Shown one piece after another: positions 1 through 64,000 of a DNA stretch of 64,000 nucleotides; the first letter of the stretch is position 1; each line of letters begins with the position of its first letter. Source of the stretch: Amycolatopsis regifaucium. Lineage in GTDB: Bacteria > Actinomycetota > Actinomycetes > Mycobacteriales > Pseudonocardiaceae. A program made the translations under genes and the position numbers. A model generated the notes under the pieces. It had not been told where the DNA came from. It saw only the letters and a program-made list of their open reading frames with translations, and did not search any database. The DNA lies in contig NZ_LQCI01000012.1 in NCBI RefSeq assembly GCF_001613935.1, positions 186,001 to 250,000 on the forward strand. Direction: 5' to 3'.

Positions 1-1021
1 TCGCGAGTTCCTTCAGCGACATCGAATCCGCGTCACGGACCTTGGGCACGACGAGCCCGCGCGGGGTGGCCGCGGCGATCCCGAGGTGCACGTAGTCCTT
101 GTAGACGATCTCCTGCGCCGCCTCGTCCCACACCGCGTTGACGTCCGGAGTGCGCTTGGCCGCCAGGCAAACGGCCTTCGCCGCGAACGTCAACGGGGTG
201 ACCTTGACCCCGGCGAACTCCCGCGACTTCTTGAGCTTCTCCCGGAATTCCATCATCGGCGTGACGTCGACGGTGAGGAACTCCGTGACATGCGGAGCGG
301 TGTAGGCGCTCTGCACCATCGCGGCCGCGGTGGCCTTGCGGACACCCTTGATCGGCACCCGGCGTTCCCGCGTCGCCGGGTCGTAGCCACTGTCCACAAC
401 AGACTGGACGGGCGCGGCCGGTGCCGAACCGTTCGCGGCGGCCTGCACGTCGTCACGGGTGATCACGCCGCCGTCGGCGGTGCCGGTGAGCGCGTGCAGG
501 TCGACGCCGAGGTCCTTGGCGAGCTTGCGTACCGGCGGTTTCGCCAGCGGCACGTAGCCGCCCTTGGGCTTCGCGGGGGCGGCGGCGACGGGAGCAGGCG
601 CGGGTGCCGCCGGAGCAGGAGCGGGAGCGGCGGGTGCCGCGCCCTTCCTGGCCCGGCGCTGCGTGACGACCGCCTTGGAGCCGTAGCCGACCAGCGGCTT
701 CATCTCCTCTTCGGCCGGCTCCTCCGGAGCGGCGGCGGGGGCCGGGGTGACGGCCGCCGGGGCCGCCTTGCCGTCGGGGTCGACGTCGATGGTGAGGATC
801 GGAGTGCCGACCTCCACCGTCTGACCCGGTTCGACGAGCAGTTCGGTGACCACGCCCGCCCACGGGATGGGCAGTTCGACGGCGGCCTTCGCGGTCTCGA
901 CCTCGACCACGATCTGGTTCACCTTCACCGTGTCACCCGGCTTGACCTGCCAGGCGATGATGTCGGCTTCGGTCAGCCCCTCCGCCGTGTCGGCGAGGGG
1001 GAAGTGTTTGTATTCGGGCAT
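1..1021 (-). CDS. bkdC: Dihydrolipoyl acyltransferase E2 of a 2-oxoacid dehydrogenase complex (partial)
   Basis: E2 core of a branched-chain 2-oxoacid (or pyruvate) dehydrogenase complex; it accepts the acyl group from E1 on a lipoyl arm and passes it to CoA in the cytoplasm. Visible in order: a lipoyl domain (residues ~1-80) with the lipoylated Lys ~45 in VEVETAKAAVE, an Ala/Pro-rich linker (~85-150), a peripheral subunit-binding domain (RKLAKDLGVDL, ~155-190) and the start of the acyltransferase domain. The window edge removes the C-terminus, including the HxxxD active site. The ATG start lies 16 bases after the E1 beta stop. Third gene of the E1alpha-E1beta-E2 operon. Substrate (branched-chain versus pyruvate) cannot be settled from sequence; the symbol follows the mycobacterial naming. 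Confidence 0.93.
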   Translation of the reverse strand, partial: MPEYKHFPLADTAEGLTEADIIAWQVKPGDTVKVNQIVVEVETAKAAVELPIPWAGVVTELLVEPGQTVEVGTPILTIDVDPDGKAAPAAVTPAPAAAPEEPAEEEMKPLVGYGSKAVVTQRRARKGAAPAAPAPAPAAPAPAPVAAAPAKPKGGYVPLAKPPVRKLAKDLGVDLHALTGTADGGVITRDDVQAAANGSAPAAPVQSVVDSGYDPATRERRVPIKGVRKATAAAMVQSAYTAPHVTEFLTVDVTPMMEFREKLKKSREFAGVKVTPLTFAAKAVCLAAKRTPDVNAVWDEAAQEIVYKDYVHLGIAAATPRGLVVPKVRDADSMSLKELA

Positions 1022-1037
1022 TTCGGAGACGTCCCCC

Positions 1038-2030
1038 TTACCAGGCGAGTGAGCGGTCGACGGTGTGCAGCACCCGGTCCAGGTCGGGGAGGTAATGCTC
1101 CTCGAGCTTGGCAGGCGGGTACGGCGTGTCGAATCCGGTCACCCGCAGCACGGGGGCTTCGAGCGAGTAGAAGCATTCCTGCTGCACGCGCGCGGCGATC
1201 TCCGAGGTCAGCGACGTCTCCGACGGCGCCTCGCTCAGCGCGATGAGCCGTCCGGTCTTGCGCACCGACTCGAACACCGGGTCCAGGTCCAGCGGGGACA
1301 GCGTCCGCAGGTCGATGACCTCGAGCGATTTGCCCTCGTCGGCGGCCGCGGTCGCCGCGTCGAGCGCGACCTTCACCGAAGGGCCGTACGCGACGACGGT
1401 GGCCGTCGTGCCCTCGCGGACGACGCGGGACTTGAACAGCGGGTCCGGCGTGCCTTCGGTGTCGACCTCGGCCTTCATCGCGCCGGAGTGGTACAGCTTC
1501 TTCGGCTCGAAGAACAGGATCGGGTCGTCGGACTTGATGGCCTGCTGGATCATCCAGTACGCGTCGACGGCGTTCGAGCACGAGACGACCTTGAGGCCGG
1601 GGACGTGCGAGAACAGCGACTCCGGCGACTCCGAGTGGTGCTCGACGGCGCCGATGCCACCGCCGAACGGCACCCGGATCACGATGGGCATCTTGACCTT
1701 GCCCTGTGTCCGGTAGTGCAGCTTCGCCACCTGGCTCACGATCTGGTCGAAGCCTGGGAAGATGAAGCCCTCGAACTGGATCTCGCACACCGGGCGGAAA
1801 CCGCGGACGGCGAGGCCGACCGCGGTGCCGATGATGCCCGATTCGGCGAGTGGCGTGTCCAGCACGCGCTGCTCACCGAAGTCCTTCTGCAGGCCGTCGG
1901 TGATGCGGAAGACGCCGCCGAGCTTGCCGACGTCCTCGCCCATCACGAGGACCTTCGGGTTTTCTTCCATGGCGCGCCGGAGGCCGAGGTTGATCGCCTT
2001 GCCGATGGTGAGTTTCTGGAGGTCGCTCAT
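1038..2030 (-). CDS. bkdB: 2-oxoacid dehydrogenase E1 component, beta subunit
   Basis: Beta subunit of the thiamine-diphosphate-dependent E1 that decarboxylates a 2-oxoacid and loads the acyl group on E2. The 330-residue protein has the usual family length and the transketolase-like pyrimidine-binding half (VLVMGEDVGKLGGVF, then DTPLAESGIIGTAVG) followed by the C-terminal transketolase domain (VIDLRTLSPLD). I chose ATG 2030 over an in-frame GTG at 2042, because GGTGAG lies 7 bases before the ATG and the GTG would overlap the E1 alpha stop. It begins 1 base after the E1 alpha coding sequence ends, so the two subunits are probably translationally coupled. Confidence 0.95.
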   Translation of the reverse strand: MSDLQKLTIGKAINLGLRRAMEENPKVLVMGEDVGKLGGVFRITDGLQKDFGEQRVLDTPLAESGIIGTAVGLAVRGFRPVCEIQFEGFIFPGFDQIVSQVAKLHYRTQGKVKMPIVIRVPFGGGIGAVEHHSESPESLFSHVPGLKVVSCSNAVDAYWMIQQAIKSDDPILFFEPKKLYHSGAMKAEVDTEGTPDPLFKSRVVREGTTATVVAYGPSVKVALDAATAAADEGKSLEVIDLRTLSPLDLDPVFESVRKTGRLIALSEAPSETSLTSEIAARVQQECFYSLEAPVLRVTGFDTPYPPAKLEEHYLPDLDRVLHTVDRSLAW

Positions 2031-2031
2031 C

Positions 2032-3237
2032 TCAGTGCTCACCCGCCCCGACGAAACCGTCCAAATAGGACAGGAACTCTGCGCGCTGCGCGTCGAGCAT
2101 CGGCGTCGACTCCGCGTAGACGTTGGCGAAGATCCGCTCGGGTGGCGGTTCGGGCATGTTGAAGCAGTAGTCGCGCAGCTCGGCCGCGAAGGCGTCCGAA
2201 TCGGCCTGGACCTGGTCGAAGAACGCCTGGTCGGCGAAGCCGCCGCGGGCGAGGTACGCCCGGACGCGCTCGATCGGGTCCTTCAGCTTCCACTCCTCCA
2301 GCTCGTCGGAGAGCCGGTAGCGGGTGGGGTCGTCGGTGGTGGTGTGCGCGTCCATCCGGTAGGTGAACGCCTCGATCAGCACCGGGCCATTGCCGTGGCG
2401 GCATTCCTCCAGCGCCCAGCGGGAGACCGCGAGGCAGGCGAGGACGTCATTGCCGTCCACGCGGATACCGGGGAAGCCGTAACCGCGGGCGCGCTGGTAG
2501 AGCGGCAGCCGCGACTGGCGTTCCGTGGGCTCCGAGATCGCCCACTGGTTGTTCTGGCAGAAGAACACGAGCGGCGCGTCGTAGACGGCGGCCCAGACGA
2601 AGCCTTCGTGCACGTCGCCCTGCGAAGTCGCGCCGTCACCGAAGTAACAGATGGTGGCTTCGCCGTCGTCGTCGCCGACCTTGCCTTCGAACTTCTGGCC
2701 CATCGCGTAACCGGCGGCGTTGAGCACCTGGTTGCCGATCACGATGGTGTACGGGTGGAAGCCGTGGGCCTGGTAGTCCCAGCCGCTGTGGTCGGTGCAG
2801 CGGAAGATGCCGAGCACCTCTTTGAGGTCGACGCCGCGGGCGTACGCGACACCGTGTTCGCGATAGCTGGGGAACGCCATGTCCCGTTTCCGCAGCGCGC
2901 GGCCGGAGCCGATCTGCGCGGCTTCCTGGCCGAGCAGCGGGACCCAGATGCCGAGCTGACCCTGACGCTGCATCGCGTTGGCCTCGCGGTCCGCGCGGCG
3001 GACCAGGACCATGTCGCGGTACAGGCCGCGAAGGGCTTCGGCGTCGATGTCTTCGACGTACCGGTCGAATTGCGGCGAGGAGACCCGTTCGCCTTCGGGG
3101 GTGAGCAGCTGAGTCAGCTCAGCGCCACCTTCACTCGTTGCTCGCAAACCGGCGATCACCTGTTCGGGGGTCGGCTGCGCCGCTACCGCGGCGGGGCCGT
3201 CTCCAGGCTCCGGGTGCGTCCAGTGTTCGGACGGCAT
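2032..3237 (-). CDS. bkdA: 2-oxoacid dehydrogenase E1 component, alpha subunit
   Basis: Alpha subunit of the thiamine-diphosphate-dependent E1, 401 residues. The cofactor motif is clear: GDGATSQGDVHEG followed by QNNQWAIS, i.e. the GDG...NN Mg/ThDP signature. The start at ATG 3237 is set by AAGGAGAA just upstream; the open frame continues further upstream but has no ribosome site there. The N-terminal ~45 residues before the conserved core are Pro/Glu rich, as in actinobacterial members. First gene of the operon, divergent from the M20 peptidase. It could be a pyruvate-specific E1; branched-chain use is inferred from its likeness to the mycobacterial BkdA type. Confidence 0.95.
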   Translation of the reverse strand: MPSEHWTHPEPGDGPAAVAAQPTPEQVIAGLRATSEGGAELTQLLTPEGERVSSPQFDRYVEDIDAEALRGLYRDMVLVRRADREANAMQRQGQLGIWVPLLGQEAAQIGSGRALRKRDMAFPSYREHGVAYARGVDLKEVLGIFRCTDHSGWDYQAHGFHPYTIVIGNQVLNAAGYAMGQKFEGKVGDDDGEATICYFGDGATSQGDVHEGFVWAAVYDAPLVFFCQNNQWAISEPTERQSRLPLYQRARGYGFPGIRVDGNDVLACLAVSRWALEECRHGNGPVLIEAFTYRMDAHTTTDDPTRYRLSDELEEWKLKDPIERVRAYLARGGFADQAFFDQVQADSDAFAAELRDYCFNMPEPPPERIFANVYAESTPMLDAQRAEFLSYLDGFVGAGEH

Positions 3238-3265
3238 GCGCTGTTCTCCTTGGTGTCGGCGCCTC

Positions 3266-3385
3266 TGGCGGCCACTTGTGGCGGCCACAGTGACTGCGCC
3301 GGCGGGGACCAGCGCGTCGGATCTGAAGCGCTGGGTCACCATCGGCGTTGACGGTTCGTGCGCACATCCTGGCATGCCGGATGCC
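3266..3385. promoter_or_regulatory. Leader/control region upstream of the E1-E2 operon
   Basis: The 365-base divergent gap 3238-3602 has no gene. Next to the E1 alpha start it holds TGTGGCGGCCACA (3277-3289, inverted repeat) overlapping a 10-base direct repeat TGGCGGCCAC (3266-3275 and 3279-3288). Further out is GGCAT-N5-ATGCC (3371-3385). Either could be an operator for the 2-oxoacid dehydrogenase operon; no regulator gene lies next to it. These are seen in sequence; their function is inferred and weak. I see no convincing -35/-10 pair. Confidence 0.3.
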
Positions 3386-3602
3386 GTTTTGGTCAGTGGC
3401 GGATGCTGATTTGTTGCTGAGAAAGGGTGTCTGATCAGGGAAAATGCTAGGAAGACCGAGTGTGGGGCCGCCGAAAGTAGGGGATTCACCCGCGCGCCGA
3501 CCAGCGGGCGAGGAGATCCGGACGGGTGTCCTGCCCGGCTTGATCGATGACGATCCGTGCCCGCCGTTGTGACCCATCACACCCTCCCGTTCCCGTGGCA
3601 GG

Positions 3603-5024
3603 ATGGCGGACGTGGAGCAGAAATCCGTACGCGAAACCGTGGTTTCGAACTGGGCGCACGACGTCCTTCCCAGCCTGTCCGGCCTGGTGGCGATCCCCGC
3701 CTTGTCGCCGGCCTTCGATTCCGAGTGGGCGAAGAGCGGTCATCTGGCCGCCGCCGTCGAGCACGTCCGGTCCTGGATCGCCGCCCGGGAAATCCCCGGC
3801 GCGACGCTCGAGGTCGTGGAGCTCGAAGGCCGCAGCCCGCTTTTGGTCGTCGACATCCCGGCGACGTCCGAAGCGGCCGACAAGGGCACCGTGCTGATGT
3901 ACGGGCATCTCGACAAGCAGCCCCCGGTCGGCGGCTGGTCCGAGGGCCTCGACCCGTGGACGCCGGTGATCCGTGACGGCCGGCTGTACGGCCGTGGCGC
4001 CGTCGACGACGGCTACTCCGGCTACGCGGCGACCACGGCGATCGAAGCCGTGCGTGCCGCCGGTGGCGAGCACTCCCGCGCGGTCGTGCTGCTCGAGACC
4101 GGTGAGGAGTCCGGCAGTCCGGACCTTCCGGCGTATCTCGAGCACCTGAAGGAGCGGCTCGGCACGGTCTCGGTGGTCGTCTGCCTCGACGCGGGCGGCA
4201 TGGACTACGAGCGCCTGTGGCTGACCACCAGCCTGCGCGGGATGCTGCACGTCAACGTCACCGTCCGCGTGCTCGAATCGGCGCAGCACTCCGGCATGGC
4301 CAGCGGCATCGTCGCGAGTTCGTTCCGCGTGCTGCGCGCCCTGCTCGACCGGATCGAGAACGCCGAGACCGGCGAGATCAAGCTCGCCGAACTGAGCGTC
4401 GCCATCCCGGAGAACCGGATCGAGGAGGCGCGCGGCGTCGTCGAGATCGCGCCCGGCGCGGCGAAGACGCTCTTCCCGGTGGTCGGCCGGACGGTGTCCG
4501 ACGACGACCTGGAACTGCTGCTCAACAACTCGTGGCGGCCGACGCTTTCGGTGATCGGCGCCGAGGGCTTCCCGCTCCCGGCCGAGGCGGGCAACGTGCT
4601 GCGTGCCGGCACCACACTCACGTTGAGCTTCCGGCTTCCGCCGACCGCCGACGCGAAGGCCGCGATGGAGGCCGTCCGTCGCGTGCTCACCACCGACGTC
4701 CCCTACGACGCTTCGGTCGAGCTGAGCGACTTCCAGGCCGAGAACGGCTGGAACGCGCCGGACACCGCGCCGTGGCTCGACGCCGTCCTGCACCGCGTGA
4801 GCGGCGAGGTCTTCGGCGCGCCGCACAAGAGCTACGGCATGGGCGGGTCGATCCCGTTCATGGGCCTGCTCGGCGAGAAGTATCCGGACGCGCAGTTCGT
4901 GGTCACCGGCGCCTGCGGACCGGACTCGAACATCCACGTGCCCGACGAGTGGCTGAACATCGACTTCGCGCAGCGGGTCACCGAGGCGGTCGCGCACATC
5001 CTGGACGCGCACGCGCGCAGCTGA
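3603..5024 (+). CDS. M20-family zinc metallopeptidase (dipeptidase-like)
   Basis: Cytoplasmic M20 exopeptidase or dipeptidase, 473 residues, no signal peptide. The dinuclear zinc ligands can be followed: YGHLDKQP (first His and Asp), GRGAVDDG (bridging Asp), LLETGEESGSPD (catalytic Glu plus ligand Glu), CLDAGG (Asp) and SNIHVPDEW (last His). The dimerisation insert lies between ~210 and ~330 (SLRGMLHVNVTV onward). ATG 3603 has only a weak AGG in front; GTG 3612, three codons in, is an alternative start. Members cleave dipeptides such as carnosine-like or Xaa-peptide substrates; the exact substrate is unknown. A perfect 22-bp palindrome follows at 5043. Confidence 0.9.
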   Translation: MADVEQKSVRETVVSNWAHDVLPSLSGLVAIPALSPAFDSEWAKSGHLAAAVEHVRSWIAAREIPGATLEVVELEGRSPLLVVDIPATSEAADKGTVLMYGHLDKQPPVGGWSEGLDPWTPVIRDGRLYGRGAVDDGYSGYAATTAIEAVRAAGGEHSRAVVLLETGEESGSPDLPAYLEHLKERLGTVSVVVCLDAGGMDYERLWLTTSLRGMLHVNVTVRVLESAQHSGMASGIVASSFRVLRALLDRIENAETGEIKLAELSVAIPENRIEEARGVVEIAPGAAKTLFPVVGRTVSDDDLELLLNNSWRPTLSVIGAEGFPLPAEAGNVLRAGTTLTLSFRLPPTADAKAAMEAVRRVLTTDVPYDASVELSDFQAENGWNAPDTAPWLDAVLHRVSGEVFGAPHKSYGMGGSIPFMGLLGEKYPDAQFVVTGACGPDSNIHVPDEWLNIDFAQRVTEAVAHILDAHARS

Positions 5025-5042
5025 TCTTCCCGCTCACACTGC

Positions 5043-5091
5043 GATGAACGGGACTTTCATTACAAAATCTGTAATGAAAGTCCCGTTCATC
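5043..5091. repeat. 22-bp-arm palindrome after the M20 peptidase (nested type)
   Basis: Perfect inverted repeat, arms 5043-5064 and 5070-5091 with a 5-base AAATC loop. The arm contains ATGAACGGGACTTTCAT, itself an imperfect palindrome. It sits between M20 and the hydrolase and probably ends M20 transcription, though there is no U-tract. It shares design with the elements at 28824, 40675 and 57830. It ends 17 bases before the hydrolase start. Confidence 0.85.
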
Positions 5092-5108
5092 ACAGCCCCG
5101 GGAGGATC

Positions 5109-5966
5109 ATGTTCGAGGGTTTCGAGCTGGAAAACGTCGACGTCGGTGAAGCGACCCTACGAGTCCGTCACGGCGGGTCGGGCCCGCCACTCGTGCTCCT
5201 GCACGGCCATCCCCGCACCCACACCACCTGGTACGACGTCGCGCCCCGCCTCGCGGACGCGTTCACCGTCGTCTGCCCGGATCTTCCCGGCTACGGCCAG
5301 TCTTCGAAGCTTGAGACCACCGACGATCACTCCGCGCATTCGAAGCGCGCCATGGCGAACGACATCGTCGCGCTCATGAAGCATCTCGGCCACGACCGGT
5401 TCGCCGTCGCCGGTCATGACCGCGGCAGCGCCGTCGCCTACCGCCTGGCCTTCGATCACCCGGAAGCCGTCACGAAACTGGCCATCCTCGACGGCATCCC
5501 GATCGGCGAGCATCTTTCCCGCGCGGACGCGAAGTTCGCGCTGGCCTGGTGGCACTGGTTTTTCTTCGGCCAGCTCGAAAAACCCGCCGAGCGGGTGATC
5601 AACGCCGATCCGGACGCCTGGTACGGCGGCGATCCGGCGAAGATGGGCGCGGAGAACCACGCCGATTTCCTGCGGGCGATCCACGATCCCGAAACCGTCC
5701 ACGCCATGCTCGAGGACTACCGAGCCGGTCTCGGCCCCGACCGCGCCGCCGACGACGCCGACAAGGCGGCCGGGAACAAGATCGCGTGCCCGGTGCTGGT
5801 CCTGTGGTCCAGCCTCGACGATCTCGGCGAACTGTACGGCGATCCGGTCGCCGTCTGGCATGAGTGGGCCGAGGACGTCCGCGGGTTCGCCATCGAATCC
5901 GGGCACCACGTGGCGGAGGAGAAGCCGGCCGAGCTCGCGGCCGCGCTGCGGGAGTTCCTGGCCTAG
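5109..5966 (+). CDS. Alpha/beta hydrolase, haloacetate dehalogenase-like
   Basis: 285-residue alpha/beta-hydrolase. HGHPRTHTTWY forms the oxyanion region, GHDRGSAVAYR carries an Asp nucleophile instead of Ser, and the last His is in ESGHHVAEE. An Asp nucleophile followed by Arg, together with the cap-domain pair His-Trp in WWHWFFF, matches the fluoroacetate dehalogenase/epoxide hydrolase branch, where Arg and His/Trp hold the carboxylate and halide. I infer hydrolysis of a haloacid or similar ester; the substrate is not proven. GGAGG lies 5 bases before ATG 5109, directly behind the 5043 palindrome. A different long palindrome (5993) follows. Confidence 0.85.
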   Translation: MFEGFELENVDVGEATLRVRHGGSGPPLVLLHGHPRTHTTWYDVAPRLADAFTVVCPDLPGYGQSSKLETTDDHSAHSKRAMANDIVALMKHLGHDRFAVAGHDRGSAVAYRLAFDHPEAVTKLAILDGIPIGEHLSRADAKFALAWWHWFFFGQLEKPAERVINADPDAWYGGDPAKMGAENHADFLRAIHDPETVHAMLEDYRAGLGPDRAADDADKAAGNKIACPVLVLWSSLDDLGELYGDPVAVWHEWAEDVRGFAIESGHHVAEEKPAELAAALREFLA

Positions 5967-5992
5967 GCGAACAGCGAGGCGTCGGTACGGAT

Positions 5993-6040
5993 GGTCGTGA
6001 GTGGCGATTCGGGTTAGAACCCGAATCGCCACTCACGACC
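5993..6040. terminator. 23-bp-arm palindrome, likely bidirectional terminator
   Basis: Perfect inverted repeat: arms 5993-6015 and 6018-6040 (GGTCGTGAGTGGCGATTCGG... and its complement) with a 2-base centre. It lies 26 bases after the hydrolase stop and before the minus-strand ATP-grasp remnant, so it would serve both directions. No U-tract. Its sequence differs from the other palindromes of this window. Confidence 0.75.
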
Positions 6041-6110
6041 AACCCCAGCCCACCCCTCACCGGCAGTCTCAGCACCGGCGTGCTCCGACGACGGGCCTCA
6101 GTCAGCCGCG

Positions 6111-6440
6111 TCAGGTGCACCGAGACGTCCTGCCTTCTTCGTCACGCACCAGGTCCACCCCGGACACGTGGATGCGGACGCCGTTGCGCGGATCGATCCC
6201 GAACGCCTCGCGCTGGAAATGCTCGCACGAGGTGATCAACCTTCGCGGGAGAACACCGTCACGCAGGATCTGCCGATCGCCGTACACGTCGGCGAGAAAA
6301 GCCTCCAGCGCGCGGACCCGTTGCGCCACACCGCGTTCGAGTTTGCTCCAGTCGACGGCGGCGATCACGCGCGGTACCAGGTCGAGCGGGAAGGGGTCGC
6401 TTGCCCAAGACAGCGAGAACGTGATGCCCTGATCCACCAT
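6111..6440 (-). pseudogene. Remnant of a circularly permuted ATP-grasp protein
   Basis: The 109-residue frame matches the N-terminal part of the actinobacterial circularly permuted type 2 ATP-grasp family (DUF404/DUF407). DQGITFSLS, PFPLDLVPRVI, ERGVAQRVRALEAFLADVYG, GVLPRRLITS and NGVRIHVSGVDLVRDEEG are all recognisable. The frame then stops after RTSRCT, exactly where the family continues into its long catalytic part; about 350 further residues are missing. Upstream, a piece reading AQFDGYL sits in another frame, consistent with a lost N-terminus. I infer a decayed gene; a functional small protein is possible but unlikely. No intact copy lies in the window. Confidence 0.72.
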
Positions 6441-6670
6441 GGCGCGGTCTCGACGGGGAGAGATAACCGTCGAACTGCGCCCCGGGTTTCGCCGCCCGCC
6501 GCGCCGACGTCGTCGTCCGCGGGCGGCGGCCCGACGCCATGTCGGCGCGATACCCGGCGTAAGGCCCGTTACGGCCGAAACGGCGCTGTAACGTCGTAGT
6601 GCTGTGCTTGCCGCCGGATGAGTGGCAATATGCGTGCTCTCGACACATGGGAACTACAAGGAGTGACGAC

Positions 6671-7486
6671 GTGGCCCGATTGAAAGCGCTCGCCCTGATC
6701 CCGGCGCTCGCCCTAGCCGCGGGAGTGCTGACTGCTTGCGGTGAGGAAGGCGGTACCGCGGCAGGCGGCGTCCAGCTCGTCGCTTCCGGCAAGATCACCA
6801 CCTGCACCCACCTGCCCTACCAGCCGTTCCAGGTCAAGCAGGGCGACAAGATCGTGGGCTTCGACGTCGACCTGGTCGACCTCGTCGGCAAGAAGCTGGG
6901 TGTCGAGCAGAGCATCGTCGACATCGCCTTCGAGAACATCGAGTCCGGCGAAGCGATGAACAGCGGACAGTGCGACGTCGCCGCCGCCGGTATGACGATC
7001 ACCGACAAGCGCAAGGAGAAGTTCGACTTCTCCGACCCGTACTTCGAGGCGACCCAGGCGCTGCTGGTCAAGACCGGCTCCCCGATCAAGGACCTCACAG
7101 GCGTCGCGGGCAAGAAGATCGGTGTCCAGTCGGCCACCACGGGTGCCGACTACGCCAAGGAGAAGGCCGCGGGCGCCGAGATCGTCACCTTCGACGACCT
7201 CGCGCTGCTGGAGCAGGCCGTCAAGAACGGCACGGTCGACGCGGGCGTCAACGACAACGGCGTGCTCTACGACTTCGCGAAGACGAACCCGGACACGACG
7301 GTCGTCACCGAGTTCAAGACGAACGAGTTCTACGGAATCGGCGTGAAGAAGGGCAACACCGCCCTGCTCGGCAAGGTCAACGAGGTCCTCAAGGCGTCCG
7401 TGGCGGACGGCTCCTACGCGCAGATTTACCAGAAGTGGTTCGGCAAGGCGCCGACCTGGCAGCCCGGTGGCCCGACCGCCAGTTGA
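6671..7486 (+). CDS. Polar amino-acid ABC transporter, substrate-binding lipoprotein
   Basis: Extracellular solute-binding protein family 3 (glutamate/cystine/glutamine type), 271 residues, anchored by a lipoprotein signal: VARLKALALIPALALAAGV then lipobox LTAC. Core motifs: GFDVDLVDLVGKKLG, CDVAAAGMTITDKR, FDFSDPYFEATQALLV. GTG 6671 is preceded by AAGGAG at good distance; the frame is open further upstream but would bury the signal peptide. First gene of a transporter with permease (7557) and ATPase (8357). The hairpin at 7498 between this gene and the permease would favour more binding protein than membrane subunit. Confidence 0.92.
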   Translation: MARLKALALIPALALAAGVLTACGEEGGTAAGGVQLVASGKITTCTHLPYQPFQVKQGDKIVGFDVDLVDLVGKKLGVEQSIVDIAFENIESGEAMNSGQCDVAAAGMTITDKRKEKFDFSDPYFEATQALLVKTGSPIKDLTGVAGKKIGVQSATTGADYAKEKAAGAEIVTFDDLALLEQAVKNGTVDAGVNDNGVLYDFAKTNPDTTVVTEFKTNEFYGIGVKKGNTALLGKVNEVLKASVADGSYAQIYQKWFGKAPTWQPGGPTAS

Positions 7487-7497
7487 TAATCACCTCC

Positions 7498-7529
7498 CCT
7501 GTGGCCGGTGCCAGCGCACCGGCCACAGG
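7498..7529 (+). promoter_or_regulatory. Intercistronic hairpin between binding protein and permease
   Basis: Perfect 14-bp stem CCTGTGGCCGGTGC (7498-7511) and complement (7516-7529) with a CAGC loop, no U-tract, 11 bases after the binding-protein stop. Such hairpins protect the upstream mRNA end or partly stop transcription, which fits the usual excess of binding protein. Function is inferred. Confidence 0.7.
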
Positions 7530-7556
7530 TCTGTCGTCATCTGCTTGAGGAGAGAA

Positions 7557-8360
7557 ATGGCTTTGAGCCGCCGCCAGCGACGTTCGGCGTTCCGAACCGG
7601 GCAATACGTCCTGCTGCTGGTGATCGTCATCGTTCTCGCGCTGCTCGCCGACTGGAGCAAGATCGGCAAGGCGTTCTTCGATCTCGACGTCGCCGCGAAG
7701 CAGTTCCCCGACGTGATCACGGTCGCGCTGAAGAACACCGTCATCTTCACCGCGCTCGGTTTCGTGCTCGGCCTCGGTCTGGGTCTCCTGCTCGCGCTGA
7801 TGAGACTGTCTTCGGTCGGCCCGTACCGCTGGTTCGCGCGCGGGTACATCGAGTTCTTCCGCGGCCTGCCCGCGCTGCTGATCTTCCTCGCCGTCGGCAT
7901 CGGCGTGCCCACCGCGTTCAACACCCAGCTGCCGCGCAACGTCGCGATCATGCTGGCGCTGGGCATCGTGTCGTCGGCCTACATGGCGGAGACCATCCGC
8001 GCCGGTATCCAGGCGGTCCCGCGCGGACAGGTCGAAGCCGCGCGTTCGCTCGGCATGTCGCCCGCCCGCACGATGATCACCGTCGTGATCCCGCAGGCGT
8101 TCCGGATCATCCTGCCGCCGCTGGCCAACGAGCTGATCATGCTGACGAAGGACTCGTCGCTGGCGTTCCTGCTCGGCACCACGCCGGCCCAGCAGGAACT
8201 GGCGCAGTTCAGCCGCCAGGCGCTGCTCGAGGCCAAGGGGCTGACCCCGATCGTCGTCGCGGGTCTCTGCTACCTGGTCATCACCATCCCGCTGTCGATC
8301 CTGCAGCAGCGGCTAGAGAAGAAATACGGGGCCGGAGTGCCCGGCGGAGGGACGGTATGA
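7557..8360 (+). CDS. Polar amino-acid ABC transporter, permease
   Basis: Inner-membrane subunit of the His/Glu/Gln/Arg/opine permease family, 267 residues. About five hydrophobic segments are seen, starting with [17 protein letters not shown] (~15-31). The conserved loop that docks on the ATPase is [20 protein letters not shown] (EAA motif, ~160-180). GIEFFRGLP-type motif appears as [15 protein letters not shown] 7557 follows GAGGAGAGAA. The stop overlaps the ATPase start by 4 bases (ATGA), so the two are translationally coupled. Confidence 0.92.
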
Positions 8361-9112
8361 GCACCCAGACGATCGTCGAGGTTTCGGGGCTGCACAAGGC
8401 GTTCGGCGACCTCGAAGTGCTCAAGGGCATCGACCTGCACGTCGAACGGGGCCAGGTCGTCTGCATCATCGGCCCGTCCGGTTCCGGGAAGTCGACGTTG
8501 CTGCGCTGCGTGAACCTCCTCGAGGAACCGCAGCAGGGCAAGATCGTGGTCAACGGCAGCGAGATCACCGATCCGGACGTCGACATCGACGGTGCCCGCA
8601 CGAAGATCGGCATGGTCTTCCAGTCGTTCAACCTCTTCTCGCACCTGAGCGTGCTCGACAATCTCACGGTCGCGCAGCGCAAGGTGCTGAAGCGCGGCAA
8701 GGACGAGTCGGAGCGCATCGCGCGGGAAAACCTCGCGAAGGTCGGCTTGGCGGAGAAGGAGACTTCACTGCCGACGCAGCTGTCCGGTGGACAGCAGCAG
8801 CGTGTCGCGATCGCCAGGGCGCTGTCGATGAACCCCGACGTCATGCTGTTCGACGAGCCGACGTCGGCGCTCGACCCGGAGCTGGTCGGCGATGTCCTCG
8901 CGGTCATGCGGCAGCTGGCGCAGGAGGGCATGACGATGCTCGTCGTCACGCACGAGATGCAGTTCGCCCGCGAGGTGGCCGACATCGTGCTGTTCATGGA
9001 CGGCGGTGTCGTCGTCGAACAGGGCTCGCCGGATCAGGTCATCGGCGACCCGCAGGAGGAGCGCACGAAGACGTTCCTCTCGCGGGTGTTGAACCCGAAC
9101 CACCAGGGCTAA
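8357..9112 (+). CDS. Polar amino-acid ABC transporter, ATP-binding protein
   Basis: ABC ATPase of 251 residues that powers the 6671/7557 transporter. All motifs are intact: Walker [11 protein letters not shown]-loop FQSFNLF, signature LSGGQQQR, Walker [13 protein letters not shown] and H-loop VVTHEM. It belongs to the GlnQ/GluA branch. Its TAA stop shares bases with the TAG stop of the convergent EspG gene, leaving no room for a classical terminator between them. Confidence 0.94.
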
Positions 9113-9852
9113 CGTCCTCGGAGCCGCGCCTCGAGCTGGATCACCTTGGCGGCCACTTCGTGCGGCCCGGCGCCCATGAGGCTCACCCAGCCCTTGGCGT
9201 CCGGGCCGAACACGACGCGGCCCTGCTCGGTGTCCATCCAGCCAGGTGGCCGCTCCACGCGTTTCCGGTTGCCGCCGCCGTCACGGATGGCGACGTACAG
9301 CCTGCCGAAGAAGGTGTGCGGCGACCGGATCCACTGGAGGATCTTCTTGGCGTCACGGACGCTCGGACCGGTACCGGTCAGCAGCTCGCCCTTCATGAGG
9401 ACCTGCAGATCGGCTTCCGCGCAGTTCAACGAAGGCGTCCGCGCGGCGGGTGCCTCCGGGAGCAGGCCGGTGAAATCCTGCGCGAGCGTGTCCGGCCGGG
9501 TCGGCGTCAGGTAGACGACCTTGTCCACCAAGACGACGGTGACCGCCTCCCGGCCACTTCCCGCGGCGCGAACCGTTCGTTCACTCCCCTCGGACTTCAC
9601 CCACGAGTAGTACTCGATCGCCGGCCGCTGCAGAAACCGGAGCGTGTCGAGGAACTCGTCGTCGACGCGGCCGTGCCGGAGCAGTCCCTGTCTGTCCAAT
9701 TCGGACTGGGCGGTGGCGGCCAGCTCGCGGCGCTCCTCCGGCAGGTACCACTGCGCGCCACGCACGAGCGTCGGATGGATATCGCCGAGATTGTGGTGAT
9801 CCAGCAGGGTTTCGTAAGTCTGGAGCGTCAGTTCGACGGGCTTCCGCAGCAT
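9109..9852 (-). CDS. ESX secretion-associated protein, EspG family
   Basis: 247-residue EspG-like cytosolic chaperone. In mycobacteria EspG binds PE-PPE heterodimers and delivers them to a type VII (ESX) secretion system. Recognisable: N-terminal [21 protein letters not shown], the [14 protein letters not shown] strand region, and the C-terminal [20 protein letters not shown] helix. Last gene of a four-gene operon, 2 bases after the PPE-like gene, which is presumably its client. No EccB/C/D/E or MycP gene is in the window, so secretion machinery must be elsewhere. Confidence 0.85.
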
Positions 9853-9854
9853 GG

Positions 9855-11081
9855 CTAGGCGCCGATCACCGGCGGAACCGGCTTGTCACCGTCGTAGCCG
9901 CCGAAGATGGTGTCGCCGTCCTCTTCCTGCAGCGTGATCTTGCGCTGGTGCTCCTCGTCCTCGCCGCCCTTGGCCCCTTTGCCCGCGCCCATTCCGCCGC
10001 CACCCATGCCCGGCGCACCGGGCCGTCCCGCCGCCGGACCGCCCGCGGGCGTGCCGGCCGGACCGCGCATCGCGCCTTCGCCGGGCATACCGGCACCGAC
10101 GCCGCGGCCAGGCCCCATCGTTCCCGGTCCACCGGCCGATCCACCGGGCCCGAACCCGCCGCCAGGCCCGAAACCGCCGCTGAACCCACCCGTTCCCGGG
10201 CCGAAGCCGCCACTTGGGCCGCCGCCGGGCCCACTGCCGGGTCCGAAGTTGGGCGGCCGGAAGTCGCCAGGGCGCCCCTGCACCCGGTCGTCCGTCCTGG
10301 ACAGATCGGTCCGGTCGTTCGGCCGCGGAGACGGCAGTGGCATCTGCGGCATCCTCGGCGGCGGCGAAACCTGGGGCCTCCTCGGTGGTTGCGGAACCTG
10401 CGGCGGCCTCGGCGCCTGATAGCCCTCGGCCCCGGGCGGCGCGCTGTACGAACTCGGCCCGCCGGTGTACCCACCCGGACCACCATGTCGCCCGGAGTCG
10501 CCAGGCCCGCCGGTGAACCCGCTGACCTTGGTCTGCCCGGGGTCGATCGGATCGGGCGTGATCGGCCCGGCGGAGACGTTCGGATCGTGCGCGGCCGGGT
10601 AAACCGGAGCGAGACTCTGCTGCCGCGGCTGAGTGCTCTGGTAGTACGGCTCGTAGATCTCGACGTTGTGCTTCGTGTCCGCGTCGAACTTCGCGGCCGC
10701 GATCTCGTCGTCACTCGCCCCGATGGACAGGACGTCCTCGGGCCCGCTGTCCCCCGCGCGCTCCTTCTCGACCGGGCGGACATTCCCGCGCGTGTAATGG
10801 AAAGAGGCGTTCTGGTCGAACATCGACTGACGGGCGCGGTCCATGTTCTCGCCCGCGATCTTGGAGGTCGCGATGAGCGGCGCGAGACCGGCCGTGCCGC
10901 TGTCGGCGGCTTTGCCCTTCCAGAAGGAACTCAGCGCCGTTTGGCTGGTTTCCATCGCCTTGCTGATGTCTTCGTGGATGACCATCAATTTGTGTGAGGC
11001 CACCTGCGCTTTGTCCAGCGTCTCGGTCGTGCCTGGATTAGCGTTCAGTTTGGTGAAGATCTCCCAGCCGCTGTAGGTCAT
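9855..11081 (-). CDS. PPE-like ESX substrate with long Pro/Gly-rich tail
   Basis: 408 residues. The first ~110 form a helical region resembling PPE/WXG proteins (YSGWEIFTKLNANPGTTET, then SSFWKGKAADSG with a W-x-G turn). Residues ~165-375 are a disordered Pro/Gly/Ser tract with runs such as GPGGGFGPGG, ending in an acidic C-terminus (EEDGDTIFGGYDGD). Probably secreted by a type VII system with the help of the adjacent EspG. The function of the tail is unknown; low-complexity tails of this kind can make contact with cell wall or partner proteins. Operon member, 3 bases after DUF3558. Confidence 0.75.
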   Translation of the reverse strand: MTYSGWEIFTKLNANPGTTETLDKAQVASHKLMVIHEDISKAMETSQTALSSFWKGKAADSGTAGLAPLIATSKIAGENMDRARQSMFDQNASFHYTRGNVRPVEKERAGDSGPEDVLSIGASDDEIAAAKFDADTKHNVEIYEPYYQSTQPRQQSLAPVYPAAHDPNVSAGPITPDPIDPGQTKVSGFTGGPGDSGRHGGPGGYTGGPSSYSAPPGAEGYQAPRPPQVPQPPRRPQVSPPPRMPQMPLPSPRPNDRTDLSRTDDRVQGRPGDFRPPNFGPGSGPGGGPSGGFGPGTGGFSGGFGPGGGFGPGGSAGGPGTMGPGRGVGAGMPGEGAMRGPAGTPAGGPAAGRPGAPGMGGGGMGAGKGAKGGEDEEHQRKITLQEEDGDTIFGGYDGDKPVPPVIGA

Positions 11082-11084
11082 GGC

Positions 11085-11696
11085 CTACGCCCCCTTGAAG
11101 TTCTTTATAGCCGCGGCCGCGACCTTAGCGGCCATTCCGCAGGGGTCTTCGACCATCGGGTTTCCGGCAGACAGGTGCGGGATGACGGTGTAGACAAGGT
11201 CGTCCCGGATTCCGACAGCGAGTGTGCAGGTCCCCCGGCCTTCACTGCCGTTGGCATAGATGACAGCCGGGTGCCCTTCGATGGGGTCGACCGGTTTGAA
11301 GGTGGTGAGGCCCCCGGTCGACTTCTGCGCGTAGAGAGCGCTCAAACCCTTCTTGTTGCCGACGACCAGACCGCCACTGAGAGTGCTGGGAGCTTCGACG
11401 AACAACCAGCTGCAGTTGAGGCCCTCCGACAGGTCGACAGTCCGTGAGCGTTCGACTTTTCCTCCGATGGCCTCGATCTCGGCGGTGGGGATAGCGCTGC
11501 AAGGATCCTTTTCGACGGCCGCGGTGTTGGTGATCGGGTCCGTCACGGCGGGGGCGCCATCCGAAGGCAGGCGCGCCGAGGACGACGCGGGGAGTGGCGC
11601 TGGGGTGGGGTCACCTGGCTTCTTGTCGCTGCAGCCGCTCAACAATGCCGCAGTGGCGACGGTGAGGACGATCAGAATGGTGGCGTTTGGTCGCAT
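11085..11696 (-). CDS. DUF3558 lipoprotein of the ESX-associated operon
   Basis: 203 residues with a lipoprotein signal (ILIVLTVATAALLSGC; lipobox LSGC) and a Thr/Pro-rich linker, then the DUF3558 domain: DPCSAIPTAEIEAIGG near the start and EDPCGMAAKVAAAAIKNF at the end, with two Cys flanking each other across the fold. DUF3558 lipoproteins recur next to EspG/PPE genes in Pseudonocardiaceae; their task is unknown, perhaps holding exported substrates at the cell surface. It starts directly at the end of the upstream gene (no gap). Confidence 0.82.
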   Translation of the reverse strand: MRPNATILIVLTVATAALLSGCSDKKPGDPTPAPLPASSSARLPSDGAPAVTDPITNTAAVEKDPCSAIPTAEIEAIGGKVERSRTVDLSEGLNCSWLFVEAPSTLSGGLVVGNKKGLSALYAQKSTGGLTTFKPVDPIEGHPAVIYANGSEGRGTCTLAVGIRDDLVYTVIPHLSAGNPMVEDPCGMAAKVAAAAIKNFKGA

Positions 11697-12200
11697 TCAG
11701 TCGATCTTTCCGACCTGACGAAGCGCGTCAAGGGCTGCCTGGTCTTGTTCTTGGTAGGCTTTTCGGATGGTTTTCAACGTTTCAAGGTAGGATTCCGTGT
11801 ACTCACGGGCACCTCGAAGGAACTTCTGGTATTCGGCCCCGGACCTGTTGGCAGCCTCCGCGTAGCCTTTGCTTCCTACTTCGTCTCCTGGCGGCTGGAC
11901 CTGGGTCAGCCAGGATGCCTGGTCCTGGGCGTCGCCGAAATCCAACCGAATGCAATCCTCAAGGGATTTGATGACCTTGTCCATGGCTTCGGGGTCGAAC
12001 TCCCAGCCGCCGTTCGCCGACGCCGCCGCGAAGTCGGCCTTCGCCTGCCCGGTCCCGAGATTGCGGTAGTCCGTCGGTGGCAGTGGCTGCTGTGCCGCAG
12101 CGGCGCCCGGGATCAACCCCGAGCCCGGCGGCGGTGCCTGCTGTCCCGGAGTGTTGATCTGGTCGTAGACCCCTTGGGGGCCGCGCCCCGGTCCTGTCAT
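11697..12200 (-). CDS. Small ESX-linked protein, possible PE/WXG-type partner
   Basis: 167 residues, first gene of the ESX-associated operon; GGGGAGG lies 6 bases before ATG 12200. A Pro/Gln-rich N-terminus (~1-45) precedes a helical region: WEFDPEAMDKVIKSLEDCI, a break, then KGYAEAANRSGAEYQKFLRG and a long C-terminal helix rich in Glu/Lys. The two-helix size and position suggest a partner of the PPE-like protein, but no clear WxG or PE motif is present. I do not recognise a named family. Confidence 0.65.
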   Translation of the reverse strand: MTGPGRGPQGVYDQINTPGQQAPPPGSGLIPGAAAAQQPLPPTDYRNLGTGQAKADFAAASANGGWEFDPEAMDKVIKSLEDCIRLDFGDAQDQASWLTQVQPPGDEVGSKGYAEAANRSGAEYQKFLRGAREYTESYLETLKTIRKAYQEQDQAALDALRQVGKID

Positions 12201-12506
12201 GTCGTGCCTCCCCGCACGGGCCGCGATGGGCGCGACCTACCCGTAGTTCCCCGATGACTCCAATGGGTGACGATAGCAGCAGGTAAACCGCCGAACAGCC
12301 CCTTCGCTGAAGATCACCGTCGACGAGGACCGAATCGGCTCATTTTGTCCTGAACAGGCCCTTTCGCCCGGCCGGGAACTCCGGTGGCCGTTCTGCCGTC
12401 GTAATCCGGTGGCAGGTTCCGGTCTACTGCCCCGGGCCACTTGCGGATCCGGTACGTGATCGGCTTCGCTGGTACCCGAGGGACGACGGGGGAGGTAAGC
12501 GAAACG
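12201..12506. other. Divergent intergenic region, no gene seen
   Basis: 306 bases between the ESX-associated operon and the beta-helix membrane protein. It holds the two ribosome sites (GGGGAGG for the minus gene, GGGGGAGG at 12488-12495 for the plus gene). I see no RNA gene, no strong inverted repeat and no convincing promoter pair. Confidence 0.5.
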
Positions 12507-14852
12507 ATGCCGGGTTTTCGGCGCAACAACGGGCCGCGTGATCCGGGGGAAGCTGAGGCGAACGGCGACGCCTCCCTGCCGCCGCTCGACCCGTTCGACC
12601 CGAACCCCGACAAGCGGTACGAGGTCCCCGCGTCCGAGTTGATGAAGCCGGGCACGACCGGTCTGCTCCGGTGGCGCCGTCAGGCGACCAACGCGCCGAT
12701 CGTGCAGGTCGAGGACGCCTACATCACCGGGACGCTCGATCTGCGCGCGGCGGACATCAAGTATCTGTTCCGGTTCGAGCGGTGTCGTTTCGAGCATCCG
12801 CCGGACGTCCGCGAGGCGCATCTGCTCGGGCTGGTCTTCCGCAAGTGCTGGCTGCCCGGGCTCAAGGCGCGGAACCTCCGCACCCGCAACGACGTCCGTT
12901 TGATCCGCAGTGTCGTGCACGTCGACGGCGAGCACGAGATCGAAGAGACGACGGTCCAGCGCGGCGACGATCGTGAACGCGGGATGCCGAACGCGGCGGT
13001 CAATCTCACGGACGCGGTCATCGAGGGGTCGGTCGTGCTGACGCGCACGGTGATCTCCCATCCGCGGGGCAAGGCGATCCAAGCCGACCGGGTCAACATC
13101 GTCGGCGCGCTGCTCGCGTACCGGCTGGTGGCCAACGGTGAAGTCCGCATTCCGGGTATGCGGGCAGGCGGTAACGTCAACTTCTCGGGTGCGACCCTCA
13201 ACAACCGGGATGGCTTCGCCCTCAACGGAAACGGTATCCACATCGGTGGCAGCCTGCTCTGCGAGGTCGACAACTACGGGCCGGCCGCGCAGCGGAAACG
13301 CTTCACCGCCAGCGGGATCATGTTTTTGCCGAGCGCCACTGTGGACAGTGACATCATCATGCGCGAGGCCAGGCTCTCGGTGAACCAGTCCGGGTCGATC
13401 GTCGTGGACGCGTGGAAATCGAACGACCCGTACATCGATCCGCGACCGGCGTTGGTCGCGGATCGCTTGACGGTCAACGGAAACCTCGAACTGAGCGACG
13501 GATTGCAAGCGACCGGGACGCTGCGGATGGTCAACGCGCGGATCGGTGGTTCGCTGCGGCTGGCGGGTGCCGAGGTCCAGGTCGTGCGTGGGCAGAGCAT
13601 CCCGTACTACGACCGGGCGATCCACCTCGACGGGACGACGATCGGCGGCGACATCGAGGCCACGAGCCTGCGGGTCCCGTCGGGACAGTTGCGCATGGCC
13701 GACATCACCGTCGGCGGCAACGTCCTCGCCTGGAACTCGCTGTTCCTGCATCCGCGCCGCGACGTCTTCTCGGCGCGGCGCGCGAAGATCGCGGGGAACT
13801 TCCAGCTCACCGACGCGACCGTGCAGGGAACCCTGCGGTTGCAGGGTGCCGAGGTCGGCGGCAGCGTGAACCTCTTCGGTACCAGTCTGACCGAGCCCGG
13901 CGCGCGGACGAACACCAGTTATTCGCTGGACGTCCGCACCGCGCGGATCGGGCGTGACCTCGTCCTCACCGAGAACAAGGAGCGGCCGTTCGTCGCGCAG
14001 GGCGGGGTCAACCTCGACGGCGCCCAGGTCGCGCGGCGCGTCGATTTCCGCGGGGCGCGGCTCGGTTCCCTGCCGCAGCACGGGATCGCGCTCGACGGCA
14101 GCGACGTGTCGGCCGACGAGTTCCTGCTCACGCCGGGTACTCCGCCGGACGGCCGGATCGTGTTGCGGCGCGCGCATTGCGGCACCTTGGGCGACAACGA
14201 GGCGTTCTGGGCGTCGGCGGCGGGGATCGAGCTGGAGGACTTCCGGTACGACGCCTTGCAGGAGGACATCGCCCTCGACGACGACAGGGCGATCGACCAT
14301 CGGATCGTGTTGCTGCGCAAGGCGATGGACGGCTACCGCCCGGGCCCGTACGACCAACTGGCGGCGACGCTGCGCGCGTCCGGTAATGAAGAGCACGCCT
14401 CCACGGTGCTGCTGAAGAAACAGCAGTTCCGGTACGAGGCGCTCGCGAAGGGCTTCAAGTTCTTCGGGCCCGGCGTGCACGTGTGGAGCTGGCTGCAGCG
14501 GTCGATGGTCGGTTACGGCTTCCGTCCGGTGCGTGCGCTCGGCTGGCTGCTGACGCTGCTCGTGCTCGGAAGTCTTTGGTTCTGGCTCGGGACCGACGAC
14601 TGCGTCAACAATCCCAAACTCACCGTGAGCGGGCCGCGGTGCCTGGTCAACCAGGACGACACCGGACTGCAGTGGAACCCGGTGCTGTACACGGTCGATC
14701 TCCTGGTCCCGATCGTCGACTTCGGGAACAAGACGCGCTGGTACATGCACGGCGTGGACAACTGGGTCGCGGCCGGGTTCACCGCGTCGGGCTGGGTGCT
14801 GGCCACGACGGTCGCCGCCGGGATCAGTCGCATGCTCCGGCGGGACAACTGA
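12507..14852 (+). CDS. Large beta-helix (pentapeptide/bactofilin-like) membrane protein
   Basis: 781 residues. From ~60 to ~590 the chain repeats short strands of the type VxIxGxLxAxxxxVxG: for example ITGTLDLRAADIKYLF, IHIGGSLLC, ARIGGSLRLAGAEV, TIGGDIEATSLRV, ITVGGNVLAWNS, KIAGNFQLTDATVQG and EVGGSVNLFGTS. This predicts a long right- or left-handed parallel beta-helix. The C-terminal ~130 residues hold two membrane segments (VRALGWLLTLLVLGSLWFWL and VAAGFTASGWVLATTVAAGI) with two Cys between them. Similar Streptomyces proteins are labelled 'membrane-associated oxidoreductase', but I see no redox motif. ATG 12507 is chosen for its GGGAGG. Function unknown; the antisense 837-codon frame is a shadow. 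Confidence 0.82.
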   Translation: MPGFRRNNGPRDPGEAEANGDASLPPLDPFDPNPDKRYEVPASELMKPGTTGLLRWRRQATNAPIVQVEDAYITGTLDLRAADIKYLFRFERCRFEHPPDVREAHLLGLVFRKCWLPGLKARNLRTRNDVRLIRSVVHVDGEHEIEETTVQRGDDRERGMPNAAVNLTDAVIEGSVVLTRTVISHPRGKAIQADRVNIVGALLAYRLVANGEVRIPGMRAGGNVNFSGATLNNRDGFALNGNGIHIGGSLLCEVDNYGPAAQRKRFTASGIMFLPSATVDSDIIMREARLSVNQSGSIVVDAWKSNDPYIDPRPALVADRLTVNGNLELSDGLQATGTLRMVNARIGGSLRLAGAEVQVVRGQSIPYYDRAIHLDGTTIGGDIEATSLRVPSGQLRMADITVGGNVLAWNSLFLHPRRDVFSARRAKIAGNFQLTDATVQGTLRLQGAEVGGSVNLFGTSLTEPGARTNTSYSLDVRTARIGRDLVLTENKERPFVAQGGVNLDGAQVARRVDFRGARLGSLPQHGIALDGSDVSADEFLLTPGTPPDGRIVLRRAHCGTLGDNEAFWASAAGIELEDFRYDALQEDIALDDDRAIDHRIVLLRKAMDGYRPGPYDQLAATLRASGNEEHASTVLLKKQQFRYEALAKGFKFFGPGVHVWSWLQRSMVGYGFRPVRALGWLLTLLVLGSLWFWLGTDDCVNNPKLTVSGPRCLVNQDDTGLQWNPVLYTVDLLVPIVDFGNKTRWYMHGVDNWVAAGFTASGWVLATTVAAGISRMLRRDN

Positions 14853-14874
14853 GGGTATTTCACATACCCTCAGT
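14848..14874. terminator. Short hairpin between the beta-helix gene and SRPBCC gene
   Basis: 11-bp perfect stem ACTGAGGGTAT / ATACCCTCAGT with a TTCAC loop; it contains the stop codon TGA (14850-14852) of the upstream gene. No U-tract. It sits just before the ribosome site ACGGAGG of the next gene, so it may be a weak terminator or an insulator between the two reading frames. Confidence 0.6.
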
Positions 14875-14887
14875 ACGGAGGTATGTG

Positions 14888-15358
14888 ATGACGGAACCCA
14901 GCGCCACCGGCGAGATCGCGATCGCCGCTCCGCCCGAGAAGGTGTACGCCCTGGTCAGCGACCCGGGCGCGCTTGCGGAGATGTCCGAAGAGTACGAGGG
15001 GCACCGCTGGGTCGGCGGCGCGAAGGGCCCTGCTGTCGGCGCGAAGTTCCGTGGCCGCAACCGCCGTGGGTTCCGCCGTTGGAGCACCCTTTCGACGATC
15101 ACCGACGCCGACGAGGGCAAGCGCTTCGCGTTCGAGGTGACCACCTTCGCCGGGCTTCCCGTCGCGCGCTGGCAGTACGACATCGAGGCCACGGGTGAGG
15201 GCTGCGTGGCCGTCGAGAGCACCTGGGACCGGCGCCCCGGCTGGCTCCGGGCCCCGACGTCCCTGTTCACCGGGGTCTGGAACCGGGACGACGCCAACCG
15301 GGCGAACATCGCCGCGACGCTGGCCCGGCTGAAGGACGCCGCCGAATCCCGCGTTTAG
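14888..15358 (+). CDS. SRPBCC-family protein (polyketide cyclase/START-like)
   Basis: 156 residues with the helix-grip fold signature: GEIAIAAPPEKVYALVSDP at the start, WVGGAKGPAVGAKFRGRN, and the long C-terminal helix ANIAATLARLKDAAES. Such proteins hold hydrophobic ligands or act as cyclase/dehydratase-like enzymes; the ligand is unknown. GGAGG precedes ATG 14888. The last codons and the TAG stop lie inside the palindrome at 15354. Confidence 0.85.
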   Translation: MTEPSATGEIAIAAPPEKVYALVSDPGALAEMSEEYEGHRWVGGAKGPAVGAKFRGRNRRGFRRWSTLSTITDADEGKRFAFEVTTFAGLPVARWQYDIEATGEGCVAVESTWDRRPGWLRAPTSLFTGVWNRDDANRANIAATLARLKDAAESRV

Positions 15359-15411
15359 TCCTCTGAATGCGGTGGTTCGCACCCCCCGACTTCCGCATTT
15401 AGAGGACTAAA
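15354..15411. repeat. Stop-codon-containing palindrome, copy 1
   Basis: Arms TTTAGTCCTCTGAATGCGG (15354-15372) and CCGCATTTAGAGGACTAAA (15393-15411), one G:T wobble, 20-base loop. The TAG stop of the SRPBCC gene is at 15356-15358, inside the left arm. The same core, GCATTTAGTCCTCTAAATGC, recurs at 48761 at the end of hspR. Likely bidirectional terminator between convergent genes. Confidence 0.82.
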
Positions 15412-15428
15412 TGCGGAAGGCGGGGAGC

Positions 15429-15998
15429 TCACTCCACGAACCGCGACCAGAACTCGATCTGACGCGGTCCGCCCGGCGGCGGCGGGCCCAGCGGCTCGTC
15501 GCCGAAGTCGTGCCGCAGATATCCCCGCAGGTCGTAGCCGTAATAGACGATGTCGGTCTGATACACCGACAGCACCGGATAACCCGAGCTCCCGGCTATT
15601 CCGGGCAGATACCGATGCCCGCAGACGGGCACGAGTTGCGGTACTCGCGCGAGGTGTTCGCGGGCTCGCGCCAGCGCGTCGGCCAGGTCGAGGGGGCGCA
15701 TGCCCCAGTCGGGGAGCCAGAAGCCGTTGTGCTCGATGTCGTAGAGCACCCCGTCGACCGGCCAATCCAGCCGTTTTCGCAGCTGTTCGGGGTTCCCGCA
15801 GCGCCAGTCCGGCCAGCGGTCGCCGATCGGCACCCCGGCGGAGAGGAAGGTCCGGTGATCGGCGGCGAACCGGAAGCCGAAACGGGCTTCGACGTCGTCG
15901 AGCTCGGCCTCGCTCAACCCGGGACGCACGGGTTCGGCCAAGCTCGCCTGGAGGTCGTGTGCCTCCTCTAGGGTGAAGGCGGGCTCAACTGTGGACAT
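15429..15998 (-). CDS. SMI1/KNR4-family protein
   Basis: 189 residues with the SMI1/KNR4 (SUKH) signature: GLSEAELDDVEARFGFRFAADHRTFLSAG near the N-terminus, then WPDWRCG, GVLYDIEHNGFWLPDWG and LVPVCGHRYLPG. SUKH proteins are often immunity proteins against toxins of contact-dependent or type VII systems; others have unrelated roles. No toxin gene is next to it, so an orphan immunity role is only a possibility. Convergent with the SRPBCC gene across the 15354 palindrome. Confidence 0.85.
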   Translation of the reverse strand: MSTVEPAFTLEEAHDLQASLAEPVRPGLSEAELDDVEARFGFRFAADHRTFLSAGVPIGDRWPDWRCGNPEQLRKRLDWPVDGVLYDIEHNGFWLPDWGMRPLDLADALARAREHLARVPQLVPVCGHRYLPGIAGSSGYPVLSVYQTDIVYYGYDLRGYLRHDFGDEPLGPPPPGGPRQIEFWSRFVE

Positions 15999-16161
15999 GT
16001 GTTCGAGCCTAAGTCGCGCGACGCGGTGACGCCTTCTCTTTTACCGTCGCCCCCGACGTCGGCCCTCATCACCCACATGAGCCTCCTCCCTCGGGGTGAG
16101 CTCGCCCTCTCAACGCCTGGACCTTGGAACAGAGCGACTCCCGGTGTAGTTCACTCATGGC

Positions 16162-17997
16162 GTGACTTCTCCACGAACGCAGTCCCGCGTCCGGGCGCCC
16201 GAGCTCGCCGGTGACGTCTGGCTCAACACCGGCGGCGAGCGGCTCACGCTCGCCGGGCTGCGCGGCCGCGTCGTCCTGCTGGACTTCTGGACCAGCGGCT
16301 GCGTCAACTGCCTGCATGTGCTGGACGAGCTGCGCCCGCTGGAGGCCGAGTTCGCCGACGTCCTGGTGACCATCGGCGTGCATTCCCCCAAGTTCCTGCA
16401 CGAGGGTGAGGCGGCCGCGATCGAGGCGGCGGTGCGGCGCTACGAGGTGCACCACCCGGTGCTCAACGACCCGCAGATGACGACCTGGTCGCAGTACGCG
16501 GTCAAGGCGTGGCCGACGCTGGTCGTCGTGGACCCCGAGGGCTACGTCGTGCACGTCGCCGCCGGAGAGGGACACGCCGAGGCACTACGACGGGTGATCG
16601 CCGACCTCGTCACGACGCATGAGGCCAAGGGCACGCTGCGCCGCGGCGGCAGCCCGTATGTCCCCGTCGAGGAGCAGCGCACCGAGCTGCGTTTCCCGAG
16701 CAAGGCCGTCACCACCGCCGAAGGCCGGATCCTGGTCGCCGACACCGGCAACCACTCCATCGTCGAGTTCGCCTCCGACGGCGAGACGATCATCCGCCGC
16801 TTCGGCAGCGGCACCCGCGGCGCGCAGGACGGGCCGTTCGACCTGGCGAGCTTCACCGAGCCGTCCGGGATCACGCTGTTGCCGTACGAGGTCGCGGAGC
16901 GCGCGGGTTACCACGCCGTCGTCGCCGACACGGCCGGTCACCGGCTGCGCGGTATCGACCTGATCACCGGCGACGTCAGCACGGTCGCCGGCACCGGCCG
17001 CCAGTGGCGCGACGGCGTCGACACCGGCAAGGCACTCGACATCGACCTCACCAGCCCGTGGGACGTCGCCTGGTGGGGCCCCGCGGGCGGCGTCGTGGTC
17101 GCCATGGCGGGCAACCACACGCTGAGCGTGTTCGAACCGGTCTCAGGCACGATCCGCCGCTTCGCCGGTACGACCGTCGAGGGCCTGAAGGACGGCGACG
17201 TCCACGAAGCCTTCTTCGCGCAGACATCCGGTCTCACGCCCGATGGCCAGAGGTTGTGGCTCGCGGACGCGGAGACGTCGGCGCTGCGCTGGATCCAGCC
17301 CGAGGACGAGACGTTCACCGTGCACACCGCGGTCGGCGTCGACCTGTTCTCCTTCGGCCACGTCGACGGCCCCGCCGACCAGGCGCTTCTTCAGCATCCG
17401 CTCGGCCTCGCCGTGCTGCCGGGGGACACCATCGCGATCGCCGACACCTACAACGGCGCGATCCGCCGCTACGACCCGCTCACCCGCCAGGTGACGACGC
17501 TCGCGACCGGGCTCGCCGAGCCGCAAGGCCTCCTGGTGCACGACGGCTCGCTGCTGGTCGTCGAATCGGCCGGGAGCCGGATCGGACCCGTACCGCTCGG
17601 CGAGCGGGCCGTCACCGGGGACGCGCACGCGGTCCGTCGCCCGCCGACCGTGCTGGCGCCGGGTGAGCTGGAGTTCTCCGTCGTGTTCACCCCGCCGCCA
17701 GGAGAGAAGCTCGACGACCGCTACGGCCCGTCGACGCGGCTGGAGATCAGCGCGTCGCCGCCGGAGTTGCTCGCCGACGGCGCCGGTGTCGGCACCGACC
17801 TGTTCCGCAAGCTCCGCTTCGCCGAAGGGGTCACCGAAGGCGTTTTGCAGATCGTGGCGCAGGCCGCGAGCTGCGACGACGGTGGCGAACATCCCGCCTG
17901 CCGCATCACCCGGCAGGACTGGGGAGTGCCGGTGCGGTTCGAAACCGGCGGAGAAAGCGCCCTGAGCCTGGTCATGGCCGGGGATCCGGGTAAGTAG
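16162..17997 (+). CDS. Thioredoxin-like / NHL-repeat fusion protein
   Basis: 611 residues. The first ~150 are a thioredoxin-like (TlpA) domain with LLDFWTSGCVNCLHVLDEL (CxxC as Cys-Val-Asn-Cys) and the cis-Pro strand AWPTLVVVDPEGY. From ~175 onward NHL beta-propeller blades repeat (ILVADTGNHSIVEF, AVVADTAGHRLRGID, VVVAMAGNHTLSVF, IAIADTYNGAIRRY). This is the same domain order as animal NHLRC2. No signal peptide, so cytoplasmic; substrate unknown. GTG 16162 is the only sensible start and has a weak ribosome site. The GroES-like gene follows after 10 bases. Confidence 0.9.
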   Translation: MTSPRTQSRVRAPELAGDVWLNTGGERLTLAGLRGRVVLLDFWTSGCVNCLHVLDELRPLEAEFADVLVTIGVHSPKFLHEGEAAAIEAAVRRYEVHHPVLNDPQMTTWSQYAVKAWPTLVVVDPEGYVVHVAAGEGHAEALRRVIADLVTTHEAKGTLRRGGSPYVPVEEQRTELRFPSKAVTTAEGRILVADTGNHSIVEFASDGETIIRRFGSGTRGAQDGPFDLASFTEPSGITLLPYEVAERAGYHAVVADTAGHRLRGIDLITGDVSTVAGTGRQWRDGVDTGKALDIDLTSPWDVAWWGPAGGVVVAMAGNHTLSVFEPVSGTIRRFAGTTVEGLKDGDVHEAFFAQTSGLTPDGQRLWLADAETSALRWIQPEDETFTVHTAVGVDLFSFGHVDGPADQALLQHPLGLAVLPGDTIAIADTYNGAIRRYDPLTRQVTTLATGLAEPQGLLVHDGSLLVVESAGSRIGPVPLGERAVTGDAHAVRRPPTVLAPGELEFSVVFTPPPGEKLDDRYGPSTRLEISASPPELLADGAGVGTDLFRKLRFAEGVTEGVLQIVAQAASCDDGGEHPACRITRQDWGVPVRFETGGESALSLVMAGDPGK

Positions 17998-18007
17998 AGT
18001 CGTCCTC

Positions 18008-18331
18008 GTGTCAGATGGGCCGAAACTCGAGATTCAGATGCTGCAGGACCGGGTGCTCGTGAAGCTGTCCCCCGAGGACGGAGAGCGACGGAGTTCCGGT
18101 GGGATCGTCATTCCCGCCACCGCGCAGGTCGCGCGGCGGCTCGCGTGGGGTGATGTACTGGGCGTGGGCAACAGCGTACGGAACGTCAAGACCGGTGACA
18201 GGGTGCTGTTCAACCCGGAGGACCAGCACGAGGTCGAGATCCAGGGCGAGGGTCACCTGGTGATGCGGGAGCGCGACATCCACGCGGTGGCGACCGAGCG
18301 GACCGAGCACGGTACGGGGTTGTACCTGTAA
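18008..18331 (+). CDS. GroES-like co-chaperonin, not linked to a groEL
   Basis: 107 residues, GroES fold: MLQDRVLVKLSPEDGERRSS, the mobile loop SSGGIVIPATAQ, then WGDVLGVGNSVRNVKTGDRV and the C-terminal strand ERDIHAVAT. The Ile-Val-Ile of the mobile loop that docks on GroEL is kept. No groEL is near, and the N-terminal ~8 and C-terminal ~10 residues exceed classical GroES. It may be a second, specialised co-chaperonin. GTG start; it lies between the thioredoxin-NHL gene and the VanW gene in the same direction. Confidence 0.85.
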   Translation: MSDGPKLEIQMLQDRVLVKLSPEDGERRSSGGIVIPATAQVARRLAWGDVLGVGNSVRNVKTGDRVLFNPEDQHEVEIQGEGHLVMRERDIHAVATERTEHGTGLYL

Positions 18332-18355
18332 CTCCAGCCGCTGGGAGGGTGAGGG

Positions 18356-20206
18356 TTGGTACGCGATGAGCACGACGAGCCGGGCACCGACCTGTTCGGC
18401 GACGAACTCCTCCCGGCCGCTCCGGCGAACGACGAGGACCTGGTAGACGAACTCTTCGAGGGCGACAGGGTGGTGCAGCCGCCGCCGACGCCCGCGTCGA
18501 AGTTCCGGAAGGCCGTCGGCAAGGCGTTCATGGTCGCCGGCGTGCTCATGGGCCTGTTCGTGCTCGCGTACGCGGCGGACCTGATCTCCAGCGCCGGGGA
18601 CGTCCCGCGCGGGGTCACCGTCGCGGGGATCGACGTCGGCGGTCTCACGCACAAGGAGGCCGAGTCGAAGCTTCGCCGTGAGCTGGAGCCGAGGCTGATC
18701 GAGCCGGTGCCCGTCCGCGCGGGGGACGTCCGCACGGTCCTGTACCCCACGTCGTCCGGTCTCGGTCTCGACTGGCCGCAGACGCTGGGCCGCGCCGGAC
18801 ATCAGCCGTTGAGTCCGTACACGCGCCTGATGTCGTTCTTCACCAGCCGTGAGGTCGGCGTCGTGACCTGGACCGACGCCCCGAAACTGGAGAAGACCGT
18901 TTCCGATCTCGCCGCCGCGAAACTGAACCGCCCGCCGGTCGAAGGGAACATCACCTTCCAGCCCATCGCGGGCAGCGACGGCGGTGTCCTCCCGGTCGCG
19001 GTCGAACCGAAGGCGGGGCAGAGCCTCGCCGACGTCAAGACGGCGGTCACCGCGGTCACCGACGGCTGGCTGAGCGACGGCGGCGTCGAGCTGAAGGTGA
19101 ACGTCGCGCCGGTGAAGGCGAACTCGGCGGGCGTGCACGCGGCGCTCGGCAAGATCGTCGCCCCCGCCGTGGCGAAGCCGCTGGTGATCCGCGGCGAGGG
19201 CAAGGACGCGACGCTGAAACCGGAGACTATCGCGGCTTCCTTCCAGTTCGCCCCGCGCGACGACGGCAACCTCGAAGTCCGTATCGACCAGGGAAAGCTG
19301 CGGGCGGTGGCGCAGCCGCAGCTGAAGGCGACCGAGACCGACGGGGCGGACGCGCAGATCGTCTTCGTCGGCGACCGGCCGGCGGTCCAGCCGTCGAAGG
19401 ACGCGCGGAAGGTCAACTGGGACCGCACGTTCGCCACACTGACCTCGGTGCTCGCGAGAAGTGAAGAGCGGGAGCTGACGGCGGTCTACGACGCCAGCAG
19501 CCCGGCCGTCAGCACGGACGCGGCGAACGTGCTCGGCATCAACGAGGTCATCGGCGAGTTCACCACGTCGGGACTGAGCGGACCGGCGATGACGAACGTG
19601 CAGGCGCTGGCCACCCGCGTCTCCGGCACCATCGTGAAACCGAACGAGACCTTCAGCCTCGGCGCGCGGTCCGGCCCGAGGACGGCGGACGCGGGCTATG
19701 TCCCCGCCCCGGTGAACGAAGACGGCACCGGTCCGATCGTGGTCGGCGGCGGCGTCTCGCAGCTCGCGACGACGCTCTACAACGCCGCGTACCTGGCGGG
19801 ACTGGCCGACGGCGGGCATCTGGAGCACGACCACTACCTCGACCGCTATCCGGTCGCGCGGGATGTGAAGGCGGTCGACAACGACGGCTCGCCGGTCGAG
19901 ATGCAGATCGTCAATGACGCCCCGACCGGCATCGCCATCCAGGTCACCCCCGCCAACGGCTCGGTGACCGTGCGGATCTGGGGCACCAAACGGTTTTCGG
20001 TCCAGAGCACCGGCGGCGAACGGCATTCCTACGTGGCACAGCCGGTGCAGGTCGGCTCGGGCCCCGGCTGTGTGCCGGACCCCGGCGCCGCCGGCTTCAG
20101 CACCTCCGACACCCGCGTGCTGATCGAGGTCGTCTCCGGCACCGAGGTGCGCCGCGAGACCCGCAACGCGACCTACTCGCCCCGGCCGACGGTCATCTGC
20201 GCCTGA
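18356..20206 (+). CDS. VanW-family cell-wall protein with peptidoglycan-binding domains
   Basis: 616 residues. A ~50-residue acidic cytoplasmic part precedes one membrane segment (FMVAGVLMGLFVLAYAADLI, ~60-80). Outside are two PG_binding_4-like domains (~90-200, ~215-330) and the VanW domain (~395-545) with NETFSLGARSGPRTADAGY, VGGGVSQLATTLYNAAYLAG and EHDHYLDRYP. VanW proteins are tied to peptidoglycan or glycopeptide-resistance loci; their reaction is unknown. The start is a TTG at 18356 with GGGAGGGTGAGGG in front. Convergent with the leucine-rich-repeat gene, 3 bases apart. Confidence 0.88.
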   Translation: MVRDEHDEPGTDLFGDELLPAAPANDEDLVDELFEGDRVVQPPPTPASKFRKAVGKAFMVAGVLMGLFVLAYAADLISSAGDVPRGVTVAGIDVGGLTHKEAESKLRRELEPRLIEPVPVRAGDVRTVLYPTSSGLGLDWPQTLGRAGHQPLSPYTRLMSFFTSREVGVVTWTDAPKLEKTVSDLAAAKLNRPPVEGNITFQPIAGSDGGVLPVAVEPKAGQSLADVKTAVTAVTDGWLSDGGVELKVNVAPVKANSAGVHAALGKIVAPAVAKPLVIRGEGKDATLKPETIAASFQFAPRDDGNLEVRIDQGKLRAVAQPQLKATETDGADAQIVFVGDRPAVQPSKDARKVNWDRTFATLTSVLARSEERELTAVYDASSPAVSTDAANVLGINEVIGEFTTSGLSGPAMTNVQALATRVSGTIVKPNETFSLGARSGPRTADAGYVPAPVNEDGTGPIVVGGGVSQLATTLYNAAYLAGLADGGHLEHDHYLDRYPVARDVKAVDNDGSPVEMQIVNDAPTGIAIQVTPANGSVTVRIWGTKRFSVQSTGGERHSYVAQPVQVGSGPGCVPDPGAAGFSTSDTRVLIEVVSGTEVRRETRNATYSPRPTVICA

Positions 20207-20209
20207 GGG

Positions 20210-20926
20210 TCACCGCAGCACCATGCAACCGCGGGCTTCGAAGTCCGCGAGCCACGATGGCTCCCGGAAGTTCTTGTTCCACCGAAGATCCAGTTTGTCT
20301 AGTTTGGACAACTGCGCCAACGAGGACGGCAGCGAGGTGAGCTGGTTCTCGCGCAGATCCAGCTGACGCAACTCGCTCAGCGCGCCGACGGAAGACGGCA
20401 ACGACGTCAGCCGGTTCCTCCGCAGATGCAGTTCGCGTAACGAGGAAAGTGTCCCGATCGACTCCGGCAACGCCGTCAAACCGTTGCCGTACAAGCGAAG
20501 TTCCCGCAAGGATCGCAATCCGGAGAGGTCTTCCGGCAGGGTGGAGATGCGGTTGTCCGTACAGCCCAGGTATTTCAGCCGCCCGAGTGAGCACAGCGCG
20601 GCGGGGAACTCGGTCAGCCGGTTGTCGCTCAGGTAAAGGTATTCCGTCAGTCCCGAAAGGTCCCCGAGCTCGTCCGGCACGGCCGAAAGCTCGTTGTGTC
20701 CCAGATCCAGGGTGTGCAGCTGCCGCAGGGCGCCGATCGAAGGCGAGATGGCGGTCAGCCGGTTGGTGGCCAGATTCAGCACCCGAAGCCTGGAAAGCGA
20801 CCACAGCTCCTCGGGGACCGAGGTCAGCTGGTTGTCGTACAGGTCCAGGTATTCGAGCGAGGGAGGGAGGGGAAGGTCGCGCAGGGAGGTCAGCCCCTGG
20901 CCACTAAGTTCGAGTCGAGTGGTCAC
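20210..20926 (-). CDS. Leucine-rich-repeat protein
   Basis: 238 residues made almost wholly of ~23-residue LxxLxLxxNxLTxLPxx repeats; about nine are visible (LEYLDLYDNQLTSVPEEL, LHTLDLGHNELSAVPDEL, LRELRLYGNGLTALPESI, and so on). No signal peptide or membrane segment, so a cytoplasmic binding scaffold. GTG 20926 start. Partner unknown. Such short soluble LRR proteins are uncommon but known in actinomycetes. Confidence 0.88.
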   Translation of the reverse strand: MTTRLELSGQGLTSLRDLPLPPSLEYLDLYDNQLTSVPEELWSLSRLRVLNLATNRLTAISPSIGALRQLHTLDLGHNELSAVPDELGDLSGLTEYLYLSDNRLTEFPAALCSLGRLKYLGCTDNRISTLPEDLSGLRSLRELRLYGNGLTALPESIGTLSSLRELHLRRNRLTSLPSSVGALSELRQLDLRENQLTSLPSSLAQLSKLDKLDLRWNKNFREPSWLADFEARGCMVLR

Positions 20927-20947
20927 AGGGGCCGACCGTAGCCCTGA

Positions 20948-21244
20948 TCAGGTGACGGCCCGGTGTCCGCCGCCCTTGACCTTCGCGTAGATGGCGGCCG
21001 CGGCGATGACGCCGACGACGGCCGCGCCGACCTGGAAGGCGTGCCGGATCCAGTCGATGCCCGGGGTGTCACGGACACCGAACACCCCGGCCAGCCAGTT
21101 GCCGATGAAAGCGGCGATGATGCCGACCACGATCGTCAGCCACATCGGGATCTTCTGATCGCCGGACGCCAGCATCCGGCCGATGACACCGAGGATCAGA
21201 CCGACCACGATCGTGGTGATGATGCCCCAAAGGCCACCCAACAT
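20948..21244 (-). CDS. GlsB/YeaQ/YmgE-type small membrane protein, copy 1
   Basis: 98 residues, three membrane segments: GIITTIVVGLILGVIGRML, MWLTIVVGIIAAFIGNWLAG and a last one around AAVVGVIAAAAIYAKV. This is the 'transglycosylase-associated protein' family, linked to envelope stress in other bacteria; no enzyme activity is shown. GGAGG-like AAGGAGG lies before ATG 21244. It is a tandem paralogue of the next gene. Confidence 0.88.
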   Translation of the reverse strand: MLGGLWGIITTIVVGLILGVIGRMLASGDQKIPMWLTIVVGIIAAFIGNWLAGVFGVRDTPGIDWIRHAFQVGAAVVGVIAAAAIYAKVKGGGHRAVT

Positions 21245-21316
21245 GGTTTCCTCCTTCGCTGGAGATCAATGAGCCCACGGTGACACCGATCCGGGCTCGA
21301 CGCGCCTCAAGACCCC

Positions 21317-21592
21317 TTACCGGGTGACACCCCGGCGTCCATAGAGGTTCGCGGCCAGGGCGACACCGACGGCCGCGACCACGATCTGGGTGATGAGTTC
21401 GAGCCAGTCGAAGCCCTTGGTGTCCGCGTAGCCGAGCCCACGGGCGATCCAGGTACCGATGAAGGCGGCGATGATACCGACGATGATCGTCAGCCAGATG
21501 GGGATGGACTGCTTGCCGGGGGCGAAAAACCTGCCGAGCACCCCGAGGATCAAACCGACCACGATCGCCGTGATGATGCCGGTGACTGTCAT
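21317..21592 (-). CDS. GlsB/YeaQ/YmgE-type small membrane protein, copy 2
   Basis: 91 residues, same three-segment layout as the neighbour: GIITAIVVGLILGVLGRFF, IWLTIIVGIIAAFIGTWIA, IVVAAVGVALAANLY. AAGGAG 5 bases before ATG 21592 fixes the start. The pair shares the IGTW/IGNW and GFDW/GIDW positions, so it arose by duplication. Likely co-transcribed with the 20948 gene (72-base gap). Confidence 0.88.
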   Translation of the reverse strand: MTVTGIITAIVVGLILGVLGRFFAPGKQSIPIWLTIIVGIIAAFIGTWIARGLGYADTKGFDWLELITQIVVAAVGVALAANLYGRRGVTR

Positions 21593-21670
21593 TGAGACTC
21601 CTTTGCCGAGGTCTCCGCCGGGTGGCGGACTCAGCACGGAGATGCCCGCCGCAAACCCCGTCGAAACCAG

Positions 21671-21697
21671 AAAAGCCCTCTCCGGGGAGGAGAGGGC
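21671..21697 (-). terminator. Rho-independent terminator of fadE5
   Basis: On the minus strand the stem GGAGAGGGC pairs in the order arm 21689-21697, GGGGA-complement loop, arm 21675-21683, followed by TTTT (21671-21674). It begins 19 bases after the FadE5 stop. One of few classical terminators with a T-run in this window. Confidence 0.8.
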
Positions 21698-21715
21698 CTT
21701 TCGTCACTAAATCGT

Positions 21716-23560
21716 TTAGAAAGCGGCTTCGGAGATCTCCATGAGGCTGTTGTCCGCGGCCTCGACGATCGCGCGGCGCGCGGTCAGTTCCGGCAGCACG
21801 CTCTTCGCGAAGAACGACGCCACGGCGATCTTGCCCTCGTAGAACGGGGTGTCCTTAGCCGACGCGCCCGCGTCGAGCTTGGCGATGGCGACTTCGGCGT
21901 GCTTGATGAGCTGCCAGCCGATGAGCAGGTCGCCGACCGACATCAGCAGGCGGACCGTGTGCTGGCCGACCTTGTTGATGTTCTGCGGGTCCTCCTGCGA
22001 CGAGGTCAGGTAGCCGATCAGCGAGCCGAGCATGCCCTGGGTGTCCTCGAGCGCCTGCTTGAGCAGACCGCGCTCGTTCTTGAGCCGCCCGTTGCCGACC
22101 TCCGACTCGACGGTCTTCGTGATCTCCCCGGCGACGTAAGCCAGCGAAGCGCCCTTGTCGCGGACGATCTTGCGGAAGAAGAAGTCCAGCGACTGGATGG
22201 CCGTGGTGCCTTCGTACAGCGAGTCGATCTTCGCGTCCCGGATGTACTGCTCGATCGGGTAGTCCTGCAGGAAGCCGGACCCGCCGAGGGTCTGCAGCGA
22301 CTGCACGAGCTGCTCGGTCGCGCGCTCCGAGCCGACGCCCTTGACGATCGGCAGCAACAGGTCGTTGACGCCGTGCGCGACCTTCTGCGAAGCCTCGTCG
22401 CCCTCGCCGGTCCACACCTGGTCCTGGAACGACGCCGTGTAGAGGTACACCGCGCGCAGACCCTCGGCGTACGCCTTCTGCAGCATCAGCGAGCGGCGGA
22501 CGTCCGGGTGGTGGGTGATCGTGACGCGCGGCGCGGTCTTGTTCAGCATGTTCGGCAGGTCGGCGCCCTGGACGCGCTCCTTGGCGTACTCGAGCGCGTT
22601 GAGGTAACCGGTCGACAGCGTCGCGATGGCCTTGGTGCCGACCATCATGCGGGCGTACTCGATGACCTGGAACATCTGCGCGATGCCGTCGTGCACCTCG
22701 CCGAGCAGCCAGCCCTTGGCGGGGGTGCCGTGCTGGCCGAAGGTCAGCTCGCAGGTGGTGGAGGCCTTGATGCCCATCTTGTGCTCGACGTTGGTGACGA
22801 AGGCGCCGTTGCGCTCGCCCAGCTCACCGGTCTTGCCGTCGAAGTGGAACTTCGGCACGAGGAAGAGCGAAAGACCCTTGGTACCGGGCCTGGTCTCGAT
22901 GCCGGGGCCCTCGGGACGGGCCAGCACCAGGTGCATGATGTTCTCGACCATGTCGTTCTCGGCCGAGGTGATGAACCGCTTGACGCCGTCGATGTGCCAG
23001 GAGCCGTCCTCCTGCTTGACGGCCTTGGTGCGACCGGCGCCCACGTCGGAACCGGCGTCGGGCTCGGTGAGCACCATCGTCGCGCCCCAGCCGCGATCGA
23101 TCATGATCTGCGCCCACTGCTTCTGCTCTTCGGTGCCGTTCTTGTCGACGATCCCGGCGAAGCTCGGACCCGCCATGTACATGAACAGCGGCGCGTTGGC
23201 GCCGAGGATCAGCTCGGCGGCGGCCCACTGCACGGTCGGGGGCAGCCCGAAGCCGCCCAGCTCGTTCGGCAGGCCCAGCCGCCACCATTCGCCGTCCATG
23301 AGCGCCTTGTAGCTCTTCTTGAACGACTCGGGGATCTTCACCGAGAAGGTCTTCGGGTCGTACACCGGCGGGTTGCGGTCCGCGTCGGCGTACGAGTCGG
23401 CGAGGGGACCGGAAGCGAGCTTGTTCAGCTCGGACAGCACGCCTCGCGCGGTCTCCTCGTCGGATTCCGCGAGGACACCCTTGCCGAGGCGGTCCTGCAC
23501 GCCGAGTACCTCGAAGAGGTTGAACTCCAGGTCTCGGACGTTGCTCTTGTAGTGGCCCAT
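21716..23560 (-). CDS. fadE5: Acyl-CoA dehydrogenase, FadE5 type
   Basis: 614-residue FAD enzyme that oxidises acyl-CoA to trans-2-enoyl-CoA, the first beta-oxidation step. It follows the mycobacterial FadE5 closely: [19 protein letters not shown] at the N-terminus, [20 protein letters not shown] (FAD/substrate loop), [37 protein letters not shown] and [20 protein letters not shown] with the catalytic Glu in YEGTTAIQ. It has the extra C-terminal domain of the long (~600 aa) ACAD group. Electrons go to ETF and then probably to EtfD (36870, this window). TTACC/GGTAA repeats lie upstream (23615-23643). Confidence 0.93.
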
Positions 23561-23614
23561 TTCGTCACTCCAATGTGTTCGGCTCCCCGGCCGGGCACAC
23601 GTCCCCTACTCGCC

Positions 23615-23643
23615 GGTAACTTCAGGATATTACCTGTCGGTAA
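23615..23643. promoter_or_regulatory. Candidate operator upstream of fadE5
   Basis: TTACC-TGTC-GGTAA (23630-23643) is a perfect inverted repeat 70-83 bases before the fadE5 start; a third half-site GGTAA at 23615-23619 pairs with the same TTACC across 10 bases. The layout fits a TetR-type fatty-acid regulator, which is inference; no such gene is adjacent. Confidence 0.5.
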
Positions 23644-23698
23644 CTGCGGCAAGTGAATGGCCACTGTTGTGATGTGCGAATCAGCAATACAGGGGGTC

Positions 23699-24499
23699 TC
23701 AGCGAGGTGACGGCGCGATCGTGGTGGCAGGCGTCGCCTCGGGCGGGGTGAGCGCGTCGTCCGGAGTGGCGATCAGGATGCCGGAGCGGAACGCGATGGT
23801 GACCGCGTGTGTCCGGTCGCGCGCCGAAAGCTTGCGCAGGATGCTCTTGACGTGGGTCCGCACCGTTTCCACGGACAGGAACAGGATCTTCGCGATCCCG
23901 GAGTTCTCCAGCCCCTCGGCGACCAGCTGCAGGACCTGGTACTCGCGTCGGGACAGGGGCATCAGGCCGCGCGCGGCCGCCGGTTTGGGGGCCTCGCCGT
24001 CCTTGGGGAGCACGGGCTGACGCTTCGGCCGTGCCGTCAGCGCGGCCAGCGTCGGGTCGATGTAGCGGCGGTCACTGTGCGCACGCCGGATCGCCTCGGT
24101 CAGATGCCGTCCGTCGGTCGCTCGCGGCACGATCGCGTGCACCCCGGCCGCGATCGCCGCGGCGAGGTACTGCTGCGTGCGGTTGGTGTCCCTGACCAGC
24201 GTGATGATGACCAGCGCCGGGTCACCGCCGCTGAGCAGCCTGGACAGGTGACAGTTCGGGTCGAGCGCCGAATCCAGCACGATGACGTCCGGTTTCAGCT
24301 GCTCGCACAGCTGGAGTGCGGCATGGTGGCTGCCGGCGTGCCCGAGCCACTGCAGCCCCGGCGTGCGGTGCACCAGCGAGCTCAGTCCCTCGCAGAAGAT
24401 AGGGATCGGATCGACCGCGGCGACGCCGAGGCCTCTGCCGCCTGGCGGCGGTCCACCTGGCCTCCCGGCCGGCGTTCGGTTCGGCTCGATGCCTCGCAT
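23699..24499 (-). CDS. LuxR-family response-regulator-like transcription factor with atypical receiver
   Basis: 266 residues: receiver-like domain (~25-145), linker, and a C-terminal LuxR/FixJ helix-turn-helix (LSRREYQVLQLVAEGLENSG, then FLSVETVRTHVKSILRKL). In the receiver the presumed phospho-Asp is in VIVLDSAL, but the N-terminal acidic pair is reduced to one Asp (AAVDPIPIF) and the usual Lys is Arg (AIVPRATD). It may therefore work without phosphorylation. GGAGGGG before ATG 24499 sets the start. No histidine kinase is adjacent. A perfect palindrome (24630) upstream may be its own operator. Confidence 0.85.
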   Translation of the reverse strand: MRGIEPNRTPAGRPGGPPPGGRGLGVAAVDPIPIFCEGLSSLVHRTPGLQWLGHAGSHHAALQLCEQLKPDVIVLDSALDPNCHLSRLLSGGDPALVIITLVRDTNRTQQYLAAAIAAGVHAIVPRATDGRHLTEAIRRAHSDRRYIDPTLAALTARPKRQPVLPKDGEAPKPAAARGLMPLSRREYQVLQLVAEGLENSGIAKILFLSVETVRTHVKSILRKLSARDRTHAVTIAFRSGILIATPDDALTPPEATPATTIAPSPR

Positions 24500-24629
24500 C
24501 ACGGACCCCTCCGTTTTCGTGCCCGTCATTCCCGGACGAGAGGACATGAAGTCCATTCGGCGCCCACGGCCCCCCGGCGTGGTCGCCCTCGTCAACCGGT
24601 CCCCCTGCGGGACCGGACGGAAATAACAC

Positions 24630-24646
24630 CTCGTAACTATTACGAG
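24630..24646. promoter_or_regulatory. Palindrome upstream of the LuxR-type regulator
   Basis: CTCGTAA-CTA-TTACGAG, a perfect 7-3-7 inverted repeat about 130 bases before the regulator start. LuxR-type dimers bind such sites, so autoregulation is plausible. The rest of the 280-base gap 24500-24779 is A/T-richer than average and shows no gene. Confidence 0.4.
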
Positions 24647-24779
24647 TCAGGAGGCCCGGGGACGTGACGCGGTATCCCCCTCATAGATGTATCGCATCGT
24701 CGCAGCAAACTCTGGGTATTCCCTGTTCGTGGAACTCTTGCTCGAATGAGCGCGTGGACGGGAAATATTGACGGATTAA

Positions 24780-25331
24780 CTACTCAGAGTGGACTTCGGC
24801 GCGGAAGCGACCGAACTCCTCCCCGAGGGCCGCGGGCGTCCAATGCGCGTTCAGCCCGCTCGGATTCGGCAGTACCCAGACCCGCGCTCCGCCGATGTCG
24901 GCGTCCTGTGGACCGACCTTCGCCTTCGGCAGGCCGAACGCGGTCCGGAAGGCCGTGATCCCAACCACGGCGAGCCAGCGCGGCCGGTACTCGGCGACCC
25001 TGGCCGTCAGCAGTCGTCCGCCTTCGCGGAACTCCTCCGGCGAGAGCTCGTCGGCCCGCGCCGTCGTCCGTGCGACGACGTTGGTGATGCCGAGCCCGTA
25101 GCCGAGTAGTTCTTCCTGCTCGCTGGGGTCGAGCTGCCGCGGCGTGAAGCCGCCGCGGTACAGCGCGGGCCAGAACCGGTTCCCCGGCCTGGCGAAATGC
25201 AGGCCGAGCGCGCCGGAATAGAGGCCGGGGTTGATCCCGCAGAACAGTACGTCCAGGTCGGGCGCGATGACGTCGGCGATGGTCTTGCCGTACGCGGCGG
25301 CCAGCTGGTCCTTGGTCGGTCGTGTCCTCAC
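24780..25331 (-). CDS. mug: G/U (G/T) mismatch-specific DNA glycosylase
   Basis: Mug-family uracil-DNA glycosylase, 183 residues, which removes uracil or thymine mispaired with guanine. The two family motifs are intact: DVLFCGINPGLYSG (catalytic Asn in GINPG) and PNPSGLNAHW. GNRFWPALYRGGFTPRQL and VGITAFRTAFG are also typical. The start is uncertain: GTG 25331 or the adjacent GTG 25334; the upstream extension to 25565 lacks family likeness. Confidence 0.88.
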   Translation of the reverse strand: MRTRPTKDQLAAAYGKTIADVIAPDLDVLFCGINPGLYSGALGLHFARPGNRFWPALYRGGFTPRQLDPSEQEELLGYGLGITNVVARTTARADELSPEEFREGGRLLTARVAEYRPRWLAVVGITAFRTAFGLPKAKVGPQDADIGGARVWVLPNPSGLNAHWTPAALGEEFGRFRAEVHSE

Positions 25332-25550
25332 CACCCCAGTTTCCGGCACGCCGGCGGGTATAAGGCAGGAGGCGTTCACTTGCCGCCGCCTGTCGCTTCC
25401 CGCGCTGAGCGCCGCTTTGCGCACCGCCGGGCTGTTGTTCGAACGCTGGTGTACCGCGGACCGGACATGGTTCGCGACGGTTCCCGCGTGACCCGCGACA
25501 CGATCGATCGTCGCAAGGGGTGGCCAACTCACCACGACATGCGTACTGTT

Positions 25551-25566
25551 TGTGATCTCGCACACA
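25551..25566. promoter_or_regulatory. Possible Crp/GlxR-like site before the 58-aa membrane gene
   Basis: TGTGA-TCTCGC-ACACA matches the Crp-family consensus TGTGA-N6-TCACA except for one base. It lies 22 bases before the TTG start of the small membrane gene. Single sites like this arise by chance, so I give it little weight. Confidence 0.25.
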
Positions 25567-25588
25567 AGGTCGTCTTCGAGGAGGGGTT

Positions 25589-25765
25589 TTGCAGCTCTCG
25601 CTCATCCTCGGCGTGGTCGCGTTGATCTTCCTGGTGGCCACCGTGCTGGTGGTGCTGGAAGACCGGCGGGCCGCGCGGCGCGCGGCCCAGCGGCGGCAGG
25701 CGAGACTAGCGAGCCTGGGCGAGGTCGATCCGCTCGCGGCGCAGCGGCTGCATCTCGACCGTTGA
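25589..25765 (+). CDS. 58-residue single-span membrane protein
   Basis: TTG start with AGGAGGGG 4 bases upstream. The product begins LQLSLILGVVALIFLVATVL (one membrane helix, ~3-22), continues VVLEDRRAARRAAQRRQARL (very basic cytoplasmic stretch) and ends [16 protein letters not shown]. Codon use is typical of its neighbours. The last 60 bases overlap the 3' end of the convergent VanZ gene, so both sequences are constrained there. Family unknown; too small for most gene finders. Confidence 0.6.
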   Translation: MQLSLILGVVALIFLVATVLVVLEDRRAARRAAQRRQARLASLGEVDPLAAQRLHLDR

Positions 25766-26353
25766 CGGCACGGGCTTCCGCACGAGGCTGAGCAGCAGGG
25801 CGCCGGCGATCCAGCCGAGCATCGCGCCGCCGGTGTTGTCGAGCAGGTCGTCGACGTCGAAGATCCGGTAGACGTAGGGCGCGGTGCCGAAGTTCGCGGT
25901 CAGCTGGGTCGTCTCGATCAGCAGCGAGGCGGTGAAGCCGATCAGCGTGGTGCCGATCAGGCCGCGCTTCCACAGCGTCCTGGCGAAGAAGCCGAGCGGG
26001 ACGAACAGCAGCACGTTCATGGTGGCCTGCTGGAAGGTCTGGGTGGTGAACCAGTCGGCGGCAGGCAGCCCGTGCTTGAGCAGTTCGGTGTGGATGTCGG
26101 CGACCCATTGGAACGGGTGCAGCTGGACGGTCTGGCTCAGCCGTCCGGCGCCGGGTCCGGGCAGCGGCAGGAAGGTCACCGCCAGGGTCATCGTCGCGTA
26201 GAGCAGCACGGCGGCCATGGTCAGGACGGGACGAAGACGCACCCGGCCGTGCTTGGCGTGCAGGATGATCAGCTGCGGGATCAGCAGCGTCGCCCACAGC
26301 GCGAAGAAGCCGATCAAGCCGTACTGCAGGGCGGTGACCTGTGCGTTCGTCAT
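25706..26353 (-). CDS. VanZ-like membrane protein
   Basis: 215 residues, five membrane segments. VanZ signature: TLAVTFLPLPGPG, PFQWVADIHTEL, QQATMNVLLFVPLGFFARTLW, LLIETTQLTANFGTAPYVYRIFDVDDLLDNTGGAMLGW. The NVLLFVPLG and FDVDDLxxNTxGxxxG blocks are diagnostic. VanZ of enterococci gives low teicoplanin resistance; the general role is unclear. Its 3' end overlaps the 25589 gene on the other strand. Confidence 0.9.
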   Translation of the reverse strand: MTNAQVTALQYGLIGFFALWATLLIPQLIILHAKHGRVRLRPVLTMAAVLLYATMTLAVTFLPLPGPGAGRLSQTVQLHPFQWVADIHTELLKHGLPAADWFTTQTFQQATMNVLLFVPLGFFARTLWKRGLIGTTLIGFTASLLIETTQLTANFGTAPYVYRIFDVDDLLDNTGGAMLGWIAGALLLSLVRKPVPSTVEMQPLRRERIDLAQAR

Positions 26354-26503
26354 GACATCGACGTTATGGATCTCGGGTGGTCCGCCACTTCGGTCGAAGG
26401 GTCGCGGTGGACGGGGCCGGATCGGCCGAGTGGCCGACCTCGATCTTGGCCGATCGGCGATATTCGCTCCCCGCCACGGCGACGGCCGTGGGATTCTGCC
26501 CGG

Positions 26504-26992
26504 ATGCTGCTCGTTCGTCGGCTGGTCGCCGGAGACCTCGACATCTTCCGGGAGATCCGCCTGCGTGCCCTCATGGACACCCCCGAGAACTACGGCTCGA
26601 TCGCCGAGGCCGAACGGGCGCAGTCCGACGAAGAGTGGCTCGCGAGGCTCGCCGGGGACGCCTGGTTCGCCGCCTTCGACGACGGTCGCCCGGTCGGCCT
26701 GGTCGCCGGGCGGGCACGCGACGGAAGCTGGATCCTCTATTCGATGTGGGTCGCGCCCGAAGCACGAGGCCGAGGTCTTGGCACGAAGCTGATGGGCGAG
26801 GTGCGGTCGGCCGCCGAGGCCGACGGCGCGCGTGAGGTGTGGCTGCACGTCGCGGAGGACAACGACCGCGCGCGGCGGCTGTATTTGAAACTCGGGTTCA
26901 TCGCGTCCGGGGACCTGGAGCCGATGCCGAACGACGTCACGCGGCGGCGGGAACGGCTTTATTCACCTGTTACCGGAGGTAGCGGTAAATAG
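26504..26992 (+). CDS. GNAT-family N-acetyltransferase
   Basis: 162 residues. Acetyl-CoA-binding motif A is seen as MWVAPEARGRGLGTKLMGEV (R-x-x-G-x-G/A as RGRGLG), followed by motif B AEDNDRARRLYLKLGF. Substrate unknown. ATG 26504. The gap to VanZ (26354-26503) contains GCCGATCGGC (26449-26458), a possible shared operator. Confidence 0.88.
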   Translation: MLLVRRLVAGDLDIFREIRLRALMDTPENYGSIAEAERAQSDEEWLARLAGDAWFAAFDDGRPVGLVAGRARDGSWILYSMWVAPEARGRGLGTKLMGEVRSAAEADGAREVWLHVAEDNDRARRLYLKLGFIASGDLEPMPNDVTRRRERLYSPVTGGSGK

Positions 26993-27124
26993 CTTCAACC
27001 GGTTTCCGGCCGATGTGACGTTTACCTATCGTCCTGCTTTCGCCTCTGGTGATCGTCAAGTTCGCACGGCAAACTCCTCCGCCGTGCGCCCGTTGGGGAC
27101 TCGGGGCGCGAATCGGAGGAAAGA

Positions 27125-28810
27125 ATGAAGCTCTCTACCCGCCTGGCCGTGCTCGCGGGTGCCACGCTGACCGCGCTGGCCACCGTCGCCGCGCCCGCGT
27201 CCGCCGCGTCGGCGACCACCGACGTCCGGATCATCACGTTCAACGACCTGCACGGCAACCTCGAACCGCCGTCCGGTTCGAGTGGCCGCGTCACGCTGCC
27301 CGGCGGTGCGACGGTCAACGCCGGCGGGGCCGCCTACCTCGCGACGCACCTGAAGCGCCTTCGCGGCGAGGTGCCCAACTCCGTCGTGCTTTCGGCCGGT
27401 GACAGCATCGGCGCGTCGCCGGTGATCTCGGCGCTGTTCCACGACGAGCCGACCGTCGAACTGCTGAACCTGCTGGGTGTCGAGGCTTCCGTGGTGGGCA
27501 ACCACGAATTCGACGAGGGCCTCAAGGAACTCCGCCGGATGCAGCACGGCGGGTGTCATCCCACCGACGGCTGCCAGTTCCGGAAGTCCTTCAAGGGCGC
27601 GAACTTCCCGTTCCTCGGGGCCAATGTGTACTACGAGAACGGCCTCCCGGCGTTGCTGCCGTTCAGCATCGAGTTCTCCGGCGGTGTCCCGATCGGTGTC
27701 ATCGGCGCGACGCTGAAGGATCTGCCGCAGGTCGTCACCCCGGAGGCGATCAAGGGTCTCAAGTTCGGTGAAGAGGTCGAGGCGATCGACCGCACCGCGA
27801 AGCTGCTCTACCTCTTCGGCGTCAAGGCTCAGGTCGTCCTGCTGCACCAGGGCGACAACTCCGAGACCGCCGGTCCGGACGAATGCAAGGTCAAGCCGGG
27901 CGCCGCGACCGAGATCGCGCGGCGGGTGTCGTCCAAAGTGGACGCGATCTTCACCGGGCACAGCCACCAGCAGTACAACTGCTCGATCAACGACCCCGAC
28001 GGCAAGCCGCGTCCGGTGATCCAGGGTGCGTCCTTCGGTCGTCTGCTGTCGGTCGTCGACCTGAAGATCGACCGCCGGACCCGCGACGTCGTGCGCGGGG
28101 AGACCAAGGCGCACAACGAGATCGTCACCCGCGACGGCACGCCGGACCCCGACGTGCAGAAGCTGATCGACGAGGCCAAGACCAAGGCGGCGCCGATCGC
28201 GAACAAGGCCGTCGGCACCATCACCGCGGATCTGGTCGCCAAGGGCGCGCCCTCCGGCGAGTCCACGCTCGGCGACGTCATCGCGGACGCCCAGCTCGAA
28301 GCCACGCGGTCGAACGGCGCGCAGATCGCCATGACGAACCCGGGCGGCATCCGCACGGACTTCACCTACGCGTCCTCGCCCGCCGGTGAAGGCGACGGCG
28401 TCGTCACCTACGGCGAGGCGTTCGCCGTGCAGCCGTTCGCGAACATCATGCAGACGATCACGCTCACCGGAGCGAACCTGAAGAGCGTCCTCGAACAGCA
28501 GTGGCAGGCGAACGGCGTCGTGCGGATCCTGCAGATCTCGAAGTCGCTGAAGTACTCGTACTCGGCGTCCGCGCCCGTCGGCGCGCGCGTCTCGAACCTG
28601 ACGCTCGACGGCACGCCGATCGACCCCGCGGCGTCATACCGCGTCTCGGTGAACAACTTCCTCGCCGCCGGCGGGGACGGCTTCACCGAGTTCACCAAGG
28701 GGACCGGGCTTTCGGGTGGTCCGGTGGACCTGGACGCGCTCATCGCGTACTTCGCGGCGCACCCGGGCATCGCCCCGCCCGCCGCGGACCGGATCACCGT
28801 CCTGCCGTAA
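27125..28810 (+). CDS. Secreted 5'-nucleotidase / 2',3'-cyclic phosphodiesterase (UshA type)
   Basis: 561 residues with a Sec signal (RLAVLAGATLTALATVAAPASA) and no sortase or lipid anchor. N-terminal metallophosphatase: FNDLHGNLEP, LSAGDSIGASP, VVGNHEFDEG and TGHSHQQYN give the dimetal ligands. C-terminal 5'-nucleotidase domain: TNPGGIRTDF, GDGVVTYGEAFAVQPFAN and NNFLAAGGDGFTEF (substrate-base pocket). It releases phosphate from nucleotides outside the cell. GGAGGAAAG-type ribosome site before ATG 27125. The nested palindrome at 28824 follows. Confidence 0.93.
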   Translation: MKLSTRLAVLAGATLTALATVAAPASAASATTDVRIITFNDLHGNLEPPSGSSGRVTLPGGATVNAGGAAYLATHLKRLRGEVPNSVVLSAGDSIGASPVISALFHDEPTVELLNLLGVEASVVGNHEFDEGLKELRRMQHGGCHPTDGCQFRKSFKGANFPFLGANVYYENGLPALLPFSIEFSGGVPIGVIGATLKDLPQVVTPEAIKGLKFGEEVEAIDRTAKLLYLFGVKAQVVLLHQGDNSETAGPDECKVKPGAATEIARRVSSKVDAIFTGHSHQQYNCSINDPDGKPRPVIQGASFGRLLSVVDLKIDRRTRDVVRGETKAHNEIVTRDGTPDPDVQKLIDEAKTKAAPIANKAVGTITADLVAKGAPSGESTLGDVIADAQLEATRSNGAQIAMTNPGGIRTDFTYASSPAGEGDGVVTYGEAFAVQPFANIMQTITLTGANLKSVLEQQWQANGVVRILQISKSLKYSYSASAPVGARVSNLTLDGTPIDPAASYRVSVNNFLAAGGDGFTEFTKGTGLSGGPVDLDALIAYFAAHPGIAPPAADRITVLP

Positions 28811-28823
28811 CCCTCCCGCGAGT

Positions 28824-28876
28824 GCCATGAAAGGTCCTTTCCTTGCAAATTTCGCCAGGAAAGGACCTTTCCTGGC
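28824..28876. repeat. Nested palindrome after the 5'-nucleotidase
   Basis: Arms 28824-28843 (GCCATGAAAGGTCCTTTCCT) and 28857-28876 with one mismatch; each arm holds the self-complementary AAAGGTCCTTT. 13-base loop TGCAAATTTCGCC. Same family as 5043, 40675 and 57830. Probable terminator without U-tract. Confidence 0.82.
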
Positions 28877-28924
28877 GTCCGATGCGGACATTCGGAGGTG
28901 GTTTTGTCAGTGACCCAGGGCACA

Positions 28925-29272
28925 ATGGCCGCCATGACGACCTGGGAAGAAGTCGTGGCGCTGGCGGGCAGGCTGCCGGAGGTCGAGGAGTCGACGTCGT
29001 ATCGCACGCCGTCGCTCAAGGTCGCGGGCAAGAGCTTCGCCCGGCTCCGCACCGAGGCCGAGGGCGGACTGATGTTGCTGTGCGAGCACGCGGAGAAGGA
29101 GGCACTGCTGGCCACCGGCGACCCCGCCTACTTCACCACCTCGCATTACGACGGCTACGGCGCGATCCTCGTCGACCTGGAGAAGGTCGACGAAGCACAG
29201 CTACGTGAACTCATCGAGGAGGCCTGGCGGATGAAGGCACCCGCCAGGCTCACGAAAGGACTGGACGACTAG
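28925..29272 (+). CDS. MmcQ/YjbR-family protein
   Basis: 115 residues (112 if the second ATG at 28934 is used, which matches the usual family start TTWEEVVALAGRLPEVEE). Motifs: STSYRTPSLKVAGKSFARL and ALLATGDPAYFTTSHYDGYG, then a C-terminal helix WRMKAPARLTKGL. The fold resembles a DNA-binding wing but no function is established. Its TAG stop shares bases with the TAG stop of the convergent acetyltransferase. Confidence 0.85.
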   Translation: MAAMTTWEEVVALAGRLPEVEESTSYRTPSLKVAGKSFARLRTEAEGGLMLLCEHAEKEALLATGDPAYFTTSHYDGYGAILVDLEKVDEAQLRELIEEAWRMKAPARLTKGLDD

Positions 29273-29796
29273 CGGAGTTCCCCTTCGAGCAGGCTCATCA
29301 GGTACTCGTCGTGCCACTGGCCGTCCGGGCCGCGGAACGACTGCCGATGCCTGCCGTCCACCTGGAACCCGAGTTTCTTGTAGACGTGGATCGCGGCCTC
29401 GTTGTCGACGACGACCCACAGCGCGATCATGTGCAGTCGCATCATGTCGAAGCCGTAGCGGCAGAGCGTGCGCATGGCGTCGGTGCCGTAGCCGCCGCCC
29501 CAGTGGTCCGTCTCGCCGAGATAGATGTCGAGTTCGGCGCGCCCCTGTTCCGGCGTGGCGTCGCGCAACCTGCAGGTGCCGATCAACGTACCGACGGCGA
29601 GGCTCTCGATGGCGAAGTCCGCCAATTCGTAGCTGTTGGGCTTCCGTTCGGCGAAGCGCTCGCGGATCTGGGCGAGCGATTCCGGATGGTCCGCGACAAG
29701 CCAGCGATTGACTTCCGGGTCGTTGTGCCAGCGCCAGAACGTGTCGGCGTCTTCGGGCTCCAGTGGCCGCAAGCGGGTCAGTTCACCGGTCAGCAT
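29269..29796 (-). CDS. GNAT-family N-acetyltransferase (RimJ/RimL-like)
   Basis: 175 residues, of the type that acetylates protein N-termini or small amines. LTRLRPLEPEDADTFWRW at the start, acetyl-CoA loop WGGGYGTDAMRTLCRYGFD, and NEAAIHVYKKLGFQVDGRHR. ATG 29796 fits the family start; the frame is open for another 21 codons upstream without likeness. Substrate unknown. Confidence 0.87.
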   Translation of the reverse strand: MLTGELTRLRPLEPEDADTFWRWHNDPEVNRWLVADHPESLAQIRERFAERKPNSYELADFAIESLAVGTLIGTCRLRDATPEQGRAELDIYLGETDHWGGGYGTDAMRTLCRYGFDMMRLHMIALWVVVDNEAAIHVYKKLGFQVDGRHRQSFRGPDGQWHDEYLMSLLEGELR

Positions 29797-29947
29797 CGTC
29801 CCATCCCAAGATCGGTATCGGACCTTCGAGATTATTGGGCGACGCCCTCGAGTGACCACCGCTCAACGCGTTGTCTTGGCGGCGTTCGATAAGCGATTGA
29901 TCACGTTTCACCTGGTGAGGTTGCCCGAGAGCTAGGGTCCGGGGCGT

Positions 29948-30349
29948 ATGAAGGTCCACCAGTACTGCTACTTCGCGTTGAAGAGCGAAACCGTGTCCGC
30001 CGTGGAGATCACGGCGCGGCTCGGCATGCAGCCCGACGAGGTCCTGGTACTGGGTTCACGGTCGGCCGAACACCGATTGCCGCGTATGCACGCCTGGAAG
30101 GTGGCGCATCGGGGATCGGAACCGGTCGACGACCAGATCGAGAGCGTGATCGGCAGGCTCGCCCCGGTTCGCCCGGGAATCCGGGCACTGGTGGACGAAG
30201 GGGCGAGCGCCGTACTGCAAGTAGTCCGCTACTTCCATCACCGCGACGGCGGGGAGGAGTTCGGCTGGCATCTCTCGCCCGCCGTGATCGCGTTCCTCAC
30301 CGAAGCCGCGGCCGCGCTCGACGTCGACGAATACGATCTCAGCGAATGA
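29948..30349 (+). CDS. DUF4279 protein
   Basis: 133 residues matching the DUF4279 outline: HQYCYFALKSETVSAVEITARLGMQPDEV, then HAWKVAHRG and FGWHLSPAVIAFLTEAAAALDVDEY at the end. Members occur singly or next to toxin genes and some are treated as possible immunity proteins; nothing is proven. ATG 29948; no strong ribosome site. It is followed by a two-domain immunity-like gene in the same direction. Confidence 0.75.
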   Translation: MKVHQYCYFALKSETVSAVEITARLGMQPDEVLVLGSRSAEHRLPRMHAWKVAHRGSEPVDDQIESVIGRLAPVRPGIRALVDEGASAVLQVVRYFHHRDGGEEFGWHLSPAVIAFLTEAAAALDVDEYDLSE

Positions 30350-30476
30350 GCCGACCGGCGACCGAAACCGTGGCGGAGGGCTGTCGCCGCTACTTCCGCT
30401 GAGCCGGTGCGCGGCGGGAACACCGGAGATGGTGGGATGGTGCCCCACAGCCGGACAACCCCGTTGGGAGCCCAGC

Positions 30477-31130
30477 ATGTCGAGCGAGAACTGGCCGCTG
30501 CGTCAGGATCCGGAGTCGCCGGTCATCATCTCCCGGTCGCTGGTGGAGGATCCGTCGAACCTCGCGTTCGTCGTGCTGGACGACGACGGCGACTGGTTCA
30601 TCAGCGACGGCAACGAGTTCTCCGAAGACATGGACCTCAACCGCGACGCGTTCGGCTCGCTGCCCCTGCGGGAAGCCCTGGACCTCATCCCCGAGATCGC
30701 CGCGCTCGCCGAGCTCCCCACCGGCATGGCCGCCGACTGGGATCCGGAGCGGCGCGCGTGGCTGCTCAGTTCGGTCGCGGACTCCGATGACGACGAAGAA
30801 GACCTCTTGGTGCGCGCCGCTCGGCTGGCCGCGTGGACGCACCCGGGCTCGCCGCTGGAAGAAGTGCAGGTGAGCGCGGAACTCGCCGAAATCTCCACCG
30901 ACCCCGCCTCCCCGGCCCGCGCCGTGCGCCAGGTCGTCCGCGAGGCCGACGGCACCTGGCTGTTCGTCGGCTTCCAGGTGCCGGAGAACGAGGACTTCGA
31001 GGTCGAAGCCCTGGAGATGGAGCACGCCGTCACGCTTTACCCGGATGTCGCGCTGGTGCTGAGCGCCGCACCCGGCCAGGTGTACGACCGCGCCGGCGCC
31101 GACGCCCCGTGGGAACTCGTCGAAGGCTGA
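30477..31130 (+). CDS. Internally duplicated protein, DUF2185/Imm33-like halves
   Basis: 217 residues with two related halves. Half one: FVVLDDDGDWFISDG...REALDLIPEIAALAELPTG...WDPERRAWLL. Half two: QVVREADGTWLFVG...EMEHAVTLYPDVALVLSAAPG...DAPWELVEG. Each is a V-V-x-D-D/A-D-G-x-W strand followed by a helix ending in LP/AP-x-G and a closing W-x-L. This outline resembles DUF2185 (Imm33) proteins. A very acidic linker lies between. Function unknown. GGGAG before ATG 30477; the 48 bases upstream are open but unlike the domain. Confidence 0.7.
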   Translation: MSSENWPLRQDPESPVIISRSLVEDPSNLAFVVLDDDGDWFISDGNEFSEDMDLNRDAFGSLPLREALDLIPEIAALAELPTGMAADWDPERRAWLLSSVADSDDDEEDLLVRAARLAAWTHPGSPLEEVQVSAELAEISTDPASPARAVRQVVREADGTWLFVGFQVPENEDFEVEALEMEHAVTLYPDVALVLSAAPGQVYDRAGADAPWELVEG

Positions 31131-31133
31131 CCC

Positions 31134-31622
31134 TCAGCCGAAGTCGCAGTACATGACGTGCAACCCGATGCGCCCCAGCGTCGGGTGCTCGAACGCGCCC
31201 GGCACCGTCCCGACGATCTTGAACCCGAGCCGTTCGTAGACCCGGATCCCGGCGGCGTTCGATTCGGCGACCGCGTTGAACTGCATCCCCGCGAAACCCT
31301 GTTCCCGGGCCCACGCAAGCACATGTGCGCACAACGCACTGCCGACGCCCCTGCCGCGAACGTCCTTGTCCACCATGAAACTGGCCGTCGACACATGCGA
31401 CCCCGGCCCGTCGCGATTCGGACCCATCTTCGCCGTACCGAGCACCCGGCCGTCCTCGACGGCGACCACCGTCCGGCTCGGCGGCGTCCCGATCCAAGTA
31501 CCGCGCGCGGCTTCCTCGGAGAGGTTCGGGTCGTAGGTGTAGGTGTCCGCCGCACGCACGACCTCGCGCACGATCGGCCACACCTGCCGCCAGTCGTCGT
31601 CCGTGAACTCCCGGATCTCCAT
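31134..31622 (-). CDS. GNAT-family N-acetyltransferase
   Basis: 162 residues. MEIREFTDDDWRQVWPIVRE start, ASFMVDKDVRGRGVGSALCAHV (acetyl-CoA loop RGRGVG) and ESNAAGIRVYERLGFKIVGTVPGAF are typical of the phosphinothricin/amine acetyltransferase branch. ATG 31622 preferred over GTG 31631. Convergent with the 30477 gene 3 bases away; both stops lie in a GGCTGA-CCC-TCAGCC hairpin (31125-31139). Confidence 0.87.
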   Translation of the reverse strand: MEIREFTDDDWRQVWPIVREVVRAADTYTYDPNLSEEAARGTWIGTPPSRTVVAVEDGRVLGTAKMGPNRDGPGSHVSTASFMVDKDVRGRGVGSALCAHVLAWAREQGFAGMQFNAVAESNAAGIRVYERLGFKIVGTVPGAFEHPTLGRIGLHVMYCDFG

Positions 31623-31649
31623 GTCCCGCACCGTAACAACGCCCGGAAA

Positions 31650-32282
31650 TCAATAACCGGCCCGGCGGTTCCGGAACCACCGCCAGGCGAAGCCGGAACC
31701 CAAGAGCAGCCCCGTGCCCGCCAAACCCGCGCCGATCCGGATTTCCGTCGTGCCGGATTCCCGCTCGGCCCGCGTTCCCGGCGGCAATCCGGCCGCGATC
31801 TCGTCGACCCTGAGCTGGACCGCGCGGTGATCGAAGACGCTCAGCTCACCGTCTCGCGCCAACGTGGCCAGCCAGTCGCGAACTTCGTTGTTCTGCTCAC
31901 GGGAGAAACCGGGGAATTCGATCGAAGCCATCGAGATCATCCCGGGCCCCATGCACCTCAGCGGCTCACCGGTGGACGCGTCGAGATACTGCCCTTTTCG
32001 CTCGCATTCGTCACCCGGCTTGGCGAAAACGACGGTGTACGGCCCCGGCTCGCTACCCGTGTTCAGGCCGACAACGAGGAAGATCCCGCCGAACAGCAAG
32101 AGCGGAAGGACCAGCGACCCCGCGAGCACGGTCAGCAAAGCGACCGCTGTGCTGTCACCCGGCATTCTTGGCACGGCGCGGAACGTAACAGGGGGCGGTA
32201 CAGAAACCCGCGAGACCGATACAGGAGCAGCCTGCACCGCCGGAGGCAGCGAAAGCGAAAGCCCCAGGTCCTCAGTGGACAT
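31650..32282 (-). CDS. Membrane protein of unknown function, two spans
   Basis: 210 residues as an open frame. One membrane segment near VALLTVLAGSLVLPLLLFGGIFLVV (~45-72), an extracytoplasmic part with two Cys (DECERKG, PLRCMGPG), and a second span near the C-terminus (IGAGLAGTGLLLGSGFAW) followed by RNRRAGY. I do not recognise a family. The start is doubtful: ATG 32282 lies in the loop of the tRNA terminator hairpin; GTG 32174 or ATG 32165 would give ~171-174 residues and keep both spans. Confidence 0.65.
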   Translation of the reverse strand: MSTEDLGLSLSLPPAVQAAPVSVSRVSVPPPVTFRAVPRMPGDSTAVALLTVLAGSLVLPLLLFGGIFLVVGLNTGSEPGPYTVVFAKPGDECERKGQYLDASTGEPLRCMGPGMISMASIEFPGFSREQNNEVRDWLATLARDGELSVFDHRAVQLRVDEIAAGLPPGTRAERESGTTEIRIGAGLAGTGLLLGSGFAWRWFRNRRAGY

Positions 32283-32303
32283 CCACTGACCTGGGGCTTT
32301 CGC
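32255..32303 (-). terminator. Terminator hairpin downstream of tRNA-Gly
   Basis: Outer arms GCGAAAGCCCCAGGTC (32255-32270) and complement (32288-32303), inner arms AGTGGA/TCCACT, with a 3-base bulge. It starts 6 bases past the tRNA 3' end on the minus strand. Very stable; no T-run. Confidence 0.82.
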
Positions 32304-32308
32304 AGGAG

Positions 32309-32379
32309 AGCGGATGACGGGAATCGAACCCGCGTATTCAGCTTGGGAAGCTGATGTTCTACCATTGAACTACATCCGC
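32309..32379 (-). tRNA. tRNA-Gly (anticodon CCC)
   Basis: 71 bases, full cloverleaf. Acceptor GCGGATG pairs with CATCCGC, D-arm around GTTCAATGGTAGAAC, anticodon stem CAGCT/AGCTG with loop TTCCCAA giving anticodon CCC, and T-arm CGGGTTCGATTCCCG. Discriminator T; CCA is not encoded. It reads GGG codons. A terminator hairpin follows. Confidence 0.96.
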
Positions 32380-32390
32380 AGTGCTCGGCC

Positions 32391-32421
32391 AGCATACATG
32401 GTCCGGATCTCCCCTTGCCAA
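32391..32421 (-). promoter_or_regulatory. Possible promoter of tRNA-Gly
   Basis: On the minus strand TTGGCA (32421-32416), 19 bases, then TATGCT (32396-32391), 11 bases before the tRNA. The spacer is a little long, so this is tentative. Confidence 0.35.
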
Positions 32422-32455
32422 GCCCCACCCCGTCTTGACGTCGCCGCCATCAAGT

Positions 32456-32471
32456 GACAACACTTGTTGTC
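32456..32471. promoter_or_regulatory. Operator-like palindrome before the DUF2236 gene
   Basis: GACAACA-CT-TGTTGTC, a perfect 7-2-7 inverted repeat, 19 bases before the start codon and overlapping a second palindrome CAAGTG-ACAA-CACTTG (32451-32466). TTGACG at 32435-32440 could be its -35. This is a typical TetR-type operator position; no TetR gene is adjacent. Confidence 0.55.
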
Positions 32472-32490
32472 TACGTCGGAGGTGAGCCGG

Positions 32491-33696
32491 ATGGACGAGA
32501 GGCTGCCCGACCCCGAGCTGTTCCGCCAAGGCGGGTTCCGGGTCGCGTCGAGGCTGTTCATCGAGGGTGACATCAGGGGTGACGAGCGCCAGGTGGCCCG
32601 GCTGCGGAGGTTCGCGCAGCGGGAGGATCCGGCGGCTGACGTGCTGGTGCCCTTGCTGCGAAAGGGTGCCCAAAGACAGTTCGAACAGGCGCTGCGGCAA
32701 GGCATCGACAGCGTCGAGGATCCGCCGAAGGAGCTTGAAGCCTTCTTCCGCAACGTCGAGGCGACGCCGTACTGGGTCGACCCGGACAGGCTGGACCGTG
32801 GAGCGCGGGCGGTCACGCGCGCCGGGTTGCTCGGTCTCTTTCCGCTGGGTGACGTCTCGTTGATGGGCGGCTACCTCGCTTCGCGTGCCACGAAGTCGCT
32901 TGTCGGCACCGGCGAGATCGAGTACAAGGCGGCGCGGCGGCTCGTCGAGACGGCGACGTGGTGGATCGACGTGACCACGCCGGGCGCGCTTGTGCCGGGC
33001 GGGCGCGGGTACGAGTCCGCGTTGCGGGTGCGGATCGTGCACGCGCATGTCCGCGCGGCCATGAATCGCCGTGAGGACTGGGATTACGCCGCTTGGGACA
33101 AGCCGGTCAATCAGGTCCAGACCGCGGGCACGCTTCTGCTCTTCTCCCTCGTCTACGTCTTCGGCACGCAACTGCTCGGCCTCCGCTACAGCGCCCGCGA
33201 GCGCGCCGACATCCTGCATCTTTGGCGCTACGTCGGCTGGCTGATGGGTGTCGACGAGGAACTCCTGCCCGCGGGCGAGGACGATGCCTGGCGCCTGCTG
33301 TGGCTGCTCGCCACCACCGAGTTCATCCCCGACGACGACTCGAAGCGGCTCGCCGCGGCGCTCATGCGGTCCCATGCCGCGATCGGTGAGGGCCGGGGCG
33401 CGGTGGGCAAGGTCCTGTCGCACGTGTCGGTCGCGGCGCACGGGTCGATCAGCAGACTTCTGCTGGGCAAGACCAACGCCGACTTCCTGGAGCTACCCGA
33501 CGATCCGATCGCGCAGGCGGCCGTGGTCGCGGTGGCGGGCGTCAACTTCGCCGCCGAGACCGTCCGTCGGCTGGTGCCAGGGGCGACAGCGCTTCAGGAA
33601 CGGCTCGGTGCCGCCGGGCGACGCCATTACCTTCGGCAGGTCACCAAGGTGTTCGGACTCGACCCGACCTACGGCAGGCACATGAAGGCAGCTTGA
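32491..33696 (+). CDS. DUF2236 / MpaB-family oxygenase-like protein
   Basis: 401 residues. DUF2236 members include the latex-clearing rubber oxygenase and fungal MpaB, heme- or iron-dependent oxygenases. Visible: [64 protein letters not shown] (conserved RxxHxxVR block with candidate heme-ligand His), [17 protein letters not shown]. No signal peptide. ATG 32491 has GGAGGTGAG 7 bases before. An operator-like palindrome just upstream suggests tight repression. Substrate unknown. Confidence 0.85.
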
Positions 33697-33709
33697 CTAC
33701 GCTGACCGG

Positions 33710-34291
33710 GTGCTCCTCAGCGACCGTGACCTCCGTAAAGAGCTCGACGCCGGCCGTCTCGGTGTCGACCCGTTCGACCCGACGATGGTCCAGCCGTCGA
33801 GCATCGACGTGCGCCTCGACCGCTATTTCCGCGTGTTCGACAACAGCAAGTACACGCACATCGACCCGCAGCTCCAGCAGGACGAGCTGACGTCGCTGGT
33901 CGAGAAGGAGGGCGAAGACCCCTTCGTCCTCCACCCTGGCGAGTTCGTCCTCGGCTCCACCTTCGAGACCGTCACGCTCGCCGACGACCTCGCCGGGCGC
34001 CTGGAAGGCAAGTCGTCCCTCGGCCGCCTCGGTCTGCTCACGCACTCCACCGCAGGCTTCATCGACCCGGGCTTCTCGGGCCACATCACCCTCGAACTTT
34101 CGAACGTGGCCAACCTGCCGATCACGCTCTGGCCGGGGATGAAGATCGGCCAGCTCTGCATCTTCCGCCTGTCCAGTGCCGCGGAGTTCCCGTACGGCTC
34201 GAACGAGGCCGGCTCGCGCTACCAGGGGCAACGGGGGCCGACCCCGAGCCGCGCGTACAAGAACTTCCACCGCGTGGACACCTGGCGCTAA
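33710..34291 (+). CDS. dcd: dCTP deaminase
   Basis: 193 residues; converts dCTP to dUTP (and in actinobacteria usually on to dUMP) for thymidylate supply. Motifs: [49 protein letters not shown] (nucleotide-binding Ser/Arg) and [12 protein letters not shown] with the catalytic Glu. C-terminal [13 protein letters not shown] closes over the active site. GTG 33710 start, 13 bases after the DUF2236 stop. Confidence 0.95.
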
Positions 34292-34385
34292 GCGGCGGGG
34301 CCATGGCGACAGGGGCGATCACGAACGAGCGTCACCGCTGACCGGTATTACTACTTTCGGGGGTATTGCCGTAACCAATTCGTGA

Positions 34386-34399
34386 TAGTTTTCGGCCCC
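34386..34399 (+). promoter_or_regulatory. Extended -10 promoter of the CAP-domain gene (possibly leaderless)
   Basis: TGATAGTTT: TAGTTT at 34386-34391 with TG one base before it. Eight bases later comes GTG 34400, and there is no ribosome-binding sequence in front of that GTG, so a leaderless transcript beginning at or near it is likely. The -35 (TTGCCG at 34366) is spaced too close to be convincing. Confidence 0.4.
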
Positions 34400-35158
34400 G
34401 TGTCCCCCTATAGAACACGAAGCCGGTTACTTTTGGTTACGCTCAGCGTCCTGTTGGGCGGGATGATCGCCAGCGCGAGTTACCTCATGGTGACCGACCG
34501 GTTCCAGGGCACTGCGCTGAGTAACCTGTCTTTGAGCGTGCCCGACACGAAGGGCAGACCCGGCGACGCCCTCGCGAAGCCGCCCGCCTACTTCGGTCAG
34601 ACGTCCGCTCCGGCGCCGGGTGGGACCGCGCCCGGTACGTCCGCTCCGACGTCGTCTTCGGAAGCCCCCACGTCCTCCTCCGCCGCGCCGCCCAACTCGT
34701 CCTCGGCTCCGGCCGAGCCGCCCGCACAGACTTCCGAGGCGCCGAAGCCGACCCCCAGCAAGGCCCCGGAACCACCTCGCCCGCAGGACAGCTCGCTCGC
34801 CGCCCAGGTCATCGATCTCGTCAACGCCGAGCGCGCCGACGCGGGCTGCTCGCCGGTGAGCAACGAGTCGCACCTCGCCGGCGCGGCGCAGGGCCATAGC
34901 GACGACATGTCCGCCCGCGACTACTTCTCGCACACCACGCCGGAAGGCGTCACCTTCGACCAGCGCATCCGGGCCGCCGGCTACGACAAGCCCGGCGCCG
35001 AGAACATCGCCAAGGGCCAGTCGACGGCCGCGAAGGTGATGGACGCGTGGATGAACTCCGAGGGCCACCGCGCGAACATCCTCAACTGCAAGCTGAAGAA
35101 GATCGGCGTCGGCGTGAACACCAAGGGCATGTACTGGACGCAGAACTTCGGCTACTGA
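34400..35158 (+). CDS. Secreted CAP-domain (SCP/PR1-like) protein
   Basis: 252 residues. A signal anchor (LLLVTLSVLLGGMIASASYL) is followed by a Ser/Pro/Thr-rich linker (~65-135) and a CAP domain: AQVIDLVNAERADAGCSPV, HSDDMSARDYFSHTTPEG, AGYDKPGAENIAKGQ, VMDAWMNSEGHRANILN and GMYWTQNFGY. CAP His/Glu residues are present. Bacterial CAP proteins act outside the cell, functions mostly unknown. GTG 34400 chosen over GTG 34382 because of the -10 box between them. The 3' end overlaps the convergent cation exporter by 7 bases. Confidence 0.87.
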   Translation: MSPYRTRSRLLLVTLSVLLGGMIASASYLMVTDRFQGTALSNLSLSVPDTKGRPGDALAKPPAYFGQTSAPAPGGTAPGTSAPTSSSEAPTSSSAAPPNSSSAPAEPPAQTSEAPKPTPSKAPEPPRPQDSSLAAQVIDLVNAERADAGCSPVSNESHLAGAAQGHSDDMSARDYFSHTTPEGVTFDQRIRAAGYDKPGAENIAKGQSTAAKVMDAWMNSEGHRANILNCKLKKIGVGVNTKGMYWTQNFGY

Positions 35159-36147
35159 CCCTTGCCCCATTGTTCGGTGATGTCGCCGTAGCGGGCGAGT
35201 ACCGCCGCGCGCAGCTCGGGATCCGTGCGCGGTACCGGTTCGATGAACACCTCGGTGACGTCGCCGAACTCCGCCGTCAGCTCGGTCGCCAGCCGGACGC
35301 AGGCGCGTTCGAGGTCGGCCGCGCCCAGTGCGTCGTCGAAGTCGACGCGGGCGCAGACGAGCACCTGATCGGTGCCCATGAGCATGGTCTGCAGGTCGAC
35401 GACGGCCTCGATCTCGGACGCGGCCACCAGGTGGTCCCGCAGTGCGCGCACCAGCCTCGGATCCGCCTGCCTGCCGATCAGCAGCCCGCGGTTGGTGCGC
35501 CCGAGCACGTAGGCGACGAGTGCCAGCAGGACCCCGATCGCGATCGACGCCGCCCCGTCCCAGACGTGGGAGCCGGTGAGCTGGTGCAGGCCGATGCCGG
35601 CGAACGCGAGCAGCAGGCCGATCAGCGCGGCCGAGTCCTCGAACAGGACGGTCTTCGGCGCCGGGTCGTCGATCATCCGCAGGTAGACCGAGACTTTCTG
35701 GCTCGCTTGGGCGGCGTCGCGCCGCACCTGCCGCACGGCTTGGACCCACGAGACCGATTCGAGCACGAAGGCGATCGCGAGCACGATGTAGCCGACGATC
35801 GGGTCGGTCTGCTCGGTCTCCTCGCCGAACACCGTCGAGAAGCCTTCGTAGAGCGCGAACATCGCGCCGGAGGCGAAGATCGACACCGCCGCGAGCAGTG
35901 ACCAGAAGTACCGCTCCTTGCCGTAGCCGAACGGATGGACGCGGTCGGCGGGCCGGTCCGAGCGTTTCAGCGCGGTCAGCAGGAGGACTTCGGTGATCGT
36001 GTCGGCCACCGAGTGCGCGGCTTCCGAGAGCATCGCGCCGGAGCCGGTGATGATGCCGGCGATCAGTTTCAGCACCGCGATGGCGAGGTTGACCCCGCCA
36101 GCCAGCACTACGGTCAGGGTGCTTTCGCCACCGGGTTCTTCACTCAC
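35152..36147 (-). CDS. Cation diffusion facilitator family transporter
   Basis: 331 residues, about six membrane segments and a C-terminal metallochaperone-like domain. First metal half-site SEAAHSVADT (HxxxD). The second, in TM5, reads VLFEDSAALIGLL, i.e. E-D in place of the HxxxD of classical zinc exporters, as in the ZnT9-like branch. It exports Zn, Co, Ni or similar in exchange for protons; the altered site makes the metal uncertain. C-terminal domain: VDLQTMLMGTDQVLVCARVDFDD. GTG start. Confidence 0.88.
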   Translation of the reverse strand: MSEEPGGESTLTVVLAGGVNLAIAVLKLIAGIITGSGAMLSEAAHSVADTITEVLLLTALKRSDRPADRVHPFGYGKERYFWSLLAAVSIFASGAMFALYEGFSTVFGEETEQTDPIVGYIVLAIAFVLESVSWVQAVRQVRRDAAQASQKVSVYLRMIDDPAPKTVLFEDSAALIGLLLAFAGIGLHQLTGSHVWDGAASIAIGVLLALVAYVLGRTNRGLLIGRQADPRLVRALRDHLVAASEIEAVVDLQTMLMGTDQVLVCARVDFDDALGAADLERACVRLATELTAEFGDVTEVFIEPVPRTDPELRAAVLARYGDITEQWGKGQ

Positions 36148-36177
36148 CTTGCGTAGCGTAGTGCGACTGAGCCGATC

Positions 36178-36678
36178 TCACAGACGACGGAGGCCCTGCA
36201 GGACACGTTCCATCAAGGCGAGTGCCGGATGACCGTCGAATTCAGCTTGTGTTTCGTGAACGGTGACCAAACCGAGTTCGGCCATATCACCCAAAAGGAC
36301 CTTTGCAACGCCGAGTGGAACTCTTAGTGACGCGGCTACTTCGGCGACCGAAGTCGGCCGGTGGCACAAGGATCGGACCGAATGGAATTCGATGCTGAAC
36401 CCCGGCGCGTTCCATGGCGCGTCGTTACGGACGGAAATCATCGCTTCGATGGCGAAGTTCCGCTTGGACTGGGTGCGTCCGCCCGTGCGGACGTACGGGC
36501 GGACGCGCGTGCGTTGCCGCTGCTGCCGTGGGGGCCGCCGGGCGGCCGGGATGCTCGGAATGGTGGCTTCCTGGTCCATCCGGGCGAGTGCGGCGCGGGA
36601 TGGTTGACGAGGTGTCGACGAGCCCGGCATCGCGAGCCGATGTTCCTTGCCCGGACGGAGTTCGTGCCGGTTGCCCAT
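36178..36678 (-). CDS. DUF742 protein outside a conservon
   Basis: 166 residues. The C-terminal ~115 residues are DUF742: RVRPYVRTGGRTQSKRNFAIEAMI, then CHRPTSVAEVAASLRVPLGVAKVLLGDMAELGLVTVHE (winged-helix-like). DUF742 normally sits in 'conservon' operons with a histidine-kinase-like protein, a roadblock protein and a Ras-like GTPase; none is here. The basic N-terminus (~1-50) is extra. GAGGAAA before ATG 36678. A near-perfect DasR-type site (36793) lies upstream. Confidence 0.82.
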   Translation of the reverse strand: MGNRHELRPGKEHRLAMPGSSTPRQPSRAALARMDQEATIPSIPAARRPPRQQRQRTRVRPYVRTGGRTQSKRNFAIEAMISVRNDAPWNAPGFSIEFHSVRSLCHRPTSVAEVAASLRVPLGVAKVLLGDMAELGLVTVHETQAEFDGHPALALMERVLQGLRRL

Positions 36679-36792
36679 TGATTTCCTCGCCTCATTTCTG
36701 TGCCGCCGAAAGGAACCTCGCGGACGACAACGGCAACGAGGAAACGCCAGCTTATCGCCGCCGTGTACCGCCGAACGGGTAAGGGAACGGAA

Positions 36793-36804
36793 TGGTCTAG
36801 TCCA
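36793..36804. promoter_or_regulatory. DasR-like site (one mismatch) upstream of DUF742
   Basis: TGGTCTAGTCCA differs at one base from the DasR core TGGTCTAGACCA found perfectly at 50234. It lies 115 bases before the DUF742 start, between that gene and the etfD terminator. Confidence 0.4.
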
Positions 36805-36816
36805 GATAAAACAGGA

Positions 36817-36853
36817 GGGGCATTCTCTCGCATTATGTGCGAGAGAATGCCCC
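36817..36853 (-). terminator. Terminator of etfD
   Basis: Perfect 16-bp stem GGGGCATTCTCTCGCA (36817-36832) and complement (36838-36853), 5-base loop, beginning 16 bases after the etfD stop. On the minus strand it is followed shortly by a TTTTA run (36806-36811). Confidence 0.82.
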
Positions 36854-36869
36854 CATTGGCATGAACGTG

Positions 36870-39164
36870 CTACTTGTCTTCCTCGGGAAGTGGCGTACCG
36901 GTGGCCTTTTCGTCGGTGGGCACGTCGGCCTCGCCGTCGAGTTCGGCATCCGAGACGCCGTCGAGCGAAGGAGCTCCGGCCGGGACCAGCTGCGGCTCCG
37001 GCTTCCGCTTGACCGCGGTCAGGAGGAGCTGGGCGACGTCGACGACTTCGACCTTCTCGCTCGCCTGACCGTCGCTCTGGCGCGCGGTGACGCCGTCGGT
37101 GAGCATCACGCGGCAGAACGGGCAGCCGGTCGCGATCTTCGACGGTGCGGTGCCGAGCGCCTCGTCCACGCGTTCGACGTTGATCCGCTTGCCGATCTTC
37201 TCTTCCATCCACATCCGCGCGCCACCGGCGCCACAGCACATCGAGCGGTCGCCGTGGCGCGGCATCTCCCGCAGCTGTGCGCCCGAAGCGCCGACGAGCT
37301 CACGCGGAGCGTCGTAGACCTTGTTGTGGCGGCCCAGGTAGCAGGGGTCGTGGTAGGTGACGTCCTCGGCGACGGGGGCAACCGGGGTCAGGTGCTTCTC
37401 CCGCACGAGGCGGTTGAGCAGCTGCGTGTGGTGCACGACGTCGAACTGGCCGCCCAGTTCCGGGTACTCGTTCGCGAGTGTGTTGAAGCAGTGGGCACAG
37501 GTGACGACCACCTTGCGCTCCTTGCGTTCGCGGCCCTCGAACACCGAGTTCAGGATCTCGACGTTCTGCTGCGCGAGCATCTGGAACAGGAACTCGTTAC
37601 CCGCGCGGCGGGCCGGGTCACCCGTGCAGGACTCCTCGGAGCCGAGCACCGTGTACTTCACGCCCGCGATGTGCAGCAGCTCCGCGACGGCGCGCGTGGT
37701 CTTCTTCGCGCGGTCCTCGAACGCGCCGGCGCAGCCGACCCAGAAGAGGTATTCGGTGTCGCCCAGGTCGCCGTCGAACACCGGCACCTCGAAGTCCAGG
37801 TCCTCGGTCCAGGCGAGCCGGTCCTTGGCGTTCTGGCCCCACGGGTTGCCCTTGTTCTCCAGGTTCTTGAACATCCCGTTGAGCTCGCTGGGGAACGAGG
37901 ACTCGATCATCACCTGGTAGCGGCGCATGTCGACGATGTGGTCGACGTGCTCGATGTCCACCGGGCACTGCTCGACGCAAGCGCCGCAGGAGGTGCAGGA
38001 CCACAGCACGTCGGGGTCGATGACGCCGCCGTCGTCACCGATGAGGGCTTTCTGGGACTCCGCGATGGCGAGGACGTCGATGCCGGCATACATGTCGTCC
38101 CCGGACAAGCCGACCTCGTCACCGGCCATGTCGCGCTTGCCGCCCGCGAGCAGGTACGGCGCCTTCGCGTAGGCGTGGTCCCGAAGCTGCGTGATGAGCA
38201 GCTTCGGCGAAAGCGGCTTACCGGTGTTCCACGCCGGGCACTGCGACTGGCAGCGGCCGCATTCGGTACAGGTCGAGAAGTCGAGCCAGCCCTTCCAGCT
38301 GAAGTCCTCGATCTTGCCGACGCCGAAGGTGTCCTCGTCCGGGTCCGCCTCTTCGAGGTCGAGCACCTTGCCGTTGCTCATCATCGGCTTGAGCGCGCCG
38401 AGCGCGACGCCGCCGTCGGCCTCGCGCTTGAAGTAGATGTTGAAGAAGGCGCTGAAGCGGTGCCAGGCGATGCCCATCGTCATCGTGCGCGCGATGACGA
38501 ACAGCCAGATGGTGGCGCTCATCAGCTTGACGAACGCGAAGACCGACACCAGGTTCGGGCTGGCGGGCAGCAGCTCGCCGATCGGGTGCGAGACGAACGC
38601 GGCCCAGACCGGGGTCTCGTGGACGTTCATCGCGGACTTCGCGGCGCGGACGCCGATGATGCCGATGCCCTCGATGAGCACGACGGCCTCGATGAAGTAC
38701 GCCCACTTGAAGTTGGAACCCTGGAAGCGGGACTGCCGGTCGGCGCGACGCGGGTGGTTCTTCTGGCGGATGCCGATCAACACCAGGGCGCCGACGATGG
38801 TGCCCACCCCGAGCAGCTCCATGAGCAGCTGGAACAGCGACCAGTCGTCGAGGATGGGCCAGCCCCACGTGGGGACGAAGACTTCGCCGTAGGCCTCGAA
38901 CAGGGCGAGCGACCCGAGCAGGAAGCCCCACATGACCAGCCAGTGCGCGGCGCCGACGCTGCGGATCTTGTTCATGCGGGTGTGCGCGGCGAATTCCTTG
39001 ATCAAGGTCTTCAGCCGCGGCATGAACGGGCCGTTGCGGGTCGAGTCCGGCTGACCGAGGCGGATCACCCGCACGAAGCGGGCGATGGTCGCGAAGAACA
39101 TTCCCCAGGCGACGACGCCGAGCAGGACCGAGATCCCGCCGAGCGTCAGCTGTACAGCGCCCAT
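36870..39164 (-). CDS. etfD: Membrane iron-sulfur oxidoreductase EtfD (ETF:quinone route)
   Basis: 764 residues, matching mycobacterial EtfD (Rv0338c), which re-oxidises electron-transfer flavoprotein during beta-oxidation and feeds the quinone pool. The N-terminal ~230 residues hold about five to six membrane helices (VQLTLGGISVLLGVVAWGMF first). Then two 4Fe-4S clusters, CTECGRCQSQCP and CTSCGACVEQCP, and two CCG domains with VTCAHCFNTL and SMCCGAGGARMW. The C-terminal ~60 residues are acidic. It pairs functionally with FadE5 (21716). A divergent SMR/TetR unit lies upstream and a clear terminator downstream. Confidence 0.92.
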   Translation of the reverse strand: MGAVQLTLGGISVLLGVVAWGMFFATIARFVRVIRLGQPDSTRNGPFMPRLKTLIKEFAAHTRMNKIRSVGAAHWLVMWGFLLGSLALFEAYGEVFVPTWGWPILDDWSLFQLLMELLGVGTIVGALVLIGIRQKNHPRRADRQSRFQGSNFKWAYFIEAVVLIEGIGIIGVRAAKSAMNVHETPVWAAFVSHPIGELLPASPNLVSVFAFVKLMSATIWLFVIARTMTMGIAWHRFSAFFNIYFKREADGGVALGALKPMMSNGKVLDLEEADPDEDTFGVGKIEDFSWKGWLDFSTCTECGRCQSQCPAWNTGKPLSPKLLITQLRDHAYAKAPYLLAGGKRDMAGDEVGLSGDDMYAGIDVLAIAESQKALIGDDGGVIDPDVLWSCTSCGACVEQCPVDIEHVDHIVDMRRYQVMIESSFPSELNGMFKNLENKGNPWGQNAKDRLAWTEDLDFEVPVFDGDLGDTEYLFWVGCAGAFEDRAKKTTRAVAELLHIAGVKYTVLGSEESCTGDPARRAGNEFLFQMLAQQNVEILNSVFEGRERKERKVVVTCAHCFNTLANEYPELGGQFDVVHHTQLLNRLVREKHLTPVAPVAEDVTYHDPCYLGRHNKVYDAPRELVGASGAQLREMPRHGDRSMCCGAGGARMWMEEKIGKRINVERVDEALGTAPSKIATGCPFCRVMLTDGVTARQSDGQASEKVEVVDVAQLLLTAVKRKPEPQLVPAGAPSLDGVSDAELDGEADVPTDEKATGTPLPEEDK

Positions 39165-39281
39165 CGTCGGGTGCCTTTCGTCCGAGTGAAGCGTGTGGTG
39201 GTTCGGGCAGACTAATGCTTCTTACTGATGGGTAACCCACTGACCGCGCCCAAGTCCCACCGATGTGGTGTACACCTCTCT

Positions 39282-39310
39282 TTGTTTTAAGACGATCGTC
39301 CAGGTAGTTT
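39282..39310 (+). promoter_or_regulatory. Promoter with TetR-type operator in the spacer (SMR-TetR operon)
   Basis: -35 TTGTTT (39282-39287), 17-base spacer, -10 TAGTTT (39305-39310). The palindrome GACGATCGTC (39291-39300) fills the spacer, so a bound repressor would block polymerase. The -10 ends 7 bases before ATG 39318 and there is no ribosome site, so the mRNA is probably leaderless. The regulator would be the TetR protein of the same operon. Confidence 0.65.
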
Positions 39311-39317
39311 TTGTGAC

Positions 39318-39644
39318 ATGAGTGCGTACCTACTCCTCGCTTTGGCCATCGCCGCAGAGGTAACCGCGACGGTGTCGTTGAAACTTTCCGAGGGGTTCAG
39401 CAAGGTGGGCCCGTCGATCGTCGTGGTCGCCGGATACGTCATCGCGTTCGTGGCGCTCGCGTACGTTCTGAAGGCGGGCGTGCCGGTGAGCGTGGCTTAC
39501 GCGATCTGGGCCGCGGCCGGTGTCGCGCTGGTGGCGGCCGTCGGCATCGTCTTCTTCAAAGAGCCGGTCAACCTCGCGGTGCTCAGTGGACTGGCGCTGG
39601 TGATCGGCGGGGTCGTGTTGATCGAGGCGGGGAGCGCGCACTAA
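39318..39644 (+). CDS. Small multidrug resistance (SMR) efflux protein
   Basis: 108 residues, four membrane helices, EmrE/Qac type. YLLLALAIAAEVTATVSLKLSEGFSK contains the essential membrane Glu (AAEVTAT, Glu ~14) that binds drug and protons; AYAIWAAAGVALVAAVGIVFFKEP is the third helix region. It exports cationic drugs as a dimer. Expression is probably controlled by the TetR gene that begins at the next base after the stop. Confidence 0.93.
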   Translation: MSAYLLLALAIAAEVTATVSLKLSEGFSKVGPSIVVVAGYVIAFVALAYVLKAGVPVSVAYAIWAAAGVALVAAVGIVFFKEPVNLAVLSGLALVIGGVVLIEAGSAH

Positions 39645-40205
39645 GTGAAGATCCAGGTCGACGGCCGGAAGGCGCGGGGCGAGAAGCGGCGCGAGGAGAT
39701 CATCGCGGCCGCGCTGCGGGTGATCGAGCGGGACGGCGTCGCCGGGGTCACCCATCGGACGGTCGCCGCCGAGGCGGGCGTGCCGACCGCTTCGACGACC
39801 TATCACTTCTCCAGCCTTGACGACCTGCTGATCGCGACCCTCATCTCGTGCGCGAGGGATATGGCGACCGAGGTCTACTGGATGATCGACAGGGCCCGCT
39901 CGCGCGGCAGCCGCGGCGCGGAAGAGGTCGCCGGACTGCTCGCGCAGGCGCTGGGTCCCCAGCGCGGGCGGACGATGGCGGAGTACGAGCTGTACCTGCT
40001 CGCCGCGCGGAAACCCGAGCTGCGGCCCGCCGCGCGGCGCTGGCTGGACGTGCTGACCTCGATGGTCCGGCACGACGACGAGGTCGCGTTCCGGGTCTTC
40101 CTCGCCGGTATCGACGGGCTGCTGATCCAGGGCCTCATCGACGACGAGCCGCCGTCCGCGGAGGAGCTCCGGCCGGTGGTGGATTACCTGCTGAAACCCC
40201 GTTGA
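39645..40205 (+). CDS. TetR-family repressor of the SMR operon
   Basis: 186 residues. N-terminal HTH: RREEIIAAALRVIERDGVAG, then VTHRTVAAEAGVPTASTTYHF, with the tail residues STTYHFSS typical of the family. C-terminal ligand domain resembles TetR_C groups of efflux repressors. GTG start immediately after the SMR stop. The likely target is GACGATCGTC at 39291. Confidence 0.9.
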   Translation: MKIQVDGRKARGEKRREEIIAAALRVIERDGVAGVTHRTVAAEAGVPTASTTYHFSSLDDLLIATLISCARDMATEVYWMIDRARSRGSRGAEEVAGLLAQALGPQRGRTMAEYELYLLAARKPELRPAARRWLDVLTSMVRHDDEVAFRVFLAGIDGLLIQGLIDDEPPSAEELRPVVDYLLKPR

Positions 40206-40227
40206 CCAGCCGGGTAATTTTCGGATC

Positions 40228-40662
40228 ATGCGGACTGTCGGTGCTTGCGAACTGGACGACGACCCGGCGCGGGTGGACCTCGAAGTGGTGTGGAAGTTCC
40301 TCTCCACCAGTGCGTACTGGGGCAAGTGGCGCGACCGGGAGATGATCGAGAAGGTCGTCAGGAACGCGTGGCGTGTCGTCGGCGCGTACGAGACTTCGAC
40401 CGGCCGTATGGTCGGCTTCGCGCGGGCCTTCTCGGACACCGTCGGCAGCGCCTATCTCGCGGACGTCTTCGTCGTCGAGGAAGCGCGCGGCGCCGGGCTC
40501 GGCAAGGAGCTGGTGCGGGAGATGATCGACAACGGGCCGGGCGCCGAGTTCCGGTGGATGCTGCACACCGCCGACGCGCACGAGCTGTACCGCCCGTTCG
40601 GCTTCGGTGATCCGGCGGACGGCCAGTACATGGAGCGGCCGCGGCCCGGTGGACGGGTCTAG
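40228..40662 (+). CDS. GNAT-family N-acetyltransferase
   Basis: 144 residues of the short GNAT group: VWKFLSTSAYWGKWRDREMIEKV, LADVFVVEEARGAGLGKELVREM (acetyl-CoA loop RGAGLG), and HELYRPFGFGDPADGQYMER. Proteins of this outline act on small amines or are unassigned. The 23-bp palindrome at 40675 follows. Confidence 0.87.
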   Translation: MRTVGACELDDDPARVDLEVVWKFLSTSAYWGKWRDREMIEKVVRNAWRVVGAYETSTGRMVGFARAFSDTVGSAYLADVFVVEEARGAGLGKELVREMIDNGPGAEFRWMLHTADAHELYRPFGFGDPADGQYMERPRPGGRV

Positions 40663-40674
40663 AGCGGGCAGATG

Positions 40675-40727
40675 TCCGTGAAGGCCTCCTTCCCTACTTT
40701 GAGCGTAGGGAAGGAGGCCTTCACGGA
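40675..40727. repeat. Nested palindrome between GNAT and PEBP genes
   Basis: Perfect 23-bp arms 40675-40697 (TCCGTGAAGGCCTCCTTCCC...) and 40705-40727 with a 7-base loop. Lies between convergent genes, so it probably stops transcription both ways. Same design as 5043, 28824 and 57830: a TGAA start, a G/C core and a TTC end within each arm. Confidence 0.85.
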
Positions 40728-40734
40728 AAGCCGT

Positions 40735-41274
40735 TCAGTCCTTGTTTTCGTGAAGGGCCGTCAGGGTGGCTCGAGCGATCGCGTGGCTGAAGAGGTTGAA
40801 GCCCAGGAAGGCCGGCGTAGCGTCTTCGCCGACTTCCAGCTTCTCGACGTCGACAGCGTGCACCGCGAAGATGTACCGGTGCGGACCGTGTCCGGGCGGC
40901 GGGGCGGCCCCGAGGAATTGCTTCACGCCGCCGTCCCCCTTCAGGGTGACAGCGCCCTCCGGCAGGCCGGACCCCGCCTCGTCGCCCGCGTTCGCCGCCA
41001 GCGCGGTCACCGAAGCGGGGATGTTGAACACCGCCCAATGCCAGAACCCACTCGCCGTCGGGGCGTCCGGGTCGTAGCAGGTCACGGCGAAGCTCTTGGT
41101 CTCCGCGGGGAAGCCTTCCCAGGACAGCTGCGGGGACCGGTCTTCGCCGCCCGCGCCGAAGATCCCGGACAGCTGCGGCGTCGGCAGGAAGCCGCCTTGC
41201 TCGATGTCGTTGCTGCTCAAGGTGAAGGCAGGCAGATCGGGCAGGAAGTCGTACGGATCGGGTGCCTGCGGCAT
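40735..41274 (-). CDS. YbhB/YbcL-family PEBP protein (Raf-kinase-inhibitor-like)
   Basis: 179 residues of the bacterial phosphatidylethanolamine-binding family. The anion-binding pocket is visible: [31 protein letters not shown] and [13 protein letters not shown] (DPDAP and GxHRY are diagnostic). No signal peptide; ligand and role unknown. A slightly long N-terminus is shared with other actinobacteria. Confidence 0.92.
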
Positions 41275-41435
41275 GCGTCCTCCTGGTCGTGGAACCGATG
41301 ACCGGACCAGGTTATGACCCCGAGGACCCCGGTGCGGGATCAGGGACGATTCCGGGGGTTACCCCTATGTCCTTCCCGGCACGTGGCCCTTAGCGTCGAG
41401 GCACACGAAAACCTGCTCTGGAGGGACTCAAGACC

Positions 41436-42203
41436 ATGGCGCGCCCACTCCTCGCAATCGGAGGCATCGCCTTGATCGGCGTCGGTGTCCTCACCGGCCT
41501 CGGCTGGTGGTGGCCGTCCGACGCGGAGGCGACCGCCGAGCTGCCCCAGTCGATCAAGAGCGTCCGGGTCGAGAACGACGAAGGCGCCGTCAAGATCCGC
41601 ACGGGCAGCGGGCCGACGAAGGTGCACCAGGAGTTCTCGTACCGTTGGAACAAGCCGGGCGACGCCTACCGCGTGGAGGGCGACACCCTCGTCCTCGCCG
41701 GCTGCGGCACCAGCTGCGAGGTCCGCTACGACGTGATCGTCCCCGCGGGGGTCCCGGTCACCGGACGGGTCGACTCCGGTGCGGTGGAGATCGCCGGAGT
41801 GTCTACTGTGGACATCACGGTCGACTCCGGCCGCGTCGAGGTGAGCGACGTCGCGGGCCCGGTGAAGGTCAAGGCCGACTCCGGTCGCGTCGAGCTGAAG
41901 AACCTCGGGCAGGACGTCACCGTCGACGCGAGTTCCGGTTCGATCAAGGGGGAACGGCTCGGCGGCAACGTCGAAGCGCGGGCGAACAGCGGCCGGATCG
42001 AACTCGAACTGGTCAAGGCCGCGAACATCACGGCGCGCAGTGACAGCGGTTCGATCGAGGTCACCGTGCCTTCCGGCGAGTACAACGTCAGCGGCACCAC
42101 CGACAGCGGCAGCCGCGACATCGGCGTGAACCAGTCCGGTTCGGCCACGCACAAGCTCGATCTCACTACCGACAGCGGAAGCGTCAAGGTCAACGCGGCC
42201 TGA
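41436..42203 (+). CDS. DUF4097 beta-strand-repeat protein, membrane anchored
   Basis: 255 residues. An N-terminal membrane segment (LLAIGGIALIGVGVLTGLGWW) is followed by ~200 residues of short beta repeats of the form VxVDSGxVEIxxV: GRVDSGAVEIAGV, DITVDSGRVEVSDV, KVKADSGRVELKNL, ARSDSGSIEVTV, DLTTDSGSVKVNA. One Cys pair (GCGTSCEV) sits at ~90. DUF4097 proteins form outer-surface beta-solenoids in actinobacteria; role unknown. First of three genes with the 42231 paralogue and a secreted peptidase. Confidence 0.88.
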   Translation: MARPLLAIGGIALIGVGVLTGLGWWWPSDAEATAELPQSIKSVRVENDEGAVKIRTGSGPTKVHQEFSYRWNKPGDAYRVEGDTLVLAGCGTSCEVRYDVIVPAGVPVTGRVDSGAVEIAGVSTVDITVDSGRVEVSDVAGPVKVKADSGRVELKNLGQDVTVDASSGSIKGERLGGNVEARANSGRIELELVKAANITARSDSGSIEVTVPSGEYNVSGTTDSGSRDIGVNQSGSATHKLDLTTDSGSVKVNAA

Positions 42204-42230
42204 CGGACTTATCGGGGGAAACACTTTCTC

Positions 42231-42902
42231 ATGGGGAACACGGAGAAGCGCGTCCTCGGCGCGCTCGCGCTCGGCGCGCTGACGGCCTTCGGGATCGTCG
42301 GCTGCACAAGCGAACACCGCGAGACGCTGAGCGACGGCTCGCCGGTCACCGAGCAGATCACCGCGATCCGCGTCGATGTCCCGGTCGGCGGCGTCACGCT
42401 CCGGGTCGAGGACGGCGCACCGGTCTCGCTGCGCCGCGAAGTGACCTACACCGGTCGCAATCCCGGCAAGACGTACAGCGTCGACAACGGCACCCTGGTG
42501 CTGGGCGGCTGCAGCCAGTGCGGCGTGGACTACGACGTCGTGGTCCCGCGTGAGCTGGCGATCTCCGGCGGTATCGGCACCGGCAAGATCACGCTCACCC
42601 GCGCCGCCTCGGTCGATCTGCACGGCGACGTCGGGGACCTCAAGGTGCAGAGCGCTTCCGGGCCGGTGAAACTGCGCACCGGCACCGGCGACATCGAGGT
42701 CGGTCTCGCCAAACCCGGCGCGGTCACCGCGGCCGCCGAGGTCGGCAAGATCACCGTCACCGTCCCGGACGGCACGTATCAGGTCCGCGCGAAGTCGGAG
42801 GTCGGCGGCGTCGAGACCGGTGGTGTGCGGCAGGACCAGGCTTCGCCGAACGTCCTGGACCTCGACGCGGGCACCGGCAAGGTCACGGTGAAGGCCGCAT
42901 GA
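42231..42902 (+). CDS. DUF4097-type lipoprotein
   Basis: 223 residues, paralogue of the preceding gene with a lipoprotein signal (LGALALGALTAFGIVGC; lipobox IVGC). Shared marks: AIRVDVPVGGVTLRVEDG, the Cys pair GGCSQCGVDYDVVVP and repeats such as GTGKITLTRA, GTGDIEVGL. So two differently anchored DUF4097 proteins are made together. Stop overlaps the start of the peptidase gene by 4 bases (ATGA). Confidence 0.85.
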   Translation: MGNTEKRVLGALALGALTAFGIVGCTSEHRETLSDGSPVTEQITAIRVDVPVGGVTLRVEDGAPVSLRREVTYTGRNPGKTYSVDNGTLVLGGCSQCGVDYDVVVPRELAISGGIGTGKITLTRAASVDLHGDVGDLKVQSASGPVKLRTGTGDIEVGLAKPGAVTAAAEVGKITVTVPDGTYQVRAKSEVGGVETGGVRQDQASPNVLDLDAGTGKVTVKAA

Positions 42903-44317
42903 AAACCAAGGTCCTCGCCGCCGTCACCGCGCTGACCCTGCTGCCGCTTTCCGCGCTGCCCGCGTCCGCGGCACCGCGGATCGACTGGAAACCATGCGCG
43001 ACCGAGTACGCGCCGACGCTGGAATGCGCGAGCCTCCGGGTGAGCGGCGTCTTCTCGATCGCGCTGGCGAAACTGCCCGCGACCGACGCCGGGCGCCGTG
43101 TCGGTTCCCTGCTGACGAACCCCGGCGGACCTGGCGGCTCCGGGGTCACCGTGCTCAAGTACGGCGGCCGGGGGTTCGCGCTGGACAAGCCGGAAATGGC
43201 CGAGGTGCGGCAGCGGTTCGACGTCATCGGCTTCGACCCACGTGGTGTCGGGGCGAGTACCCCCGCCATCGCCTGTGGTCCGGATCTGCACGATCCGGCG
43301 GTCAGCCGGTTCCCGAAGAACCGCGCCGACTACGAAAAGCTCATCGCGCACAACCGCGTTTCCGGTGCCGAGTGTCTCAAGAGGACCGGACCGGCACTGT
43401 CTCAGGTAGATACTTGGCGCGCGGCCGACGACGTGGAGTCGATCCGGACAGCCCTCGGTGAACCGAAGGTGAATTGGCTCGGTGTCTCCTACGGTTCGGA
43501 ACTCGGTGCCGTGTACGCGGAGAAGTACCCGAAGCGCGTCCGCACGATGGTGCTCGACGGTGCCGTCGACCACTCCCGGCCGACGCGGCAGGCGATCCTC
43601 GACGAGACCATCGCGACCGAAGGCGCGCTCAACGACTTCGCGAAGTGGTGTACGACGTCGGCCGAGTGCGTGCTTCGCGGCAAGGACGTCCTCGCGACCT
43701 ACGACGCCCTCATGCGGACACCGGGGGGTGTCCCGGCGAAGGAACTCGGGCGGAACTTGACCGCCGAGGAGATGTCGGCGGGGATCTACGGCGGCCTGAT
43801 CCTCCCGGCTTTCTGGCCGGCGGTGGCACAGGGGATCGCCGATTCGACGGCGGAGAAGCCGGACGCGTCCGCGCTGGCGCCCTACGCCCAGCTGGACCCC
43901 TCGTACGGCGCGTACCGCGCGATCGGGTGTCACGACTTCGGCGCACCCTTCACCTCCTACGCCGACATGAAGGCGATGCAGGGGTTGGTGAAGACCCTCG
44001 CTCCGCACGCCTGGCGCTACTCGGAGTTCTGGGACATGGCGAGCGGCTGCGCGGGCTGGCCCGTGGCGTCGGCGTACCTGCCCCGGCCGCAGCAGGTGCG
44101 GGGCGCTGCGCCGATCCTCGTGGTCGGCGGCGAACACGACCCGGCGACGCCGCTGGTGTGGGCACGGGGGCTCGCGCGGAACATCGAGAACTCGACGTTG
44201 CTGGTCGACGCCGGATACGGGCACACCGGGCTGCTCAACTCGGCCTGTGTGCGCGACGAAGAGGTGAAATACCTGGTGAGCGGGGTCACACCCGCTCCGG
44301 GCAAGGTCTGCCGGTAA
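42899..44317 (+). CDS. Secreted alpha/beta-hydrolase peptidase (tripeptidyl aminopeptidase/SlpD type)
   Basis: 472 residues with a Sec signal (VLAAVTALTLLPLSALPASA). Catalytic triad in order: Ser in NWLGVSYGSELG, Asp in GGEHDPATPL, His in GYGHTGLLN. LLTNPGGPGGSGVTVL is the oxyanion region typical of actinomycete tripeptidyl aminopeptidases and mycobacterial CaeA/Hip1-like enzymes, and the C-terminus has the TAP-like domain with Cys at both ends. It removes N-terminal tripeptides from exported proteins or acts as an esterase. Translationally coupled to the two DUF4097 genes. Confidence 0.9.
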   Translation: MKTKVLAAVTALTLLPLSALPASAAPRIDWKPCATEYAPTLECASLRVSGVFSIALAKLPATDAGRRVGSLLTNPGGPGGSGVTVLKYGGRGFALDKPEMAEVRQRFDVIGFDPRGVGASTPAIACGPDLHDPAVSRFPKNRADYEKLIAHNRVSGAECLKRTGPALSQVDTWRAADDVESIRTALGEPKVNWLGVSYGSELGAVYAEKYPKRVRTMVLDGAVDHSRPTRQAILDETIATEGALNDFAKWCTTSAECVLRGKDVLATYDALMRTPGGVPAKELGRNLTAEEMSAGIYGGLILPAFWPAVAQGIADSTAEKPDASALAPYAQLDPSYGAYRAIGCHDFGAPFTSYADMKAMQGLVKTLAPHAWRYSEFWDMASGCAGWPVASAYLPRPQQVRGAAPILVVGGEHDPATPLVWARGLARNIENSTLLVDAGYGHTGLLNSACVRDEEVKYLVSGVTPAPGKVCR

Positions 44318-44361
44318 GCCGGGAACAAGACGCCCTGGTCGCTCGTTGAGCCGGGTACAAG

Positions 44362-44382
44362 GTTGAGTGCAGTCGGCTCAAG
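44362..44382. promoter_or_regulatory. HAIR element 1 (HspR operator) of the dnaK operon
   Basis: GTTGAGT-N7-GCTCAAG, two mismatches from the HAIR consensus CTTGAGT-N7-ACTCAAG. It lies just upstream of the -35 box. Confidence 0.75.
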
Positions 44383-44388
44383 TACGGC

Positions 44389-44418
44389 TTGACGGAGACC
44401 GCATCATCCCGATAGAAC
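44389..44418 (+). promoter_or_regulatory. dnaK promoter
   Basis: -35 TTGACG (44389-44394), 18-base spacer, -10 TAGAAC (44413-44418). It is flanked by two HAIR elements, the second starting at the -10. Confidence 0.6.
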
Positions 44419-44438
44419 TTGCGTAGCACCCACTCAAG
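44418..44438. promoter_or_regulatory. HAIR element 2 (HspR operator) of the dnaK operon
   Basis: CTTGCGT-N7-ACTCAAG, one mismatch from consensus, lying over the predicted transcription start. HspR bound here would block dnaK expression. Confidence 0.82.
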
Positions 44439-44482
44439 GTGGGGGTGAACGTGCAGGTCACGAATAGCAGGAGGAACACACC

Positions 44483-46356
<1,874 letters not shown>

Positions 46357-46360
<4 letters not shown>

Positions 46361-47136
46361 CGGAACGCTACGACGAAACCGAGGGCCGGGGCCCGGACGA
46401 TCCGGTGGTCGTGCGGGACCGTCGCCGGGTCGATCCGGCGACCGGTGAGATCCGTCAGGCCGCCCCGGCCGCTGAACCCCAGGATGGCCCGAAGCACGCC
46501 GCTCCCACCGAGGAGCCGGCGGAACCGACGCCGTCGGCCGCGACCCACGCGGGCCCCGGCCTCGGGGACTCCATCGTGGACGATTCGGTGTCGGTGGCCA
46601 CCGGTCTGGAGAAGGAGCTGGCGGAACGCACCGCGGACCTCCAGCGGCTCCAGGCGGAGTACGCCAACTACCGCAAGCGGGTCGACCGTGACCGCGAGCA
46701 GGTCGTCGCCGGTGCGAAGGCGTCGGTCGTCGGCGACCTGCTCCCGCTGCTCGACGACCTCGAGCGCGCGGAGCAGCACGGCGATCTGACGGGCGCCTTC
46801 AAGGCGGTCGGCGAGAAGCTGGTCGCCAGCCTGCAGCGCTCGGGACTCGAGCCGTTCGGCGCCGAGGGCGAAGCCTTCGACCCGAGCGTGCACGAGGCCG
46901 TCCAGCACAGCACGTCCCCGGACGTCGCGGGCCCGACGGTCACCACGGTCATGCGCCGCGGTTACCGCTTCGGCGACCGTGTGCTGCGCGCGGCGCTGGT
47001 CGGGGTCACCGATCACGAACCGGGTGCGGCCCCCGCGGCCGCCCCCGCACCGGAGGCGCAGGCCACCCCGGTGGATCCGCCCGTCGGCGGCGAGCTGCCG
47101 CTCGACGGCGAGCTCTTCGATGAAAACAACCGCTGA
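46357..47136 (+). CDS. grpE: Nucleotide exchange factor GrpE
   Basis: 259 residues. A disordered acidic N-terminus (~1-80) is followed by the long coiled coil ([27 protein letters not shown]) and the beta domain ([36 protein letters not shown]). It swaps ADP for ATP on DnaK. A ~35-residue Ala/Pro-rich C-terminal tail is longer than usual. GTG 46357 overlaps the dnaK stop (GTGA). Confidence 0.96.
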
Positions 47137-47169
47137 TCGGCGAAACGGCGCGAGAGGAGGAGACGTTCG

Positions 47170-48339
47170 GTGAGTGCACGGGAATGGATCGGTAAGGACT
47201 TCTACCGTGAGCTGGGCGTCTCCTCCGACGCCACCGCGGACGAGATCAAAAAGGCCTATCGCAAGCTGGCCAAGGAGAACCACCCCGACGCCAACGCGGG
47301 CAACGCGGAGGCGGAGAAGAAGTTCAAGGCGGTCTCCGAGGCTTACGGCGTGCTTTCGGATTCGTCCAAGCGCAAGGAGTACGACGAGGCCCGGCGCCTC
47401 TTCGGTTCCGGCGGTCCCGGTGGCTTCGGTTTCCCTGGCGGCGGTGGCGCCGGCGGTTTCGACGTCGGCGATATCTTCGGCCAGGCCGGTCAGCAGCAGG
47501 GCGGCTTCGGCGGGCTCGGCGACATCCTCGGCGGTCTCTTCGGCCGCCGCGGTGCCGCCGGTGCCACGGCGAACCGGCCGCAGCGCGGTTCGGACGTGGA
47601 GACCGACGTCCGGATCGACTTCACCGAGGCGGTCAAGGGCGCGACCCTGCCGCTGCGGTTGTCGAGCCCGGCGACCTGTTCCACCTGCGGCGGGAACGGC
47701 GCGAAACCGGGGACTTCCCCGAGGACGTGTTCGACCTGCCAGGGCAGCGGGCTGGTCAGCCGGAGCCAGGGCGCGTTCGCGTTCTCCGAGCCGTGCCGCG
47801 ACTGCCGTGGCCGCGGCACGATCATCGACGACCCCTGTCCGGAATGCGCTGGCGAGGGCATCAGCACCCGCACCCGCACGCTGACCGTGCGGATCCCGCC
47901 GGGCGTCGCCGACGACCAGCGGATCCGGCTCGCCGGCCAGGGTGAACCGGGCAAGGGTGGCGCGCATCCGGGCGACCTGTACGTCCGCGTGCACGTCGCA
48001 CCGCATCCGGTGTTCGGGCGGCAGAACCTCGACCTGACGATCACCGTGCCGGTGTCCTTCGCGGAACTGGCCCTCGGCGGCACGATCACCGTGCCGACCC
48101 TCGAGGGCAAGGTCTCGCTGAAGGTGCCGCAGGGTACGGCGAGCGGCCGCGTGCTTCGCGTGCGTGGCAAGGGAATCGCGAAACGGGACGGTGCGCAGGG
48201 CGATCTTCTGGTCACCCTGCAGGCGGCCATTCCGTCCAAATTGGACGACAAGGCCCGTGAGGCGCTGGAAGCCTACGCGAAGGCCACGGCCGACCACGAC
48301 CCGCGACCGGAGATCACCGAACTTCTCGAAGGCAGGTGA
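47170..48339 (+). CDS. dnaJ: Chaperone DnaJ (Hsp40)
   Basis: 389 residues, type I J-protein: J-domain with the HPD triad (KENHPDAN), Gly/Phe-rich stretch (~85-130), and four zinc repeats CSTCGGNG, CSTCQGSG, CRDCRGRG, CPECAGEG, followed by the C-terminal client-binding domain. It activates DnaK ATPase. GTG 47170 with GAGAGGAGGAGA in front, 33 bases after grpE. Confidence 0.97.
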   Translation: MSAREWIGKDFYRELGVSSDATADEIKKAYRKLAKENHPDANAGNAEAEKKFKAVSEAYGVLSDSSKRKEYDEARRLFGSGGPGGFGFPGGGGAGGFDVGDIFGQAGQQQGGFGGLGDILGGLFGRRGAAGATANRPQRGSDVETDVRIDFTEAVKGATLPLRLSSPATCSTCGGNGAKPGTSPRTCSTCQGSGLVSRSQGAFAFSEPCRDCRGRGTIIDDPCPECAGEGISTRTRTLTVRIPPGVADDQRIRLAGQGEPGKGGAHPGDLYVRVHVAPHPVFGRQNLDLTITVPVSFAELALGGTITVPTLEGKVSLKVPQGTASGRVLRVRGKGIAKRDGAQGDLLVTLQAAIPSKLDDKAREALEAYAKATADHDPRPEITELLEGR

Positions 48340-48341
48340 GC

Positions 48342-48773
48342 ATGATGTTCGGCGGGCTGCCGCACGGTGCGGACGAAGACACGCCGGTGTTCGTCATCTC
48401 GGTGGCGGCGCAGCTTTCCGGGATGCACGCGCAGACCCTCCGGTCCTACGACCGGCAGGGTCTCGTGTCCCCTGGCCGGACCTCCGGCGGTGGCCGCCGC
48501 TATTCCATGCGGGACATCGCGTTGCTGCGCGAAGTGCAGCGACTGTCCCAAGAGGACGGTGTCAACCTCGCGGGCATCAAGCGGATCATCGAACTGGAGA
48601 ACCAGGTCGACGCGCTGCGGAGTCGGATCGCCGAACTGACCGAGGAGCTCACGGCCGCGTACGTCGCCGCCGAACAGACGGCCGCGGCCGTGCACGCCTC
48701 CTACCGCAAGGACCTCGTGCCCATGCGGCAGCAGACCGCCTTGGTGATCTGGAAGCCCAAAAAGCGCATTTAG
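48342..48773 (+). CDS. hspR: Heat-shock repressor HspR (MerR family)
   Basis: 143 residues. MerR-type HTH: FVISVAAQLSGMHAQTLRSYDRQGLVSPGRTSGGGRRYS, then the coiled coil KRIIELENQVDALRSRIAELTEEL. It represses dnaK and clpB by binding HAIR repeats, with DnaK as co-repressor. ATG 48342 is preferred; an in-frame GTG at 48336 overlaps the dnaJ stop. The last three codons and TAG stop lie within the palindrome at 48761. Confidence 0.96.
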   Translation: MMFGGLPHGADEDTPVFVISVAAQLSGMHAQTLRSYDRQGLVSPGRTSGGGRRYSMRDIALLREVQRLSQEDGVNLAGIKRIIELENQVDALRSRIAELTEELTAAYVAAEQTAAAVHASYRKDLVPMRQQTALVIWKPKKRI

Positions 48774-48812
48774 TCCTCTAAATGCGCTTTGGCATTTAGA
48801 GGACTGAATGCG
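48761..48812. repeat. Stop-codon-containing palindrome, copy 2
   Basis: AAAGCGCATTTAG (48761-48773) pairs with CTAAATGCGCTTT (48778-48790); a third arm GCATTTAGAGGACTGAATGC (48792-48811) can pair instead with GCATTTAGTCCTCTAAATGC. The hspR stop TAG is at 48771-48773. Two alternative folds are possible. Shares its 20-base core with the 15354 element. Confidence 0.82.
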
Positions 48813-48814
48813 TT

Positions 48815-49420
48815 CTACTGGCCGGGGACCAGGGCGCGCAGTTGCTGGACCTCGCCGGTGCGCGAGTCCATGATCCGCTGGGCCAGGGCCTTCGACTCCG
48901 GGTTCTTGCCGTCCTTCAGCTCGGTCCTCGCGAGCGCGACCCCGTTGTGCTGGTGCGCGACGAGGATGTCCACGAAGTCGAGGGTGAAGTCCCCGCCATC
49001 CTTTTTGGACAGTGCTTCGAGCAGCCCCTTGTCCGTGAGCCCGTCGCCACCGTGATGGTGGTGCGCGTGCGGGTCCATCGAGCCGGTCTCGGGTTTGCCC
49101 CAGGACTTCAGCCAGTTCCGCATGTCGGAGCTCTCGGTCTGCTGCGTCGCCTCGATGGCGGCCGCGAGATCCTTGAGCGGCTGTTGCTGTCCCTGTTTCG
49201 TGTGCACCAGCTTGACGATCTCCACGCCCTGGTTGTTGTGGGCGAGCATCATCTGCAGGAACATCACGTCGGCGTCGTTGTACTCCGCGGACGCCGAGGT
49301 GCCCGTCGCCGACTGGGGAACCGGGGAGATCGGGGCACCGGCGGTGGTGGGTGAGCCATCACCGGTCCCGCAGCCCGCGAGAGCCACGAGACCGGCGACG
49401 AGTATCAGGCCGAACTTCAC
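48815..49420 (-). CDS. DUF305 lipoprotein, His/Met-rich, likely copper-binding
   Basis: 201 residues with lipoprotein signal KFGLILVAGLVALAGC (lipobox LAGC, Cys 17). The DUF305 four-helix domain has its two Met/His motifs, DVMFLQMMLAHNNQG and DFVDILVAHQHNG, plus an exposed DPHAHHHHGG loop between them. Cyanobacterial CopM, a DUF305 protein, binds copper. It starts 12 bases after the LPMO stop, with the AGGGG of its ribosome site overlapping the LPMO TAA, so both are translated from one mRNA. I infer copper supply to the secreted LPMO. GTG start. Confidence 0.88.
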   Translation of the reverse strand: MKFGLILVAGLVALAGCGTGDGSPTTAGAPISPVPQSATGTSASAEYNDADVMFLQMMLAHNNQGVEIVKLVHTKQGQQQPLKDLAAAIEATQQTESSDMRNWLKSWGKPETGSMDPHAHHHHGGDGLTDKGLLEALSKKDGGDFTLDFVDILVAHQHNGVALARTELKDGKNPESKALAQRIMDSRTGEVQQLRALVPGQ

Positions 49421-49432
49421 TGGCGGGTCCCC

Positions 49433-50185
49433 TTACTGCCGGGTCCACAGTGCCGGGGTGTTCGGCGGTTCCCAGCCTTGGATCGCCGTATGCGCCAGCT
49501 GGCAGCGGTAGGACGCGCCGCCGTAGGTCACCGTGTCGCCGACCGAGTAGGCCGACCCGGCCGCCCAGGTGCCACCCGCGGGCGGAGTCGTGGTGCTGGT
49601 CGGGGGATTCGACGTGCTCGGCGGGTTGCTGGTGGTCGGCGGATTGCTCGTCGTGGGCGGGTTCCCGCCGCCGATCTGCAGGTCGATGCAGCTGTAGAAG
49701 GCCATCGGCGTATCCGCGATGTTCCAGATGGCGAGGACCTTCTGACGGCCGCTGAAACCGCTCAGGTTCACCGTGTGCGACGTCGGGTCCTTCGGCGCGG
49801 AGTTGTTTCCGCTGATGTCGGCGATCTTGGTGCCGCCGATGTAGTACTCGTAGTTCGTGGTCCGGTGGTAGGCGGTGAACTTCCAGTTGAAGGTCACGCT
49901 GTTGCCGACCGAAGCGGCGGGCCACGACTTCGATTCGTCGTTGAGCTGCGCGAACCCCGGCACACCGCCGTTGCAGCTCCGGAGTCCCTTCGGACCTTCG
50001 ACGCTCTGCGGTTCGTAGGTGATGCTGCCGCAACCGGAGACCTTGCCCTGTGCGCAGTTCGCCTGACGGCTGGGTGGGGACAGCACGTAGCCGTGCGCGC
50101 TGGCCACCTGCGGGATGGCCACGATGGCGATCGGCGCGAGCACCGCACCGGCGGCGGCTGCCATGAGCTTACGTTTGACGGTCAT
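49433..50185 (-). CDS. Chitin-active lytic polysaccharide monooxygenase (AA10) with CBM5/12-like domain
   Basis: 250 residues. Signal peptide ~1-30 ends at ASA|HGYVLSPPSR, leaving His as mature residue 1, the first ligand of the copper histidine brace; the second is His ~107 in WKFTAYHRTTNYEY, and the axial Phe is in MAFYSCIDLQI. A Thr/Pro/Ser/Asn linker (NPPTTSNPPTTSNPP) leads to a C-terminal carbohydrate-binding module WAAGSAYSVGDTVTYGGASYRCQ. The enzyme cleaves crystalline chitin oxidatively outside the cell. A perfect DasR operator lies 49 bases upstream; the DUF305 gene follows. Confidence 0.94.
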   Translation of the reverse strand: MTVKRKLMAAAAGAVLAPIAIVAIPQVASAHGYVLSPPSRQANCAQGKVSGCGSITYEPQSVEGPKGLRSCNGGVPGFAQLNDESKSWPAASVGNSVTFNWKFTAYHRTTNYEYYIGGTKIADISGNNSAPKDPTSHTVNLSGFSGRQKVLAIWNIADTPMAFYSCIDLQIGGGNPPTTSNPPTTSNPPSTSNPPTSTTTPPAGGTWAAGSAYSVGDTVTYGGASYRCQLAHTAIQGWEPPNTPALWTRQ

Positions 50186-50233
50186 GCCGGCTCCTGGGAT
50201 GGAACGACGGTGTTCCCGCGAGGGGGAGCAATG

Positions 50234-50245
50234 TGGTCTAGACCA
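50234..50245. promoter_or_regulatory. DasR operator (dre) upstream of the LPMO gene
   Basis: TGGTCTAGACCA, a perfect palindrome identical to the core of the DasR-responsive element of chitin and N-acetylglucosamine genes in actinomycetes. DasR releases it when GlcN-6-P or a related sugar phosphate builds up. It is 49-60 bases before the LPMO start in the 159-base gap to the next gene. Confidence 0.85.
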
Positions 50246-50344
50246 TAGATCCGCCGGTGACCAACGGTCAATGATTCACCGGCCCACTGCTGCGTAGAGC
50301 CCAAGTGGAACAGCCGATCGGCCTAATACGAAGGAACCCCCGGG

Positions 50345-51556
50345 TCAATCCAGGGTGAAGGGGTCGTACTTGATCCGGGCCAGATCCGTCCCGGTGGCGA
50401 GCAGTTTCGCGATCGTCGCGCGAATCATCGACGGCGAACCGGCGACGTAGACGTCACGGTCCGGCCACTCTCCGCGCTGCGTGACCGCCATGGCCAGCGT
50501 GCCGCGGTCGCCGCCGGGAAGGGTGCCTTCCTCGGTCACCGGGGTCACCGTGAGCCAAGGGCAGGTGACGGTCAGCTCGCGGAGGTCGTCGAGGGCATAG
50601 AGGTCTTCCGGCCTCCGGCCACCGAAGAACAGGTGCACCGGCGGGTTGTGGCGCCAGCGGGACATGTCGTCGAGCAGGGCGAGCAGCGGCGCGATCCCGG
50701 TACCACCGCCGATCATGAGCAGCGGGCGGCTTTCCGTGTGGTGCACCGAAAGCGCGCCGAGCGCGGGGCCGATGCGCCAGACGTCGCCGACCCTGGTGTG
50801 ATGGACGATCGCGCGCGAGACCCAGCCGCCGCGCACGGCGTGCACGTGGAACTCCAGCGTTCCGTCGTCGTGCGGCGCTGTCGCCGGTGAGAAGTACCGC
50901 CACATCCGGGGGCGCTGCGGGACTTCGACGCTCACGTAACCCCCGGCCCGGTACGGCAGTGGCTGGTCGGTGCGCACCTTGATGACGGCGACGTCGCGGG
51001 AGACGCGGCGGTGTTCGACCACCGTCGCCTTCCACCACGCCGGCCCGATCTCCTTGCCCGCGGCCTCGCGCATGCTTTTCGAAATGACGCCGTACGCGGT
51101 GACCCAGGCGTCTTCGACCTCAGGCGTCCAGTCGTCCTTCAAGAACCGTTTCAGCGCGGTGATCAGCGCGACGCCGACGGCATCGTAATGGCGGCCGAGG
51201 ACATCGAACTTCCGGTGGTCCCGGCCGAGCTGGCTGAGGAATGTGGACAGTTCGTCCGGCCGGTCCACCATCTGTACGGCGTAGACGAGGGCGCGCAGCA
51301 AACGATTTCGTTGCGTGGCCATGTTGATCGGGAACAACGCCCTGGCGTCCGGCGAAACCGAGAAGAGCACCCCGTAGAAGTACTGGGACAGCTCCTCGGC
51401 TTTCGTTTCGACGGCGGCGAAACTTTCCCTGATGAGCTTGGCCGGCTGGATGGTCTTGTCCGCCGCCGGTGCTTCGACCAGTGGCGGAACGGGAACCGGT
51501 GGCGAAGATCTCGGCGAACCAGGCGGCTGTTCGTACTTCACTGTTTCGGCAGTCAT
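50345..51556 (-). CDS. Flavohaemoglobin-like protein, copy 1 (atypical FAD motif)
   Basis: 403 residues: Pro-rich N-terminus (~1-38), globin domain (~39-170), then FAD- and NAD-binding reductase domains. Globin: Tyr 61 (B10-like, SQYFYGVLF) and proximal His 114 in LGRDHRKF. FAD domain: YRAGGYVSVEVP, then WRYFSPA at ~219-225, where the usual R-x-Y-S reads R-Y-F-S. NAD domain: IGGGTGIAPLLALL (~282-295) and AGSPSMIRATIAKLL. Classical members turn nitric oxide into nitrate; the altered motifs make another role possible. ATG 51556 gives the same length as the 51909 paralogue. Confidence 0.87.
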   Translation of the reverse strand: MTAETVKYEQPPGSPRSSPPVPVPPLVEAPAADKTIQPAKLIRESFAAVETKAEELSQYFYGVLFSVSPDARALFPINMATQRNRLLRALVYAVQMVDRPDELSTFLSQLGRDHRKFDVLGRHYDAVGVALITALKRFLKDDWTPEVEDAWVTAYGVISKSMREAAGKEIGPAWWKATVVEHRRVSRDVAVIKVRTDQPLPYRAGGYVSVEVPQRPRMWRYFSPATAPHDDGTLEFHVHAVRGGWVSRAIVHHTRVGDVWRIGPALGALSVHHTESRPLLMIGGGTGIAPLLALLDDMSRWRHNPPVHLFFGGRRPEDLYALDDLRELTVTCPWLTVTPVTEEGTLPGGDRGTLAMAVTQRGEWPDRDVYVAGSPSMIRATIAKLLATGTDLARIKYDPFTLD

Positions 51557-51908
51557 GGGTGAACGATTTTCTCCAGTTGGATCGGGCATATTCTCCAGAC
51601 CCGATGTCATCGTGCTCGTGTTCCCCCGAAGGTTCCCGACTGTAGGCCCGGCCGCGGAAAAAGGATCCGATAATCGTTGTTTCCCGCTCGAACGGAGCAA
51701 ACGATGTACGCGCCGTAAACCCCAGCTGGCACTCGGTGAAGATGATCAAATGACCGGATTTTTTCCTTGTCCACCAGGTCTTTTCGCCAGTTCGAAGCAA
51801 AGCGTGATCCGCCGATCGGGTGGTGTTTCTCCGTGATTACCCGGTCGCGTAACAGCACTCGGCTGTCCCCATTGTGGAATCACATTAGAACGGTGGCGGA
51901 AAGGGCCG
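51557..51908. other. 352-base gap between the flavohaemoglobin-like genes, no gene seen
   Basis: Part is the open upstream extension of copy 1 (ATG 51589, ATG 51610 in frame), which lacks domain likeness and is judged leader. The rest is A/T-richer, with an ATTTTTTCC tract near 51760. I see no tRNA, small gene or strong palindrome; copy 1's promoter must be here. Confidence 0.5.
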
Positions 51909-53114
51909 CTAGTCGATGGTGAAGGGGTCGTACGCGATCTGGTCGAGCGCACTGCCCGCGACCAGCATCCGGGACACCGTCGCCCGGATCATCGTCGGCG
52001 AGCCGGAGACGAGAATCCGGTGCCCGGGCCAGGATCCGTGCTGGGTAACGGCTTCCGCGAGCGTGCCCTGTACGCAGCCGGGGGCTTCGTCACCGCGTTC
52101 GACCACCGGGGTAACGGAGAGCCACGGGTTCGTGGCGGCGAGGGCGCGCAACTCGTCGAGGTCGTAAAGGTCCTCACGCGACGGTCCACCGTAGAACAGC
52201 CGAACTTTCGGGTTCTCGCCCCATTGCGCCAGGTCGTCCAGAATGGCCCGCAACGGCGCGATACCCGTACCGCCCGCGATCATCAGCACGTCGCGGCGGT
52301 CGGTCCGGTCGACCGAAAGCCTGCCGAGCGGCGGGCCGAGCCGCCAGACGTCGCCCGGCTGCGTGTGGCTCACGATGGCGCGGGACACCCAGCCGCCGTC
52401 GACGGCACGCACGTGGAACTCGATGCCGCCGTCCTCGCGTGGAGCGTTCGCCGGGGACAGATAGCGCCAGAGCCTCGGCCGCTGCGGTACTTCGACGCTC
52501 ATGTACTGGCCGGGCTGGTACGGCACCGGGTATTCGGGCTGGACGCGGACCAGCGCGAGGTCCCAGGTGAGCCGCCGGTGTTCCAGCACGGTGGCCGACC
52601 ACGACGCCGGGTTCACGTCGGCCGCGGCGGCCTCCTGCATCGCGCGGGCGACGATGGTGAACGCCTCCGCCCAGGCCCGTTCGACCTCCGGTGTCCAGTC
52701 CGGACCGAGGTGGTTCTTGAGCGCGGCGAGCAGTGCCGTGCCGACGGCCTCGTAATGCCGCGGGATGACGCCGAACTTGCGGTGGTCGCGGCCGAGCTGG
52801 GTCAGGAACGGCACGAGATCATCCGGCCGGTCGACCATCTGGACGATGTGGACCAGCGCGCGCACCAGCCTGCCGCGCTGGACCTCCATGTTGATCGGGA
52901 AGAAGTCCCGGGTGGCGGGCGCGAGGGTGAACAGCATGCCGTAGAAGAACTGGGAGATCTCCGGGATGAACGGCTCCGACTTCGCCCAGGTGTCGCGGAT
53001 GAGCCGCACCATCGCGGTGACCGCCGGCGGGGCTGCCCTCGGCGCCGAAGACCGGGGAACCGGGCTGACCGCGTCGGCTGTCACGGGCTGGGGGTCGCTG
53101 ATCGGGAAGTGCAT
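51909..53114 (-). CDS. Flavohaemoglobin-like protein, copy 2 (atypical FAD motif)
   Basis: 401 residues, same plan as copy 1 with about 60% visibly shared positions. Globin: FFYGMLFTLAPATRDFFPINMEVQRGR and proximal His in LGRDHRKFGVIPRHY. Reductase: YQPGQYMSVEVPQRP, WRYLSPANAP (R-Y-L-S at the FAD site), IAGGTGIAPLRAILDDL and SGSPTMIRATVSRML. Both copies end DPFT(I/L)D. So this is a duplicated, self-consistent subfamily. Divergent from a MarR gene, with the operator between them at 53356. Confidence 0.87.
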   Translation of the reverse strand: MHFPISDPQPVTADAVSPVPRSSAPRAAPPAVTAMVRLIRDTWAKSEPFIPEISQFFYGMLFTLAPATRDFFPINMEVQRGRLVRALVHIVQMVDRPDDLVPFLTQLGRDHRKFGVIPRHYEAVGTALLAALKNHLGPDWTPEVERAWAEAFTIVARAMQEAAAADVNPASWSATVLEHRRLTWDLALVRVQPEYPVPYQPGQYMSVEVPQRPRLWRYLSPANAPREDGGIEFHVRAVDGGWVSRAIVSHTQPGDVWRLGPPLGRLSVDRTDRRDVLMIAGGTGIAPLRAILDDLAQWGENPKVRLFYGGPSREDLYDLDELRALAATNPWLSVTPVVERGDEAPGCVQGTLAEAVTQHGSWPGHRILVSGSPTMIRATVSRMLVAGSALDQIAYDPFTID

Positions 53115-53326
53115 ACCGGAACGGGATTCCGATGGTTCACGAACGGAGGGCGACTGGAGAAGAATTCACGGATCATTCACCCCTCCGGTCAGTGGTTGTC
53201 GGCCGGTCGGGCTTGGTTCCGGCCTGTCCGCGAGACTAGCCGCCGAGAGCCCTTTTGCCCGCATCGTTGCTCCGGACGGGTGTAGCCGAAGGCCGGGGTG
53301 AGTGGGCGATCTCACGAGGTAAACAG

Positions 53327-53368
53327 TTGTCTTACGCAAGCTTCGCCGAATAAAGTTGTACTGTACAA
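53327..53368 (+). promoter_or_regulatory. marR promoter with operator over the transcription start
   Basis: -35 TTGTCT (53327-53332), 18-base spacer, -10 TAAAGT (53351-53356), then TTGTAC-T-GTACAA (53356-53368), a perfect inverted repeat directly behind the -10. This is the usual place for MarR autorepression; the same site could influence the divergent flavohaemoglobin-like gene. Confidence 0.6.
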
Positions 53369-53385
53369 GTAGCTGGGAGGCATCG

Positions 53386-53850
53386 ATGAGCTCCGCCGAC
53401 GACGCCAGGGTCGAGCTGATGCGCGAGCTGAAGGCCGCCTCTCAGCTGCAGCACGCCTGGATCATGCAGGCCTGGCAGGACGACCCCGGCCTGCATCCGG
53501 CCGCCGCCATGCTGCTGTCCGACCTGGCGAAGCACGGGGAAGCACGCCCGTCGGAATTGGCCAAACGGCGCTTTGTGGATCTTTCGGTGGTAAGCCGGCA
53601 AATCTCCCAGCTGTCCGCGGCGGGGATGGTCGACCGCCGTCCCGCGCCCGAGGACGGCCGCGCGTCGATCATCAGCGTCTCCGAGCGGGGCCGGGCGGAA
53701 CTGAACCGCAGGCGGGCCGGTTATCTGGCCTTCATGGAGCGTGCGCTCGGTGACTGGGACGAGGAAAAGATCCTGGAGCTGACCACCCGCCTCGCCGAGA
53801 TGAACGCGGACATCCGCGCCGTCCTCTCCGTACCGGCGTGCGAGGTCTGA
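53386..53850 (+). CDS. MarR-family transcriptional regulator
   Basis: 154 residues. Winged helix: [60 protein letters not shown] with the wing DGRAS. GGGAGG before ATG 53386. Probably represses itself through TTGTACTGTACAA and perhaps the divergent flavohaemoglobin-like genes or the MFS exporter that follows. Ligand unknown. Confidence 0.9.
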
Positions 53851-53879
53851 CCCCGCCGGTACCTACCCGCCGGTCTTGA

Positions 53880-53902
53880 CTGAACGGACCTTTCGTAGCG
53901 CT
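53880..53902. repeat. Single arm of the nested-palindrome family
   Basis: CTGAACGGACCTTTCGTAGCG resembles one arm of the 5043 element (ATGAACGGGACTTTCAT...), but no second arm follows. A decayed or half copy between marR and the MFS gene. Confidence 0.4.
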
Positions 53903-53920
53903 GTCACCCCGGTAACGTCG

Positions 53921-55126
53921 ATGTTCGTGCGGAGCCGGGTCGCGTTGCTGGTCGCCTTGGGAATCGACAACTTCGGCTCGGGACTCTTCCTCCCACTGGG
54001 CCTCGTCTTCGTCATCCGGGTGGTCGGTCTGCCCCTCGCCCAAGCGGGGACGGCGGTCACTCTCGGTGCACTGGCGGGTTTGCTCGTCCCCGCGCTGGCG
54101 GGGCGGCTCGTCGATCTGTTCGGCCCGCGCACGGTGATGATCTGCGCCCATCTCCTGCAGGCCGCCGGGGTGGCCGCGTACCTGCCCGCCGCCGGCTTCA
54201 CCGGCGTCGTCGGCGCGTCGGTCATGCTCGCGGCCGGGCAGCAGCTGTTCTACAGCTCGCAGTTCTCGCTCATCGCCGACGTCGCAGGTGAAGGTCCGAA
54301 GGACCGGCCGTTCGCCGAAGCCGCGATGGTGCGCTCCGCGGGCTTCGGGCTCGGCGGGCTCGCGGCGGCCGGGTTGCTGGTGTGGGCCGGACGCGAGGGC
54401 CTGTACGTCGCCGTCATCGTCGACGTCTTCACGTTCGTCGTCGCTGCGGCCATCCTCGCGACACTGGTGCCGCCGCTCCCTCGCCGCACCCGGCGGCTTT
54501 CGGGATCGGCCAGGGTGTGGCGGAATCGTCCCTACCTCGCGTTGATCGTGTTCAGCGGGCTCTTCGCGCTCACGATGGACTTCTTTCTCATCGGGATGCC
54601 GGTGTACGTCTTCAACGCGCTCCAGGGGCCGCGGTGGCTGCCCGGCACGATCATCGCCCTGCTCACCGTCGTCACCAGTCTGGGTGGTGTCGTCGCGTTG
54701 CGGGTCACCCGGAGGCTGACCCGGATCGCCGCGATGCGCGCGGGGTCGGCGTTGTTCGCGGTGTGGTGTCTGGCGTGCCTCGCGGTGGTGTTCGTGCCGA
54801 AGGTCTTCCAGCCGGTTTACCTGCTCGGCGCGACCCTCGTGCTGGCCGCGGGCGATCTGGCGTTCGGCCCGCGGTCCGGGGCACTGGCCGAAGCCGCGGC
54901 ACCGCCGGAGGCGCGGGGGCGCTATCTGGCGGCCTTCCAATACGCGTTCACCCTCGCCGCGGTGATCGCGCCGACCGTCGTCGCGCTGTTCTCCGTGGCA
55001 GTCTGGATCCCGTGGGTGCTCGTCGCCGCGTGCGCCTGCGCCGCCGTCGTCGGCCTCGGCCGGGTGGGCCCGCGCCTCCCCGCGGAGGCCGTCTCGCCGG
55101 GCGGGGGCGGACCGATTCAAGGTTGA
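53921..55126 (+). CDS. MFS transporter
   Basis: 401 residues, about 12 membrane helices; starts [27 protein letters not shown]. The cytoplasmic loop between helices 2 and 3 is [13 protein letters not shown] (Gly-Arg-x3-Asp-x2-Gly-x-Arg motif A). A drug or metabolite exporter of the MFS-1 type; substrate unknown. ATG 53921 is preferred over an upstream TTG (53876) because the first helix then begins close to the start. Confidence 0.88.
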
Positions 55127-55131
55127 GCGGA

Positions 55132-55152
55132 ACAGACTCAACTTTTCTGACG
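55132..55152. promoter_or_regulatory. HAIR element (HspR operator) of clpB
   Basis: GTTGAGC-N7-ACTCAAC, an inverted repeat with three mismatches to CTTGAGT-N7-ACTCAAG but with TTGAG-N9-CTCAA kept. It lies 48 bases before the clpB start, as in other actinobacteria where HspR controls clpB. Confidence 0.72.
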
Positions 55153-55199
55153 TTGTACCTGTCGGCAAGAACTTCGCAGGACCTAGTACGAGGTGAGGG

Positions 55200-57797
55200 A
55201 TGGACGCTTTCAACCCGACCACGAAGACCCAGCAGGCGATCTCGTCGGCGGCGCAGGCGGCCACGATGGCGGGCAACCCGCATGTGGCGGCCGCGCATCT
55301 GCTCGGCGCGCTGCTGGCGCAGGGTGAGGGACTCACCGCACCGCTGCTGACCGCGGTCGGGGCCGACCCGGCGCAGGTGCACAAGGAGCTGGAGCCGCTG
55401 ATCGCGGCGCTGCCGTCGGCGACCGGCGCCACCGTGTCGAGCCCGCAGTTCGACACGCACGCGGTCAAGGCGCTGACGCACGCGCAGAAGCTCGCGACCG
55501 AACTCGGCGACGAGTACGTCTCGACGGAGCACCTCCTCGTCGGTCTCGCCACCGAGGGCGGCCCGGTCGCCGACCTGCTCAACCGGCACGGCGCCACCCC
55601 GGACGCGTTGCGTGACGCGTTCGCCAAGGTCCGCGGTTCCGCGCGGATCACCAGCGCGGATCCGGAGAGCACGTTCAAGGCGCTGGAGAAGTACGGCGTC
55701 GACCTGACCGAACGGGCCCGCGCCGGCGAGCTGGACCCGGTGATCGGCCGCGACACCGAGATCCGCCGTGTGGTGCAGGTGCTCTCGCGCCGCACGAAGA
55801 ACAACCCGGTGCTGATCGGTGAGCCCGGCGTCGGCAAGACGGCCATCGTCGAGGGGCTCGCCCAGCGCATCATCGCCGGTGACGTGCCGGAGTCGCTGCG
55901 CGGCAAGCGGGTCGTGGCGCTGGACCTCGGTTCGATGGTCGCGGGCGCCAAGTTCCGCGGCGAGTTCGAAGAGCGGCTGAAGGCCGTGCTCAAGGAGATC
56001 ACCGACTCCGCGGGCGAGGTCGTCACCTTCATCGACGAGCTGCACACGATCGTCGGCGCGGGCGCGACCGGCGAGGGCGCGATGGACGCGGGCAACATGA
56101 TCAAGCCGATGCTCGCCCGCGGTGAGCTGCGGATGGTCGGCGCGACCACACTCGACGAGTACCGCCAGCACATCGAGAAGGACGCCGCGCTGGAGCGGCG
56201 CTTCCAGCAGGTGCTGGTCGGCGAACCGTCCACGGAGGACACCATCGGTATCCTGCGCGGGCTCAAGGAGCGGTACGAGGTGCACCACGGGGTGCGCATC
56301 ACCGACGCCGCGCTGGTGGCCGCCGCGACACTGTCCGACCGCTACATCACCGCCCGGTTCCTGCCGGACAAGGCGATCGACCTGGTCGACGAGGCCGCGT
56401 CGAAGCTCCGCATGGAGATCGACTCGCGGCCGGTCGAGATCGACGAGGTCGAACGCGCCGTGCGGCGGATGGAGATCGAGGAGATGGCATTGTCCAAAGA
56501 GGACGATGTCGCCTCCAAGGAGCGGCTCGCCGTGCTGCGCTCGGAACTGGCCGAGAAGCGGGAGACGCTGACGGCGCTGACCGCGCGCTGGCAGAACGAG
56601 AAGGGCTCGATCGAGCGTGTCCGCGAACTCAAGGGGCAGCTGGAGCAGCTGCGCGGCGAGTCCGAACGCGCCGAACGCGACGGCGACCTCGGCAAGGCCG
56701 CCGAACTCCGCTACGGCCGGATCCCCGCGCTGGAGAAGGAGTTCGAGGCCGCGACGGCCGCCAGCGAGGTCAGCCAGCAGAACGTCATGCTGAAGGAGGA
56801 GGTCGGCGCGGACGACGTCGCGGACGTGGTCAGCGCGTGGACCGGCATCCCGGCGGGACGGCTGCTGGAGGGCGAGACGGGCAAACTGCTCCGGATGGAG
56901 GAGGAGCTCGGCAAGCGGGTCGTCGGGCAGAAGGAGGCCGTGCAGGTCGTCTCGGACGCGGTGCGCCGCACCAGGGCAGGCGTCGCGGACCCCGACCGGC
57001 CGACCGGTTCGTTCCTGTTCCTCGGCCCCACCGGCGTCGGCAAGACCGAGCTGGCGAAGGCGCTGGCGGAGTTCCTGTTCGACGACGAGCGCGCGATGCT
57101 GCGGATCGACATGAGTGAGTACGCCGAGAAGCATTCGGTGGCCCGCCTGGTCGGGGCGCCTCCGGGTTATGTCGGCTACGACCAGGGCGGTCAGTTGACC
57201 GAGTCCGTGCGCAGGCGGCCGTATTCGGTGGTGCTGCTGGACGAGGTCGAGAAGGCTCACCCGGACGTGTTCGACGTGCTCCTGCAGGTGCTCGACGACG
57301 GGCGGCTCACCGACGGCCAGGGCCGCACGGTGGACTTCCGCAACACGATCCTGGTGCTGACCTCGAACCTCGGCTCGCAGGCCATCGCGGACCCGACGCT
57401 CGACGAGCGGCAGCGCAACGACGCGGTGATGGCGGTCGTGCAGCGGCAGTTCAAACCGGAGTTCCTGAACCGGCTGGACGACATCGTCGTCTTCCACGCG
57501 CTCGGCACCGACGAGCTGACGTCCATTGTGGACATCCAGATCGCACGGCTCGCCTCCCGGCTGTCGCGGCGCCGCCTGACGCTGGACGTCACCGTCGGAG
57601 CACGCGAGTGGCTCGCGCTGAACGGTTTCGACCCGATCTACGGCGCGCGGCCGTTGCGGCGGCTGGTGCAGTCGGCGATCGGCGACAAGCTGGCGAAACA
57701 GTTGCTGGCCGGTGAGATCCGGGACGGCGACACGGTGCGGGTGGACATCCCGGCCGAGGAGGCGTCGGACGCGTTGACGGTCACCCGGGTGGAGTGA
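55200..57797 (+). CDS. clpB: ATP-dependent disaggregase ClpB (Hsp104)
   Basis: 865 residues. N-domain with two Clp-N repeats (~1-145), first AAA+ module with Walker A GEPGVGKT and Walker [11 protein letters not shown], the middle coiled coil (~400-520, [21 protein letters not shown]), second AAA+ module with [19 protein letters not shown] and [13 protein letters not shown], sensor region [12 protein letters not shown], and the C-terminal domain. It pulls proteins out of aggregates together with DnaK-DnaJ-GrpE. ATG 55200 with GAGGTGAGGG in front. Confidence 0.98.
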
Positions 57798-57801
57798 CGC
57801 G

Positions 57802-57876
57802 GGGCGGTCGCTGATGACCGCCCGATGAGATGAAGGGGCCTTTCATCGCAAAATTTGCGATGAAAGGCCCCTTCAT
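57802..57876. terminator. Two tandem hairpins after clpB, second a nested palindrome
   Basis: Hairpin 1: GGGCGGTC/GACCGCCC (57802-57809, 57816-57823). Hairpin 2: perfect 23-bp arms (57830-57852 and 57854-57876) around one base, beginning ATGAAGGGGCCTTTCATCGC; each arm is itself nearly palindromic. Together they end clpB transcription. Hairpin 2 is the cleanest copy of the nested family. Confidence 0.88.
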
Positions 57877-58001
57877 TGCGTTGGCGACACAGCGATTTGT
57901 CGACCTTTCGGTGACTCTTTCGGTGCGCCACCGAAAAGGGGTGGCGCGACACGGCGCCCGGCGATCACTTCCGGTGAGCGCAGGGGGATACCCTGACGGT
58001 C

Positions 58002-58712
58002 GTGGGTATTCCGGCGTGGATCTGGTTCGTCGTCGCCGCCGTCGCCTTGGTGGCGGGGCTGGGGCTGCTCGCGGCCGACCGGGCGAAGGAGGGCTCGCGC
58101 AATCGCGAGCGAATGCGCTGGGCCGAGTTGCGCGGCTGGCAGTTCGTCGAGGAGGACGACCGGCTGCCGCGGCAGTGGTCCGGTGGCGCCATCGGGTACT
58201 TCGGCGCCCAGGCCGCGGTCAACGTCGTGGCCGGGTCCACCTTCACCTCCGACGGCAGGCGTCCCGTTTTCATCTTCGACATCGAGACCGAGGGCCAGAT
58301 CCCGGCGGTCGTCATCGCCGTGCGCTGCAACCGCGTGCACGAAGTGCCGCTGGAGATGTGGCTGTCCAGCGTGCCGTTCCAGCGCCAGGACATGCCCGAG
58401 ATGCTCGGCCCGATCGGCCAGCGCTACGCCTTCGCGGACGACTCCGAGGGCGCCCGCAAGGTGATCACGCAGGAACTTGTCGACGCGGCCGATTCGCTCG
58501 GTGGCGACGTCGGCGTGGCGTGGCTGGAGAACGAATGGGTGCTCGCGAGCGTCGCCCCGAACGCCGGGCCGTCGCGGCTCGAGCGGCTGCTGCGCGATCT
58601 CGGCGAGATCGCCGACATCGTCGACCCGTTCGACGAGGAGTACAACAACACCCCGACCCCCGGCCGTCACTGGCAGGCCGAGGCCGCCGACGACGTCGAG
58701 CCCAAGAGCTAG
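58002..58712 (+). CDS. Membrane-anchored protein of unknown function
   Basis: 236 residues. One N-terminal membrane span (IPAWIWFVVAAVALVAGLGLLA) then a basic stretch (RAKEGSRNRERMRWAEL) and a ~190-residue cytoplasmic domain (LRGWQFVEEDDRLPRQWSG, VFIFDIETEGQIPAVVIAVRC, LENEWVLASVAPNAGPSRLERLL). I do not recognise a family; it looks conserved rather than random by codon use and a good alternating strand pattern. GTG start. Its TAG stop shares bases with the convergent gene. Confidence 0.75.
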   Translation: MGIPAWIWFVVAAVALVAGLGLLAADRAKEGSRNRERMRWAELRGWQFVEEDDRLPRQWSGGAIGYFGAQAAVNVVAGSTFTSDGRRPVFIFDIETEGQIPAVVIAVRCNRVHEVPLEMWLSSVPFQRQDMPEMLGPIGQRYAFADDSEGARKVITQELVDAADSLGGDVGVAWLENEWVLASVAPNAGPSRLERLLRDLGEIADIVDPFDEEYNNTPTPGRHWQAEAADDVEPKS

Positions 58713-59842
58713 GACCGCCTGAGCTCCAGTGGCAGCGCGTCGGCGGTGACGCCGAGGTGTGCCGGCCGGTCGAACACCGTGAGGTCGAGCGTCCCGGACT
58801 GCGTCACGCGCCCGGCCTCGGCGGGATCGACGGTCGGCAGGAGCCCGTGGACCGACGTCGACGTGCTCCCGTGGACTTGCGCGACCTCGATGATGCCGAG
58901 GTCGCCGTTGATCGTGTTCGCGCCGGTGCCGGTCAGCCCGCCGCCTTGCCGCGCCAGATCCGCGTCCTGTCCGGTGGTCACCAGCCCGCTCATCGGACCG
59001 GCGGTGCCGCCGAAAGCGTGTTCCTGACCGAAGCCGGCGCCTGAGCGGGCATCCAGGGGAAGGACGCCGTCGAACCGGCCGTCGCCGTGCTGCGCCGAGG
59101 TCGCCCCGACGGTCGCGAGGTTGCCGAGATCGACGGCGTGGCCCGAAGAGCGGCCTGCCTCCAGCAGCCCGCCGAGGTCGCCCGAGAAGCCGCCGTCGAG
59201 CCGCGCGGCCCGGCCGAATTCGCCGCCCGCGTGCTGTTGGGTCTCGTTGATCACGCCGAAGCCGGACAGTGGGCGGACCGCGTGGTAGGTCCCCTCGGAC
59301 GCATCGATCGCCCGGCCGTCTTCGGCGATCAGGGAAGGCGTGTCGGAGCGCGGATCGACGGCGGCCTCGGTCAGCCGCTCGTCGCTTCGTCCGAGGTTGG
59401 TTTCGTTCCCGGCCACGGCACCGCCGTAGGGGTCGAGCTTCATCGTGTTCCGCTGGCCTTGCGTGACGCCCTGCGTGGTCTTCGAGGCGGTGAGCACGCC
59501 GACGTTGTCCGGCCGGACGGTGACACCGTCACGGGTCTCGACGTTCTCGCTCACCGACCGGCGGACATCCGCGACGACCTTCGCGTCACCGAGGTCCTTG
59601 CGGTAGACGTCCCGCTCGGTGCTGTTCACGAAGCCGCGAAGGACGGACGTGTCCCCTTCGCTGGTGACGCCGGCACCGCGATCGAGGGTGCCTTCCCGCT
59701 GGTGGTCGAGCGGTAGTGGGATCGCCGGGTCGGTCTGGGCGGCGAGCGAGGTCGCCGGGCCGGCGAGCAACAACGCCAGCGGCGCGGCACCGGCCGCGAC
59801 CTTGGGCAGATAGCTCGGCTTGCGCCTGCTGTGCTTCCCCAT
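58709..59842 (-). CDS. Secreted protein of unknown function
   Basis: 377 residues with a signal peptide (basic HSRRK, then VAAGAAPLALLLAGPATSLA) and no lipobox or sortase motif. The mature part is Gly/Asp/Thr-rich, without Cys, and repeats short GxxG-type segments (AVAGNETNLGRSDERL, GFSGDLGGLLEAGRSSGHAVDLGNL). It may be an extended surface protein. Family not recognised. ATG 59842. Confidence 0.72.
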   Translation of the reverse strand: MGKHSRRKPSYLPKVAAGAAPLALLLAGPATSLAAQTDPAIPLPLDHQREGTLDRGAGVTSEGDTSVLRGFVNSTERDVYRKDLGDAKVVADVRRSVSENVETRDGVTVRPDNVGVLTASKTTQGVTQGQRNTMKLDPYGGAVAGNETNLGRSDERLTEAAVDPRSDTPSLIAEDGRAIDASEGTYHAVRPLSGFGVINETQQHAGGEFGRAARLDGGFSGDLGGLLEAGRSSGHAVDLGNLATVGATSAQHGDGRFDGVLPLDARSGAGFGQEHAFGGTAGPMSGLVTTGQDADLARQGGGLTGTGANTINGDLGIIEVAQVHGSTSTSVHGLLPTVDPAEAGRVTQSGTLDLTVFDRPAHLGVTADALPLELRRS

Positions 59843-59957
59843 GGGCCGGGACGATACTTCCCGACCGGGGTCGTCGCACGTCAGGCCCCCACTGAGCGTG
59901 ACGTCCACCGCTCGTCGCTCGACGAGAGCGCACCCGACTGGAGAGTAGGTTCGCGGT

Positions 59958-60725
59958 ATGACACAAACCGCACTGATCACCGGCGCCACCGCCGGCATCG
60001 GCGCGCAGTTCGCGCGCAGGCTCGCCGCCGAGGCGTACGACCTCGTGCTCGTCGCGCGCGACGTCGACAGGTTGGAGGCCTTCGCCGCGGAACTGGTCGA
60101 GGCACACGGTGTCGACGTCGTCGTCCTCCCGGCCGATCTGTCCGAAGTGGACGGACGCGGACTCGTCGAGGCCCGGCTGGCGGAAGATCCCGTCGACCTA
60201 CTGGTCAACAACGCGGGATTCGGCCTCAACGGCGATTTCTGGACCATTCCGCCGGACGCGCTGCAACGTCAGCTCGACGTCAACGTCACCGCGGTCCTGC
60301 GGCTCACCCGCGCCGCGCTGCCCGCGATGATCGACCGCGGCGAGGGCGCGATCATCAACGTCAGCTCGGTCGCGGGTTTCTTCAGCGGCCGCGGTTCGAC
60401 ATACACGGCCAGCAAGAACTGGGTCACGTCGTTCACCGAGGGCATCGCGGCCTCGCTGCCGCAGGGCGTCCGCATGATGGCGCTCTGTCCCGGGTTCACC
60501 GCCACGGAGTTCCACGAGCGGGCGGGGCTGGACCGGCCGGGGCCGAAGGCGTTCTGGCTCGGCGTCGAGCAGGTCGTGGCCGAGGCGCTCGCGGATCTGC
60601 GCCGCGGCAAGGTGATCTCGGTGCCGAGCCTGCAGTACAAGGCGCTCGTCGCGGTCGGCGGACTGCTGCCGAGGGCGGTGGTGCGCAAACTCGGCGGCGG
60701 TTTCGGTGGCAAGGGTCGTACCTGA
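59958..60725 (+). CDS. Short-chain dehydrogenase/reductase
   Basis: 255 residues, classical [19 protein letters not shown] (TGxxxGIG cofactor loop), NNAGFG, catalytic Ser in [13 protein letters not shown], and YxxxK as YTASKNW. Arg at the end of strand 2 (VARDVDRL) suggests NADP(H). It reduces an aldehyde or ketone; substrate unknown. ATG 59958. Confidence 0.92.
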
Positions 60726-60783
60726 GTCACGCCATCGGTGTATTCGGCGGTTGGGGGCCTCGCCCGGCGGGTAGGTACGGATC

Positions 60784-61290
60784 ATGAAGTCAGCACGCCT
60801 GATGGTCGGCGCGTTGGTGCTGGTGTCGGCCGCTTGTTCCACCGAAGAGCCCAACACCCCGCCGCCGAACTCCCTGTCGCCCACAGCGACGGAGCAAGGC
60901 AAGGGAAAGCCGGTGAACGCGATCCGAACGGCGGCCGGCGCGGTGCCCGACGGGCGGGTGTTCGACGTGGAGCCCTCGAACGAGGGTTGGGAGATCAAGG
61001 TGGCGTCGCACGGGCAGGAACACAAGGTGCGCGTGAGCCGGGACGGCGGTCAGGTCCTCGGCAAGCAGCAGACCGCCAAACCGAGCGACGACCTGCCGAA
61101 GATCGAACAGGCGGGAGTCGACGCGGTCAAGGCGCTGCAGGCCGCGCAGCAGCGCCAGCCGGGTGAGCTCGACGAGATGGAGATCGACTACGCCGCCGAC
61201 GGCGCCCTGATCTGGGAGATCGGGCTTCGCGACGGCAAGGGCGTCGAGCACGAGGTCAATGTGGACGCCAAGACCGGCGAGGCCCGCTGA
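60784..61290 (+). CDS. PepSY-domain lipoprotein
   Basis: 168 residues with lipoprotein signal (ARLMVGALVLVSAAC, lipobox SAAC). Two PepSY-like halves: AIRTAAGAVPDGRVFDVEPSNEGWEIKVASHGQEHKVRVSRDGGQVL and a C-terminal ELDEMEIDYAADGALIWEIG...HEVNVDAKTGEA, the typical strand ending in D-A-x-T-G-E. PepSY domains are thought to inhibit peptidases or mark envelope proteins. No operon partner is clear. Confidence 0.8.
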   Translation: MKSARLMVGALVLVSAACSTEEPNTPPPNSLSPTATEQGKGKPVNAIRTAAGAVPDGRVFDVEPSNEGWEIKVASHGQEHKVRVSRDGGQVLGKQQTAKPSDDLPKIEQAGVDAVKALQAAQQRQPGELDEMEIDYAADGALIWEIGLRDGKGVEHEVNVDAKTGEAR

Positions 61291-61374
61291 GCCGATGAGG
61301 TAGGGCCTGCCCCACCGCGGAGACGCACGCTCGCCCCAGGGTGCGGCCGACCTGGGATTCCTAGTGTTTTCCCC

Positions 61375-62133
61375 ATGAACACTGGGTGGAACGGTGACGC
61401 GGTCCGGCTCGACGGCGTCCGCAAGGAGTACGGCAAGGGCGTCATCGCCCTGGACGGGGTGACGCTCGCGTTCCCGCGCGGCGGTTTCACCGCGGTGATG
61501 GGCCCCTCGGGCTCGGGTAAGAGCACCTTCCTGCACTGCGCGGCCGGGCTGGACCGGCCGACGTCGGGGTCCGTCGTGCTCGACGGGCAGGAGCTGGCCG
61601 GAATGAGCGAGACGAAGCTGACGAAGCTGCGCCGCGACCGGGTCGGCTTCATCTTCCAGGCCTTCAACCTGCTCCCGGCGCTGACCGTCGAGCAGAACGT
61701 CACCCTTCCGCAGCAACTCGCCGGTGCCAAGCCGGACCGCCGCGTCGTCGAAGAAATGCTCGGCCGCGTCGGGCTTTCCGGCCGCCGCAAGCACCTTCCC
61801 GGCGAACTTTCCGGCGGGCAGGCACAGCGCGTCGCGATCGCGCGGGCACTGGTCACCCGGCCCGCGGTGGTCTTCGCCGACGAGCCGACCGGCGCCCTCG
61901 ACACGCGTACCGCCGCCGAAGTCCTCGGTCTCCTGCGCGATTCGGTCCGGACGACCGGCCAGACCGTGATCATGGTGACCCACGACCCGATGGCCGCCTC
62001 CTACGCCGACCGCGTCATCTTCCTCGCCGACGGCCGGATCGCGGACGAACTGCACGCGCCGACCGCGGACGTCGTCGCGGAGCGCATGACCCACCTCGGT
62101 GCTTGGGGCAGCCGCGTCCGGGCAGGTGCGTGA
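61375..62133 (+). CDS. ABC exporter ATP-binding protein (MacB/LolD type)
   Basis: 252 residues: Walker [25 protein letters not shown] signature, Walker B VVFADEPTGALD and H-loop IMVTHDP. The SGSGKST...DRPTSGSVVLDGQ...AFNLLPALTVEQN pattern is typical for LolD/MacB ATPases that drive FtsX-like permeases. Its stop overlaps the permease start (TGATG). The exported substrate is unknown; many homologues export antimicrobial peptides or lipoproteins. Confidence 0.93.
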   Translation: MNTGWNGDAVRLDGVRKEYGKGVIALDGVTLAFPRGGFTAVMGPSGSGKSTFLHCAAGLDRPTSGSVVLDGQELAGMSETKLTKLRRDRVGFIFQAFNLLPALTVEQNVTLPQQLAGAKPDRRVVEEMLGRVGLSGRRKHLPGELSGGQAQRVAIARALVTRPAVVFADEPTGALDTRTAAEVLGLLRDSVRTTGQTVIMVTHDPMAASYADRVIFLADGRIADELHAPTADVVAERMTHLGAWGSRVRAGA

Positions 62134-64000
62134 TGCTGCGTCTCGCCTTCCGGACCCTGCGCCTGCGCAAGGGCGGGTTCATCGGAACCTTCGTCGCCGT
62201 CTTCTTCGGCGCGTTGATCGTCGCCTCCTGCGGTGGCCTGATGGAGACCGGGATTCGCGGCAACGCGGAACCGCAGCGACTCGCGGCCGCGCCGATCCTC
62301 GTCACCGGCGGCCAGACCTTCGAACTGCCGAAGAAGGACCCGGCCACGCTCGATGCCGACGACGACGAGAAGTTCGAGACCGTGCGGCTCCCGGAACGGG
62401 TCCGCCTCGACGACGGTCTCGTCTCGCGGCTGCGTTCCGTTCCCGGCGTCTCGGACGTCGTCGGTGAAGTGAGCTTCCCGCTCGCCGCGGGCGGTCAGCG
62501 GGCGCTCGGCCACGCTTGGGATTCCGCCGCGTTGACGCCGTACGCGTTGACAGCGGGTGCCGCGCCCAAGGCGGGCGAGGTCGTCGTCGAGCCGACGTCC
62601 GGGCTGAAGCCCGGCGACCGCGTCGACGTCGCCGCACATGGTGAGACCGAACCGTTCCGGGTCGCCGGTGTGGCCACCGCGCCGCGTTCGATCACGCGGT
62701 CCGCCGTGTTCTTCTCCGCCGCGGACGCCGCGCGGCTCTCCGGATATCCGGGCAAGGCCGACGTCATCGGCGTCTTCACCGAGCCGGGCGCCGACATCGA
62801 GACGGTGCGGGCGGACGTCGCCAAGGCCGCGGCCGGGGCGACCGTCCTGAGCGGGATCGACCGCGGTGTCGCGGAGTTCCCCGAGGCCGAATCGAGCGGG
62901 TCCAACCTCATTGTCATCGCCGCGGTGTCCGGCGGGCTTTCGGTGATGGTCGCGATGTTCGTGGTCGCCGGCACGCTGAGCTTGTCGACCCAGCAGCGTT
63001 CGCGCGAACTCGCGTTGATGCGGGCGATCGGCACGACCCCGCGTCAGCTGCGGCGCATGGTGCTCGGCGAGGCACTGGCCGTCGGCCTGCTCGCCACCGC
63101 GCTCGCCGCCGCCTTCGGCCCCTTGCTCGGTGAATGGCTGTTCGGGCAACTCGTCGAAAACGGTGTCGTACCCGAGGTTCTCCGGTTCTACCAGGGCTGG
63201 CTGCCCGCCGTCGTCGGCGCGGGCACCGCGATGCTCGCGGTCTTCATCGCCGCCTTCGTGGCGGGCCGCCGGGCAGGCAAGATCCGGCCGACCGAGGCGC
63301 TCGCCGAGGCCTCGGTCACCCGCCGCTGGCTGACGCCGATGCGGGTCGTGCTCGCCGTCCTCTGTTTCGGCGGTGGCCTCGCCTTGGCCATCGTGACCGT
63401 CGCGGTGATGACCGGCCCGATCGCGGCCAGCACCGCCGGACCCGCCGTGATCCTGTGGGCGCTCGGCGTCGCGATGATCACCCCCGGCGTCGCGAAGGTG
63501 ATGACGGCGATCCTGCAGTGGCCGATGCGTCTCCTCGGCGGCATCGACGGACGGCTCGCCGTGCTCAACACCCGTGCCGGGATCGTCCGCGCGGCCGGTG
63601 CGGTCACCCCGATCATGCTCGCCGTCGGCATCGCGACCGCGAACATCTACCTGCAGACCACCCAGCAGGAGCTGGCGAACCAGGCGTTCACCGAAGACGT
63701 CCGCGCCGACGCCGTGCTCGGCTCGGTCGCCGGCGGGCTCTCGCCGGACCTGGTCCAGCGGATCCAGACCGTGCCCGGGGTGGCCGGAGCGTCCGAGTAC
63801 GTGACGACCAATGTGTTCGTCGAGAAGCCGTACGAGCGTTCTGACGATGGACGTCCGGCGATCGGCCTCACCGCCTCCGGTGCCGGTGCGACCACGGACA
63901 CAAAGGTGACCCAGGGCGACCTGAAGTCGTTGACCGGCAGGAGCGTCGCACTCCCCGACGTCTTCGCCAAGGACTTCGGCCGCGGTATCGGCGACACGCT
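62133..64000 (+). CDS. FtsX-like ABC permease (partial, runs off window)
   Basis: At least 622 residues. An N-terminal membrane segment (FIGTFVAVFFGALIVASCGG), a large extracellular MacB-like domain (~40-255), then an FtsX three-helix core (LIVIAAVSGGLSVMVAMFVVAG, with the family Arg-Glu loop STQQRSRELALMRAIGTTPRQL), another span (AVGLLATALAAAFGPLLG) and a second helix set from ~385. This is the paired 'two FtsX halves' actinobacterial permease of ~800 residues. The end of the gene is beyond position 64000. Confidence 0.9.
   Translation, partial: MLRLAFRTLRLRKGGFIGTFVAVFFGALIVASCGGLMETGIRGNAEPQRLAAAPILVTGGQTFELPKKDPATLDADDDEKFETVRLPERVRLDDGLVSRLRSVPGVSDVVGEVSFPLAAGGQRALGHAWDSAALTPYALTAGAAPKAGEVVVEPTSGLKPGDRVDVAAHGETEPFRVAGVATAPRSITRSAVFFSAADAARLSGYPGKADVIGVFTEPGADIETVRADVAKAAAGATVLSGIDRGVAEFPEAESSGSNLIVIAAVSGGLSVMVAMFVVAGTLSLSTQQRSRELALMRAIGTTPRQLRRMVLGEALAVGLLATALAAAFGPLLGEWLFGQLVENGVVPEVLRFYQGWLPAVVGAGTAMLAVFIAAFVAGRRAGKIRPTEALAEASVTRRWLTPMRVVLAVLCFGGGLALAIVTVAVMTGPIAASTAGPAVILWALGVAMITPGVAKVMTAILQWPMRLLGGIDGRLAVLNTRAGIVRAAGAVTPIMLAVGIATANIYLQTTQQELANQAFTEDVRADAVLGSVAGGLSPDLVQRIQTVPGVAGASEYVTTNVFVEKPYERSDDGRPAIGLTASGAGATTDTKVTQGDLKSLTGRSVALPDVFAKDFGRGIGDT

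Follow-up and report, generated by a model that had tools for sequence, protein, structure and literature searches.

The copper of LPMOs is harmful to the enzyme as well as to the cell, and how secreted bacterial LPMOs acquire it is, to our knowledge, an open question. In the tyrosinase operon of Streptomyces, MelC1 is the small copper-loading partner of an exported cuproenzyme, a role which was shown experimentally. We know of no copper partner of LPMOs from the DUF305 family.

CopM of Synechocystis PCC 6803 is a DUF305 protein and is documented, in the accessible part of its description, for copper resistance and not for copper supply (PMC4335983). The same text calls an HH motif in each half of the protein the hallmark of DUF305. 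A second related system is the Met-Met-His site in the CBM2 domain of cellulose-active AA10 enzymes. According to the available sections of PMC12703677, it is a Met/His copper site dedicated to AA10, which is normally located on the chain of the LPMO and is active separately, too.

A literature search, which covered few subscription papers, yielded in the texts available no report of an AA10-DUF305 pairing and none of a bacterial partner protein encoded with an LPMO for copper delivery or protection. The sole match to DUF305 together with LPMO was false, as it concerned DUF3050.

Organization of the Locus

The window, a stretch of 64,000 nucleotides from Amycolatopsis regifaucium (contig NZ_LQCI01000012.1, positions 186,001 to 250,000), carries on its minus strand, in this order, a dre operator, an AA10 LPMO gene and a DUF305 gene (Table 1).

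Table 1. Features of the AA10-DUF305 locus; positions refer to the window.
Feature	Position	Strand	Basis
Promoter-like TTGACC-18-TATGGT, -10 box overlapping dre	50242..50271	-	consensus scan
dre TGGTCTAGACCA, palindromic	50234..50245	-	exact match
AA10 LPMO with CBM5/12, 250 aa precursor	49433..50185	-	Pfam
LPMO signal peptide, residues 1-30, predicted cleavage before His31	50096..50185	-	read from sequence
AA10 catalytic domain, residues 31-171	49673..50095	-	Pfam, alignment to solved AA10
Brace His31	50093-50095	-	alignment to PDB 5aa7
Brace His107 (mature His77)	49865-49867	-	alignment to PDB 5aa7
CBM5/12 domain, residues 206-247, behind Pro/Thr/Ser linker	49445..49570	-	Pfam
Ribosome-binding-like AAGGGGA, purine-rich, over LPMO stop codon	49428..49434	-	read from sequence
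DUF305 lipoprotein, 201 aa, GTG start, AA10-linked subfamily	48815..49420	-	Pfam, neighbour loci, tree
Lipobox LAGC, residues 14-17, Cys17	49370..49381	-	read by eye
DVMFLQM motif, residues 51-57	49250..49270	-	LPMO-first alignment
HxxHG linker motif, residues 120-124	49049..49063	-	LPMO-first alignment
Strong palindromic hairpin, DUF305 gene to convergent HspR gene	48762..48811	.	fold z-score -6.8

The LPMO belongs to AA10 with a Pfam LPMO_10 score of 82.7 bits (cut-off 23) and carries a CBM_5_12 domain (62.6 bits). In the alignment, His31 corresponds to the first residue of mature AA10 structures. By sequence, the nearest solved AA10 catalytic domain is PDB 5aa7, which we take to be JdLPMO10A of Jonesia denitrificans; both brace histidines are aligned with it. 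The initial annotation had described a chitin-active AA10 LPMO with a mature N-terminal His and a second brace His at about residue 107. Both histidines are in place, and the prediction of a chitin-type AA10 is supported. The CBM5/12 domain was absent from that annotation and proved to be relevant to the pairing described below.

Between the LPMO stop and the DUF305 start lies a gap of only 12 bp (49421-49432), and a ribosome-type site covers the LPMO stop codon; the close spacing claimed before is thus confirmed. In the region 48300-50500 the consensus terminator scan listed no terminator between the LPMO and DUF305 genes. Based on this spacing, both genes may be transcribed on one message.

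The hairpin downstream of the DUF305 gene was not among the terminators listed by the same scan. It is formed on GCATTTAGAGGACT(A/G)AATGC and also occurs at 15357-15408 of the window. The half-site has 24 exact matches in the genome versus none for the reversed control. It is a dispersed palindromic repeat and a possible terminator between the convergent genes. A second dispersed palindrome, containing GAGTGGCGATTCGGGT, is located at about 5999-6034 (contig positions 191999-192034), with 60 exact matches on both strands of the genome versus none in the control. In a near relative (locus L008, genome G045), the gap from the LPMO gene to the DUF305 gene measures 96 bp and contains a copy of the GAGTGGCGATTCGGGT palindrome. 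The gap in A. pittospori (L165) is also 96 bp.

Conservation of the AA10-DUF305 Pair

The pair was examined from both sides. In the LPMO-first census, the two-domain LPMO was used as query against 249 Pseudonocardiaceae genomes and found a match in 169, from which 90 loci of 80 genomes were taken, namely the 30 best and 60 chosen among the matches listed. An AA10-DUF305 pair was present in the fetched loci of 69 of the 70 sampled genomes with a two-domain AA10, which represent 10 genus groups. The neighbourhood search proposed in the initial annotation therefore found the pair far beyond this strain. The exception, genome G062, has a two-domain AA10 without any DUF305 pair. The count of one pair per genome holds for the fetched loci, since at least two full-length rows (G233, G161) were left out. 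Six genomes of the Pseudonocardiaceae sample contain additional two-domain AA10 copies without DUF305.

Among the AA10 frames of loci L037-L160, 76 of 98 with a CBM5/12 domain were linked to DUF305 versus none of 27 without a detected one, as judged by a CBM5/12 model built from 3 sequences, which was also used for the LPMO-first census. The link is looser outside the Pseudonocardiaceae, where 7 of 19 CBM5/12-bearing AA10s of the class sample (L132-L160) were linked.

In the DUF305-first direction, each of the 30 best loci of the genus (60 genomes, window included) shows a co-directional AA10 gene upstream, together with an exact operator. Furthermore, one genome per species (GTDB 220) was searched with 14 linked query proteins, and the best 80 of 319 relatives were kept. 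An AA10 gene is located directly upstream on the same strand in 79 of these 80 named loci; as linked DUF305s served as query, this number describes the subfamily and not DUF305 at large. The sole exception, L201 from a Sphaerisporangium metagenome bin, shows no AA10 within its 10.5 kb. The named linked organisms belong to the Pseudonocardiaceae, Micromonosporaceae, Streptosporangiaceae and Thermomonosporaceae. Locus L210 (JOAA01000032.1, titled Rhodococcus rhodnii) is probably misnamed, and L174 (titled Nocardia sp.) may be likewise.

The gap could be determined for 74 pairs and has a median of 39.5 bp. It is 100 bp or shorter in 61 pairs, and the genes overlap in 27, in 25 of them by exactly 4 bp. 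These gaps and starts derive from a lipobox rule, which failed in 6 of the 80 loci. In a class sample of 394 genomes, compared by eye, an AA10 gene was found beside 18 of the 21 best DUF305 matches outside the window. Twenty of the regions listed were fetched; the 13 previously judged to be linked proved to be so, and no AA10 is present in the remaining 7, which include the three exceptions.

Several genomes of the family coded f19 (e.g., G551, G599, G660) possess two or three AA10-DUF305 pairs. The idea that one DUF305 copy serves all LPMOs of a cell was therefore rejected as not general.

The other neighbours vary between genera: no family recurs in more than 20 of the 80 loci, which equals the number of Amycolatopsis loci. 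Clusters judged to be shadow frames of the pair were set aside from this count. Among the 25 largest neighbour clusters (80 loci, up to about 10.6 kb), no further copper gene was found that would form a conserved third member.

On the strand of the LPMO and upstream of it, two globin-FAD-NAD (flavohaemoglobin-like) genes stand in tandem (50345-51700 and 51909-53114); such genes are also present in 20 of the 80 named DUF305 loci. In addition, loci of the genus group g8, including Lentzea, contain a second, oppositely oriented DUF305 gene approximately 790-890 bp away from the LPMO. This applies to L086, L092, L094, L098, L102, L104, L105, L108, L109, L112-L114 and L116, and for six of these loci the second gene was placed outside the linked clade in the tree. 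The A. regifaucium genome itself encodes five more DUF305 genes (L001-L004, L006), most of them with the HH motif.

Putative DasR Operator and Promoter

The initial annotation had placed a perfect DasR operator 49 bases upstream of the LPMO. The match to TGGTCTAGACCA is indeed exact, and the distance to the LPMO start is 48 bp. The window has no second exact match, and a search tolerating as many as two mismatches gave 5 sites versus 1.2 expected. The 8.27 Mb genome contains six exact sites versus one for the reversed control pattern. Besides the site at the window LPMO, one lies 132 bp before the match of a single-domain AA10, and three are found at a CBM2-fn3-GH18 protein, a GH18 protein and a ROK-family gene (distances of 56, 98 and 189 bp, respectively); the sixth is located at the start of the longest frame of PTS enzyme I. 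This gene set looks like the DasR core regulon. The accessible part of the description of the core regulon in Streptomyces coelicolor gives a 16-bp dre consensus which contains the 12-mer (PMC4398421), and the six targets agree with that regulon.

One promoter-like site was found in the region 48300-50500 versus 0.1 expected, a consensus match which is no evidence of function. The overlap of its -10-like box with the dre sequence fits repression. The LPMO promoter thus seems to bear a dre of the DasR regulon as a putative operator.

Among the 79 named pairs, 49 have an operator within 500 bp (46 exact, 3 with one mismatch). None was found within this distance at the remaining 30, a part of them truncated at the end of a contig, and none at the named pairs of the Micromonosporaceae, Streptosporangiaceae and Thermomonosporaceae. 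At the 69 Pseudonocardiaceae pairs of the LPMO-first census, the operator is exact in 63 cases and has one mismatch in 5. Single-domain AA10 loci were considered as well, and 8 of the 12 fetched carry an exact operator without a DUF305 gene. Shared regulation cannot explain the pairing for this reason, and DasR control was rejected as its cause.

Sequence and Predicted Fold of the DUF305 Lipoprotein

The DUF305 protein is a member of PF03713 with a Pfam score of 117.8 bits (cut-off 27). Its lipobox Cys17 is kept in all 69 linked DUF305s of the LPMO-first set. In agreement with the lipoprotein assignment made earlier, it is predicted to be membrane-anchored via this cysteine.

Residue counts were taken from the 69 linked DUF305s of the LPMO-first set, since these were gathered without any DUF305 query. 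A further alignment (A2, 63 of 75 available rows) has Met53, Met57, His120 and His123 in 63 of 63 rows, a result that is partly by construction because the search patterns contained parts of these motifs. In the LPMO-first set, Cys17, Asn48, Asp51, Met57, Glu96, Trp107, His123, Gln157 and Arg187 are identical in 69 of 69 proteins, and Gln56, Trp103, His120 and Gly124 in 68. His156 is present in 66, Met53 in 62 (otherwise Thr, Ala or Val) and Met100 in 55. The initial annotation had pointed to an HHHH stretch and Met/His motifs. The stretch is present at residues 120-123 and Met57 is kept, but only the first and last His of the four are conserved.

The HH motif of DUF305 is degenerate in both halves, as the window protein reads HN and HQ. 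In the linked DUF305s, His61 is found in 56 and His62 in 42 of 69, and position 157 is always Gln and never His. Part of the genus Amycolatopsis shows QN and QQ at the motif positions. In the unlinked rows L001-L004 and L253-L255, read by eye, position 157 is His or Leu.

The DVMFLQM motif does not distinguish the linked clade cleanly and was rejected as its signature: linked members of g8 contain DVMFAQM or DVTFVQM, others carry Ala, Val or Gln as residue 53, and some unlinked DUF305s also have DVMFAQM. Met57 and the HxxHG linker seem to be older features, as the linker is visible in CopM and in several unlinked paralogues. The NCBIfam model of the CopM metallochaperone (NF049983) gave 76.1 bits, which is below its cut-off of 90.

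An AlphaFold2 model of the protein (pLDDT 82) was compared with solved structures using Foldseek. The best matches were the DUF305 structures 3bt5 (E 2.1e-6) and 2qf9 (E 7.5e-6), followed by CopM in Cu(II), Cu(I) and Ag forms. Weaker matches were obtained to Dps and other ferritin-like folds. According to the model, the protein is helical and folded like the DUF305 proteins of known structure.

The plant-immunity elicitor BAR11 (PMC5900052), a DUF305 protein from Saccharothrix yanglingensis, was rejected as a candidate for a linked DUF305. In the accessible part of its description it has a mass of 27.9 kDa and 21 negatively and 25 positively charged residues, versus 20.4 kDa and 28 and 15, respectively, for the linked DUF305 of that strain.

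Origin of the Pairing

A tree was calculated from 64 linked and 20 unlinked DUF305 domains (84 in total) by a quick method with midpoint rooting, and four long end branches were flagged. The linked DUF305s fall into one group of 65 rows (SH-aLRT 97), whose sole unlinked member is L201, and the label linked or unlinked changes only twice on the tree. The same clade also follows a second, distant AA10 subtype with CBM5/12 (L245 and L247-L251; f19), which has the mature start HGSMSNPPSR or HGTLSDPPSR. As the partners of this second subtype lie inside the one linked clade, the association seems to have arisen once and to have moved later onto a different AA10 backbone.

Proposed Function of the DUF305 Partner

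The order of the genes and how widely it is kept were computed directly, as were operator, lipobox, predicted fold and conserved residues; from these we infer copper binding by DUF305, its contact with the LPMO and the direction of transfer in the following scheme. DasR would repress the promoter, and GlcNAc from chitin would lift this repression of a two-gene, chitin-induced module, whose LPMO and DUF305 protein would be made together from one message, as suggested by the spacing. The LPMO would cross the membrane and signal peptidase would expose His31, so that the copper site would exist outside the cytoplasm only. The DUF305 protein would be tethered by lipidated Cys17 at the same membrane face. 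It would bind copper via Met57, His120 and His123, plus Met53 and Met100 in most members, and would hand it to the histidine brace just after exposure, when the LPMO has yet to diffuse to chitin. Because the site would form only there, a co-made lipoprotein tethered outside the cytoplasm would be well placed to load it.

A dedicated copper-handling partner of the LPMO is the best reading, with delivery at the membrane somewhat likelier than scavenging. It is based on the LPMO-first (69/70) and DUF305-first (30/30 and 79/80) counts, the single clade, the close spacing beside varying other neighbours, the CopM-like fold and the invariant residues Cys17, Met57, His123 and Gln157. The retention of the pair across four bacterial families suggests that DUF305 handles the copper of the LPMO. 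A copper-handling role of some kind appears probable, and delivery of copper to the LPMO is placed a little short of an even chance.

Several observations speak against delivery. The HH motif is lost, Met53 is absent in 7 of the 69 proteins, the score with the CopM model lies below the cut-off, and no other copper gene was found among the recurrent neighbours (25 largest clusters). Moreover, CopM acts in copper resistance in the accessible text on it (PMC4335983). AA10s without CBM5/12 and some two-domain AA10s are unpartnered, which shows that LPMOs can be metallated without an adjoining DUF305. The variation at Met53 and the several pairs in one genome slightly lower the expectation of delivery and of a dedicated chaperone. 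The most specific proposal is that a distinct actinomycete DUF305 subfamily (Met57, Gln157, HxxHG) acts as membrane-anchored LPMO metallochaperone, which arose once, was kept in four families and spread with the CBM5/12 architecture to a second AA10 subtype. It is tentative and should be taken as possible rather than probable.

Copper could also flow away from the LPMO. DUF305 would then be a Cu(I) buffer or scavenger, which takes copper from damaged LPMOs or from the surroundings of the chitin-grown cell and limits Fenton chemistry and the self-reinforcing inactivation of LPMOs. CopM lowers cell copper and gives resistance in the available part of its description (PMC4335983), and the Met-Met-His CBM2 binds Cu(I) and slows the inactivation of cellulose-active AA10s, also as a separate domain, in the available part of PMC12703677. 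The kept DUF305 residues are comparable (Met57, His120, His123 and, in most members, Met53), and the partner follows the CBM5/12-bearing AA10s. By analogy, chitin-side LPMOs may solve the same problem as the CBM2 Cu(I) site by using a separate protein. However, the predicted membrane anchor would keep DUF305 away from the chitin-bound LPMO, and the operator in the window and at most Pseudonocardiaceae pairs speaks for chitin induction and not for copper stress. Scavenging is rated as less likely than delivery, of which it is the strongest and a serious rival, and the two roles are compatible with each other.

A partner role without copper, in which the four-helix DUF305 binds the LPMO, chitin fragments, a surface redox partner or another metal, appears improbable. 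Where the title of a solved relative mentions a bound metal, this is copper or silver (CopM; 7vw1, "bound with cuprous ions"), and the HxxHG linker and Met57 are kept. On the other side stand the weaker Foldseek matches to Dps and other ferritin-like folds, the degenerate HH motif and the residues Asn48, Asp51, Gln56, Trp103, Trp107, Gln157 and Arg187, kept in 68-69 of 69 proteins; based on the latter two points, the role of the conserved surface may lie in contact and not in metal binding.

Finally, it is very improbable that the two genes lack a functional link and are merely carried in one transcription unit, as extra two-domain AA10 copies without DUF305 in six family genomes and G062 without any pair might indicate, since the pairing is kept across four families while the neighbours change, and the linked DUF305s form a single clade that is also found behind the second, distant AA10 subtype.

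A dedicated copper-handling partner may be relevant for enzyme cocktails; the use of LPMOs in these is limited by copper release and self-inactivation, as stated in the available sections of PMC12703677. With a partner gene that four families have retained and that is missing behind AA10s without CBM5/12, the copper question becomes testable.

Comparison With Known Systems

Like the MelC1 system, the locus encodes an exported cuproenzyme together with its own small partner. MelC1 differs in belonging to a protein family other than DUF305 and in that its role was shown experimentally. Dedicated copper partners of exported enzymes are thus already known from MelC1, and the pairing of DUF305 with an LPMO appears to be new.

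The window protein shares with CopM the DUF305 fold, the export and the HxxHG Met/His linker, and matches it with an E-value of 4.5e-24 (PDB 5ffa). CopM belongs to a resistance operon induced by copper and has the HH motif intact, according to the accessible part of PMC4335983, whereas the DUF305 gene of the window is located behind a chitin-type LPMO under a putative DasR operator, and its product does not keep this motif.

Compared to the CBM2 site of the cellulose-active AA10s, the DUF305 partner is a separate lipoprotein of another fold, which is encoded behind a predicted chitin-type AA10-CBM5/12 enzyme and whose copper binding is a prediction.
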